Origin: a virus | Length of the DNA stretch: 35,332 nucleotides | Strand: one strand, 5' to 3' | Virus record (IMG/VR): IMGVR_UViG_3300033145_000228 | Location: 1 to 35,332 of that record | Part shown: piece by piece, positions 1-35,332 of the stretch | Layout of the letters: each line of letters begins with the position of its first letter | Numbering within the stretch: position 1 is the first letter of the stretch | The notes under the pieces: model-generated | What the model saw: only the letters and a program-made list of their open reading frames with translations | Database searches by the model: none | What the model was told of the DNA's origin: nothing | Translations under genes and position numbers: made by a program

Positions 1-86
1 TAAAGATAGGCCAAGAGTGGTACTGGAAAGCCATAGGCCACACTTTTAGAAGGGTGTGTGGACAATGCAGTGAGGAGAATAAATAA
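1..86 (+). CDS. 3' part of a small Cys-containing protein (continues from the right edge)
   Basis: Codons from position 3 read a plausible protein tail (KIGQEWYWKAIGHTF, then a CGQC pair) ending in TAA at 84-86. The frame is open to the left edge. If the window is circular, positions 1-2 complete the codon begun at 35332, and the gene starts at the ATG pair at 35305/35308, giving a protein of about 36-37 residues. The single CxxC pair recalls half of a zinc ribbon, but no function can be assigned. Confidence 0.55.
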   Translation, partial: KIGQEWYWKAIGHTFRRVCGQCSEENK

Positions 87-345
87 GGGGTTTCAATCTC
101 CCAATTGAGCATACTGGCCACCTGAAAGGGAACAACGCAGTTGTAGCTACCGCTTGCGCGCAAGTCCTGGGATGCCCATTAAAATACCCGGTACGCCGGG
201 GGCTAACCAACAAGATGAGAGAAGCAAGGGTTGAGAACGCTACTGGCCGGTAAAGCTCTTATTTGCCAGGGGCATGTCCGAAGACCAGTACATGGCGTTA
301 TTACGGATGACCGCAGCAGGTAGGTAGATAGAAAGGGAGATAGGT
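87..345 (+). other. Non-coding, hairpin-rich stretch (candidate structured RNA or leader)
   Basis: All three forward frames carry frequent stops. Several short hairpins occur in succession: CAAC/GTTG (133-143), the 12-base palindrome CTTGCGCGCAAG (153-164), CCCGG/CCGGG (187-200), GGTAAA/TTTGCC (249-267) and CATGT/ACATG (273-294). AACGCTA (236-242) could alternatively pair with TGGCGTT (293-299), and CTGGCCA (112-118) with TGGCCGG (244-250). A related motif (GAACGCT, then CTACTGGC) recurs at 658-677 before the gene at 680. This could be a small RNA, a leader for the gene at 346, or chance folding; no known RNA family was recognised. The Shine-Dalgarno AGGGAG for the gene at 346 lies at the end. 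Confidence 0.35.
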
Positions 346-627
346 ATGATATTAAAATTACAGTCAGCAGACAAGGATGAAATTATTAGCGGCTTCGACA
401 GGATAAGCTACACAGAGTTAGAAAATGGCGTTGCTGTTGGACTTAGAAGCGATTGTCTTGATTTTCCCGAACAGCAAGCCGCAGGGGATAGCGGAGATCC
501 GGTTTGTGAAATCTGGCTCTATAACGGTACTGAGGTCGTGAGGCAAATACTGTCATTACGCCCAATATATGTAATGAACGACCAGGGGACTACGGTACAG
601 AGACTATATTTGTTCCTTCCCAAGTAG
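346..627 (+). CDS. Hypothetical protein, 93 aa
   Basis: The ATG follows an AGGGAGA Shine-Dalgarno at good spacing. The protein has an acidic N-terminal part and alternating hydrophobic residues in the second half (CEIWLYNGTEVV, then QRLYLFLPK), suggesting a small beta-rich soluble protein. No family is recognised. It lies between the structured stretch at 87-345 and the small gene at 680, which is preceded by a related sequence motif. Its place near the genome junction, with other small genes, suggests an accessory early protein; this is inference. Confidence 0.7.
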   Translation: MILKLQSADKDEIISGFDRISYTELENGVAVGLRSDCLDFPEQQAAGDSGDPVCEIWLYNGTEVVRQILSLRPIYVMNDQGTTVQRLYLFLPK

Positions 628-679
628 CAAGGGGTTTAGCCCCGGCAAGATTCTTTGGGAACGCTGGCTACTGGCGGGC

Positions 680-844
680 ATGACTAAAACTATGTATAAA
701 ATATCATACTATGTGAAACGGGATATCTGGGAATATGAAGAGCGGTTGTTGCCTGACCCCATCGGGGAAGAACCCCTGCATGTCTCATTGCCTCAAGATG
801 TATTTTTAGACGATGTTACCCTTAAAAGGGTAACCAAGTACTAA
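680..844 (+). CDS. Hypothetical protein, 54 aa
   Basis: The reading frame starts MTKTMYKISYYV and ends FLDDVTLKRVTKY. It is charged, probably alpha/beta, with no recognised motif. The start is preceded by CTGGCGGG, a poor Shine-Dalgarno; the internal ATG at 692 is an alternative. A hairpin (GGGG tttag CCCC, about 631-643) and the GAACGCTGGCTACTGGC motif lie in the 52-base gap after the previous gene. This is the last rightward gene before the convergent leftward operon. Confidence 0.55.
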   Translation: MTKTMYKISYYVKRDIWEYEERLLPDPIGEEPLHVSLPQDVFLDDVTLKRVTKY

Positions 845-889
845 TTAAACTGTATACCCTATCAGAATCTTATCGTAGTGCGTTAGAGA

Positions 890-941
890 CAGGAAAGGGA
901 GGCATAGCCGCCCCCCAATAAGTATTGTACCTCCTTTCTTT
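890..941. terminator. Possible hairpin between convergent transcription units
   Basis: GAAAGGGAGG near 891-900 can pair with CCTCCTTTC near 931-939, with a loop of about 30 bases, followed by TTTAAA. It lies exactly where the rightward genes (ending 844) and the leftward operon (ending 946) meet, so it may act as a weak bidirectional terminator. The loop is long and there is no clean U tract, so this is tentative. The stretch 845-945 holds no convincing gene. Confidence 0.3.
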
Positions 942-945
942 AAAA

Positions 946-1086
946 TTATGCGTTGTCTATTACACCTTGATTCTCTTCAGCCCACTGTACAAGCTGGCGC
1001 TCGGTTTCAAATTTACCGATGACGCAAATTTCTTCCTCGTCAATGCAGGGGTTACCCTTGACTATTGTTAACTTGTACCATGCCAT
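946..1086 (-). CDS. Hypothetical protein, 46 aa
   Basis: Leftward reading frame starting MAWYKLTIVKG and ending with an acidic helix-like tail (ETERQLVQWAEENQGVIDNA). An AAGGAGG Shine-Dalgarno lies inside the end of the upstream gene, five bases from that gene's stop, indicating translational coupling. The short beta-strand-like start plus a helix resembles many small phage proteins, but no family is recognised. It is the last gene of the leftward operon. Confidence 0.65.
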   Translation of the reverse strand: MAWYKLTIVKGNPCIDEEEICVIGKFETERQLVQWAEENQGVIDNA

Positions 1087-1087
1087 A

Positions 1088-1330
1088 TTAAAATTCCTCC
1101 TTATCTAGAATAGCAGCAACTTCTCGTATAATCCGGCCCGTGGTGTTGCCTACCGACTGGCAATACTCTATCGTGGCTTTCCTTTCGGCTGTTATGGCAT
1201 CTAACTCAAGTATGTCAAACCCAAAGCAGTCATGGGGTATAAGCTGGGCTTTATCCAGGTCGCCATCAACGTGTAGCTTACGGTGTAGTTCGTTAATCCT
1301 TGTGCTTGGCCATCCTTTCATTGGTTGCAT
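1088..1330 (-). CDS. Hypothetical protein, 80 aa
   Basis: The start MQPMKGWPSTRINELHRKL is chosen because GGAGG lies seven bases upstream; a longer frame upstream lacks a better site. Stop and start overlap as TAATG with the upstream gene (1330), so the two are translationally coupled. The predicted protein is mostly helical and charged, with one Cys in the middle and one near the C-terminal third. No domain is recognised. It belongs to the leftward operon of small genes expressed from the promoter at 2140-2168. Confidence 0.7.
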   Translation of the reverse strand: MQPMKGWPSTRINELHRKLHVDGDLDKAQLIPHDCFGFDILELDAITAERKATIEYCQSVGNTTGRIIREVAAILDKEEF

Positions 1331-1626
1331 TATTTTACCTCCGCTTCGTTTAGTGTTTGAATTATATCGGTGCATAAGTCTGATTTGTAGTAGGCTTCAT
1401 CATTGTTGCGAAAATGATCAAGTATTTCCTCAAGCGCCTTACGCATCTTCGGTGCGGCTGCCATAAGGCGGGCGTTCTCTTTAGAATCTAGCCCACTAGC
1501 AACTGCCAAGTATTCGCCGGAATAACACACTCCGCTTTTCCCCGCATCCGGGTTAGCTTCCAGTATGTCGTAGGTGAAGAGGTCTGGGTATCTTGTCTTA
1601 TTAGTCCTAACAATCCATTTATCCAT
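1330..1626 (-). CDS. Conserved small phage protein with NARLMAAAP motif, 98 aa
   Basis: The start MDKWIVRTNK is set by AAAGGAGG upstream. The middle contains KENARLMAAAPKMRKALEEI, a variant of the NARLIAAAPELLEAL helix found in many uncharacterised phage accessory proteins, usually in early regions. The N-terminal half looks beta-rich (WIVRTN..TYDILEANPD). Function unknown. The TAATG overlap with the next leftward gene shows coupling. Upstream lies the 44-residue zinc-ribbon gene. Confidence 0.75.
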   Translation of the reverse strand: MDKWIVRTNKTRYPDLFTYDILEANPDAGKSGVCYSGEYLAVASGLDSKENARLMAAAPKMRKALEEILDHFRNNDEAYYKSDLCTDIIQTLNEAEVK

Positions 1627-1684
1627 TATTTTACCTCCTTTTATTCCCATCGAATTCGACGGGTTTAGATTAATCAGGGTGTAT

Positions 1685-1819
1685 TTACCGGCTACCACCT
1701 GGTGCCGGTTCCCCAAATATCAACCCACATACAGTACATCTGTACCGTTGGACCTTAGCTCTCTTGCGCCAGGTAAAGCCTGCCTTGGTAACTCTACCAT
1801 TGCAATTAGGACATTTCAT
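1685..1819 (-). CDS. Small zinc-ribbon protein, 44 aa
   Basis: The leftward frame starts MKCPNCNGRVTKAGF and contains a second pair, RCTVCGLIFG. This gives CxxC-(~27)-CxxC, a classic zinc-ribbon spacing, with basic residues between (WRKRAKVQRYR) that would suit nucleic-acid binding. GGAGGTGATTA lies directly before the ATG. The C-terminus is short and Pro/Gly rich. Such one-domain ribbons in phages are usually of unknown function; transcription or host-factor interaction is possible. It sits between two clear operon members on the same strand. Confidence 0.7.
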   Translation of the reverse strand: MKCPNCNGRVTKAGFTWRKRAKVQRYRCTVCGLIFGEPAPGGSR

Positions 1820-1834
1820 TAATCACCTCCAGGT

Positions 1835-2113
1835 CTAAAGGGAATATCGGGGAACAAAGCAATCTTGGAGTTCCCCTGTATTCCTGTCAATGTGTGCTCG
1901 AATACCCATAATATCGTGCCTAAAATTGAAGTTGTCGGCCTCTAGTAATTCTTGTAACTTGAGTGGGTTGCCGTTAGAGTGGCAGGCGTCAATATCCATT
2001 ATAGCTGTCATTTGGTCATACTGGACATTGATACTTCTAGCTAATTCTACCCCTCGTTTGGCTATTGCCGACATGGTTTCAATAGTAGCCTTGTCGTTGT
2101 TCCAGTTTATCAT
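1835..2113 (-). CDS. Conserved phage protein, 92 aa (DUF6874-like)
   Basis: First gene of the leftward operon. The start MINWNN is preferred over an ATG five codons upstream because GGAGG lies six to eight bases before it. The pattern MDIDACHSNGNPLKLQELL, then FNFRHDIMGIRAHIDR and DCFVPR, matches a conserved phage family I recall as DUF6874; the name is from memory and not verified. Conserved His, Cys and Asp residues could bind metal, but no activity is known. Its 5' end is 26 bases from the -10 box of the leftward promoter. Confidence 0.75.
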   Translation of the reverse strand: MINWNNDKATIETMSAIAKRGVELARSINVQYDQMTAIMDIDACHSNGNPLKLQELLEADNFNFRHDIMGIRAHIDRNTGELQDCFVPRYSL

Positions 2114-2139
2114 TATCCTTACCTCCATTACTTACCTAA

Positions 2140-2168
2140 AGTATATATGTTAGTTGGTAGTTTGTCAA
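2140..2168 (-). promoter_or_regulatory. Leftward sigma70-type promoter
   Basis: On the minus strand TTGACA (2163-2168) and TATACT (2140-2145) are separated by exactly 17 bases. The -35 is perfect and the -10 differs from consensus at one position. It would start transcripts about 20 bases before the gene at 2113-1835 and serve the whole leftward operon to 946. Confidence 0.85.
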
Positions 2169-2180
2169 GCATTTACCAAC
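2153..2180. promoter_or_regulatory. Candidate operator: inverted repeat over the leftward -35 box
   Basis: GTTGGTA (2153-2159) and TACCAAC (2174-2180) form a 7-bp inverted repeat with a 14-bp spacer, so half-site centres lie 21 bp (two helical turns) apart. The repeat brackets the leftward -35 hexamer, a typical place for a dimeric repressor. The cognate regulator is not identified. Confidence 0.5.
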
Positions 2181-2206
2181 CATTATTACATCCTTTCTTA
2201 AAATAA

Positions 2207-2512
2207 GTGGGACATCCCTACTTGACAAATAAGAATAAGTGTGCTATAATAAAGGTAGCCCCAAACAAGAAAGCTAAAGCTCCCCTAGGGGATGGTGTTT
2301 TATTAGAGGTTCCGGTCTCAGGCATAAATAGTCTATTATCCGAGGTGTTTCTATTGGCTACTATTATCAAACAATATATCGATATCAAAGAGGATATATC
2401 TAACCAGGAGAGGAATGGTCCTGTTACAATCATACCTCCACCTCCAGGCTTTATACCACCTAAACTTTCAAAGAGAAAATACCCCGGACTTAAGGATTAT
2501 CAAATATACTAA
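2207..2512 (+). CDS. Small Pro-rich protein ahead of terminase; start uncertain
   Basis: The frame ends with a protein-like Pro-rich tail (VTIIPPPPGFIPPKL, then KYPGLKDYQIY) and its TAA overlaps the terS start as TAATG, so translation of this frame is likely. The first possible start is the GTG at 2207, but that lies upstream of the strong promoter at 2222-2250 and has no Shine-Dalgarno. Downstream in-frame starts (GTG at 2345, TTG at 2354) also lack one. Either an upstream transcript is used, or a non-standard start operates in the leader. Only the 3' half is well supported. No family recognised. Confidence 0.45.
   Translation: MGHPYLTNKNKCAIIKVAPNKKAKAPLGDGVLLEVPVSGINSLLSEVFLLATIIKQYIDIKEDISNQERNGPVTIIPPPPGFIPPKLSKRKYPGLKDYQIY
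2222..2250 (+). promoter_or_regulatory. Rightward sigma70-type promoter with extended -10
   Basis: TTGACA (2222-2227), 17 bases, then TATAAT (2245-2250): both boxes match consensus and the -10 is preceded by TG plus one base (extended -10). It heads the packaging and virion block. The promoter at 28515 shares TTGACAAATA and TGCTATA, so both may belong to one class. Confidence 0.9.
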
Positions 2513-3003
2513 TGAACGAACTGACTAAAGAGCGAGAGCTGAATATACGTCAACATAAGTTCGCTCTATTCATTTATCAAGGGCATACCCAGAGAGAAGC
2601 CTGGGAACTGGCGGGCTATTCTACTAACTACGCCGATAAAATCATCGACCAGAACGCCTGTAGATTAGCTAACACAAGTAGGATTAAAGCAAGACTAGCC
2701 TACTTGATTGAGGCTGGTATGGATTCACCCACTATCGCTACAGTCCAAGAGCGCAAGTCCATACTCACTAAGATAGCACGCAATGGTGAGCCAAAGCACC
2801 AAATACCTGCTATCAGCGAGCATAATAAGATGGATGGGTTAAATGTCATCAACCCGATTCACAATGACATAAAGTTAGTGGTAGTCTATGATGATAAGAG
2901 CAACAAGCCGGACGATAGAGTTATCGACCCGGCCCAAATAAACGCCCAGATATCGACTACAGAGGTTGTAGAGGGGGAGTACAGTGAGGTGGATGATGAT
3001 TGA
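2512..3003 (+). CDS. terS: Terminase small subunit
   Basis: DNA-recognition subunit of the packaging motor. Residues 14-68 (RQHKFALFIYQGHTQREAW, AGYSTNYADKI, then LANTSRIKARLAYL) follow the Terminase_2 family pattern, with a helix-turn-helix-like segment ending in the AGYS motif and a closing helix. The C-terminal third is acidic and lower in complexity, as usual for the oligomerisation and large-subunit contact region. Length 163 aa is typical. It overlaps the upstream gene by one base (TAATG). It lies about 1.1 kb before terL, separated by six or so tiny genes, more than is common. Confidence 0.88.
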   Translation: MNELTKERELNIRQHKFALFIYQGHTQREAWELAGYSTNYADKIIDQNACRLANTSRIKARLAYLIEAGMDSPTIATVQERKSILTKIARNGEPKHQIPAISEHNKMDGLNVINPIHNDIKLVVVYDDKSNKPDDRVIDPAQINAQISTTEVVEGEYSEVDDD

Positions 3004-3082
3004 CAGGCTCAAGGAGGCCGCCGGCCTGGTGGTAATGGCTACCCTAATAGTGCTGGCAGTACTCCAGATTAACGGCTGGTGA
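2993..3082 (+). CDS. Small single-span membrane protein, 29 aa
   Basis: GAGGTGG precedes a double ATG that overlaps the end of terS. The peptide MMIDRLKEAAGLVV, then MATLIVLAVLQINGW, has a charged N-terminus and one hydrophobic segment long enough to span the membrane. Small size makes it hard to prove; coding is suggested by the Shine-Dalgarno and the amphipathic-then-hydrophobic design. A membrane role is inference. Confidence 0.45.
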   Translation: MMIDRLKEAAGLVVMATLIVLAVLQINGW

Positions 3083-3182
3083 TAAATGATGGGTAGTATT
3101 GATAGTGATGGTTATACTGATAGTGGTCGGCTACCTGGCGGAGAATGGGTGACAATCTGATAAAGAGGTGTGGTGAGCATGG

Positions 3183-3305
3183 GTGGGCTGCGTTGGGGTG
3201 ACGGCTGCCATGTTTGTTACCTTCTTAATGAACCTACCTATACTACCCCAGGCACCCGAGAACACAGAAAGCAGATACGATAAACCCTGTTCCGCAGATT
3301 TTTAA
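3183..3305 (+). CDS. Possible small membrane or exported peptide, about 40 aa
   Basis: From the GTG at 3183 the frame reads a hydrophobic stretch (VGCVGVTAAMFVTFLMNL) followed by a polar tail (PENTESRYDKPCSADF). AGGTG lies about 11 bases upstream. A competing frame starts at the ATG at 3179 (MGGLRWGDGCHVCYL, ends 3283) with better spacing but less protein-like composition. A further hydrophobic run in another frame ends at 3152 without a clear start. At most one or two of these are real. No other gene is seen in 3083-3379. Confidence 0.3.
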   Translation: MGCVGVTAAMFVTFLMNLPILPQAPENTESRYDKPCSADF

Positions 3306-3379
3306 GGTAAAAAGCAAAGCTGGTTTCTATTTTATTTTTACAGTCGAATTTAAGTTAGGTTAACATAAAGGATAAAGAC

Positions 3380-3529
3380 ATGAATTTAAGCAAGAAGTGT
3401 GAAGTGTGTCATACTTATTTAGTACAGGATTATAAAGAGAGTGACCGTGTTATCAGGGAAGAGGACAGGGAGAAGGATGGGAGTCATTGTCCTAAGTGTA
3501 GTATTAAATATGTAAAGAATGTGGAGTAG
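3380..3529 (+). CDS. Small zinc-ribbon protein, 49 aa
   Basis: MNLSKKCEVCHTYL, then HCPKCSIKYVKNVE: CxxC-(~27)-CxxC, the spacing of a zinc ribbon, joined by a strongly charged helix (KESDRVIREEDREK). AAAGGA lies before the ATG. No function can be assigned. It is one of many tiny Cys-pair proteins in this genome. The next gene begins two bases after its stop. Confidence 0.6.
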   Translation: MNLSKKCEVCHTYLVQDYKESDRVIREEDREKDGSHCPKCSIKYVKNVE

Positions 3530-3531
3530 CC

Positions 3532-3732
3532 ATGTTATGTCCTAAGGCAGTTGAAGAACGCACCAAGGTTGGGATAATGATGTGCAAGAAGCACGTAGAC
3601 GATGATGGTATGCACCGGCCTGCCGAGAAGGAATTATACATGGACAAAGACGGGGACTACTGGTTATACTGTGAGGGATGTCCTCACAATCTTTGTAAAT
3701 TTGATGAGAGGATACACGAAAGGTATGACTAA
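3532..3732 (+). CDS. Small Cys-rich protein, 66 aa
   Basis: The protein carries Cys near the start (MLCPK), MMCKKH, and a C-terminal CEGCPHNLC cluster, with His residues that could complete a metal site. The acidic middle (YMDKDGDYWLY) may form a beta hairpin. GTGGAG overlaps the previous stop as a weak Shine-Dalgarno. Metal-binding is inference; no family recognised. Confidence 0.6.
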   Translation: MLCPKAVEERTKVGIMMCKKHVDDDGMHRPAEKELYMDKDGDYWLYCEGCPHNLCKFDERIHERYD

Positions 3733-3750
3733 GGAACGAGAGGGTGATAG

Positions 3751-3897
3751 ATGAACCTAAGTAAGAAAGAGGAAAACATCATAGAGTGGTTACGAGACTT
3801 ACCCCCGTTTGGAAGGACTGAAGTAACGATAGTCAAGCATGAAGGGGAGATACAATACATAGAGGAAGAGCTTAAAGTGGGGAAGATAAAGGTCTAA
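3751..3897 (+). CDS. DUF2292/YezD-like small protein, 48 aa
   Basis: MNLSKKEENIIEWLRDL, then FGRTEVTIVKHEGEIQYIE: a helix followed by a FG.V.I..H.G.I..IE beta pattern, the signature I associate with the DUF2292 (YezD-like) family of short proteins. GAGGGTGATAG lies directly upstream. The C-terminal EELKVGKIKV replaces the usual TEK-R end. Members are of unknown function and also occur in bacterial chromosomes. The family call rests on pattern memory only. Confidence 0.55.
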   Translation: MNLSKKEENIIEWLRDLPPFGRTEVTIVKHEGEIQYIEEELKVGKIKV

Positions 3898-3914
3898 CCG
3901 AAAACGGAGGATAA

Positions 3915-4079
3915 ATGAAATCAGATGATACCCCAGCAAAACGAGAGGTTGTCCTAAGGGGAGTTAGAGACCAAGTAACGACTGAGCGGGGGGAATGTTT
4001 GGCACGGGCATGGGCGGGTTGTTCGCAAGAGTTCAGGGATAAATGGGGACAGCGACTCAAAATCCAACCGAAGAACTAG
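3915..4079 (+). CDS. Hypothetical protein, 54 aa
   Basis: ACGGAGG precedes the ATG at good distance. The protein (MKSDDTPAKREVVLRGVRDQ, with ARAWAGCSQEFRDKWGQRL near the end) is basic and helical, with two Cys. It ends seven bases before terL, so co-translation is likely. No domain is recognised. Confidence 0.55.
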   Translation: MKSDDTPAKREVVLRGVRDQVTTERGECLARAWAGCSQEFRDKWGQRLKIQPKN

Positions 4080-4086
4080 GGGAAGA

Positions 4087-5469
4087 ATGGCTGAATCAGT
4101 AGATGTACTTATACGCCTTCGGAACTCTACCGAGCATTATCCTCAGCAGCGGTTTATTCAATCAACGTACAAGAGGATAATAATACGAGCTGGCCGACGT
4201 GGGGGAAAAACGGTTGGCATGGCTCAGAAGGCGATACATGCCTTTCTTAAAGGGAGAAGGGTTTTATATGCTGCTCCAACGGGTGAACAGACAGACGCTT
4301 TTTGGTTTGAGGTTAAAAGGGCTTTACGAGGGGCTGTGGAGGCTGGTGCTTTTAAGCTCAATGAGCAAGAACGATGGATAGAGAAGGTAGGCACGCAACA
4401 GAGGATTAAGGCAAAGACGGCCTGGAACGCCGACACTTTAAGGGGAGACTTCGCTGACCTGTTAATCTTTGATGAATGGCAATTGACTGCTGAGGATGCT
4501 TGGGATGTTGTTGGGGAACCCATGTTATTAGACAACAACGGAGATGCGGTCTTTATCTACACACCACCCAGTCTTAAATCGTCAGGTATAAACAGGGCAA
4601 AAGACCCCAGGCACGCCTCAAAGATGTTCAAGGCAGTGCGGAACGACACAACCGGACTGTGGGAGACCATACACTTCACCTCACACGACAATCCGTTCTT
4701 ATCAAAAGCAGGTTTGGAGATTATAACTGAGAATATGTCTCGGGACAGCTATCTTAAAGAGATTATGGCCCAGGATGATGACGAAGAAGCCAATCTTTTA
4801 GTCTACGGCTGCTTTAATGAGGACATCTGCAAGGTTAAAAGGTTCGTTATACCGGAAGATTGGCCGGTTTACTCGGGCCACGACTTTGGGACGGCCAACC
4901 CTGCTGCGTTATTTGCTGCGCAAGAACCGAATACCGGCTTTTTTTATCTCTTTAAGGAGTATGTACCCCCTAAAGGCTATTCTACATACCAGAATATCCA
5001 GAATTTTCACCGTTCTATCGTTATTCCAGGTGAAGAAGGCAAGGAAGACCCCAAAACCTACGATGTCAAGGGCAGGGTAGGCGGCTCACCGCAGGAAGAT
5101 GAGATAAGACAGGGCTATTCGTCACAAGGTTGGCCTATTGTAGCGCCATTTGTCACCAGGGTACTAAATCAAGTGGACAGGGTCAAGCAATTAATGGAGA
5201 AAAACCAGATATTTATATTTGAAGACCTCCATGTTACCCTCGGTCAGATAAACAGTTGCCTCTTTAAACTTGACGATTTCGGGCAGAAAACCAATGAGAT
5301 TAAAGACGAAAAGAAGTTCCATACATTAGCCTGTATGAGGTATTTATTCTCCCTGTTTAGGCCGATACAGGAGAGGATACCTCAGAAAGAAGTAGCCAAA
5401 TGCTATATACCGGGGGCTTCAAGGCGAAACCCAAACCTTCCATCCTTGCGAAAGGCTCATCATAATTAA
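4087..5469 (+). CDS. terL: Terminase large subunit (ATPase-nuclease)
   Basis: Packaging motor that translocates DNA into the capsid and cuts it. The N-terminal ATPase has Walker A AGRRGGKT (35-42), an adenine-side segment before it (QQRFIQSTYKRIIIR), Walker B LLIFDE (125-130, with catalytic Glu130) and a coupling-type motif YTPPS (158-162). The C-terminal RNase H-like nuclease starts at SGHDFGTANP (263-272), with Asp266 the first metal ligand, and further acidic residues around EDLHV and DEKKFHT. Length 460 aa is normal. GGGGAAGA before the ATG is the Shine-Dalgarno. Type of cutting (headful or cohesive end) cannot be read directly; a circular junction would agree with headful packaging. Confidence 0.95.
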   Translation: MAESVDVLIRLRNSTEHYPQQRFIQSTYKRIIIRAGRRGGKTVGMAQKAIHAFLKGRRVLYAAPTGEQTDAFWFEVKRALRGAVEAGAFKLNEQERWIEKVGTQQRIKAKTAWNADTLRGDFADLLIFDEWQLTAEDAWDVVGEPMLLDNNGDAVFIYTPPSLKSSGINRAKDPRHASKMFKAVRNDTTGLWETIHFTSHDNPFLSKAGLEIITENMSRDSYLKEIMAQDDDEEANLLVYGCFNEDICKVKRFVIPEDWPVYSGHDFGTANPAALFAAQEPNTGFFYLFKEYVPPKGYSTYQNIQNFHRSIVIPGEEGKEDPKTYDVKGRVGGSPQEDEIRQGYSSQGWPIVAPFVTRVLNQVDRVKQLMEKNQIFIFEDLHVTLGQINSCLFKLDDFGQKTNEIKDEKKFHTLACMRYLFSLFRPIQERIPQKEVAKCYIPGASRRNPNLPSLRKAHHN

Positions 5470-5478
5470 AGGAGTAAT

Positions 5479-5691
5479 ATGATAATCATTAAACAGCAAG
5501 GAGAGCAAATCTCCATTGATGGGACATTTGAGATTTATGGCACACAAGAGCAATTACTCAAATTTTCCCAGCAATTAAGAGACCAAAGTTTGCGCCGGCA
5601 GGTGGGATGGGTGCAGATAGACACCGAAGCTGAGATGGTAGTCCAGAAAGTAGTACCATTCAAGGAAAAGGCGGCAACTCTAACCGAATGA
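5479..5691 (+). CDS. Hypothetical protein, 70 aa
   Basis: Starts MIIIKQQGEQISIDGTFEIY with AAAGGAG upstream. A beta-hairpin-like start is followed by a helix (TQEQLLKFSQQLRDQSLRR) and a further strand region. It lies nine bases after terL and eight before a zinc-ribbon gene. Small immunity-like or accessory folds look similar, but no family is recognised. Confidence 0.65.
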   Translation: MIIIKQQGEQISIDGTFEIYGTQEQLLKFSQQLRDQSLRRQVGWVQIDTEAEMVVQKVVPFKEKAATLTE

Positions 5692-5699
5692 GGGGTGAT

Positions 5700-5861
5700 A
5701 TGACAAGATTGGGATACGCAAAGTGCGAGAAATGTGGAGTTATCTTAAACCAAGATAACGACTCCCCGTCTGAGATTTATGACATGTGTTTGGCTTGCTG
5801 GCTTAAATCACGGGAGGGTAGGCGTTGTAACCCGGAATATTTAAAAACCCTAATGAAGTAA
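5700..5861 (+). CDS. Small zinc-ribbon protein, 53 aa
   Basis: MTRLGYAKCEKCGVIL, then MCLACWLKSREGRRC: CxxC-(~18)-CxxC, a treble-clef or ribbon-like spacing, with a basic C-terminal helix. AGGGGTGAT lies right before the ATG. It is the last gene before the terminator-like hairpin at 5898. Function unknown; metal and nucleic-acid binding are inferred from spacing and charge. Confidence 0.6.
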   Translation: MTRLGYAKCEKCGVILNQDNDSPSEIYDMCLACWLKSREGRRCNPEYLKTLMK

Positions 5862-5897
5862 CTAGCCACTATTAAATTATAATAGCCGACCGACAAC

Positions 5898-5933
5898 GGA
5901 GGCGTTACCGAAAGGTGCGCCTCCTATTTTTTT
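5898..5933 (+). terminator. Rho-independent terminator or attenuator before the fibre gene
   Basis: GGAGGCG (5898-5904) pairs perfectly with CGCCTCC (5918-5924) around a 13-base loop, followed by TATTTTTTTATT. It separates the terminase group from the fibre gene. Its U tract ends just before the fibre Shine-Dalgarno (GGGAG). A TATAAT lies at 5878-5883 but no good -35 was found upstream of it, so an attenuated promoter is only a possibility. Confidence 0.8.
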
Positions 5934-5946
5934 ATTGGGAGTTAAT

Positions 5947-8900
5947 ATGATAAGAGTAGAAAATGCTGGTGGTGGGGGTGGCGGTTCCGGTGATGTAACC
6001 GCTGCTGCCAATCTAACAGCCGATGCTATTGTAGTTGGAGATGATGGAGCTAAGGGTGTAAAAACCCAAGCCGGTGTTTCGATTGTAAGCGACAACCTTC
6101 ATATCCTCGGACAAAAGGAACTCCGTTTCTATGAAGGTGTTAACTATGTAGGCCTTGAAGCCCCCGCTTTAGCTGCTGACCAGATTTGGGTACTTCCTGC
6201 TGCTGATGGTAACGCCGATGAGTTCATAAAGACTGACGGTAGTGGAACTCTATCCTTTGCTGCCCCTGCTGGTGGCGGCGATATGCTAATTGCCACTTAT
6301 GATCCTACTGCTGTATCCGGTGACGCTTTTGATGCGGATAACCACGCCGTAAAGATAAAGGCAGGGGCAACCTATACTAACACTCAAGACTTTATGAACT
6401 TCTTTGGAGACAGGACTCACTTATCAGGCTGTGTTATCAGCGAGACTTCCCCTGCCGATGGTACGATAGCCGTATCTGCTGGTACGGCATGGTGCAAGGA
6501 AACCGATTCAGACACAGCAGAGGGGGTGTTCTTTGACTTCGCCGGCGCTTCTGCTATCGCCCTAACTGACCTTACCGCTAATCCTGTCTATCTGGACTAT
6601 AATGGTGGTACTCCCCAGATAGTGGTGGCTACTAGCGCCTTGACTTACGGCTTTCAGCAAGACCATATCCTCTTGGGTGTGGCCTATAGAGATGGCACGA
6701 ATGTTCACTTTATACAGATTTGCACAATAGGCATACAGAGTGCCAACCGAGCGCACATGGCGCATGTAGAACACGGAGCGCATAGAAGTTCCGGTATGGT
6801 CACTACCGCTACTGGAACTCGCAACCTTGCTGTTAGTACCGGAGTTTTACATTTAGGTATGTGCAGGATAACAACTCCCCCCTTTACTACTCCAAACGCT
6901 GGCACGGCAGACGCTACCGAATCCAATAAACTCCATGATGCAGACGGAGGCTTTGTTGCAACAGACGTAGGTAAGAAAGTCCATAACACCACAGACAATA
7001 CCTATTCAGAAGTAACTGCTTATGTAGACGCTGGCGAGCTAACCCTCCGTGACGACATATTTGTGGATACTGAGACATATGACCTTGATATTTTCTCTTA
7101 TTGGTACTATGACGGGGACTTGGGGACTCCGGCGTGGGTAGAAATTCCAGGCTCTACGGCTATTGATAATGTTCAGTACAATGCTACAGCCACTGGTTTA
7201 GCCAACCTCACCACTAATAGATTCGGTGTCCATTGGGTCTATATGGACTTTGACGGACACTTACATATTGTCTACGGGCAGGGAGATTATACTGCGTCTG
7301 AGGCAGAAGACGCTGAAGTGCCTTCTTCATTACCTAACGTAGTAAATGCCTTTTCTGTAATCATAGCCAAGATAATCAACCAGGAAGGGACGAATACTTT
7401 AACAATCACATATCCGTGGACTGAAGCATTCCTGAGTTCCCTTGCCACAGACCACGGCTCATTAGGTGGCTTGACCGATGACGACCACCCACAATATATC
7501 AAGGATACCGAGTTCACCGCCGCAGACGAGATTATCGTAGGAACGGGGGCTGGTACACATGGACAGGTTACTTTAGCCGCCTCTCAAATATTGGGTAAAG
7601 CTGCTGCTGGTGCTACCACTAACCTTACTGCTGCCAATGTCCGAACTATCATTAATGTTGAAGATGGGTCTACAGCCGACCAGACAGGTGCTGAAATCAA
7701 GACAGCCTACGAAGCTGAGGCAGATACCAACGCCTATGATGATGCTGCCGTAACTAAACTAGCGGGTATTGCTACGAATGCTAATCTATATGTACATCCC
7801 AATCATTCGGGTGATGTAACCTCTGCTGCCGATGGCGCCCAAACCATAGCTAATAGTGCCGTTACTTATGTCAAGATGCAGAATGTATCTGCTACTGATA
7901 AGATATTAGGGCGCTCAAGCGTTGGCGATGGCGTTGTAGAGGAAATTGCCTGTACTGCTGCCGGTAGAGCTTTACTAGATGATGCGGATGCTGCTGCCCA
8001 AAAAGCAACACTGAGTCTCAACAATGTAGAGAATACAGCACATTCATCTGATGCACACACTATGACAATAGATGGCAGGGATGTCTCGGCAGACGGGACT
8101 AAGTTAGATAATGTTGTATCCAATACACAAGCTATAACCCACGCTATAACGGACAATAAAACCGTGACCGTAGATGGTACAACCAATGCTCCCGCAAATG
8201 GCGACTATGCTAAGTGGACAGCCAATGGCTTGGAGGGCATGGAGAAATCGCAAATACTCTCCGACTTGAATGTGGCTGACGGCGCGGATGTAACCGGAAG
8301 CAATACCTGTGATACCCCTGGAGGTGCAGGGACAGATACAACAGCCGTACATGATAACGAGGCCAACGAGATTAGTGGTATAGCTGAAAAGGAGAGTCCG
8401 GCAAATGCCGATATTTTGATTATTGAGGACTCGGCAGCCTCCTATATCAAAAAGAAAGTTCAGATAACCAACCTACCCCCCGGAACCCCTGGCGTTAATT
8501 CTATAAATGATACCCACATAGACTGGGGAGCGGGAGCTAATCAGGTAGACGCTGACGATGTTCCTGAAAGTGCTACCAAAAAGTGGGCAGGTGAAACCGG
8601 AGCCACCACAGACCAGACAGGTGCTGAAATCAAGACAGCCTACGAAGCTGAGGCAGATACCAACGCATACAATGATGCCGCTGTTAGTAAATTGGCGGGT
8701 ATAGATGTTGGTGCTGACGTTACAGGCTCTAATGCCCCACAGGCGCATAAGGCTTCTCACCAGAATGGCGGTGCTGATGAGGTTTCCGTTGCGGGATTGT
8801 CTGGATTACTGGCAGATGACCAGCATGTCCTAGACGCTGAGGTTATAGCTGCTGCTATTGACAAGACAATACAGACTGCCAAGGGTGATTTGCTGGTTGC

Positions 8901-9273
8901 TACCGCTGCTTCCACTCCTGCAAGGTTGGGCGTAGGGGCTAACGATACCGTTCTTACCGCAGACTCAGGTGAAGCATCTGGGGTTAAATGGGTTGCTGCT
9001 GGCGGCTCATCCTCAGCAACTGGTAGCTATACGGGTAATGGTACGGGTGGACGAGGCATTCCACATGGATTGGGGGTTATCCCCTTATTAGTTTTAATAT
9101 GCAGAAGTGGTTATGGCGGCTTCTGGGGTATTATGTATACTGTTGCCGAATTACATTCATTATCGGCTGCCACTGATGAAGGTATTACCGTATCAGATAC
9201 AACTAATTTTTATTTACCCGCATCATCCGGTAATTTTAATGGGGCTACTTATTATTGGGTAGCTTTTGGATAA
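5947..9273 (+). CDS. Tail fibre-like structural protein, 1108 aa
   Basis: The ATG at 5947 is preferred over a TTG at 5935 because GGGAG precedes it. The N-terminus has a Gly-rich tip (NAGGGGGGSGDVT). Composition is Ala/Asp/Thr rich throughout. Typical fibre motifs occur: DHGSLGGLTDDDHPQYI near residue 510, HKASHQNGGADEVSVAGLSG near 940, and an imperfect duplicate with QTGAEIKTAYEAEADTNAY at about 579 and 890, encoded by an identical 56-bp DNA repeat. The C-terminal part (TGNGTGGRGIPHGLGVIP, then YYWVAFG) resembles a trimeric receptor-binding tip. Host recognition is inferred. Its place between terL and portal is unusual; fibre genes commonly follow the neck genes. Confidence 0.85.
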   Translation: MIRVENAGGGGGGSGDVTAAANLTADAIVVGDDGAKGVKTQAGVSIVSDNLHILGQKELRFYEGVNYVGLEAPALAADQIWVLPAADGNADEFIKTDGSGTLSFAAPAGGGDMLIATYDPTAVSGDAFDADNHAVKIKAGATYTNTQDFMNFFGDRTHLSGCVISETSPADGTIAVSAGTAWCKETDSDTAEGVFFDFAGASAIALTDLTANPVYLDYNGGTPQIVVATSALTYGFQQDHILLGVAYRDGTNVHFIQICTIGIQSANRAHMAHVEHGAHRSSGMVTTATGTRNLAVSTGVLHLGMCRITTPPFTTPNAGTADATESNKLHDADGGFVATDVGKKVHNTTDNTYSEVTAYVDAGELTLRDDIFVDTETYDLDIFSYWYYDGDLGTPAWVEIPGSTAIDNVQYNATATGLANLTTNRFGVHWVYMDFDGHLHIVYGQGDYTASEAEDAEVPSSLPNVVNAFSVIIAKIINQEGTNTLTITYPWTEAFLSSLATDHGSLGGLTDDDHPQYIKDTEFTAADEIIVGTGAGTHGQVTLAASQILGKAAAGATTNLTAANVRTIINVEDGSTADQTGAEIKTAYEAEADTNAYDDAAVTKLAGIATNANLYVHPNHSGDVTSAADGAQTIANSAVTYVKMQNVSATDKILGRSSVGDGVVEEIACTAAGRALLDDADAAAQKATLSLNNVENTAHSSDAHTMTIDGRDVSADGTKLDNVVSNTQAITHAITDNKTVTVDGTTNAPANGDYAKWTANGLEGMEKSQILSDLNVADGADVTGSNTCDTPGGAGTDTTAVHDNEANEISGIAEKESPANADILIIEDSAASYIKKKVQITNLPPGTPGVNSINDTHIDWGAGANQVDADDVPESATKKWAGETGATTDQTGAEIKTAYEAEADTNAYNDAAVSKLAGIDVGADVTGSNAPQAHKASHQNGGADEVSVAGLSGLLADDQHVLDAEVIAAAIDKTIQTAKGDLLVATAASTPARLGVGANDTVLTADSGEASGVKWVAAGGSSSATGSYTGNGTGGRGIPHGLGVIPLLVLICRSGYGGFWGIMYTVAELHSLSAATDEGITVSDTTNFYLPASSGNFNGATYYWVAFG
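7678..7733 (+). repeat. 56-bp direct repeat, copy 1 (inside fibre gene)
   Basis: Identical to 8611-8666. It begins GACCAGACAGGTGCTG and ends CAGATACCAACGC and encodes the segment DQTGAEIKTAYEAEADTNA. Identity at DNA level suggests a recent internal duplication or recombination between fibre modules. Confidence 0.9.
8611..8666 (+). repeat. 56-bp direct repeat, copy 2 (inside fibre gene)
   Basis: Exact copy of 7678-7733, 933 bp downstream and in the same frame. Similarity beyond it weakens quickly at DNA level but continues in the protein (NDAAVSKLAGI against DDAAVTKLAGI). Confidence 0.9.
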
Positions 9274-9277
9274 TAAA

Positions 9278-9493
9278 ATGAAATATATAAAAAGAATTGA
9301 TTATTCAGGTAAAACTTTAACCGTTGAAAGTTATTCCCATGACCTACCTGTGAGTGGTGGAATCGTTATTGAAAAAGCAGAATTTGATGCTTTTATTTCA
9401 AACCTTCCCACTACCAAACCGCCGCCTATCCGTAATGTGTTTAAAGAACTAGACGACCTCAAAATAAGAATAGAGAAGTTGGAGAATCTATAA
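9278..9493 (+). CDS. Small fibre-associated protein with C-terminal coiled coil, 71 aa
   Basis: The ATG at 9278 is chosen over a TTG at 9266 inside the fibre end; TTGGAT nearby is a weak Shine-Dalgarno. After a beta-rich start (MKYIKRIDYSGKTLTVESY), residues from about 54 (VFKELDDLKIRIEKLENL) form a heptad helix. This layout is common for short proteins encoded just after fibre genes, which may be chaperones or tips. The next 120 bases hold an out-of-frame protein-like stretch, so the true product may be longer if a +1 frameshift occurs at CTA TAA. Confidence 0.65.
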   Translation: MKYIKRIDYSGKTLTVESYSHDLPVSGGIVIEKAEFDAFISNLPTTKPPPIRNVFKELDDLKIRIEKLENL

Positions 9494-9617
9494 GGGCTAC
9501 ATAGAATTACTGGACTTACCGGAGGCGCCCCCCCCCAGCGGGATTCCCACATTCACAGGTTATAATTTGTTAGATGAATTTGACGGCGTAGCAATTGATG
9601 AGATTGACGGAGTATAG
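9494..9617 (+). pseudogene. Out-of-frame coding-like stretch without a start codon
   Basis: The +1 frame relative to the preceding gene is open from 9474 to the TAG at 9615-9617. It reads KGYIELLDLPEAPPPSGIP and then YNLLDEFDGVAIDEIDGV, which looks like a genuine fibre-associated tail. There is no ATG, GTG or TTG with a Shine-Dalgarno. It may be reached by +1 frameshifting at CTA TAA (9488-9493), be a broken gene, or result from an indel error. A nine-C run (9528-9536) lies inside it. The next gene starts nine bases after its stop. Confidence 0.35.
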
Positions 9618-9625
9618 GAGATAAA

Positions 9626-10096
9626 ATGGCAAGTTCAGTACCCCCAAAGAAAGGCGCTGCTTTAACTACATCTACCTCATTGGTATCAGCGTCAGACGGC
9701 ACCCTCTTCCAAGACGACCCCACTCTCGCTGCGGGCGACGTGAAGGTATCAAAAGATGGTGGGGCTTTTGCTAATATAGAGACTTTGCCAGTTGCAATAG
9801 CCACCAACAAGAAAGACCTCACGGTAGTTCTTAGCGCAGCAGAGATGAACGCAGACAAAATTGTAGTTCAATTCTCCGATGCTGCTGGAGCTGAATGGTG
9901 CGACCAGAAAATGACTATCCATACTTCAGTAGATACTTTCGATACCTTGTATCAGGGTTTCTTCGGGAATTGGGTGATTGTCAATAACCAATTGATTATG
10001 TACGACACCGATGGTACGACAGCCCTCAAGACATATAATCTCTTTCAAGACGGTACAGCCACCGAGTTCAACCCCGATGAAAGGACAGAAGTCTAA
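9626..10096 (+). CDS. Phage structural protein, 156 aa
   Basis: AGGAGAT precedes the ATG. The N-terminal half (LFQDDPTLAAGDVKVSKDG, then LSAAEMNADKIVVQFSDAAG) follows a pattern seen in virion-associated proteins with an Ig-like or BppU-type beta fold: F....PTLAAGDVKVS.DGG. The end (WVIVNNQLIMYDTDGTTALK, then DERTEV) matches the short domain that often closes such proteins. I place it among fibre or baseplate accessory proteins by pattern and location; the exact role is unknown. It overlaps the next gene by TAATG. Confidence 0.7.
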   Translation: MASSVPPKKGAALTTSTSLVSASDGTLFQDDPTLAAGDVKVSKDGGAFANIETLPVAIATNKKDLTVVLSAAEMNADKIVVQFSDAAGAEWCDQKMTIHTSVDTFDTLYQGFFGNWVIVNNQLIMYDTDGTTALKTYNLFQDGTATEFNPDERTEV

Positions 10097-10329
10097 TGCC
10101 GTTACTAACAAGGGGGTTATCTCATTGTACGCTGTTAACCTATGGACTTGGCAATTTTATGGTCTGGGACAATTATCAATATCCCTCCAGGCCAGGAGCC
10201 AAGATAGGTTTTATCAATCAGGCTGTAGATATTGCCATTGAAGAGAAGGATGGCGTTATGGGGATGGAAGTTGTACCAGGGCATGGCATGGAATTTGAAG
10301 ACCATATTCCGATAATAAGGATGGACTAA
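10096..10329 (+). CDS. Small structural-region protein, 77 aa
   Basis: Starts MPLLTRGLSHCTLLTYGLG, a short repeat of the form TRGL/TYGLG, followed by an acidic C-terminal half (EEKDGVMGMEVVPGHGMEF). Overlaps both neighbours as TAATG, so it belongs to a tightly coupled trio with the genes at 9626 and 10329. No family recognised with confidence; a virion accessory role is inferred from position. Confidence 0.65.
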   Translation: MPLLTRGLSHCTLLTYGLGNFMVWDNYQYPSRPGAKIGFINQAVDIAIEEKDGVMGMEVVPGHGMEFEDHIPIIRMD

Positions 10330-10682
10330 TGAAGAAATACTTTGTGAATAGCGCCATTCCGCTAGCTTTCACGGTAACGGTGAACGGTGCCGAAACTAAT
10401 CCCGATTCTGTCACCGTCAATGCTTATGGGCCTGACGGGAAAAGGATATGCTCAGGCAACGCTACCATCAAAAAGGCTGAGGCTTCGTTTGTGATTGAGA
10501 ATGAGTATGTCACCGTTCCTGGCGAATATACCATCGTTTTCAGTGTATTCCTTAAAGAGTATGGGGAGAAGAACCACACCATGAAGGTTCCCGTTCTTTC
10601 TATGCCGGTCAAACCCAGGATACAGAGAGCGGAACTAAGGGATACAGAGAGCGAAAAGGAGAACCAAAATGCTCGATACTAA
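10329..10682 (+). CDS. Ig-like beta-sandwich protein, 117 aa
   Basis: MKKYFVNSAIPLAFTVTVNG, then DPDSVT-type strands and GEYTIVFSVFLKEYGEK form an alternating strand pattern of an Ig-like or BppU N-terminal fold (strand-turn-strand with a final GEYTI..). The C-terminal tail is highly charged (TESEKENQN). It overlaps the start of the putative portal gene by 14 bases. Probably a small virion component; no catalytic residues are visible. Confidence 0.65.
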   Translation: MKKYFVNSAIPLAFTVTVNGAETNPDSVTVNAYGPDGKRICSGNATIKKAEASFVIENEYVTVPGEYTIVFSVFLKEYGEKNHTMKVPVLSMPVKPRIQRAELRDTESEKENQNARY

Positions 10683-12462
10683 TGCTAAGTTAGCCCTCAA
10701 GGAACTGGATGATGCCAAAACAAGGCGAAAAGACCTGAATGACCGCTTTGACGCTGACTTTGAATTGTTCTGTGGTAAACCTTTTATAATGCCAGCAGAA
10801 ACGGGCAAGTGGAGAAACATAACCTCTAACCGCTCCCAAGCGGAGGGTTGGAAGATTATCAATATCCTTGCATCTTCCAAGCGCAAGCTCTTTATTGAGG
10901 AAGAAGGGAAGAACGCCGATGAACGACAGAAGATAGCCAATTCCGAGATGCTGGTAAACGGATTACTTTATTCAGCAGATTTGGAATACGACCAGAGACC
11001 CGACCACCCTGATGTTAATTCTCTTATGGCCTTTTATCAGACGCTACGGGGCTGGCAAGTTCTCTTTCCCCTGGTACGAAGCGATGGGGACAGGGAACCG
11101 TGGCTTGACCTAGGGATATGGGATATCAGAAACACTTACTGGGTAGAAGGCAAGAACAGAATTATCCGAGTGTTCTACGAACGTAACGATACCGTGGCCG
11201 CTATCAGAGACGAGTTTCCGGGCTTTAATAAAACGGCTGACGCTAAAACAGGGCTGGTTACAATTACTATTGTTCTTGACCTTGATACTAAAACAAATAA
11301 GGTCTATCAGGCGGTCAGCGACGGCACGGAATGGTTATTGGAACCAGAAGTGCTTAAAGTTGGTAACAAGGAATTGAAGCATATCCCGATACGGATTAAG
11401 GCCGGTGGCGCAGTACCCTTGATATACGACCAGAATACAAATAACCTTGAGAAAGTGGGTGAGAGTTATCTTGTTAATAATCGTGCCCTTCAGGATGCTG
11501 AGAGTGAATTACTAACCTATGCCAATGAGAGGGCTTCCAGAGAGGCCAAGGCTGCAACTTTAGGCAGTTATGACAGTGCTAAGGGTTCGAGCGAACCGCC
11601 TGATATTGAGAGAGACCCCGGAGAGGCTGGGAGCATACTTTGGCTCGATGAAGGAAAGGGGCAGAAGATAGTTCAGCCAATGCCGATGTCACCAGGAATG
11701 GTTATCAATAATGCGTTAGTTCTAGTACAAGGTATGCAGAGTGCCGGGGGGCTTAGTAAGATAGCTTTCGGTGAACAAAATATAGCTCTCACGGCTACTG
11801 GTACGGATATTCTGAACCATAATACCAAGGAGCATATCTGGCCGTTCAAGCTGGGAATGGAGAACAGTTACAGTTGGCTGGCGCAGGAGTCAGTCTCTCA
11901 GTATAAGGCGGGTAGTTTTGGGACTACGAAGTTCCATGGCTACACAGCGGAGTTCAAGAAGTTCACTACGGACTTAAAGCCAAGCGATATATTAAATGAC
12001 CGTGAGTTCAAGGCTGAACTTCACGTCAATGAAGTTACCGCACTTCCCACTCATTCCGGTATGGCGATACAGGAGAGAAAAGCCAACCTATTACCTCTCA
12101 GGGAACTCTTATCACGCCACGGCCTGTCTGATGACCCTGACCGAAGCATAAAGGCGTTGAGGCAGGAACAATTTGAGGAAGCTACCGGGACGGGGCATGT
12201 CGCTGGACTGGTAGCTATGATTGAAGATTACGCTGATACCAAGGACAAGGGCATACTCTTACAGATAGATTATGCTATCAGGTCTATGCAGGGAATGTTA
12301 TCTCAGGGGCAAAGTGCTGGCGGAGAAAGCGGGGGTCAAGGCTTACCGGAAGGGGGCCAAGGCAGGCCGTTATCCCCAAGAAGTACCGGCTTAACAGCTA
12401 GAACTGCCCAAGCGTCAGTCCCAGTCCCGGTACAGGAGGCTGCTCAAAATGGTGGAGTTTAA
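10669..12462 (+). CDS. Putative portal protein, 597 aa
   Basis: Length, gene order (before scaffold and capsid) and composition suit a portal, the dodecameric DNA channel at one capsid vertex. Helical N-terminus (ALKELDDAKTRRKDLNDRF), a central alpha/beta region with DIRNTYWVEGKNRIIRVFY, and a long helical segment after residue 270 (NNRALQDAESELLTYANERA) precede a GEQNIALTATGTDIL loop and a Gln/Gly-rich C-terminus. No single motif is diagnostic, so the call depends on context. AAGGAG inside the upstream gene is its Shine-Dalgarno; it overlaps the next gene by 14 bases. Confidence 0.7.
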   Translation: MLDTNAKLALKELDDAKTRRKDLNDRFDADFELFCGKPFIMPAETGKWRNITSNRSQAEGWKIINILASSKRKLFIEEEGKNADERQKIANSEMLVNGLLYSADLEYDQRPDHPDVNSLMAFYQTLRGWQVLFPLVRSDGDREPWLDLGIWDIRNTYWVEGKNRIIRVFYERNDTVAAIRDEFPGFNKTADAKTGLVTITIVLDLDTKTNKVYQAVSDGTEWLLEPEVLKVGNKELKHIPIRIKAGGAVPLIYDQNTNNLEKVGESYLVNNRALQDAESELLTYANERASREAKAATLGSYDSAKGSSEPPDIERDPGEAGSILWLDEGKGQKIVQPMPMSPGMVINNALVLVQGMQSAGGLSKIAFGEQNIALTATGTDILNHNTKEHIWPFKLGMENSYSWLAQESVSQYKAGSFGTTKFHGYTAEFKKFTTDLKPSDILNDREFKAELHVNEVTALPTHSGMAIQERKANLLPLRELLSRHGLSDDPDRSIKALRQEQFEEATGTGHVAGLVAMIEDYADTKDKGILLQIDYAIRSMQGMLSQGQSAGGESGGQGLPEGGQGRPLSPRSTGLTARTAQASVPVPVQEAAQNGGV

Positions 12463-13456
12463 CGAATTTAGCGTTGTAAACGCTCCGGCCAAACAAACAA
12501 CAGACAGGGCTTCTCTGCTTAGTTCCTATGCTGACCAAGGGTATAAGGTCGGCAACCCCATTTATGAGACCGACAGGGATATTATCATAGACTATATAGG
12601 TCAGCATGGCTACGCGCCTAACCCGCAAGAGATTGAGCAGGGAAGGGAAAGTGTGGGTTTTGATTACAGAACAGACCCGTTTACCGAGAGTTCAACAATG
12701 GGCAAACTTGGCTTTGGTAATTTGAGGGAAGCGTGGAATGTGTGGAACACTGGTGGAGCCTATGGCGCAGGCGAAGGTGCGCTAAAGCCTGACCCAGAAA
12801 GAGATGCTGCGTTAAGAGTCCCGTTCCAACCCCCTACGATGGAAGAGGCTCTTATGAAATACTCGCCGGAGCAAGTGGCTATGGCGAGGATAGAGGATTA
12901 TAAGACCACAGTGGATGCGGAAATAGGTGCCGCCGCAGAAGAACTCCAAAGCCGTTACGACGCTCAATACGACGATATAATTACACAACTAAATAATGGG
13001 ACCATTACCAACGACCAAGCTATACAAATGAGGGACGAGCTTGAGGTGTGGTTTGAGGCCGAACAGATACCATTAAAGGATAGGCTGATAGATATGGCCG
13101 ATATTCAAAGACAGTTTGGCCAGGGTGTGCCAGCCTCACAATTACCGTATCTTCAGGAATCAATGGGGGTAACTGGGGCGGCGGCGCAGGAACTTTATAA
13201 CCAGATACTCCCCACCTATCAGGCAGAGTATGATCGCGTACAGGCTAATATTCCTCCTCCAGATTTAGGCCCGCAGATGTTTGACGAGCCACCGGCTCAA
13301 ATAGAAGCTTATGTCGGTAGACTAGGATTAACCCCTGAATATCAGGATTGGGTACGCCGGGCGGCGCAGGACTTCTTCTACGACTGGCAGCGTAGTGGGA
13401 GACGGGGTGATTGGATAACAGCCTTTAACGAATACTTGAAACGGGGAGGCAGATAA
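12449..13456 (+). CDS. Putative virion protein, 335 aa
   Basis: Starts inside the portal 3' end, with ACAGGAGG upstream. The protein is acidic and rich in Gln, Tyr and Pro, with long helices in the middle (EEALMKYSPEQVAMARIED; ELQSRYDAQYDDIITQL) and no membrane segments. Between portal and the 1439-residue protein, it may be an internal or ejected virion protein or a neck factor. No family recognised. Its stop overlaps the next ATG (TAATG). Confidence 0.6.
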   Translation: MVEFNEFSVVNAPAKQTTDRASLLSSYADQGYKVGNPIYETDRDIIIDYIGQHGYAPNPQEIEQGRESVGFDYRTDPFTESSTMGKLGFGNLREAWNVWNTGGAYGAGEGALKPDPERDAALRVPFQPPTMEEALMKYSPEQVAMARIEDYKTTVDAEIGAAAEELQSRYDAQYDDIITQLNNGTITNDQAIQMRDELEVWFEAEQIPLKDRLIDMADIQRQFGQGVPASQLPYLQESMGVTGAAAQELYNQILPTYQAEYDRVQANIPPPDLGPQMFDEPPAQIEAYVGRLGLTPEYQDWVRRAAQDFFYDWQRSGRRGDWITAFNEYLKRGGR

Positions 13457-13911
13457 TGGCTACAGCACAAACTCCAGCGATAACTAAACCGGCGGGGGCT
13501 GCGGATTCATGGTGGCACACCTATGGTAGCGGGAAAACAGGATACGAGGAGCCTGCGAAGATACAACCAAACCTCGCTTTCCTTCGGGCTAATCCACAAG
13601 TTGCTTACCAGCGAAAGGTTGAGGCATCCTCTCATCCCACCTTCTTCCGGAACAGGTACAATGACTTCTATAACAGATACCAATCTCAGTTAGGAGAGAT
13701 GGCGGCTAACCCGTTTCAACCTCGGGGTTTAAATGAATCAAATGAATCGTATAATGCGAGGTTCGCCGCACAACAGGAACTCCCTCGCAGTTTCTATGAC
13801 TTCCTCGGTGGTTTAGACCTTGACCTCGAATATGCCCAAACAACCTCAAGAGAGAAGGGTTTTCGCACACAGACCGCAGCGCCACGGACAAGATTTTTAA
13901 CCGGTTTCTAG
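13456..13911 (+). CDS. Putative virion protein, 151 aa
   Basis: Starts MATAQTPAITKPAGAADSWW. Rich in Arg, Asn, Tyr and Phe (FFRNRYNDFYNRYQSQLGEM), with Pro/Gly breaks and no predicted membrane segment. It sits in a coupled run between the 335-residue protein and the giant protein, eight bases from the latter. A role in the ejected core is inferred from context only. Confidence 0.55.
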   Translation: MATAQTPAITKPAGAADSWWHTYGSGKTGYEEPAKIQPNLAFLRANPQVAYQRKVEASSHPTFFRNRYNDFYNRYQSQLGEMAANPFQPRGLNESNESYNARFAAQQELPRSFYDFLGGLDLDLEYAQTTSREKGFRTQTAAPRTRFLTGF

Positions 13912-13918
13912 GAGAGAA

Positions 13919-16900
13919 ATGTCTGATAGATATGATTTCTTAAAAGATATTATTAAGAATCCGACAACCGAATTACGTGGCTTAGAGAAGCACGCCCGCG
14001 ATGCGTTCTTATTGGAGCAACTACGAAGAGTGGGAGCACAACCACCCACGCAACCCGTAGCTGGCCCCAAAGACAGGATTCCTGCTGGCGGTTTCACGTC
14101 GCCACCTGTGGACTATCTTGGTGTGTCAAAACCGACACAGATACCGGAGCCGATAGTAAAAGGCATTGAAGCGTTGTGGTCGCCGTTTGAACTTGGAGGA
14201 CAGATAGTCCATTCCGTAGTAAAAGGGACTGGCTATACTCCTGAAGAAAAGAAATTCCTTGATAACTACTCCACTATCTATGAAGGCACGAATAAACAGA
14301 TAGAAGATTTAATCCGTACTGGAGACTTAACCAAAGACGAAGGTTCCGAATATATGAAGGCTCTTATTGATACTCGAAATGTTCTCCAAAGAGGAGAGCA
14401 GGAACGGTATAGAGCCTTGCCCACGTGGGAAAAGTTGATATCCGAATTACCATTATTAATAGCGACTGGGGGTATGGGACTGACCGCTACGCAAATAAGG
14501 GCTTCGCTTGCTCCTACCGCTGCGAGAGGGGGAGTACCTGGTGCATTGGCTCAAACGGGGAGAATCGGGTTGGCTCCATTGGCTGGTGTGGAATATGCCA
14601 CAGGGCAAATATTAACATGGACAATAGGCAAGCCCCTATCTGCCTTATTCGGGAAGATAGGGTCGGCCAGAACAGCAGCGGCATGGCATAAAACACCCTT
14701 CTACCAGGGGATGAGGGCAGACCTGAAGGGGACTCCCTTTGAAAAAGACATGGCGAGTGCCTTTAATCTTTGGCGAAAAGGAAACAGCGAACAAGCCGAA
14801 ACCGTAATGAATAATATCTTCGCCAATGCTAGGGCTGGTCGATATGGAGGATTTGAAAAAGCGGGGGCAAAACCCCCGAAAGATATGGGGGAATTAATAA
14901 AGGGGATACCCGAATTCACCCGTACCCGCACTGATATAACAAAGACTGGTATCAAGACAGGTGCAGTAACCGAACCCGCCCCCTCCCTTACTGCTATGCA
15001 AAGGGCAAGGGCCGAACTAACACCTGAAGTACCATCTCAACCCACAGCGGTTACGCCTCCACAGCCTCCCGCTCAACCCGTACCAGAAACCCCACAACCA
15101 ATATCTGAGGGGTATACAGAACCGAGTGGTGTAATCCCCCAACCGAGCGAGGCAGTGCCGCCACCTGAAGTGATATCAGCAGAGGATATTGCCGTAACAG
15201 AAGTGAGTGGGGTTCCCCCAAAACCTCCCAAGGATTGGGGTAAAATCGGAGGTCAACTCTATGACGACTTCAAGGGGCAATCTTCTGACCCGACACCAAA
15301 TACCATTCCTGCTGGGGGCAAAGCGCAGCGTGCATGGGGTGGGGTTGAGAAGGTTACAACTGACGAATTTGCACGGTTGAACCGACTGGGGTGGGAGGCG
15401 GAATTAGACGTTGCTATGGTCAGGGCGGCAGATACTCAATCATCTCAACTATACCGTGAAACAATGCTGTCAATCAGAAATAGCCTTAATAATGATAGTG
15501 ACTTGTTAACCCATGTAGACGATTACCTTACACTTAGGCATCAACTTGAGGTCTTGAAAGCCACTGGGCGCAAATACTTCACTATTAAGAAGGGAACGAC
15601 AACCAAAAGATTCACCGCCAATCAAATAGGACTGATTTTCCAACAGATGAAGTCACAACTTGGTGCTGAGAATTACGGCAGGGTGAAGGAAGCAGCATCT
15701 CACGTTCCTGCTGTTTACAACCAGATATTGAAGGACACACAAGAACTTACCCAAAAACAGATAGATGGTCTTATCAAGAAATATCCTTGGTATAATCCTA
15801 TCCTGTTTAAGAATGATACTGTTCCTGCCAATATTAACAGCAAGTTAAGTTCCAGACAGGTCAGAGAGTTAACTTCCTTGGAATCGGACAAGGAGAATAT
15901 ATCACCCCTGTTATCCTTGCCGTCTACTATTGCCAAAAGGATGAAGGCACAAGCTATCAATACTGCCAGAAAGTCTGTGGCGGAACTTGCTGTTGACCCT
16001 AAAAATGCCCAACTTATCGGTGGGGGGGTAGAGATTGTTACCCAAAAGCCAGGGGGGTTATCTATTGATTACTTTGAGAATGGGGAACGGAAATACCTGA
16101 AACTCGGCAAGGGCAGCGAATGGCTAGCGCAAGACATTGAGTTACTACAGAGACAACCCCCACATGCGGTTATTTCAATGGTGAGGTCTCTACAGAATCT
16201 ATCCAAGATGTTTTTCACCACATACAATCCTGGCTTCGTTGCTTGGAATACAGCCTTTGATGGAATGGTTGCTTACTTTTCGGAAGGTATCGGCCCCTGG
16301 GGATTCGGAAAGGCACTTGCGGGTAATATCAAGGGAATGTTTGCGGATGTTCCGGGGCTTAACGAGTTTAAGCGTTCTGGTGGAGAGATGTTTGGCTTCT
16401 TTGAAAAGGGCAGAATGGGCGAGGAAGCAGTTGTTACCCCTTACATAGCTAAAGAGGGGGGGCGCTTAGTTCTAAAGAACCCGGAGAGTCTGAAACGCCT
16501 TATTAACCCCTTTACTCTCATAAGGGAACTCGGAGTAGCTGGGGAGAACGCCGCAAGGAGAGCAACTTATGAGAAGACCATTGAGGAAGGGCTTACACCT
16601 AAAGAGGCGGCGTTAAGAGCAAGGCGAGTTACGGTAGATTTCACAAGGTTCTCTGCGGCTTCAAGGATTATAAACGATTGGTTCATTTACTTTAACCCAG
16701 CCACGCAAGGTCTCCTTGTACCGGGCAGGGCAATAGCCAAGAACCCCCGTTCCCTATGGAGGTTGGGGGCGCTTATAGCGGGATATATGGCTTTAACATT
16801 CTACAACCAGGGCTACGACGAATATGATGATGTCCGTGATTCGGATAAGGTGGGTAAATTACTAATTATGCTCCCCTCTGACGAATACAACAAGTATGGT

Positions 16901-18238
16901 CAGAAAGTACCTCATTATTTAACACTCCTGCCATTTCGTGAATTTGCCGTTTTTACCGCACCGCTAGAGTATCTTATGGGCAGGTTGCGAACAGAGGAGC
17001 CGGAAGCGTATAGGTCACTTGCTCAAGAATGGGGTGCGTTATACCCCATAATAACCCCCCTGAGCATGATAAGCGAAACAGGGGGAATTGTTATGCCAAC
17101 CCAGATAGGTGCGACGATACAGCAGATACAGCAAAACCATGATGATTTTAGAGACCGTCCCATTGTTGATGATGAAATGGAATTACTCCCCCCCGCAGAA
17201 CAATACGACCAATATACTAATGCAATGGCAATCAGGATAGGACAGGCATTGAACATGTCACCAAAGAAGTTGGATTTCTTCGTTTCTAATATGTTCGGAG
17301 CCCTTGGTGGTGATTGTTTAAGAGCGGTAGACTCAGCAATTCGGGTTATTGATAAGGAAGCCGTGGATGAACGAATTGCGGGGCTTGTGGATGAGTTGCG
17401 AACAATTCCAACTGAAGTGCCCCCCAACCAGATAGAAGTTGCCAGAGAGACATTTCTTGAGGGATTATCCACTGAAGATAGGCAACTTGTCCTGAATATG
17501 GAACGCATGCCAGATGATAAGATTCCGCTTATCACAGGTATAGTCAGGCGATTTTTCAAGGATTATGGCGGGCAAGTATATGCTACTGCGAAGGAAAAGG
17601 CTCTTGCCTCTCGCACACTTGACGATTATCCCCCAGAGGCGTTAGAGGAACTGCAGGGGGCAGCCGTTGAAAATGCCAACAATCTTCTGAGTGGAAAGAT
17701 TACTAAATATCAATACGACCAAAGCAGGTCACGATATAGGGCTTATTATTCCGGCACAGCCACCGCAGAATGGCGACAATCAATGATTGAGGGGGCGGTA
17801 GCTAGGGCTGATGTTGACAAGTTTGCACCCGAATCTTATCAGCGTTCTAAGGAATTTCAGGCTGTTAGCGCGTATATGGAGATAAGTGGAGGGCTTATTG
17901 ATAAGGCTGGCGGTGTCTTGGATTCAGATACATGGGATGAGATAGAACAAGTTACCTTTTTAGAGATGAAGAAGCATTACTCGGAGGCTGAAATCCAATA
18001 TGCACTCGCCCATAAAGACGACTGGATTGATAAGTTACCAGAGCCAGCCCGTACAACAGAGAGGCAACGAGCAAGGGGTATCGAAGATGAAACCTGGTGG
18101 GACAATTATCGGGGCGGTACAACGACCTTCAATAGGCCAGGAGAACGATCTAGCGCCAAAGATATGCTAGGGCTTAACAAGGCTCCAAGCGCATTAGGAG
18201 AACGATCTAATGCTAGGGAGATGTTAGGCATTAAATAA
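13919..18238 (+). CDS. Giant polyvalent virion protein with LPD38-like region, 1439 aa
   Basis: AGGAGAG precedes the ATG. In order: helical N-terminus; a hydrophobic Gly/Ala segment (about 168-245, LISELPLLIATGGMGLTATQ) able to enter membranes; a Pro-rich linker (about 360-440); a long helical middle; and near 900-1025 the sequence VDFTRFSAASRIINDWF, YFNPATQG, then a membrane-like RLGALIAGYMALTFYNQG, which I match to LPD38 (large polyvalent protein-associated domain 38). Such proteins are packaged and thought to be ejected with DNA, comparable in role to T7 gp16. The C-terminus carries a tandem motif GERS[SN]A[KR][DE]MLG[LI] (18140-18175, 18197-18232). No lytic transglycosylase motif was found. 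Domain name from memory. Confidence 0.75.
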   Translation: MSDRYDFLKDIIKNPTTELRGLEKHARDAFLLEQLRRVGAQPPTQPVAGPKDRIPAGGFTSPPVDYLGVSKPTQIPEPIVKGIEALWSPFELGGQIVHSVVKGTGYTPEEKKFLDNYSTIYEGTNKQIEDLIRTGDLTKDEGSEYMKALIDTRNVLQRGEQERYRALPTWEKLISELPLLIATGGMGLTATQIRASLAPTAARGGVPGALAQTGRIGLAPLAGVEYATGQILTWTIGKPLSALFGKIGSARTAAAWHKTPFYQGMRADLKGTPFEKDMASAFNLWRKGNSEQAETVMNNIFANARAGRYGGFEKAGAKPPKDMGELIKGIPEFTRTRTDITKTGIKTGAVTEPAPSLTAMQRARAELTPEVPSQPTAVTPPQPPAQPVPETPQPISEGYTEPSGVIPQPSEAVPPPEVISAEDIAVTEVSGVPPKPPKDWGKIGGQLYDDFKGQSSDPTPNTIPAGGKAQRAWGGVEKVTTDEFARLNRLGWEAELDVAMVRAADTQSSQLYRETMLSIRNSLNNDSDLLTHVDDYLTLRHQLEVLKATGRKYFTIKKGTTTKRFTANQIGLIFQQMKSQLGAENYGRVKEAASHVPAVYNQILKDTQELTQKQIDGLIKKYPWYNPILFKNDTVPANINSKLSSRQVRELTSLESDKENISPLLSLPSTIAKRMKAQAINTARKSVAELAVDPKNAQLIGGGVEIVTQKPGGLSIDYFENGERKYLKLGKGSEWLAQDIELLQRQPPHAVISMVRSLQNLSKMFFTTYNPGFVAWNTAFDGMVAYFSEGIGPWGFGKALAGNIKGMFADVPGLNEFKRSGGEMFGFFEKGRMGEEAVVTPYIAKEGGRLVLKNPESLKRLINPFTLIRELGVAGENAARRATYEKTIEEGLTPKEAALRARRVTVDFTRFSAASRIINDWFIYFNPATQGLLVPGRAIAKNPRSLWRLGALIAGYMALTFYNQGYDEYDDVRDSDKVGKLLIMLPSDEYNKYGQKVPHYLTLLPFREFAVFTAPLEYLMGRLRTEEPEAYRSLAQEWGALYPIITPLSMISETGGIVMPTQIGATIQQIQQNHDDFRDRPIVDDEMELLPPAEQYDQYTNAMAIRIGQALNMSPKKLDFFVSNMFGALGGDCLRAVDSAIRVIDKEAVDERIAGLVDELRTIPTEVPPNQIEVARETFLEGLSTEDRQLVLNMERMPDDKIPLITGIVRRFFKDYGGQVYATAKEKALASRTLDDYPPEALEELQGAAVENANNLLSGKITKYQYDQSRSRYRAYYSGTATAEWRQSMIEGAVARADVDKFAPESYQRSKEFQAVSAYMEISGGLIDKAGGVLDSDTWDEIEQVTFLEMKKHYSEAEIQYALAHKDDWIDKLPEPARTTERQRARGIEDETWWDNYRGGTTTFNRPGERSSAKDMLGLNKAPSALGERSNAREMLGIK

Positions 18239-18262
18239 AGAAATTCAAGGAGGAAACTAATA

Positions 18263-19102
18263 ATGGGAGACACGGTGGAGACTACTGAACCAGTAGTGGA
18301 GCAGCAAGAAGATACGCACGTTATACGTGATGGTGATTTTCTGGCTTCGCCTGACAACCAGGATGCTTCAAACGACAACGCAAGCTCAGAAGATGCAGCC
18401 CCAACTCCAGAGCCATCCGAGGAAAAACCAGCCGAGGAAACCTATGAGCAGAAGGTCGAGCGTCATGCTAAGTCTATTTCTGATAAGTCCCTACAGACCT
18501 ATCAGGATAAGGCCGTAACTGACGGAAAGACCATATCTGACCAAGCCTCGGAAATAGCGCAACTCAAACTCGATGCCCAGACACGCACTTGGGATAATGG
18601 TATTGATAGTGTGTTCAAGGAAGACATGAGTGACATTGGGGAAGAGGGTGCTAATAAGCGCAAGGCTACCTTGGAAGGTATGAAAGCGGAGGTTTTGGAG
18701 GTCAGGAACAAAGAGGTAAAAATCAATCAGGCAATGGCTCTGCTTGGGAATGTAGAACTAGAGCCGCTCCTGAAAAGCCTCGGAGTTAAAACCCTGGAAG
18801 AGGGCGCTAACTATTTGAGTGGAGCGCATTTGAAAATCATGGCAATGACGGATGTTGACGAGATGATGAACCCTGATAGGCCGAAGGAGGACAAGGTACG
18901 CGATGCCTATATCCAGAAACTCTCAGGCGCAGCGAACCAGACCGACTACAATAACATCAAGGAAATTATCAGGGAAACCATCGTCTCTAAAGCCAAACCG
19001 TCTATACCCGCTGGAACACATCAGGGAGGTGGGGGAGTACCTTACGACCCGAACAACCCCACGGCCTCAGTGTCCGCAGCCTTTGAAAAATACAAAAAAT
19101 AG
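18263..19102 (+). CDS. Capsid scaffolding protein
   Basis: Acidic, helical, low-complexity N-terminus (VVEQQEDTHVIRDGDF; PEPSEEKPAEETYEQK), a central coiled-coil-like stretch (ISDQASEIAQLKLDAQTR; MKAEVLEVRNKEVKINQAM) and a short basic C-terminus ending SAAFEKYKK. This design and its position directly before the major capsid gene are typical of scaffolds that nucleate the procapsid and then leave. No protease motif is seen. GGAGG precedes the ATG. Confidence 0.75.
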   Translation: MGDTVETTEPVVEQQEDTHVIRDGDFLASPDNQDASNDNASSEDAAPTPEPSEEKPAEETYEQKVERHAKSISDKSLQTYQDKAVTDGKTISDQASEIAQLKLDAQTRTWDNGIDSVFKEDMSDIGEEGANKRKATLEGMKAEVLEVRNKEVKINQAMALLGNVELEPLLKSLGVKTLEEGANYLSGAHLKIMAMTDVDEMMNPDRPKEDKVRDAYIQKLSGAANQTDYNNIKEIIRETIVSKAKPSIPAGTHQGGGGVPYDPNNPTASVSAAFEKYKK

Positions 19103-19114
19103 TGAGGTAATAAA

Positions 19115-20113
19115 ATGCAAACTTTAACCGAGTACGAGTATCTCGATAGAGATATAATTTTAAGGGGTGTGGTGGATTGGATGATTAAGGAAAGTCCGAT
19201 GCTCAAAGCACTCCCCATGAAATCAATGCAGGGTAACTCGTTGAAATACAACGTGTCAACCGTCCTGCCTGGAACCGCATGGGTTCAATCGGGAGACCAA
19301 CTGGTAGAAACCACCGGTACCTATGTACAGAGAAGCGCCGACATCTACACCATGATTCAGACCGCTTACACGGACAAGGGTGCCATCAAGCTGAACGGGA
19401 CTCAGAACCCCGAAACCATCGATACCGAATTAGCTGCTCAGGCTATGGCACAAGAGTTCGAGAGAGCGCTAGTCCTCGGCCAAACCAGCACGGCGTCCAA
19501 CTCCAAGGAGTTTAAGGGTCTTTTCCGGCTACTGGCCGAACTGGAATCTGAATCGACTACCGACCTCGACGGCCCCAATAACGACCAAGTACTTGTTGCC
19601 AGCGCGACCTCCGGCGCGGCTACCATGATACTGATGGATGAACTGGTAGATATGGTGAAACCCGGTAAGCCCGATGCGCTGGTTATGTCCAAGAAGATGA
19701 GGCGCAAACTGACCGCCTTACAAAGAGCCTCCGGTGGTTCAACCGCTGCGGGCCTGATGCTGGCTGATGAGAACAAGTTTGGTATCCAGATGGAAGCTTA
19801 TAACCGCATCCCCATGTATATTGATGAGTGGATGCCGGACAACATTCAGGACGGGTCAGGTTCCATATTAACCATCGCTTCCTATGATGCGTCAGTCACC
19901 CGTGCAAGCGGCTATGACAACACCGCCATCTTCGCCATACAGTTAGGTGAGGATAAAGTCACGGGTCTCCATGCGGGGGAGATGGAACACGAGAGGGAAA
20001 CCTTCGTTGAGGACTACAACGCCATCGCCAACCGCTATGTGTGGTATGTCGGCCTTGCCGCTTTCAAGAAATACTCCCTAGCTGCGATGATAAATATTAA
20101 CCCCGACAGCTAG
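19115..20113 (+). CDS. Major capsid protein (HK97-like fold)
   Basis: Forms the icosahedral shell. At 332 aa it has the usual HK97-like layout: N-terminal helix (DRDIILRGVVDWMIKESPML), extended E-loop-like segment (VSTVLPGTAWVQSGDQLVET), a long spine helix (DTELAAQAMAQEFERALVLG), a P-domain region (AATMILMDELVDMVKPGKPDALVMS) and A-domain strands (GIQMEAYNRIPMYIDEW). It resembles capsid proteins of other podo- and siphoviruses with separate scaffolds. GTGAGGTAA precedes the ATG. GC content here appears somewhat higher than in the flanking small genes. Confidence 0.88.
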   Translation: MQTLTEYEYLDRDIILRGVVDWMIKESPMLKALPMKSMQGNSLKYNVSTVLPGTAWVQSGDQLVETTGTYVQRSADIYTMIQTAYTDKGAIKLNGTQNPETIDTELAAQAMAQEFERALVLGQTSTASNSKEFKGLFRLLAELESESTTDLDGPNNDQVLVASATSGAATMILMDELVDMVKPGKPDALVMSKKMRRKLTALQRASGGSTAAGLMLADENKFGIQMEAYNRIPMYIDEWMPDNIQDGSGSILTIASYDASVTRASGYDNTAIFAIQLGEDKVTGLHAGEMEHERETFVEDYNAIANRYVWYVGLAAFKKYSLAAMININPDS

Positions 20114-20204
20114 TTCCCAGGCCATGCTGCTAGGGTCTGCCGATAGTTCGGCGCTGATGAGAGGAAGCAGTTAGAAAACCCCTCTCTCAAAAAGGAGACT
20201 TATT
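20114..20204 (+). promoter_or_regulatory. Structured leader between capsid and decoration genes
   Basis: A perfect hairpin GCCGA tagt TCGGC lies at about 20138-20151. It is followed directly by CTGATGA, and then GAGAGG, which can pair with CCTCTC about 15 bases later. GTC abuts the first hairpin and GAAA follows CTGATGA, recalling a hammerhead ribozyme core, but stem II is almost absent. AAAAAGGAG serves the next gene. Confidence 0.4.
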
Positions 20205-21029
20205 ATGGTTGCAGAATATAAAGGCGCAAAATACACGGCAAAGGTGATGAACCGGAATGGTTATCACATATTCCTTCCCAACGTGGGGGATATCGCAGAC
20301 TTAAAACAAAGCCCGCCCCCGAATCCCTACGCGGAGTCCTCAACTCAGCTCTATCCCCTCGGCACTAAACTGATGCAGGGGGAGAGGGTCTGGAGGTATT
20401 CCAAGAACGGCGGAACTGGACTTGACATCGCCGCTCCACTACAGTCGGCTATCGCCGTACACGCCGAGCAGAATGATGACATCGTGGTCGGTGCAGCCTC
20501 TGCTATCGGTGTTAACACCGTCACCCTGACCTCTACAGAAAATCTTGACGGTGCTCCGAACAATGAGGCCAATGCCTTTGCGGAAGGCTACCTGATTGTC
20601 AACGATGAGGCGGGCGAAGGTCAGATGTACAAGATTAAGGAGAATGAAGCCTTAGTTACTACGGGCAATTCCATTTTCACTCTCTATGACAACCTGACCA
20701 TAGCCCTCACCACTTCCTCACAGGTTGGTATCATGAAGAACCCCTACGACCTCGTGATTGCCACCACCGCCGTTATGACGGCTGGCTTCGCCGGCATACC
20801 TCTAATCGCTGTCACCGCCAGTTACTACTTCTGGTCACAGACTGGTGGGCCTGCACCGGTAAATGCCAAGCAAGCAATCCCGATTGGTGACATCGTGGTA
20901 GTTGGAACCACAGCGGCTCAGGTCGATTTAATGGCCGCTTTCACCACAGAAACCATCATCGGTCATGCTATGACCCCTGCCATTGCTGACGGCGAATACT
21001 TTATGGTATTCCTGTCTGGCGACAGATAG
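20205..21029 (+). CDS. Putative capsid decoration or accessory structural protein, 274 aa
   Basis: Immediately after the major capsid gene. The sequence is beta-rich with many Ala/Gly/Thr (DIVVGAASAIGVNTVTLTS; IGDIVVVGTTAAQVDLM) and starts with PLGTKLMQGERVWRYSKNG, a pattern seen in structural proteins encoded next to capsid genes of environmental phages. A decoration or capsid-stabilising role is the best guess. AAAGGAG precedes the ATG. The gene is followed by a GC-rich perfect hairpin. Confidence 0.65.
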   Translation: MVAEYKGAKYTAKVMNRNGYHIFLPNVGDIADLKQSPPPNPYAESSTQLYPLGTKLMQGERVWRYSKNGGTGLDIAAPLQSAIAVHAEQNDDIVVGAASAIGVNTVTLTSTENLDGAPNNEANAFAEGYLIVNDEAGEGQMYKIKENEALVTTGNSIFTLYDNLTIALTTSSQVGIMKNPYDLVIATTAVMTAGFAGIPLIAVTASYYFWSQTGGPAPVNAKQAIPIGDIVVVGTTAAQVDLMAAFTTETIIGHAMTPAIADGEYFMVFLSGDR

Positions 21030-21035
21030 AACTCC

Positions 21036-21062
21036 GGGAGGGTGGGTTCGCCCCACCCTCCC
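21036..21062 (+). terminator. Perfect GC-rich hairpin after the capsid genes
   Basis: GGGAGGGTGGG (21036-21046) pairs fully with CCCACCCTCCC (21052-21062), loop TTCGC. There is no U tract, so it may act as an mRNA 3'-end stabiliser, a processing block or a weak terminator that lowers expression of downstream genes relative to capsid. Confidence 0.7.
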
Positions 21063-21083
21063 AGCCCATTAAGGGAGTGCAAA

Positions 21084-21539
21084 ATGACATTAAATCCAGC
21101 AAGAATTGACCCTGTTCTAAAAGCGATACAAGACTGTAAGTCTCATATAGATGTTGAGTTCAAGGATGAGACTCTCAGACATCAAATGCTCGGTCAACTC
21201 AAAAGGCGATTCATTATAGATAAGGTTAAAACTCCCCTTTATTGTGCTATCAACCTTGCCGCTAAACTATATCCCAAGGCTACAAAGAGGAACACGCAGT
21301 ATCACAATACGCATGTCCTGATGGATATATTCGACAGGTTCTTTGAGAATTTCATCTGTGATAGCAGGCGAGAACTTTTTGAATCAGCCCGAACTATACT
21401 ACTTGCCGAAATAGAACACGATGTAGTTTACGCTTTTATCTTAAACTACTTTGCTGAAGAAATAGCGAAAGAGATTAATAACGGTAACTGGCTACCCAAT
21501 AACAAAGAGTGTCCACAACCTGGAATATGGAGGGAATAA
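21084..21539 (+). CDS. Hypothetical protein, 151 aa
   Basis: Start MTLNPARIDPVLKAI chosen for the GGGAG upstream; the frame is open further back but through the hairpin. Predicted all-helical (ETLRHQMLGQLKRRFIID; RRELFESARTILLAEIEHD), moderately charged, with two Cys and no metal motif. It lies after the decoration gene and before another small gene (TAATG overlap). A head-tail joining role is possible by position, but no family is recognised. Confidence 0.65.
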   Translation: MTLNPARIDPVLKAIQDCKSHIDVEFKDETLRHQMLGQLKRRFIIDKVKTPLYCAINLAAKLYPKATKRNTQYHNTHVLMDIFDRFFENFICDSRRELFESARTILLAEIEHDVVYAFILNYFAEEIAKEINNGNWLPNNKECPQPGIWRE

Positions 21540-21781
21540 TGGCAACCTTGATACCGGAAATAACAATTTCCGAGTTTAAGAAACTGTCGGCGTGTGTAAT
21601 CAAGCGCATGAAAAGCTGCGAGATAACATCAGACGGCGAATACCTGGGAACTTTCCTGAGGTGCCCGACTACTTATCTTCGGGATAAAGCCGAATCAGAC
21701 GCTCAGATGGCTAACTCAGTCAGTGGAGAAACACTGGAGGAAATTAAACAAGATGGCTCTGTAGAGGTAAACAATGGCTAG
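21539..21781 (+). CDS. Hypothetical protein, 80 aa
   Basis: Start MATLIPEITISEFKKL with GGAGGG directly upstream and a TAATG overlap with the preceding stop. Contains two Cys in the first half and one run of basic residues (CVIKRMKSCEI). The C-terminus is acidic. It overlaps the HNH gene by eight bases. Pattern unknown; SEFKK..ACVIK resembles small DNA-binding helices but this is not firm. Confidence 0.6.
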   Translation: MATLIPEITISEFKKLSACVIKRMKSCEITSDGEYLGTFLRCPTTYLRDKAESDAQMANSVSGETLEEIKQDGSVEVNNG

Positions 21782-22148
21782 AAACGGCTTAGCTCATAAT
21801 GAACCATATTTGTGGGATGGAAGGTATCTGGTATCCAATTCAAGATTTATGCACAGGACTGTTTACGAAAACGCATACGGCACTATTCCCGATGGTATGT
21901 TAGTACATCATAAAAATGGAATCAAGACTGATAACAGTCTAGGAAACTTGGAACTAATAAGTAAGCCCGACCACTGTAGGTTACACAAACCGAGATTAGG
22001 TTATCGTGCTCCACTAGTAAGGTATTGCTCTAGTTGCGGTAATGCTAAAAGCGAGCGAGATTTAGCCAATAATCCGCACAGGAAAATATGTTGGAAATGT
22101 GAGAAAGAGGAATACATGAGGAGGTCTACACATGTGCCCTCTATATGA
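21774..22148 (+). CDS. HNH endonuclease with C-terminal zinc finger, 124 aa
   Basis: Site-specific nuclease of the HNH homing type. The core is MHRTVYENAYGTIPDGMLVHH, then KNGIKTDNSLGNLELI and DHCRLH: the H-N-H residues are in VHHKNG, DNSLGNLEL and the final DH..H. A CxxC-(~17)-CxxC pair (CSSCGNAKS; CWKCEKEE) forms a structural zinc site after the core. Such genes spread between phages and often sit between structural genes without disrupting them. It overlaps both neighbours, so it is co-translated. Confidence 0.9.
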   Translation: MARNGLAHNEPYLWDGRYLVSNSRFMHRTVYENAYGTIPDGMLVHHKNGIKTDNSLGNLELISKPDHCRLHKPRLGYRAPLVRYCSSCGNAKSERDLANNPHRKICWKCEKEEYMRRSTHVPSI

Positions 22149-22392
22149 GTATAAATGTCCCAATAATCACATAACGGAACGGATAAGGAAATTCAGTGAC
22201 AGGGATAATCCTTGCGTTTGTGACGAGTGCGCTGAAAACGCTACCGTTATCTTTTCCACATTTCATGACCACTGGGGCTGGATGCTCACGGAAGCTAGCC
22301 ACCATAAGGGAGCGAGAGACGAATGGCTCCCTGATAAGCCAAGTAATGAAACAAAGATATTCAGGGAGAAGTATATCAAGGAGGGAATATAA
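22132..22392 (+). CDS. FmdB-like zinc-ribbon protein, 86 aa
   Basis: MCPLYEYKCPNNHITERIRK and then CVCDECAENATVIF match the FmdB zinc-ribbon pattern (P.YEYkC..C...E....F, CP.C...). Here the first pair is C..NN-H rather than CxxC, so one ligand may be His. The C-terminal part (HDHWGWMLTEASHHKG) has extra His. Function in phages is unknown. GAGGAGG, in the HNH gene end, is its Shine-Dalgarno; the overlap is 17 bases. Confidence 0.7.
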   Translation: MCPLYEYKCPNNHITERIRKFSDRDNPCVCDECAENATVIFSTFHDHWGWMLTEASHHKGARDEWLPDKPSNETKIFREKYIKEGI

Positions 22393-22394
22393 TC

Positions 22395-22913
22395 ATGGCA
22401 GAGAATTATCAAGAGGATGCACAGGGAAGGCAAATAAAAATAAGCCGCCCTCCGTATATTGAGATAGTACATAGGCCCTTCGCAAAGGGGGCTTTAACTG
22501 CGGATGGTACTCAATACGGCACTGAAGTTACGGGCATTACCCATACCGCTTATGTCAATGTGGAGGAGGTAACGATTCACCAACCCGCCGGTTACACGCT
22601 GGTAGAGATTGAGTTTTCGTTAGTTGGTGCCACGAAATCTAGTAGCACAGCTAAACATGTGAAGTTCAAGTGGCAAGCTGGGGATGACGGGTCGAACTAT
22701 GCGAACTTAACCGCAATCATAACCCGTGCCGCCGATGCTTCGGCCTACGCAGATACTACTTATTCAGGTATATATGCGCTAGCAGGTAATTTCCTTGGCA
22801 CTAGTAGTACGTTTGTCGTGTCGTTTGCGGTAACAGCGGAGGATGCGACAGAAACGGCTTCTGCTAAGATCAAGAGTTCCAGTACGATAACTTGCCGATA
22901 CCAACTAGCTTAA
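22395..22913 (+). CDS. Beta-rich virion protein, 172 aa
   Basis: Thr/Ala/Ser-rich with strand-like repeats (AKHVKFKWQAGDDGSNYANL; TFVVSFAVTAEDATETASAK), no Cys until the last residues and no helices of note. Composition matches a capsid or tail surface protein. Located between the FmdB-like gene and the neck-like genes. AAGGAGGG precedes the ATG closely. Exact role unknown. Confidence 0.65.
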   Translation: MAENYQEDAQGRQIKISRPPYIEIVHRPFAKGALTADGTQYGTEVTGITHTAYVNVEEVTIHQPAGYTLVEIEFSLVGATKSSSTAKHVKFKWQAGDDGSNYANLTAIITRAADASAYADTTYSGIYALAGNFLGTSSTFVVSFAVTAEDATETASAKIKSSSTITCRYQLA

Positions 22914-22930
22914 ATATTCACGGAGGAACC

Positions 22931-23074
22931 ATGAGAATAGTATTTATTATCTATATGGCGTTGCTCTGTATCCTGATTTTATCTTTCACCTTCCCTCCAC
23001 AAGAAGGTTTTGAGGGGTATAGCGATAGCGTAACAACGGAGGAACCATGCAATCAAGAACACGATTACAGATAA
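22931..23074 (+). CDS. Small membrane-anchored protein, 47 aa
   Basis: CGGAGGAACC precedes the ATG. The first 21 residues (MRIVFIIYMALLCILILSF) form a signal-anchor-like hydrophobic helix; the rest is acidic and polar (EGFEGYSDSVTTEEP). The final 28 bases overlap the next gene, whose own Shine-Dalgarno is an identical CGGAGGAACC, suggesting a small duplication of the initiation region. Possibly a lysis or superinfection factor, but nothing proves this. Confidence 0.55.
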   Translation: MRIVFIIYMALLCILILSFTFPPQEGFEGYSDSVTTEEPCNQEHDYR

Positions 23075-24309
23075 GAACATCTATCGGCAGACCTCTGGGG
23101 GCTATCTTCGGAACAGCGAGTGACGATGGCGATACCTCCAGTCTGATAGATACCGTTGGGCTGTATGGTGGCGATGATATCCATATCGGTAAAGAGGTCT
23201 ATATATCTACCATTAATGGGTCAGCCGTTACCGAAACGGTAAGGGTATCGGATTCCGCCACTGGGGGGGACTGTACCATATCACCCGTAGCGTCAGGCGT
23301 TATTAAAGAGGATGATGTCTACGAGATGTGGCCCACGCCTTTAAGCCGTGATGATGTCAACGATGTCATTGACATGGCTATCATGGAAGCCACACGTAAA
23401 GTCCAGCCCAAGAAGCAGACCGAAGGACATTTCACCCTTGACGAAATTTTAGAATACTCTTGGCTTTCGGGCTACACAGCAGTTTACTTATTGGAGTATT
23501 GCAAGAGTATAGGCATTGAAAAGACCATCAATAACTGTGAGGTTGCATGGGACGATGAAACTAACGGGGCTAACGCACTCTCTACTCTCTATAAGGTGGA
23601 GGGGTCTTACAGTAACGCTATCACGGTATCCGCCGACGCTGGTGCCGGTGAGCTACTATCTACCGATGTTATATCATCCGTTGACCTCTCCCAATGCGAT
23701 AAGGTTGAAATATGGATGCGTTCTTCTGTAGCTCTGGATGCCGGAGACATGCAGTTACATCTTGACAATACCGCCGCTTGTGCTTCTGCCTTAGAAACTC
23801 TGGATATTCCGGCGATGGATGCCAATAAGGATTATGTCCATGTTATCAGTTTGGCTAACCCGACCTCCGACACGGCCATTATCTCCTGCGGTATCTATCA
23901 GGTCTGCGATAAAGGTGCTTGTATTCTCTACGTTGACCATATCAGGGCTTATAAATCTACTTCACGTGAGTTTGTAACCTTGAACTCACAGCACTGGGAT
24001 GTAGTTAGAGGTAGTGCTTCTACCATTAAACTGACCGAACTGGGACTGGCGATGGTAGGCGTAGGTAAAGAGATAAGGATAAGCGGCTACCAGATACCCA
24101 CGATAATGACCGCCGATACGGACACCTGCACTGTTGACCCGGCCTTTGTCGTTTACTGGGCGATAGGCCATATGATGCTCAACCACGCCAAGTCACGGCA
24201 ATTAAAGATTAATGAGCGTGCGGAATTAGGCAAGGTAAACTTCGGTAAGGCCGAACAACTACTACGTGAGATGTCAACTAACTGGAAACCCGGGACGAGG
24301 TTTGTATAA
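23047..24309 (+). CDS. Putative neck or tail-adaptor protein with inserted jelly-roll, 420 aa
   Basis: Residues 1-165 (SRDDVNDVIDMAIMEATRKV) and the C-terminal 60 (VYWAIGHMMLNHAKSRQLK) look like two parts of an alpha-helical adaptor domain, as in proteins that bind the portal. Between them, residues about 165-315 form a beta-rich module (SYSNAITVSADAGAGELLST; VEIWMRSSVALDAGDMQLH) of carbohydrate-binding or jelly-roll type. Together with the next gene this resembles the gp11-gp12 tail tubular pair of T7-like phages in order only. Assignment is inference. CGGAGG precedes the ATG. Confidence 0.55.
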   Translation: MQSRTRLQIRTSIGRPLGAIFGTASDDGDTSSLIDTVGLYGGDDIHIGKEVYISTINGSAVTETVRVSDSATGGDCTISPVASGVIKEDDVYEMWPTPLSRDDVNDVIDMAIMEATRKVQPKKQTEGHFTLDEILEYSWLSGYTAVYLLEYCKSIGIEKTINNCEVAWDDETNGANALSTLYKVEGSYSNAITVSADAGAGELLSTDVISSVDLSQCDKVEIWMRSSVALDAGDMQLHLDNTAACASALETLDIPAMDANKDYVHVISLANPTSDTAIISCGIYQVCDKGACILYVDHIRAYKSTSREFVTLNSQHWDVVRGSASTIKLTELGLAMVGVGKEIRISGYQIPTIMTADTDTCTVDPAFVVYWAIGHMMLNHAKSRQLKINERAELGKVNFGKAEQLLREMSTNWKPGTRFV

Positions 24310-26573
24310 TGGCAGTATATCCGAATGACAGCAGCCAGGTAATGCTCAATGAGAAGCTATACAATATAACGGACAAGGTGCGTGCGCAACTCATCTCCCA
24401 GTTCCCGGGTAAGGTAATCACTGGGGATAGTTCCTACGACAACCAACTCGCCCTCTCCCCTTGGATAATCCGGTCTCCATTCCATATTGGGGTTTTAGAC
24501 ATGGACGAGAAGGTTGACGCTAATATGTGCTGGTGGACTAATCTTATTACGGACTATGAAGGACATTTGACTTTGCCGAGGTTAGCTACGGAGATAAGCA
24601 CCTTTAACATATTAGATGTCACGCCAACGTGGACTGCCCCAACCGCCGCCGTTGGTACGGACTGGGAAAACCCCAATAATGCGAGGGACGGGAATACAGG
24701 AACGTATGCAACCAGCAACAACCCTGGGGGTGCTACGTGGACTAATTATATAATCTTCACCCTCCCATATAAGAAATACGGGCAAACCCGATTCTGGGTA
24801 ACGGGCGGGACTGGAGCTGGAGGTATTGCCGCCTTTGGAGTAGATATCAGTGATGGCGATGGCACATGGACGAATATCACCAGCGACATTCCCGCGACGG
24901 GAGAATATGTAACTATAAATCACACCGATGCCTCTTTCAGCCAGGTTAGGATTAGGGCCATAGAGGGCTCTAATTGGACATGGAGGTGTTATGAAGTAAA
25001 TTGCGAAACGGCTGACGGGGCTGTTGTAGATGGAACACTCGGAGAGGCTGTTAATTTCAATGGCAATCTCTATTGGGCAAAGGGGAAACAGCTTGTCAAA
25101 CTGCAAGCTGGGCGAGCTTCCTTTACTTCAATCATGGAGTTTGAAGCTACAATCACTGCCTTAGTCCCTTCTCTCAATAACCGTCTTTATATCTTTTTGG
25201 GAGACAGTTATTATTACTGCTACATGAATACCTCGGAAGCCTTTACGCAATCCAACTCTGCCAATGCCAACTGGGGTTTTCAGTATGACGATAAACTATT
25301 CAAGGTAAATACTTCCGGTGCTTGCGCTTATTCAAGTGACCCTGACGATGCTACTCCCACATGGGCTTCAACAGGGGCTATAACTGATATTGCTTCACAG
25401 ATAGAAAGCTTTTTTATCGGTAAAGATGCTGATGGTGCCGACATCCCCTATTGCGCCACTAATACGCTCTTAAAAGCTCTCAGCATCCCGTCAACAGGCC
25501 TTGGTGATGCCTTGTGGGTAGATACATCTCTAAGACTTCCCAATCACCCTAACGGCGGTAAGGGCGCTGTTTACTGGCATGACGGCCATTATATCCCCTC
25601 TGGTTTGGATGTACTCAGGTATGTCACCGGCTCAACCGCCTCTATATCCAATGTGGGATTGTCTCGCCGTGGTGGACTTCCAGTGGAATACAACGGAGAG
25701 ATTGTTAAACTATGTTCGGACGGCATCAATGAGATGTTCGCTTTAGTAGACGCTTCTCAGACCTCCGGTAATTCCCTGTCTGGATTGTACGCCTATGACG
25801 GGCAAGGCTGGAGATGCTGGTGGATAGACACGGCGAACAATGGGGCTATGTACGATGTTATCGTTTCTTCTGCTGCCTCAAGTTACGCTGCCTACTGGGC
25901 TGTAGGCGGGAAGGTGTATTATACTGACATCCATCGTGGTATCAGAAACACCAACCAATTACCATCTACTCAAGAATACGCCGCATCGGGGGCTTTCTAT
26001 TCCCCGATATTTGACGGAGGCACGGCGGTATTCAATAAACTAGCCAAGAGGGTCTATGAGTTCGTTAAGGATGTAACCAGCGCCAGCCCCCATGACGAGA
26101 CTATCGTTATCTCCTATCGGCAAGACCACACCAATACCGACATCGCTACCGGTTGGACTACACTCATAGACCTGGATGATGCCGCAACTGAGAACGGGCA
26201 ACTGGAACAGCAACTAGCCTCAAACGTGGGCGTATCCTTCAATACCTTTCAGTTCAGGATACAAATGACAAGGGGAACGACAACCACCGATACCCCCGAC
26301 CTATTAGCCATGATACTCGCCTACAAGAAAGACCTTGGGGATAAGAAACTCTGGTCATACTCCTTTACGATTAACCTTGACGATGATATTAATAAGGCGA
26401 TGGAGAAGTACGATGATTTAATAACTGCTGCGGGGTCCGAGTTAGATATCACGTTTAATTACCACTACGATAGTGAAAGACTAAAGTATGTCTCTATAGA
26501 GGACTTGATACCCGTGACCCCCACCGGCCCTGAGTGGGGTGGGCTGGTACAGGTCAGACTCTTGGAGGTCTAA
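24309..26573 (+). CDS. Putative tail hub or nozzle-like protein, 754 aa
   Basis: TAATG overlap with the adaptor-like gene. Beta-rich throughout, with repeated short strand-turn patterns that could form a propeller (LGEAVNFNGNLYWAKGKQLV; LVPSLNNRLYIFLGDSYY; GINEMFALVDASQTSG). Residues about 100-235 contain an F5/8-type or galactose-binding-like insert (TDWENPNNARDGNTGTYATS; then TNYIIFTLP and SQVRIRAIEGSNWTWRCYE). The overall design resembles short-tail nozzle or hub proteins. Receptor contact by the insert is speculation. Its stop overlaps the nuclease-like gene. Confidence 0.6.
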   Translation: MAVYPNDSSQVMLNEKLYNITDKVRAQLISQFPGKVITGDSSYDNQLALSPWIIRSPFHIGVLDMDEKVDANMCWWTNLITDYEGHLTLPRLATEISTFNILDVTPTWTAPTAAVGTDWENPNNARDGNTGTYATSNNPGGATWTNYIIFTLPYKKYGQTRFWVTGGTGAGGIAAFGVDISDGDGTWTNITSDIPATGEYVTINHTDASFSQVRIRAIEGSNWTWRCYEVNCETADGAVVDGTLGEAVNFNGNLYWAKGKQLVKLQAGRASFTSIMEFEATITALVPSLNNRLYIFLGDSYYYCYMNTSEAFTQSNSANANWGFQYDDKLFKVNTSGACAYSSDPDDATPTWASTGAITDIASQIESFFIGKDADGADIPYCATNTLLKALSIPSTGLGDALWVDTSLRLPNHPNGGKGAVYWHDGHYIPSGLDVLRYVTGSTASISNVGLSRRGGLPVEYNGEIVKLCSDGINEMFALVDASQTSGNSLSGLYAYDGQGWRCWWIDTANNGAMYDVIVSSAASSYAAYWAVGGKVYYTDIHRGIRNTNQLPSTQEYAASGAFYSPIFDGGTAVFNKLAKRVYEFVKDVTSASPHDETIVISYRQDHTNTDIATGWTTLIDLDDAATENGQLEQQLASNVGVSFNTFQFRIQMTRGTTTTDTPDLLAMILAYKKDLGDKKLWSYSFTINLDDDINKAMEKYDDLITAAGSELDITFNYHYDSERLKYVSIEDLIPVTPTGPEWGGLVQVRLLEV

Positions 26574-26932
26574 TGCCAGACGTAGACGGGCAACCAGCCT
26601 CACTCCCTGAAAGGATGGTAGCCACGACACTTACTAAGTTGGGGATAGACTACACCTTCCAGCAACGATACTTAGGAGGTAGAACAGTCAAAGGGGGAGT
26701 GGTAGCTGACTTCACCCTCTTTGGATTGGGTATTATAATCTCCGTCCTTGGGGAATATTATCATTACGGTATGGACAGGACTGGGCAAGACTTGATGCAA
26801 CGGACAGCCCTCTTATCGCAGCAAAACCTTTTAACCATCTTTTTAGATGAAAGCGATATAATGGATGATGCGGATTTTTATGTACGGGAGGCAATCCGCG
26901 GTATCGACCACAGTAAAGCAGCTAGAATGTAA
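26573..26932 (+). CDS. PD-(D/E)XK nuclease-like phage protein, 119 aa
   Basis: The start MPDVDGQPASLPERMVATTL uses GGAGG in the previous gene (TAATG). KLGIDYTFQQRYLGG then GGVVADFTLFGLGIIISVLG and EYYHYG follow a phage family related to DUF559/Vsr-like PD-(D/E)XK proteins (V.DF......I.v.GEYWH.G). The Asp in ADF is kept, but the position usually held by the second acidic residue appears to be Ser (IISVLG), so activity is doubtful unless GEYYH supplies the Glu. These genes commonly lie next to tail genes. Function unclear. Confidence 0.65.
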   Translation: MPDVDGQPASLPERMVATTLTKLGIDYTFQQRYLGGRTVKGGVVADFTLFGLGIIISVLGEYYHYGMDRTGQDLMQRTALLSQQNLLTIFLDESDIMDDADFYVREAIRGIDHSKAARM

Positions 26933-26943
26933 AGGAGAGTGTT

Positions 26944-27039
26944 ATGGAGAAGTCAGACCACGCTTACATGGGCACTTTATGGGGGCAAATTCCATTATTT
27001 CTAGCACGTCCGAGATTGCAATTAAAACAAAGGATTTGA
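26944..27039 (+). pseudogene. Probable 5' remnant of a gene interrupted by an HNH insertion
   Basis: AAAGGAGAG precedes an ATG at ideal spacing. The frame reads MEKSDHAYMGTLWGQIPLFL and ends 32 codons later, overlapping the antisense HNH gene from 26964. The strong initiation site with a short, HNH-overlapping tail suggests that the original gene was cut by the insertion. Confidence 0.45.
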
Positions 27040-27473
27040 TAATCGGCTGGGTAACTATGTTTTTTTAGCCACCCATAAATACTCCCGCCTTCTTTCAATT
27101 GCAAGGCTCTGGCAGTTCTGGTTGTTCCGTTGATGTGGTCGATACTCAAAAACCCCATATTAGTTTCTCCACAACAAGCACAAACGGAACCTCCGTAAGC
27201 ATTATAGGCTTCCATCCTAAGTTTCATTCGCCGCTCTTTTGCAATTTGCAAACGCTTTTCATGGTTTTTGCGATAACCCCTTCTCTGATAGGCCTTTTGT
27301 TTTTCGGGGTATTGTTCCCTGAACAATTTCGACCTCTCACGTCCACCACCATGCCAATAATAAGATTTTTCGCATTCCCTACAAGAGGGACGAAGGCCGT
27401 CAATCTTTGTTTTATCTTTAGTAAAAGATTCAATCGATTTATCTTGCCTACATTTAGTACAACTTTTTATCAT
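26964..27473 (-). CDS. HNH endonuclease on the opposite strand, 169 aa
   Basis: Mobile nuclease gene reading against all neighbours. N-terminal zinc knuckle CTKCRQDKS and CRECEKSY; a long basic helix (KAYQRRGYRKNHEKRLQIAK); then the HNH core: CACCGETNMGFLSIDHINGT and CFNCNLGRARNNGICPH. These are the typical DH-(x)-CxxC features of HNH homing proteins linked to phages. GAGGTG precedes the ATG. Its 3' end overlaps the small remnant ORF on the plus strand, consistent with insertion. Host-like neighbours on both sides are late genes, so it needs its own promoter. Confidence 0.93.
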   Translation of the reverse strand: MIKSCTKCRQDKSIESFTKDKTKIDGLRPSCRECEKSYYWHGGGRERSKLFREQYPEKQKAYQRRGYRKNHEKRLQIAKERRMKLRMEAYNAYGGSVCACCGETNMGFLSIDHINGTTRTARALQLKEGGSIYGWLKKHSYPADYQILCFNCNLGRARNNGICPHKVPM

Positions 27474-27482
27474 AACTACACC

Positions 27483-27511
27483 TCTACTGTATTATATCAT
27501 AAAGGGGGTTA
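27483..27511 (-). promoter_or_regulatory. Possible promoter of the antisense HNH gene
   Basis: On the minus strand a TATAAT preceded by TG plus one base (extended -10) lies within AATATCATA-type sequence about 15 bases before the HNH Shine-Dalgarno. A weak -35 (TTGCGT) is 17 bases upstream. It overlaps the ribosome-binding region of the gene at 27519, so the two could interfere. Confidence 0.45.
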
Positions 27512-27518
27512 AAACGCA

Positions 27519-27746
27519 ATGGCAGAATACACAAGGGAAGACCACGATAGGGAAGACCACGATAAAATTACTGAAATGCACGCAGTCTTATTGGGTATTA
27601 ATGGGTCGCCAGGATTGTGCCGCTTAGTGGAGAGGAATTCCAGGGCTATCTTTAAGTTGTGGTGCTGCTTCATTGTTACCGCCGTGTCAATCGGAGGTGG
27701 GGCTTTCGGTATAGTCAAAGCGGTATTAGCGGTGAACGGGGGCTGA
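27519..27746 (+). CDS. Small membrane protein, holin-like, 75 aa
   Basis: Starts MAEYTREDHDREDHDKITEM: an acidic N-terminal half with a tandem EDHDREDHD, then SPGLCRLVERNSRAIFKLW followed by a hydrophobic span (FIVTAVSIGGGAFGIVKAV). A soluble charged N-terminus plus one membrane segment resembles XhlA-type or accessory lysis proteins. AAAGGGGGT precedes the ATG. Proximity to the genes at 27748 and 28186 suggests a lysis group; function is inference. Confidence 0.65.
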   Translation: MAEYTREDHDREDHDKITEMHAVLLGINGSPGLCRLVERNSRAIFKLWCCFIVTAVSIGGGAFGIVKAVLAVNGG

Positions 27747-27747
27747 T

Positions 27748-28176
27748 ATGTGTAAAGTAATGGAAGAAGTCAATATAAGGCGTGAACTGGCCTTAGCGGG
27801 GTTGATGGGGATAAACGAGTTCTCATCTATCCTGTTGGATAAACTTGATGAGTTGGGTTGTGACGCTGATGTTTATATAGCTGATAATGATTGCAGGGTC
27901 TATCGCAAGGACATGGTAATTGACTTCCTCAAATTAGATAAATTAGATGAAACGGATTCCCTAGAGTACGTTGCTGAAGATATGGACTGTGACGACTTCG
28001 CAAGACATTTGTTCGGCAAGGGCGTTCCTTTAGTATGGACTAACCTGCACGCCTTATCCTGGTTTATAGATATAGACGAAAAATGTGTCTACTTTATAGA
28101 GCCACAAACCGACAAAATATCAAAGAACCTAGATGGGTGGCAGGGAAATGAAATCAGGTTTTTTATAAATGTTTAA
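27748..28176 (+). CDS. Putative papain-like cysteine peptidase, candidate lysis enzyme, 142 aa
   Basis: Residues 79-85 MDCDDFA contain Cys81, HALSW contains His101 and FIEPQTD contains Glu118: Cys, His, acidic in this order suits a papain-like fold. The pattern (DCDDFA..L, HA, IEPQ) recalls the C-terminal domain of MOA-type lectins and related phage proteins. The N-terminal 70 residues are helical and acidic (SSILLDKLDELGCDADVY). No other endolysin was found in this genome and it lies between two membrane-protein genes, so a lysis role is attractive but unproven. Confidence 0.5.
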   Translation: MCKVMEEVNIRRELALAGLMGINEFSSILLDKLDELGCDADVYIADNDCRVYRKDMVIDFLKLDKLDETDSLEYVAEDMDCDDFARHLFGKGVPLVWTNLHALSWFIDIDEKCVYFIEPQTDKISKNLDGWQGNEIRFFINV

Positions 28177-28185
28177 GGAGGATAT

Positions 28186-28365
28186 ATGAAATCCATTTTC
28201 AAGTCAAGAACATTCTGGGTCAATGTGATTGCTATTGTTGGAATAGTGGCTAACGAATTGTGGGGTATTGACCTTGACGGTGAAACCCAAGCCGCTTTCG
28301 TTGTTACTGTACTTGCTATAGTCAATATCGCACTAAGGGGTATTACTTCTCAGCCCGTTAAATAG
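28186..28365 (+). CDS. Holin-like protein, two membrane spans, 59 aa
   Basis: AAGGAGGATAT precedes the ATG. Starts MKSIFKSRTFWVNVIAIVGI with a second span AAFVVTVLAIVNIALRGI; the KSRTFWVN start is common among small phage holins. Between the spans is a short acidic loop (LWGIDLDGETQ). It would oligomerise in the inner membrane to trigger lysis. It is the last gene before the terminator at 28435. Confidence 0.7.
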   Translation: MKSIFKSRTFWVNVIAIVGIVANELWGIDLDGETQAAFVVTVLAIVNIALRGITSQPVK

Positions 28366-28434
28366 CCCCACCAGAACGCACAGGATTAGCGTAAGACCCC
28401 TTGTAATAGAATAAAGGTAGTTTGCCCCTCGTGG

Positions 28435-28488
28435 TGTAATCCGTCTTAGTACGGGTGACATCCGAGGGGTGTTTTTTTGTCCCAAACT
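28435..28488 (+). terminator. Strong rho-independent terminator, three nested stems
   Basis: CCCCTCG (28435-28441) pairs with CGAGGGG (28473-28479). Inside it GGTGT pairs with ACATC, and CCGT with ACGG, then TTTTTTT (28482-28488). It ends the long rightward virion block and separates it from the promoter at 28515. Confidence 0.92.
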
Positions 28489-28514
28489 ATTTCAAAAAGA
28501 TAATTGCCGAACAC

Positions 28515-28543
28515 TTGACAAATAGCTTTTAGTATGCTATAGT
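28515..28543 (+). promoter_or_regulatory. Sigma70-type promoter with extended -10
   Basis: TTGACA (28515-28520), 17 bases, TATAGT (28538-28543), preceded by TGC. The similarity to the promoter at 2222 (shared TTGACAAATA and TGCTATA) suggests one regulatory class. It drives the RHH gene and the recombination operon. Confidence 0.88.
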
Positions 28544-28574
28544 GAAGGGGTATACCGTGTTAAAAGGAGATGAA

Positions 28575-28721
28575 ATGCCGACTAGAGATTCAGACATTTT
28601 AACCACAAGGGTTGATAATGAAACCATTAAATTAATAAAGCAGAGGTTGAATAAAAAGAAACCGACAGTAAATGCTTGGATGAACTGGGCTATTAAATTG
28701 GGGTTGAGGAGGCATGGGTAA
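28575..28721 (+). CDS. Ribbon-helix-helix DNA-binding protein, 48 aa
   Basis: A short Arc/CopG-type regulator. MPTRDSDILTTRVDNETIKL has the strand (ILTTRVD) followed by helix A (NETIKLIKQRLNKKK) and helix B (VNAWMNWAIKLGL). The strand Thr-Thr-Arg residues would contact DNA in the major groove. AAAGGAG precedes the ATG. As the first gene of the operon it may autoregulate the promoter at 28515 or act on the palindromes at 2153 and 32834; that is inference. TAATG overlap with the next gene. Confidence 0.75.
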   Translation: MPTRDSDILTTRVDNETIKLIKQRLNKKKPTVNAWMNWAIKLGLRRHG

Positions 28722-28963
28722 TGAATATTGGTAAGTACAAGATAGAGAGTGATTCCCTCAATGTTACGTTATCCAAGAAGGGGAAGAACAGGAAAACGGG
28801 TACGGAAACGTGGAAGATTTGTGGTTACTTCTCCAGCCCGAAGTTCGCGCTGAATCATCTGGTAAATCTTGAGGTAATGGAAACCGGCATGGCAGACATT
28901 ACTACGGTAGTTCAGAAAATTGAGGAGCTACGCAAACTAATACAAGGGTTAAAATTTGATTAA
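28721..28963 (+). CDS. Hypothetical phage protein, 80 aa
   Basis: Coupled to the RHH gene by TAATG. Starts MNIGKYKIESDSLNVTLSKK with a beta-rich first half (ETWKICGYFSSPKFALNHL) and a C-terminal coiled-coil helix (TVVQKIEELRKLIQGL). This layout recalls small DUF5405-like phage proteins; the name is tentative. No activity known. Confidence 0.6.
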   Translation: MNIGKYKIESDSLNVTLSKKGKNRKTGTETWKICGYFSSPKFALNHLVNLEVMETGMADITTVVQKIEELRKLIQGLKFD

Positions 28964-28987
28964 GTTTCTATCTTATAGGAGGTAAAA

Positions 28988-29575
28988 ATGTGTGAATTTA
29001 TGAGTGCGGTAAAGACCCGGAACAAGTGGTATTTCTTGACCCATGAACTTATCCACAATACGCCAAGGGGAGAGATGATACAAAAGAAATACCCAGGTGA
29101 GGGTGAAGTAATCGGACACTCGGCAATAAGGGAATACTTCTCACTTGATGACAATGACGGCGAAAACTGGGAGTGTACCGACTTCTCCAGCCCCAAGAAC
29201 TTCCCTGCAATAATCGTAAAGGCAATTAAAAGAGGTGATTTCAGGGGCTTTGGTTACCCCTATGGGCTATTACTTCCAAACGTTTACGATGACTACGGGG
29301 CAAAACTTAAGCTTCTGCACGATGGCCACTGGGTAAAGCGTAAACCCCTAGACGATGACTACTGGGCAAAGCGTAAGTCTCTGTACGATGACTACTGGGC
29401 AAAGCGTAAGTCTCTGCACGATGACTACTGGGCAAAGCGTAAGTCTCTGCACGATGACTACGAGGCAAAGCGTAAACCCCTAGACGATGACTACTGGGCA
29501 AAGCGTAAGTCTCTGCACAATGACTACTGGGATTTATTCGCAGACCCTAAAAACAGGGCAAAGGCATGGGGGTAA
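28988..29575 (+). CDS. Protein with 11-residue tandem repeats, 195 aa
   Basis: The first 100 residues form a mixed domain (MCEFMSAVKTRNKWYFLTHE, ending GYPYGLLLPNVY). From residue about 101 to 180 the chain repeats an 11-residue unit of the form DDYWAKRKSLH seven times (33-bp DNA units), then closes with DLFADPKNRAKAWG. Repeats with 11 residues fit a hendecad helix, giving a continuous charged amphipathic coiled coil with Trp/Tyr on one face and Arg/Lys on the other. The function is unknown; a structural or inhibitory role is possible. AGGAGG precedes the ATG. Confidence 0.7.
   Translation: MCEFMSAVKTRNKWYFLTHELIHNTPRGEMIQKKYPGEGEVIGHSAIREYFSLDDNDGENWECTDFSSPKNFPAIIVKAIKRGDFRGFGYPYGLLLPNVYDDYGAKLKLLHDGHWVKRKPLDDDYWAKRKSLYDDYWAKRKSLHDDYWAKRKSLHDDYEAKRKPLDDDYWAKRKSLHNDYWDLFADPKNRAKAWG
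29288..29530 (+). repeat. 33-bp tandem repeats, seven units plus a partial eighth
   Basis: Units begin at 29288, 29321, 29354, 29387, 29420, 29453 and 29486, with a partial one from 29519. Units 4, 5 and 7 are identical. Each starts GATGACTACTGGGCAAAG or a close variant. Units 2 and 6 share a CCCCTAGAC end, suggesting a block duplication. Confidence 0.95.
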
Positions 29576-29701
29576 ATGAATCCTCTTTATCTGGTAGTAG
29601 TAGGCTTGGCTATCTTGTTCTTTACTATACAAGGATACTTATTTGGTGAAGTATGGTGGTTGGTAATAATGTTTATACCAAGGAGATGTTGTGAAAGATA
29701 A
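29576..29701 (+). CDS. Small membrane protein, 41 aa
   Basis: Starts MNPLYLVVVGLAILFFTIQG with a second hydrophobic stretch (VWWLVIMFI) and a short basic end (PRRCCER). The ATG follows the previous stop immediately, so it may be reached by reinitiation; a GGGGG run lies just upstream. Overlaps the next gene by 11 bases. Function unknown. Confidence 0.5.
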   Translation: MNPLYLVVVGLAILFFTIQGYLFGEVWWLVIMFIPRRCCER

Positions 29702-29894
29702 GATGTTTGAAAGGTTTTGCAAAGAGGCTCGGTACGACCCCGACTTTGAAATGTATTTCATATTCTCTAACGGCTTTAAGCTAACAAGTAATGATACGGC
29801 TGACCTACGTGAGAAGTGGGAGAAACAGGAACTCCTCGGGCACACTAAGCATAAACTTAATATTAAACCACCGAAAGAAGGGGATGAAGAATGA
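29691..29894 (+). CDS. Hypothetical protein, 67 aa
   Basis: GTG start with AAGGAG at good spacing. Sequence MKDKMFERFCKEARYDPDFE is helical, followed by strands (MYFIFSNGFKLTS) and a charged helix (ADLREKWEKQELLG). Ends in an acidic tail (EGDEE). No family is recognised. Its stop overlaps the next ATG. Confidence 0.6.
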   Translation: MKDKMFERFCKEARYDPDFEMYFIFSNGFKLTSNDTADLREKWEKQELLGHTKHKLNIKPPKEGDEE

Positions 29895-30016
29895 TGGTAA
29901 GTAAGGCTGTCGAGGAAGCAAGGATCAAATGGGGTTTTTGCCCCCGGTGCGGTCTTAACCCAAAGCACGTACTCAATATCTACCGCCATAAAGACGGTAA
30001 GTGTAAGGAGAAATGA
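29891..30016 (+). CDS. Small Cys-pair protein, 41 aa
   Basis: Double ATG overlapping the previous stop. MMVSKAVEEARIKWGFCPRC has a CxxC, followed by GLNPKHVLNIYRHKDGKC; a Cys and His residues at the end could complete a metal site. Reads as a mini zinc ribbon. Overlaps the next gene by four bases. Confidence 0.5.
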   Translation: MMVSKAVEEARIKWGFCPRCGLNPKHVLNIYRHKDGKCKEK

Positions 30017-30147
30017 TGAAAACTAAAGTGTTTATCACCTTCATAGTAGAGCATGAGGATGATACCGACCTGCAAGATAAAATATCAGACATAACTTGGG
30101 GTAGGGAAATAGAGAATATCAATTGGGAGGACGAAGATGGCGAGTAA
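30013..30147 (+). CDS. Hypothetical protein, 44 aa
   Basis: AAGGAGA precedes a double ATG (30013 or 30016). The acidic protein starts MKTKVFITFIVEHEDD, strand-like, with DKISDITWGREIENINW following. It overlaps the RecB-like nuclease gene by 11 bases. No family recognised; the arrangement suggests coupling to the nuclease. Confidence 0.5.
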   Translation: MMKTKVFITFIVEHEDDTDLQDKISDITWGREIENINWEDEDGE

Positions 30148-30799
30148 AACTAAAGACGCCCCTAATAAATCAAGGGCGCACACTATCTATAAATTGGATG
30201 ATGGGACAAGGATTCCCGGTGTTACTACTATCCTGAATTCAGTATTGAACAAACCGGCCCTTGTCGCTTGGGCCAACAGACTAGGGCTTCAGGGGATTGA
30301 CAGTTCCAAGTACCGCGATGAAATGGCAGACATCGGTACACTTGCACACCAGATGATAGTGGATTATTTTAATAAAGTCGAAACGGATACCACTGATTAT
30401 TCTGAAAACCAGATAGACCTTGCCGAAAATTGCCTGCTGTCATTCTGGGAATGGGAAAAGGGGCATAAGATAGAAGTCATTATGGCAGAGAAGCAGTTAA
30501 TATCCAAAGAGTATAACTTCGGGGGTACCATAGACTGCTTTTGTAAACTGGATGGCCAGTGGACATTACTTGATTTCAAGACGGGGAAGGCTATTTACCC
30601 CGAAATGTTTTACCAGTTAGCTGCCTACGAGCAACTACTAGCTGAAAATGGGCGGCTGATTGAAGTAACTAGAATACTTCGCATAGGGCGGGATAAGGAT
30701 GAGGGATTTGAGGAACAGTTAGTAGCTGATACCACCAAGCACTTTGAATTATTTAAGCATTGCCTAGCGATATATAATCTCAAGAAGGATATAAAATAA
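30137..30799 (+). CDS. RecB/Cas4-like PD-(D/E)XK exonuclease, 220 aa
   Basis: Probable DNA exonuclease of the recombination module. Motifs in order: GTLAH with His71, EKQL with Glu118, FGGTIDCF with Asp133, LLDFKTG with Asp146 and Lys148, and YQLAAYE with Gln160 and Tyr164. This is the PDDEXK_1/RecB nuclease pattern. The N-terminal part (IPGVTTILNSVLNK) is also usual in phage members. No helicase domain and no four-Cys iron-sulphur cluster is seen. It lies upstream of SSB and the annealing protein; together they would resect ends and anneal strands. GGAGG precedes the ATG. Confidence 0.88.
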   Translation: MASKTKDAPNKSRAHTIYKLDDGTRIPGVTTILNSVLNKPALVAWANRLGLQGIDSSKYRDEMADIGTLAHQMIVDYFNKVETDTTDYSENQIDLAENCLLSFWEWEKGHKIEVIMAEKQLISKEYNFGGTIDCFCKLDGQWTLLDFKTGKAIYPEMFYQLAAYEQLLAENGRLIEVTRILRIGRDKDEGFEEQLVADTTKHFELFKHCLAIYNLKKDIK

Positions 30800-30811
30800 A
30801 GGAGGAAGAAG

Positions 30812-31171
30812 ATGGAAGCTAAAGTGGAAATACAGAAGGATTATATTGACCATGTGGTAGCTGCTGCAATGATAGAAGCGTTAGGCGACAAGGAGGCCAT
30901 TATAGAACGTGTCGTGCTCGCAGCTATGGAGCAAAAGAAGGATAACTATACTAACGAAACATTATTCATGGCATCAGTGAGGGATTCTGTCCGAGAAGCG
31001 GCCAAGGAGTCATTCCAAGAATGGCTTGCCGAAAATAAGGATAGCGTGAAAAGGGCACTCAAAAAATACTTATCTACTAAAGAGGGAATTGTTGATAATT
31101 TAGTGAAACAAGTAATGACTGGACTTATTGACCATGTAAGTGTAAGTGTCAAATTACACAGTGATTATTAA
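30812..31171 (+). CDS. Hypothetical protein of the recombination operon, 119 aa
   Basis: AAAGGAGGAAG precedes the ATG. Starts MEAKVEIQKDYIDHVVAAAM; predicted all-helical with Ala/Glu/Lys composition (AAKESFQEWLAENKDSV; KALKKYLSTKEG-like). It lies between the RecB-like nuclease and SSB, a usual place for small helical partners of phage recombinases. No motif is known to me. Confidence 0.65.
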   Translation: MEAKVEIQKDYIDHVVAAAMIEALGDKEAIIERVVLAAMEQKKDNYTNETLFMASVRDSVREAAKESFQEWLAENKDSVKRALKKYLSTKEGIVDNLVKQVMTGLIDHVSVSVKLHSDY

Positions 31172-31182
31172 AGGAGAAAAAT

Positions 31183-31542
31183 ATGCCTAGTTTAAACAAG
31201 GTCACAATTATTGGTAATGTTGGCAAGGAACCTGAAATGAAGTTTACTCCGAGTGGTAAGCCGGTGACTTCTTTTAGTGTAGCTGTCAACGATAAGTACG
31301 GCGATAAGGAAACCACAGAATGGTTCAATGTCGTAGCTTGGCAGAAACAAGCTGAGGCTTGTAACCAATACCTATCAAAGGGTTCACTGGTCTATGTCGA
31401 GGGCAGACTACAAACAAAGTCGTGGGATAGTGACAACGGAACTAAATACAGGACGGAGTTAATCGCTGAAAGGGTGAAATTCCTAGAGAAACGCAAGCAA
31501 GATGAAGTACAAGAAACAGAAGATGGTGAGCTTCCCTTCTAA
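31183..31542 (+). CDS. ssb: Single-stranded DNA-binding protein
   Basis: Covers and protects single-stranded DNA in replication and annealing. OB-fold signatures: LNKVTIIGNVGKEPEMKFTP, FSVAVNDKYG, EWFNVVAWQKQAEACNQYL, KGSLVYVEGRLQTKSW and the tail ELIAERVKFLEKR. The C-terminus ends in an acidic tip DGELPF like the DDDIPF of bacterial SSB, the docking site for host partners. Length 119 is normal for phage SSBs. AAAGGAG precedes the ATG. Confidence 0.97.
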   Translation: MPSLNKVTIIGNVGKEPEMKFTPSGKPVTSFSVAVNDKYGDKETTEWFNVVAWQKQAEACNQYLSKGSLVYVEGRLQTKSWDSDNGTKYRTELIAERVKFLEKRKQDEVQETEDGELPF

Positions 31543-31586
31543 AATGGTACTTGACATTACACCAGATTATTACACAAGGAGATGAT

Positions 31587-32228
31587 ATGAATAAATCAGA
31601 ATCAACAAAGGAAATAGCGGCAGCATTAGCTAAAGTTCAAGCGGTCTTAAAAGGGGCGGCAAAGGATTCCGTCAACCCGTTCTTCCACTCCACGTACGCT
31701 GACTTAGCATCTGTGTGGGAAGCCTGCAGGAAACCCCTATCAGACAACGGACTATCGGTAGTACAAACAACGGCAGTCGGTGAGGGGCATGCCCTGATAG
31801 TAGAGACAACTCTACTCCATATAAGCGGTGAGTGGATAAGCGGCCAGATGCCTATGCTCTTAAATAAGCAAGACCCACAGGGGATAGGGCAAGCGATAAC
31901 TTATGGGAGAAGGTACGGGCTATCAGCTATAGTAGGTATCTGCCCTGAAGATGATGACGCTGAACCGGAGAGAAAAGAACCGCCCAAGAAAACGGTAAAG
32001 AAAACCGAACCACCTGAATTTAACCTTGATTTGATGGAATCCAGCTTGAAACGATTGGGCGAAGCAAACCCTGAAAAGTGGGGACACACCGTAGTGGCTG
32101 GTAAACTTATGAATTTAGGAGCCAGGGGTGATACCATGAGAGACCTGCTGTTTACTTTAAGTAACGTAGGTCGAGACAAATTAAGTAAAGCAGTTAGTAC
32201 GGCACTGGCAGGAGTTCAAAATGTTTGA
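31587..32228 (+). CDS. erf: Erf/Sak-type single-strand annealing protein, 213 aa
   Basis: Start MNKSESTKEIAAAL is set by AAGGAG, not the TTG 36 bases upstream. The core NPFFHSTYADLASVWEACR, GLSVVQTTAV and DPQGIGQAITYGRRYGL is the ERF family signature, with YGRRY the conserved end of the annealing domain. The C-terminal third is acidic then basic (PEDDDAEPERKEPPKKTVKK) with a small helical domain after it. It pairs complementary strands during recombination and concatemer formation, with SSB and the RecB-like nuclease. Overlaps the next gene by eight bases. Confidence 0.93.
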   Translation: MNKSESTKEIAAALAKVQAVLKGAAKDSVNPFFHSTYADLASVWEACRKPLSDNGLSVVQTTAVGEGHALIVETTLLHISGEWISGQMPMLLNKQDPQGIGQAITYGRRYGLSAIVGICPEDDDAEPERKEPPKKTVKKTEPPEFNLDLMESSLKRLGEANPEKWGHTVVAGKLMNLGARGDTMRDLLFTLSNVGRDKLSKAVSTALAGVQNV

Positions 32229-32400
32229 GGTATGCAAGAAATGTGGTGGTCAAGTAATGCGGCATAGTGACGGTGAAATCCGGTGCTTTCAGTGTAGTGA
32301 GGAACCACCCTGGATTAAAGAGCAGTACAAAAGGGAATTAAGAACATTGATCAATAACAGCCGTCAATCGGAGTTAAGTAAGTTAGTTAAAGGAGGTTAA
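32221..32400 (+). CDS. Small zinc-ribbon protein, 59 aa
   Basis: MFEVCKKCGGQVMRHSDGEI then RCFQCSEEPPWIKEQ: CxxC-(~13)-CxxC, a compact ribbon with a basic helical tail (KREYKREL-type, ending SKLVKGG). It starts inside the annealing-protein gene end, after GGCAGGAG. A DNA-binding partner of the recombinase is possible; inference. Confidence 0.65.
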   Translation: MFEVCKKCGGQVMRHSDGEIRCFQCSEEPPWIKEQYKRELRTLINNSRQSELSKLVKGG

Positions 32401-32553
32401 TACAACTGAATAGTGCTGGTGTCCTGTTTTATTATTATAACGGTCATGCCGGGTAGATGTTTACCTGGCCAGCACAGCGTGAAGCGCTCACCACTGACAG
32501 GCAGTAAAACCGTGCCAGCAAATAAGCCCCTACCCGAATTAAAAGGAGTAATT
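32401..32553 (+). other. Intergenic stretch with inverted repeats
   Basis: GTGCTGG near 32410 can pair with CCAGCAC near 32468-32474, enclosing a hairpin CCGGGTA/TTACCTGG around 32448-32466. Downstream GGCA/TGCC pairs near 32502-32518. The frame open here (from 32413) lacks a Shine-Dalgarno and looks unlike protein. It may be a leader RNA for the gene at 32554; no family recognised. Confidence 0.35.
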
Positions 32554-32814
32554 ATGAACTGCATCCATAAATGCCCAGGTAGTGTACCACAATCAAAGCC
32601 TCGCTCTGAGAGAAGATTTCCTACAGACTTCTATTACAGAACGCCTTGCCTTTATTGTAACGATTATCAAGAGGATGGACCGGATAGGATTAGACTTCTC
32701 GGAAAGACTGTGGTACAATTAACTAGAAAGGTAGAAGCCTTATCGAGTGTTAAGAGAGTTATGCCATCGTATCCTAAAGAGAAAGTAACCTATATTATTA
32801 ATACTAATAAGTAA
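32554..32814 (+). CDS. Small Cys-rich protein, 86 aa
   Basis: AAAAGGAG precedes the ATG; an upstream open frame is ignored. MNCIHKCPGSV and TPCLYCNDYQ give CxxxC and CxxC pairs that could bind a metal, joined by a basic Arg/Ser-rich linker (QSKPRSERRFPTD). The C-terminal half is helical and basic (LLGKTVVQLTRKVEAL). It is the last gene before the palindromic promoter at 32834. Function unknown. Confidence 0.6.
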   Translation: MNCIHKCPGSVPQSKPRSERRFPTDFYYRTPCLYCNDYQEDGPDRIRLLGKTVVQLTRKVEALSSVKRVMPSYPKEKVTYIINTNK

Positions 32815-32833
32815 AAGTAAGGGATTATAAGGG

Positions 32834-32857
32834 ATTTGTTGCAACGTTGCAACAAAT
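32834..32857. promoter_or_regulatory. 24-bp perfect palindrome, candidate operator
   Basis: Each half reads ATTTGTTGCAAC followed by its reverse complement. It covers the -35 hexamer and most of the spacer of the promoter at 32839-32867, so bound protein would block polymerase. As RNA it could also form a hairpin. Confidence 0.85.
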
Positions 32858-32867
32858 GTGTTATAAT
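32839..32867 (+). promoter_or_regulatory. Promoter overlapped by the palindrome
   Basis: TTGCAA (32839-32844), 17 bases, then TATAAT (32862-32867), preceded by TGT (extended -10). It reads towards the VRR-NUC-like gene, whose GGAGG lies about 10 bases downstream of the -10. Confidence 0.78.
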
Positions 32868-32886
32868 AGAGTTAGGAGGTTGCGAT

Positions 32887-33396
32887 ATGAAGGATTACAG
32901 AGTGATAACAATAGTACCTAAGCTGAAGAGTGAGTTGAGGCAAAGTGGGAAGAGGCATGTATTCACAGTAATTGATGAAACCGATGTCCGCTACACTTGT
33001 TTCAACCGATATCTTTACGAGGCTATTCATGAGGGGAGGAGTGTCGGTGTTCGGATAGAGAGGGCTATCATCGTGGAGGTTGTAGGATTTATACCCGAAT
33101 ATCCGCCTCGCGAGCAGAAAAAACCCATCAATAGAGCTGAAGCAGAACTATTTGATATTATGCAAGACAACGGGTGGGAACTTTCTAAGAAGGGATGGCC
33201 GGACTTTGCCTGCTTCAAGGATGGTAAACTGGTATTGATAGAAGTGAAGCCTAAGCGAAGCCATAGGCTTAAATCTTGGCAGCATAAATTGATGCTTGAA
33301 CTTGCCAAACATGGGATTAGGTGCTACAGGTGGTCTCCCGATGGTGGGTTTGAACCCATTTGCGCAAATGTAAAGTTCCCCATAGATTTACCATGA
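32887..33396 (+). CDS. VRR-NUC/PD-(D/E)XK-type nuclease, 169 aa
   Basis: Start MKDYRVITIVPKLKSEL follows TTAGGAGGTTGCGAT. N-terminal 80 residues are beta-rich (RHVFTVIDETDVRYTCFNR), of unknown fold. The C-terminal nuclease: NRAEAELFDIMQDNG, then SKKGWPDFACFKDGKLVLIE and VKPKRSHRLKSWQHKLM with L..HGIRCY.WSPDGGF. WPDF gives the Asp, IEVKP the Glu-x-Lys, and Q in SWQ the conserved Gln, as in VRR-NUC/Holliday-junction-like enzymes. Probably a structure-specific nuclease for replication or packaging. The strict promoter control suggests toxicity or early timing. Confidence 0.8.
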   Translation: MKDYRVITIVPKLKSELRQSGKRHVFTVIDETDVRYTCFNRYLYEAIHEGRSVGVRIERAIIVEVVGFIPEYPPREQKKPINRAEAELFDIMQDNGWELSKKGWPDFACFKDGKLVLIEVKPKRSHRLKSWQHKLMLELAKHGIRCYRWSPDGGFEPICANVKFPIDLP

Positions 33397-33461
33397 AAAG
33401 AATTTTACCACACTCTGTCAAGCCCCGAATGTCCAAGTGAATACAGGCGGATTTAGCCTCA

Positions 33462-33545
33462 TGTTAGTATTGTTAGTAATTGTATGTTTGTTGTTTGTAA
33501 TTGTTAGTAAATTAGGTCTATGTTAGTATTGTTAGTATTGTTAGG
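33462..33545. repeat. TGTTAGTA repeat cluster (iteron-like)
   Basis: TGTTAGTA occurs at 33462, 33471, 33502, 33521 and 33530, with a shortened TGTTAGG at 33539 and a variant TGTTTGTA at 33492. Several are spaced 9 bases apart. The cluster is AT-rich, without genes, and directly precedes the P-loop ATPase; the last copy merges with its Shine-Dalgarno (TTAGGAG). The rest of 33397-33553 holds no gene. Confidence 0.7.
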
Positions 33546-33553
33546 AGAAATTC

Positions 33554-34447
33554 ATGCCTAATATTGAAACCACACGGGTTGAAATTACAAGGTTCGCTAT
33601 AGAGGCTTGGATGCGGAATATTGCCACTGGCGAGTTTCATTATAAGAATGTCCTGGGGTTAGAGAGGGTTCTAACCCCCAAGGAAGATAATAAATTAAGG
33701 GGTATTATATTTGAACTATGCAAGGCAGGTGTGTGTGAGTCTGTCGGGCGCAGGGATGGTTGGTATAGAACAGTACAGGAACTAGAAAAGCCTATCCAAT
33801 GGCAAAAAGTTGAAGCGCATAAGGATTCAGGTCTCATACTGCCATTTAATTTAAGGAAGTATGTATTTATTTACCCAGATTCCGTTTCTATAGTTGCTGG
33901 TTCCAAGAGTTCCGGCAAGACAGGCTTTTTGTATAGAACGGTGGCTTTAAACATGAATAGGGTAAATACGATATTACTTTCTAATTTGGAAGGTGGTGTT
34001 GGGATGCTCAGGGATAGATTTTCCGAGATGGATATAGAAATACCCGACCCGGCCCCGTTCCAACTATTTTATGTAACGGATAATTTTCAGGATTATATTA
34101 AGGAAAGGGATTCGCTTTACGTTATAGATTATATAGACGCACCCGAAGGCATTGACTTCTATCTTATTGGGGCAGCCGTGGCAAAGGTGGAAAGAAAACT
34201 TCAGGGGTTAAATTCCGTGGCAGCTATAGGTTTGCAAAAGCCCGCAGGCAGGGATACGGCGTTTGGAGGCGACCAAACCTTAAAAGTGGCAACACTCTAT
34301 ATCGCTATGGATAACGCGAAGCTAAAGATTGTCGATGCCAAGGTAGCCGCTGATAAGAAAATCCACCCTCGAAACATGCAATGGAGTTTTACTTATGAGG
34401 ATGAGGGCACCAGATTTAGTAATATAATGCCATTCTTTGGAGAATAG
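33554..34447 (+). CDS. RecA/DnaB-like P-loop ATPase, putative helicase or recombination ATPase, 297 aa
   Basis: N-terminal 85 residues look like a winged-helix or primase-type binding domain (RFAIEAWMRNIATGEFHYK; CKAGVCESVGRRDGWYR). Then an AAA_25/RecA-like core: Walker A AGSKSSGKT (115-123), a Walker B SLYVIDYID (187-193), and AAIGLQKPAGRDTAFGGDQT as a sensor-like motif. This arrangement matches phage ATPases thought to load or act as replicative helicases. No primase is seen here. GGAGAAATTC precedes the ATG, after the iteron-like cluster. Confidence 0.78.
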   Translation: MPNIETTRVEITRFAIEAWMRNIATGEFHYKNVLGLERVLTPKEDNKLRGIIFELCKAGVCESVGRRDGWYRTVQELEKPIQWQKVEAHKDSGLILPFNLRKYVFIYPDSVSIVAGSKSSGKTGFLYRTVALNMNRVNTILLSNLEGGVGMLRDRFSEMDIEIPDPAPFQLFYVTDNFQDYIKERDSLYVIDYIDAPEGIDFYLIGAAVAKVERKLQGLNSVAAIGLQKPAGRDTAFGGDQTLKVATLYIAMDNAKLKIVDAKVAADKKIHPRNMQWSFTYEDEGTRFSNIMPFFGE

Positions 34448-34456
34448 GAGGTAAAT

Positions 34457-34681
34457 ATGATTAATAGGGGATTACCGCCATGTTGCCAACCCGATAGCGA
34501 CTGCGCTGATGAGATACGGGCAGGCAACCCACCACCTTGTAAGAAACAGGGGATTAAATCATTCAAGACCTGGAGAGAAATGATGTCATATGTGGGAGGA
34601 TTGCCTCTCAATGTGGCCTACACCCTTAAATCAGACCTACCCAACAAGGGTGATTATAGCGTGGGGGTAAGTAATGACTGA
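34457..34681 (+). CDS. Hypothetical Cys-rich protein, 74 aa
   Basis: TAGGAGG precedes the ATG. MINRGLPPCCQPDSDCADEI with four Cys in the first 28 residues, then Lys-rich helix (KKQGIKSFKTWREMM) and a beta-like end (LNVAYTLKSDLPNKGDY). Metal binding is possible, as with other small proteins in this genome. No family known. Confidence 0.55.
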   Translation: MINRGLPPCCQPDSDCADEIRAGNPPPCKKQGIKSFKTWREMMSYVGGLPLNVAYTLKSDLPNKGDYSVGVSND

Positions 34682-34702
34682 ATTACGCAAATCAGTGAAG
34701 TG

Positions 34703-34855
34703 ATGAAGAAAGTTAGTCCTTGCAGTAAATGTAAAATATTATTTAAGTCTTGGGCTACTTGCCAAAATTGCAAGTATTTTAATCCTAATCCCGCAGTTAT
34801 TATAACCGAAACGGGACTGGAAATAACAGCAAATAGAGAGGCCAATAATGGATAA
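34703..34855 (+). CDS. Small zinc-ribbon-like protein, 50 aa
   Basis: MKKVSPCSKCKILFKSWATC then QNCKYFNPNP: CxxC-(9)-CxxC, a compact metal site, followed by a polar tail (VIITETGLEITANRE). GTGAAGTG precedes the ATG weakly. Ends overlapping the next gene. Confidence 0.55.
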   Translation: MKKVSPCSKCKILFKSWATCQNCKYFNPNPAVIITETGLEITANREANNG

Positions 34856-34994
34856 ATTGGACCCTAGGTTAGTAGAACGGGTGGCAGAGATAATTGCCAA
34901 AGCTATCATGGCTGATATAATTGATGCCCGGCTTGGCTCAGATATTTATGCCAAAGAAATCATCAATGAAAAAGAAACAAGCGATATACCCTAA
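34848..34994 (+). CDS. Hypothetical helical protein, 48 aa
   Basis: Starts MDKLDPRLVERVAEIIAKAI, overlapping the previous stop by eight bases, with GAGAGG upstream. Predicted amphipathic helix followed by charged tail (KEIINEKETSDIP). No motif recognised. Confidence 0.5.
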   Translation: MDKLDPRLVERVAEIIAKAIMADIIDARLGSDIYAKEIINEKETSDIP

Positions 34995-35061
34995 AGAATG
35001 TGATGGGGGTTACGCTCTTAGAGAACATTTTGGCCCCCCTCCTTTATACAGGAATCATTAA
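34966..35061 (+). CDS. Possible small overlapping ORF, 31 aa
   Basis: MKKKQAIYPKECDGGYALRE then HFGPPPLYRNH looks protein-like, but its ATG lies inside the previous gene without a Shine-Dalgarno. It may be a real coupled gene or chance. The stretch to 35092 otherwise holds only a weak GGGGG/CCCCC pairing. Confidence 0.3.
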   Translation: MKKKQAIYPKECDGGYALREHFGPPPLYRNH

Positions 35062-35092
35062 ACAATAAGGAAAAGGCAAGGAGGAAAAGATA

Positions 35093-35308
35093 ATGAATAG
35101 CTTACAGGAAGGGTTCGGAGATAAGGATATTAGAAATAAAGATGTTACAATGGATTGTACTATATGTAAGGCTGCAATACGTCAAGCTGTAATTAAAGAG
35201 ATTAAGGAGGAGTTGGAGGATGAAATGCACTACGCAGGGGTTACAGCACATATCAGATGGATACCCTGTAAGGTTTATCTCAATTACTGGAAAGGTAAGG
35301 GGGTATGA
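35093..35308 (+). CDS. Hypothetical protein, 71 aa
   Basis: AAGGAGGAAAAG precedes the ATG. MNSLQEGFGDKDIRNKDVTM has TICKAAI (CTIC pair near residues 22-25) followed by a long acidic-basic helix (VIKEIKEELEDEMHYAG) and a Trp-containing end. Overlaps the next ATG by up to four bases. Function unknown. Confidence 0.6.
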   Translation: MNSLQEGFGDKDIRNKDVTMDCTICKAAIRQAVIKEIKEELEDEMHYAGVTAHIRWIPCKVYLNYWKGKGV

Positions 35309-35332
35309 TGAAAGTAACTTACGACAAAAAAG
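35305..35332 (+). CDS. 5' part of the junction gene (continues at 1-86)
   Basis: GGGGGT precedes a double ATG (35305 and 35308) overlapping the previous stop. The frame reads MKVTYDKK to the right edge. Joined to position 1 it stays in frame, giving MKVTYDKKVKIGQEW and ending at 86. Taken alone it would resemble the start of DUF2283 proteins, but the joined sequence does not continue that pattern. Confidence 0.55.

What the first reader, a model, noticed from the sequence alone, without database searches (positions are those of the whole stretch)
28988..29575. Hendecad-repeat protein with identical 33-bp units
Seven 11-residue repeats encoded by near-identical 33-bp units, following a unique N-terminal domain. 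Eleven residues make three helical turns, so the region may form a long straight charged helix with aromatic face. DNA identity indicates ongoing expansion or contraction. The function is unknown and the early-operon position suggests host interaction.
Basis: partly seen in the sequence, partly recalled or inferred. Interest (0 to 1): 0.55.

Follow-up and report, generated by a model that had tools for sequence, protein, structure and literature searches.

The report
Phage protein with expandable helical arm
An early gene of an unnamed bacterial virus encodes a small conserved head joined to an arm of repeated 11-residue units; related viruses carry anywhere from one to seventeen units, or have quite different repeats in place of the arm, which points to a fast-changing protein part whose target is still unknown.

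Summary
The repeats are real: seven in-frame 33-bp units (29285-29515), mean pairwise DNA identity 84%, between a 96-residue head and a short C-terminal cap. The head is not unique. It defines a family collected here as 57 genes in 51 records, with Cys2 in 56 of 57. No acceptable match was found in PDB sequences, Pfam, PHROGs, NCBIfam or GenBank phages.

Unit number varies: head-to-cap length is 11N+4 in 22 of 29 aligned members, N 1 to 17; the window's is 11N+7. Close relatives differ (10 vs 5; 6, 7, 2), assembly errors not excluded. Same-residue codons agree 97% within arrays, 45% between phages (21 arrays). Fourteen genes carry other repeats instead.

AlphaFold gives helix, more likely an antiparallel hairpin with the cap on the head than a straight rod; AlphaFold is known to bend coiled coils. 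Early-operon position is plausible. My best reading is a length-tolerant, recombination-diversified arm that binds a host factor; the target is unknown, and a neutral array is a strong rival.

The parts
28457..28473 (+). terminator-like stem and T run that may close the preceding transcription unit
   Evidence: consensus scan, (5 found in the region, 3.6 expected; a lead only)
28515..28543 (+). promoter-like site TTGACA-17-TATAGT with extended -10, likely start of the early operon
   Evidence: consensus scan: 11 of 12 matches, best of 13 sites (9.6 expected, sd 3.4)
28575..28721 (+). first gene of the operon, 48 aa; looks like a ribbon-helix-helix protein (by eye)
   Evidence: ORF with ribosome site; only a weak PHROG match (phrog_2963, E 0.0048) to the 59-aa reading from 28542
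28721..28963 (+). second gene, 80 aa, PHROG 154 (annotated replication initiation protein)
   Evidence: E 2e-13; DUF5405 below cut-off
28988..29275 (+). head domain (residues 1-96) of the repeat protein; Cys2, Ser6, Gly43, His44 and Pro73 conserved
   Evidence: alignments A3 and A5; model
29285..29515 (+). seven 33-bp units, 11 residues each (residues 100-176), predicted helical
29516..29524 (+). junction residues HND; +3 offset against the family rule of 11N+4
29525..29572 (+). C-terminal cap YWDLFADPKNRAKAWG, conserved in the hendecad members aligned and in the one heptad member
30137..30799 (+). exonuclease (PHROG 298), downstream in the same direction
   Evidence: E 4.2e-29
31587..32228 (+). 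Erf-type single-strand annealing protein
   Evidence: Pfam ERF 2.2e-25; PHROG 2324, (searched as 31551-32225)

Best explanation
The gene encodes a small, early-expressed phage protein made of a compact conserved head, an arm of 11-residue units and a C-terminal cap. The arm is helical and most likely folds back as an antiparallel hairpin, so that the cap docks on the head whatever the number of units. Units are gained and lost whole by recombination or replication slippage between near-identical 33-bp repeats; each step adds 11 residues (three helical turns) and keeps frame and register. Shown by sequence: family, repeats, whole-unit differences between assembled relatives, homogenisation. Predicted: helix, hairpin, cap docking. 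Inferred: the arm is a length-tolerant, fast-evolving binding surface for a host factor early in infection, and the head is the constant functional or anchoring part.
For: Head conserved across 57 genes in 51 records with the start fixed at M-C (56 of 57 Cys2). Head-to-cap length 11N+4 in 22 of 29 aligned members, N 1 to 17. Close relatives differ by whole units: 10 vs 5 (5,451 bases up to and into the array 99.7% identical), 6/7/2, and 16 vs 14 with paralogs 9 vs 13. Codon identity for the same residue at the same unit position: 0.966 within arrays, 0.449 between phages, 0.432 among head codons of the same genes (21 arrays). Two models: the window (pLDDT 92.6, pTM 0.78) and the 2-unit member L016 (92.3, 0.85), where helix 96-106, loop 107-112 and helix 113-125 read as a hairpin. 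In both, the equivalent head Leu (95/94) and cap Arg (190/131) are the isolated bridge residues. Structural matches of the window model span 94-195 on chains that I recall as helical hairpins. Units diversify (pN above pS in 17 of 21 arrays; 156 non-synonymous vs 29 synonymous distinct changes), while three of six head pairs tested give about 0.2. Early-operon position.
Against: AlphaFold is reported to bend long coiled coils spuriously (PMC11676326, passages read). DSSP labels 97-185 of the window model as unbroken helix, without the loop expected at a hairpin tip; only confidence dips at 131-150. The register read from L016 (unit-position sum about 10, good to 1 or 2) scores poorly itself in a sequence scan, where 8 or 9 score well, so that check is inconclusive. 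The window's own array has pN/pS 0.59, no sign of diversifying selection there. Four arrays (L003, L006, L050, L053) are degenerate, unit DNA identity 0.36-0.60, so homogenisation is not universal. The window, L007 and L057 are off the 11N+4 rule by +3, and L006, L050, L053 and the heptad member L027 by other amounts. No binding partner is known; apart from the head itself, no neighbour was found in more than two of 33 loci.
Confidence: 0.4

Rival explanations
1. The array is a tolerated, nearly neutral insertion. Function lies in the head plus cap, and unit number drifts because slippage in 33-bp repeats is frequent and always in frame.
For: Unit number runs from 1 to 17 without visible change in head or cap; L058 has no repeat above shuffles; slippage alone would give multiples of 11; the window's array has pN/pS 0.59 and the weighted family ratio is only 1.39.
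Against: An 11-residue array is present above shuffled controls in 31 of 57 genes and other repeat kinds in 14, which neutrality does not predict; only 6 of 28 hendecad arms depart from 11N+4 although head loops vary in length; 17 of 21 arrays have pN above pS.
Confidence: 0.3
2. The repeats form one long straight helix, alone or in a parallel coiled coil or rod; the hairpin is an AlphaFold bending artefact.
For: DSSP of the window model is one helix 97-185; spurious bending of long coiled coils by AlphaFold is documented (PMC11676326, passages); unit length 11 suits a straight hendecad coiled coil.
Against: The cap bridge residue 190 must pair with a residue that DSSP labels as strand or bridge, and all others lie in the head; the two-unit member L016, which has no long coiled coil, is modelled as helix-loop-helix with the same cap bridge residue; many of the matches are chains recalled as hairpins.
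Confidence: 0.25
3. Copy-number differences among relatives are assembly errors (collapsed or expanded repeats), while the repeats themselves are real.
For: All relatives are IMG/VR contigs or one MAG; 7 of 51 records end inside this gene, 5 of them in the repeat array; the contig of L012/L038 (5 units) ends 55 bases behind the gene's stop codon.
Against: Units within an array differ in sequence and most pairs are not identical; L014, L015 and L016 differ by whole units with matching stretches 92-98% identical; paralogs on one contig differ; the pattern recurs in many records.
Confidence: 0.1

Closest known systems
Hendecad (11-residue) coiled coils
   Same: 11-residue unit, three turns, helix predicted; in the I-type members Tyr3, Ile6 and Ala10 follow the 3-4-4 spacing
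   Different: Here the unit is also an expandable DNA repeat, predicted as an intramolecular hairpin between two conserved ends; hydrophobicity of the window's own units is not dominated by the helical harmonic
Antiparallel helical hairpin arms (seryl-tRNA synthetase arm, LSD1 tower, p85 iSH2, CFP-10/ESAT-6; their hairpin nature is recalled)
   Same: Window model residues 94-195 align to chains of these entries
   Different: Z at most 7.3 in the list, a common arrangement only; no sequence kinship claimed; I know of no unit-number variation in those arms (recalled)
Bacterial proteins with variable-number tandem repeats (recalled class)
   Same: In-frame, homogenised, whole-unit copy variation
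   Different: Those best known are surface proteins (recalled); this is an early phage protein with no signal peptide apparent by eye
MORN_2 repeat proteins (PF07661)
   Same: Two genes of one related record with the same head carry MORN_2 tails (L028)
   Different: The window protein has no MORN match

Membership tests
Hendecad coiled coil | 11-residue periodicity | tested here: met
Hendecad coiled coil | helical conformation | tested here: met
   predicted only: helix 97-185, mean pLDDT 92.6
Hendecad coiled coil | hydrophobic core positions with 3-4-4 spacing forming a seam | tested here: inconclusive
   Tyr3/Ile6/Ala10 in I-type arrays; the window type has Tyr3 and Leu10 but Lys at 6; helical harmonic weak in the window
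Antiparallel helical hairpin arm | two antiparallel helices with both ends at one domain | tested here: inconclusive
   cap bridge residue in both models and matches to hairpins, but no coordinates were readable and DSSP shows no break in the window model
Variable-number tandem repeat protein | different unit numbers in close relatives, in frame | tested here: met
   L037/L038 10 vs 5, L014/L015/L016 6/7/2; assembly error not excluded
Variable-number tandem repeat protein | unit number varies within a population | not testable with these tools
   no reads, and no second strain of this phage found
Known Pfam, PHROG or NCBIfam family (head) | profile match | tested here: not met
   24 heads scanned: best E 0.025 (PHROGs), 0.058 (Pfam), 0.0068 (NCBIfam, one member)
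Enzymes with N-terminal Cys nucleophile (SRAP, class II amidotransferases; recalled) | Cys at position 2 with a fixed start | tested here: met
   56 of 57 genes have Cys2; search patterns favoured this motif
Enzymes with N-terminal Cys nucleophile (SRAP, class II amidotransferases; recalled) | sequence or fold match to these families | tested here: inconclusive
   no Pfam or PDB sequence match of the head; VIA compared only 39 chains

The most novel reading that the evidence does not exclude
A phage effector platform: one constant head with an unmatched fold, on which viruses swap at least six kinds of tandem repeat (11-residue hairpin arm, heptads, MORN, 29/31-residue helical repeats, a 21-residue repeat, Ala-rich 4-mers) and expand or shrink them by recombination. 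It would make quickly changing binding arms against host or defence proteins, with the near-invariant N-terminal Cys as part of an active or anchoring site.
Probability: 0.2. Interest if true: 0.75.

Novelty: new variant of a known kind. Interest (0 to 1): 0.5.

Why it matters
If right, phages keep an evolvable repeat arm on a fixed head, whose length can change in single steps of 11 residues without breaking the fold. That is a natural experiment in how protein arms grow, and a candidate class of host-interaction proteins absent from the family libraries searched here. Because a series of unit numbers exists among related viruses, length against function could be tested directly.

Tried and rejected
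Known-family search of the protein and head: Pfam, PHROGs, NCBIfam, PADLOC, PDB sequences, no acceptable match. PHROG hits to members of alignment A1 (best 7.7e-6, one member each) were not assigned to a part of the protein; I take them to be repeat-region matches, since heads alone gave nothing better than 0.025. A Pfam match of L057 to Rpf1_C (E 1.8e-6) lies in its repeats (208-257) and has no stretch that passes alone; rejected. Foldseek of the whole window model: best E 0.78 in PDB and 0.065 in BFVD. L016 head plus cap: 0 of 39 chains with Z 2 or more (VIA), BFVD best E 1.4. VIA only re-examines Foldseek's list, so a novel fold is not shown. Rfam: no match in the window.

tblastn of GenBank phages with L004 hit only repeat stretches in Corynebacterium phages (28-32% identity); rejected as kin. 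L135 of the phylum search (E 9.5e-4) was rejected by eye as an unrelated ORF. A conserved operon partner was sought by clustering up to five predicted genes on each side in 33 loci; no cluster spans more than two loci, except the head's own paralogs in three (in L051 the script picked a wrong central ORF). PHROG and Pfam scans of 116 neighbours (of 140 listed, those of 60 aa or more within three genes) gave 64 and 27 families; in the 25 shown of each, every family matched one member: replication, recombination, methyltransferase and other genes. Stop-codon recoding for L052 was considered and not supported by coding density. The hairpin register scan was inconclusive; its KR-type group held the heptad member L027 and the irregular L006, a small contamination.

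Rows left out. One search used 29 members of alignment A8; left out were duplicates L017 and L062, paralogs L018b and L019b, and L026, L104, L107. In one search L018b, L019b and L026 are at remainder 4, L107 at 3 with the anchor one residue later, L104 at 5 with an uncertain anchor. Of the 29, one search lists 28 arrays (L010 has one unit) and uses 21 for the codon comparison, without L003, L006, L010, L012, L016, L027, L050, L053; one search uses 21, without L003, L006, L007, L010, L016, L027, L050, L053.

Papers: searches (listings seen); nothing on this family in those listings, and 'MCEFVSW' occurs in none of the papers held. CCfrag (PMC11676326): passages read.

Full report
The window is one whole virus record of 35,332 bases. 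The flagged ORF, 28988-29575 on the plus strand, has a good ribosome site and encodes 195 residues. A 33-bp tandem array covers 29286-29531. In frame it is seven full 11-residue units, residues 100-176, of the type DDDYWAKRKSL; an eighth unit merges into a cap, YWDLFADPKNRAKAWG. Mean pairwise DNA identity of the seven units is 0.84 and amino-acid identity 0.72; 1 of 21 unit pairs is identical. The signal is far above the rest of the window.

Position. A terminator-like site and a strong promoter-like site (TTGACA-17-TATAGT, 11 of 12) lie upstream; the number of promoter-like sites in the region is not above chance, so this is a lead. The gene is third behind that site, after a small ORF that looks like a ribbon-helix-helix protein and a PHROG 154 replication-initiation-type protein. 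Further downstream come an exonuclease, an SSB-like ORF (named by eye) and an Erf annealing protein. The early-operon reading is reasonable but rests on consensus matches and gene order.

Family. Starting from the ORF, IMG/VR scans with a single sequence and with alignments gave relatives in several rounds. After removing repeated fetches of the same contigs, and counting paralogs apart, I analysed 57 genes, the window included. The script counts 52 loci; L026 and L058 lie about 13 kb apart on one record, so there are 51 records. Some records are near-duplicates of each other (L016/L017, L061/L062, L069/L070, L047/L048). Seven of the 51 records end inside the gene. Cys2 is present in 56 of 57 genes; the exception, L045, has Tyr. 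L071 appears to start with ATT. The search patterns favoured conserved motifs, including the M-C start, so full invariance is partly a selection effect, although members that do not fit the start pattern (L013 and L022, MCEFIS) also have it. In 40 aligned heads Ser6, Gly43, His44 and Pro73 are invariant.

The head has no acceptable match in the family libraries, and six tblastn queries found no head in 50,697 phage records. A pattern-limited scan of the GTDB genome contigs confirmed one match, in a Parcubacteria MAG next to an elongation-factor-like GTPase gene (named by eye). In 286 genomes of that MAG's phylum only the MAG itself had a convincing match; a second, marginal one was rejected by eye.

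Tails. Among the 57 genes, 31 have an 11-residue period above shuffled tails; 4 short ones have it but not above shuffles; 14 have another period above shuffles: 7/14 (L027), 24 (L028 twice; MORN_2, E 1.1e-19 and 1.6e-33), 29 (L030, and L093 and L094 twice each), 31 (L031), 21 (L066), 4/8 (L067, L069, L070, L071). L053 has an irregular 35-residue period; four show none and three are too short. Records L018, L019, L028, L093 and L094 carry two such genes close together, and the L026/L058 record two farther apart.

Copy number. On the alignment of 29 members, the distance from the last head leucine to the cap is 11N+4 in 22, with N from 1 (L010) to 17 (L021). The window, L007 and L057 are at +3, L006, L050 and L053 at other offsets, and L027 is the heptad member. 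L037 and L038 share 5,451 bases at 99.7% identity and then differ by five units (10 vs 5), but the contig of L038 ends 55 bases behind the gene. L014, L015 and L016 have 6, 7 and 2 units, with matching stretches on both sides 92-98% identical. L018 and L019 have 16 and 14, their paralogs 9 and 13. L093 and L094 differ in length in both of their paralogs, in the 29-residue class (322 vs 380 and 208 vs 236 aa). Against this, L061/L062 (99.97% identical) and the identical pairs L016/L017 and L069/L070 do not differ. Unit numbers in assemblies may be wrong, and no second strain of the window's phage was found.

Process. For the same residue at the same unit position, codons agree in 96.6% of comparisons within arrays, 44.9% between arrays of different phages, and 43.2% among head codons of the same genes (21 arrays). 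That is the mark of recent duplication and homogenisation; four degenerate arrays (L003, L006, L050, L053; unit DNA identity 0.36-0.60) were left out and do not show it. Differences that remain are mostly amino-acid changing: pN exceeds pS in 17 of 21 arrays, weighted ratio 1.39, with 156 non-synonymous and 29 synonymous distinct changes. Of six head comparisons, three give 0.19-0.23 (one of them on five changes), one gives 0.57 on three changes, and two have no synonymous change. The window's own array is at 0.59, so relaxed constraint is as good a reading there.

Structure. The window protein in an alignment of 20 members models at mean pLDDT 92.6, pTM 0.78: small alpha/beta head, helix 97-185, cap. 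The two-unit member L016 (29 aligned) models at 92.3 and 0.85, with helix 96-106, loop 107-112 and helix 113-125. In both models the aligned residues Leu95/Leu94 and Arg190/Arg131 are isolated bridge residues. Since all other strand or bridge residues lie in the head, the cap must touch the head, so the chain must fold back. VIA alignments span 94-195 on chains of which I recall many as helical hairpins. Counter-evidence: no helix break in the DSSP of the window model, no readable coordinates, and AlphaFold's known habit of bending long coiled coils (PMC11676326). I rate the hairpin at about 0.55. An antiparallel hairpin between fixed ends keeps its register when whole units are added, because the residue pairing shifts by exactly one unit; this is my inference, and the register scan that might have tested it was inconclusive.

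Function. No partner gene recurs in the neighbourhoods, which hold scattered replication, recombination and methyltransferase genes. I commit to a length-tolerant arm that binds a host factor early in infection, at 0.4 for the whole statement. A neutral array on a functional head is the strongest rival (0.3). The fixed N-terminal Cys2, with conserved His44, is a lead to an active or anchoring site and was not tested.

Noticed in passing
L052:5001-5390: Head gene with an in-frame TAG inside its single 11-residue unit; the cap continues in the same frame behind it. Coding density does not suggest a recoded stop.
   Followed up: partly
L071:5001-5003: The conserved start lies on an ATT codon behind a good ribosome site; the other new members printed in that call have ATG.
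   Followed up: no
L027:4001-4750: Part of the head (ECTDFSSPDNFPSEIAQAIKDGRFGHI) is itself duplicated in tandem, and the tail is heptad-like.
   Followed up: no
L093:2011-3627 and L094:1837-3711: Tandem paralogous head genes with 29-residue helical repeats, both differing in length between two relatives.
   Followed up: partly
L057:3358-4377 and L064:1364-1882: Neighbouring genes encode other repeat proteins: a pentapeptide-like protein with 31 motif matches, and a MORN-like protein.
   Followed up: no
26964-27473: Minus-strand gene among plus-strand genes, looks like an HNH homing endonuclease (by eye).
   Followed up: no
33462-33544: Nine-base tandem repeat, 8.7 imperfect copies, between predicted genes.
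   Followed up: no
L031:5001-5933: Cellular copy of the head with 31-residue repeats beside an elongation-factor-like GTPase gene in a Parcubacteria MAG; no phage genes seen around it by eye.
   Followed up: partly
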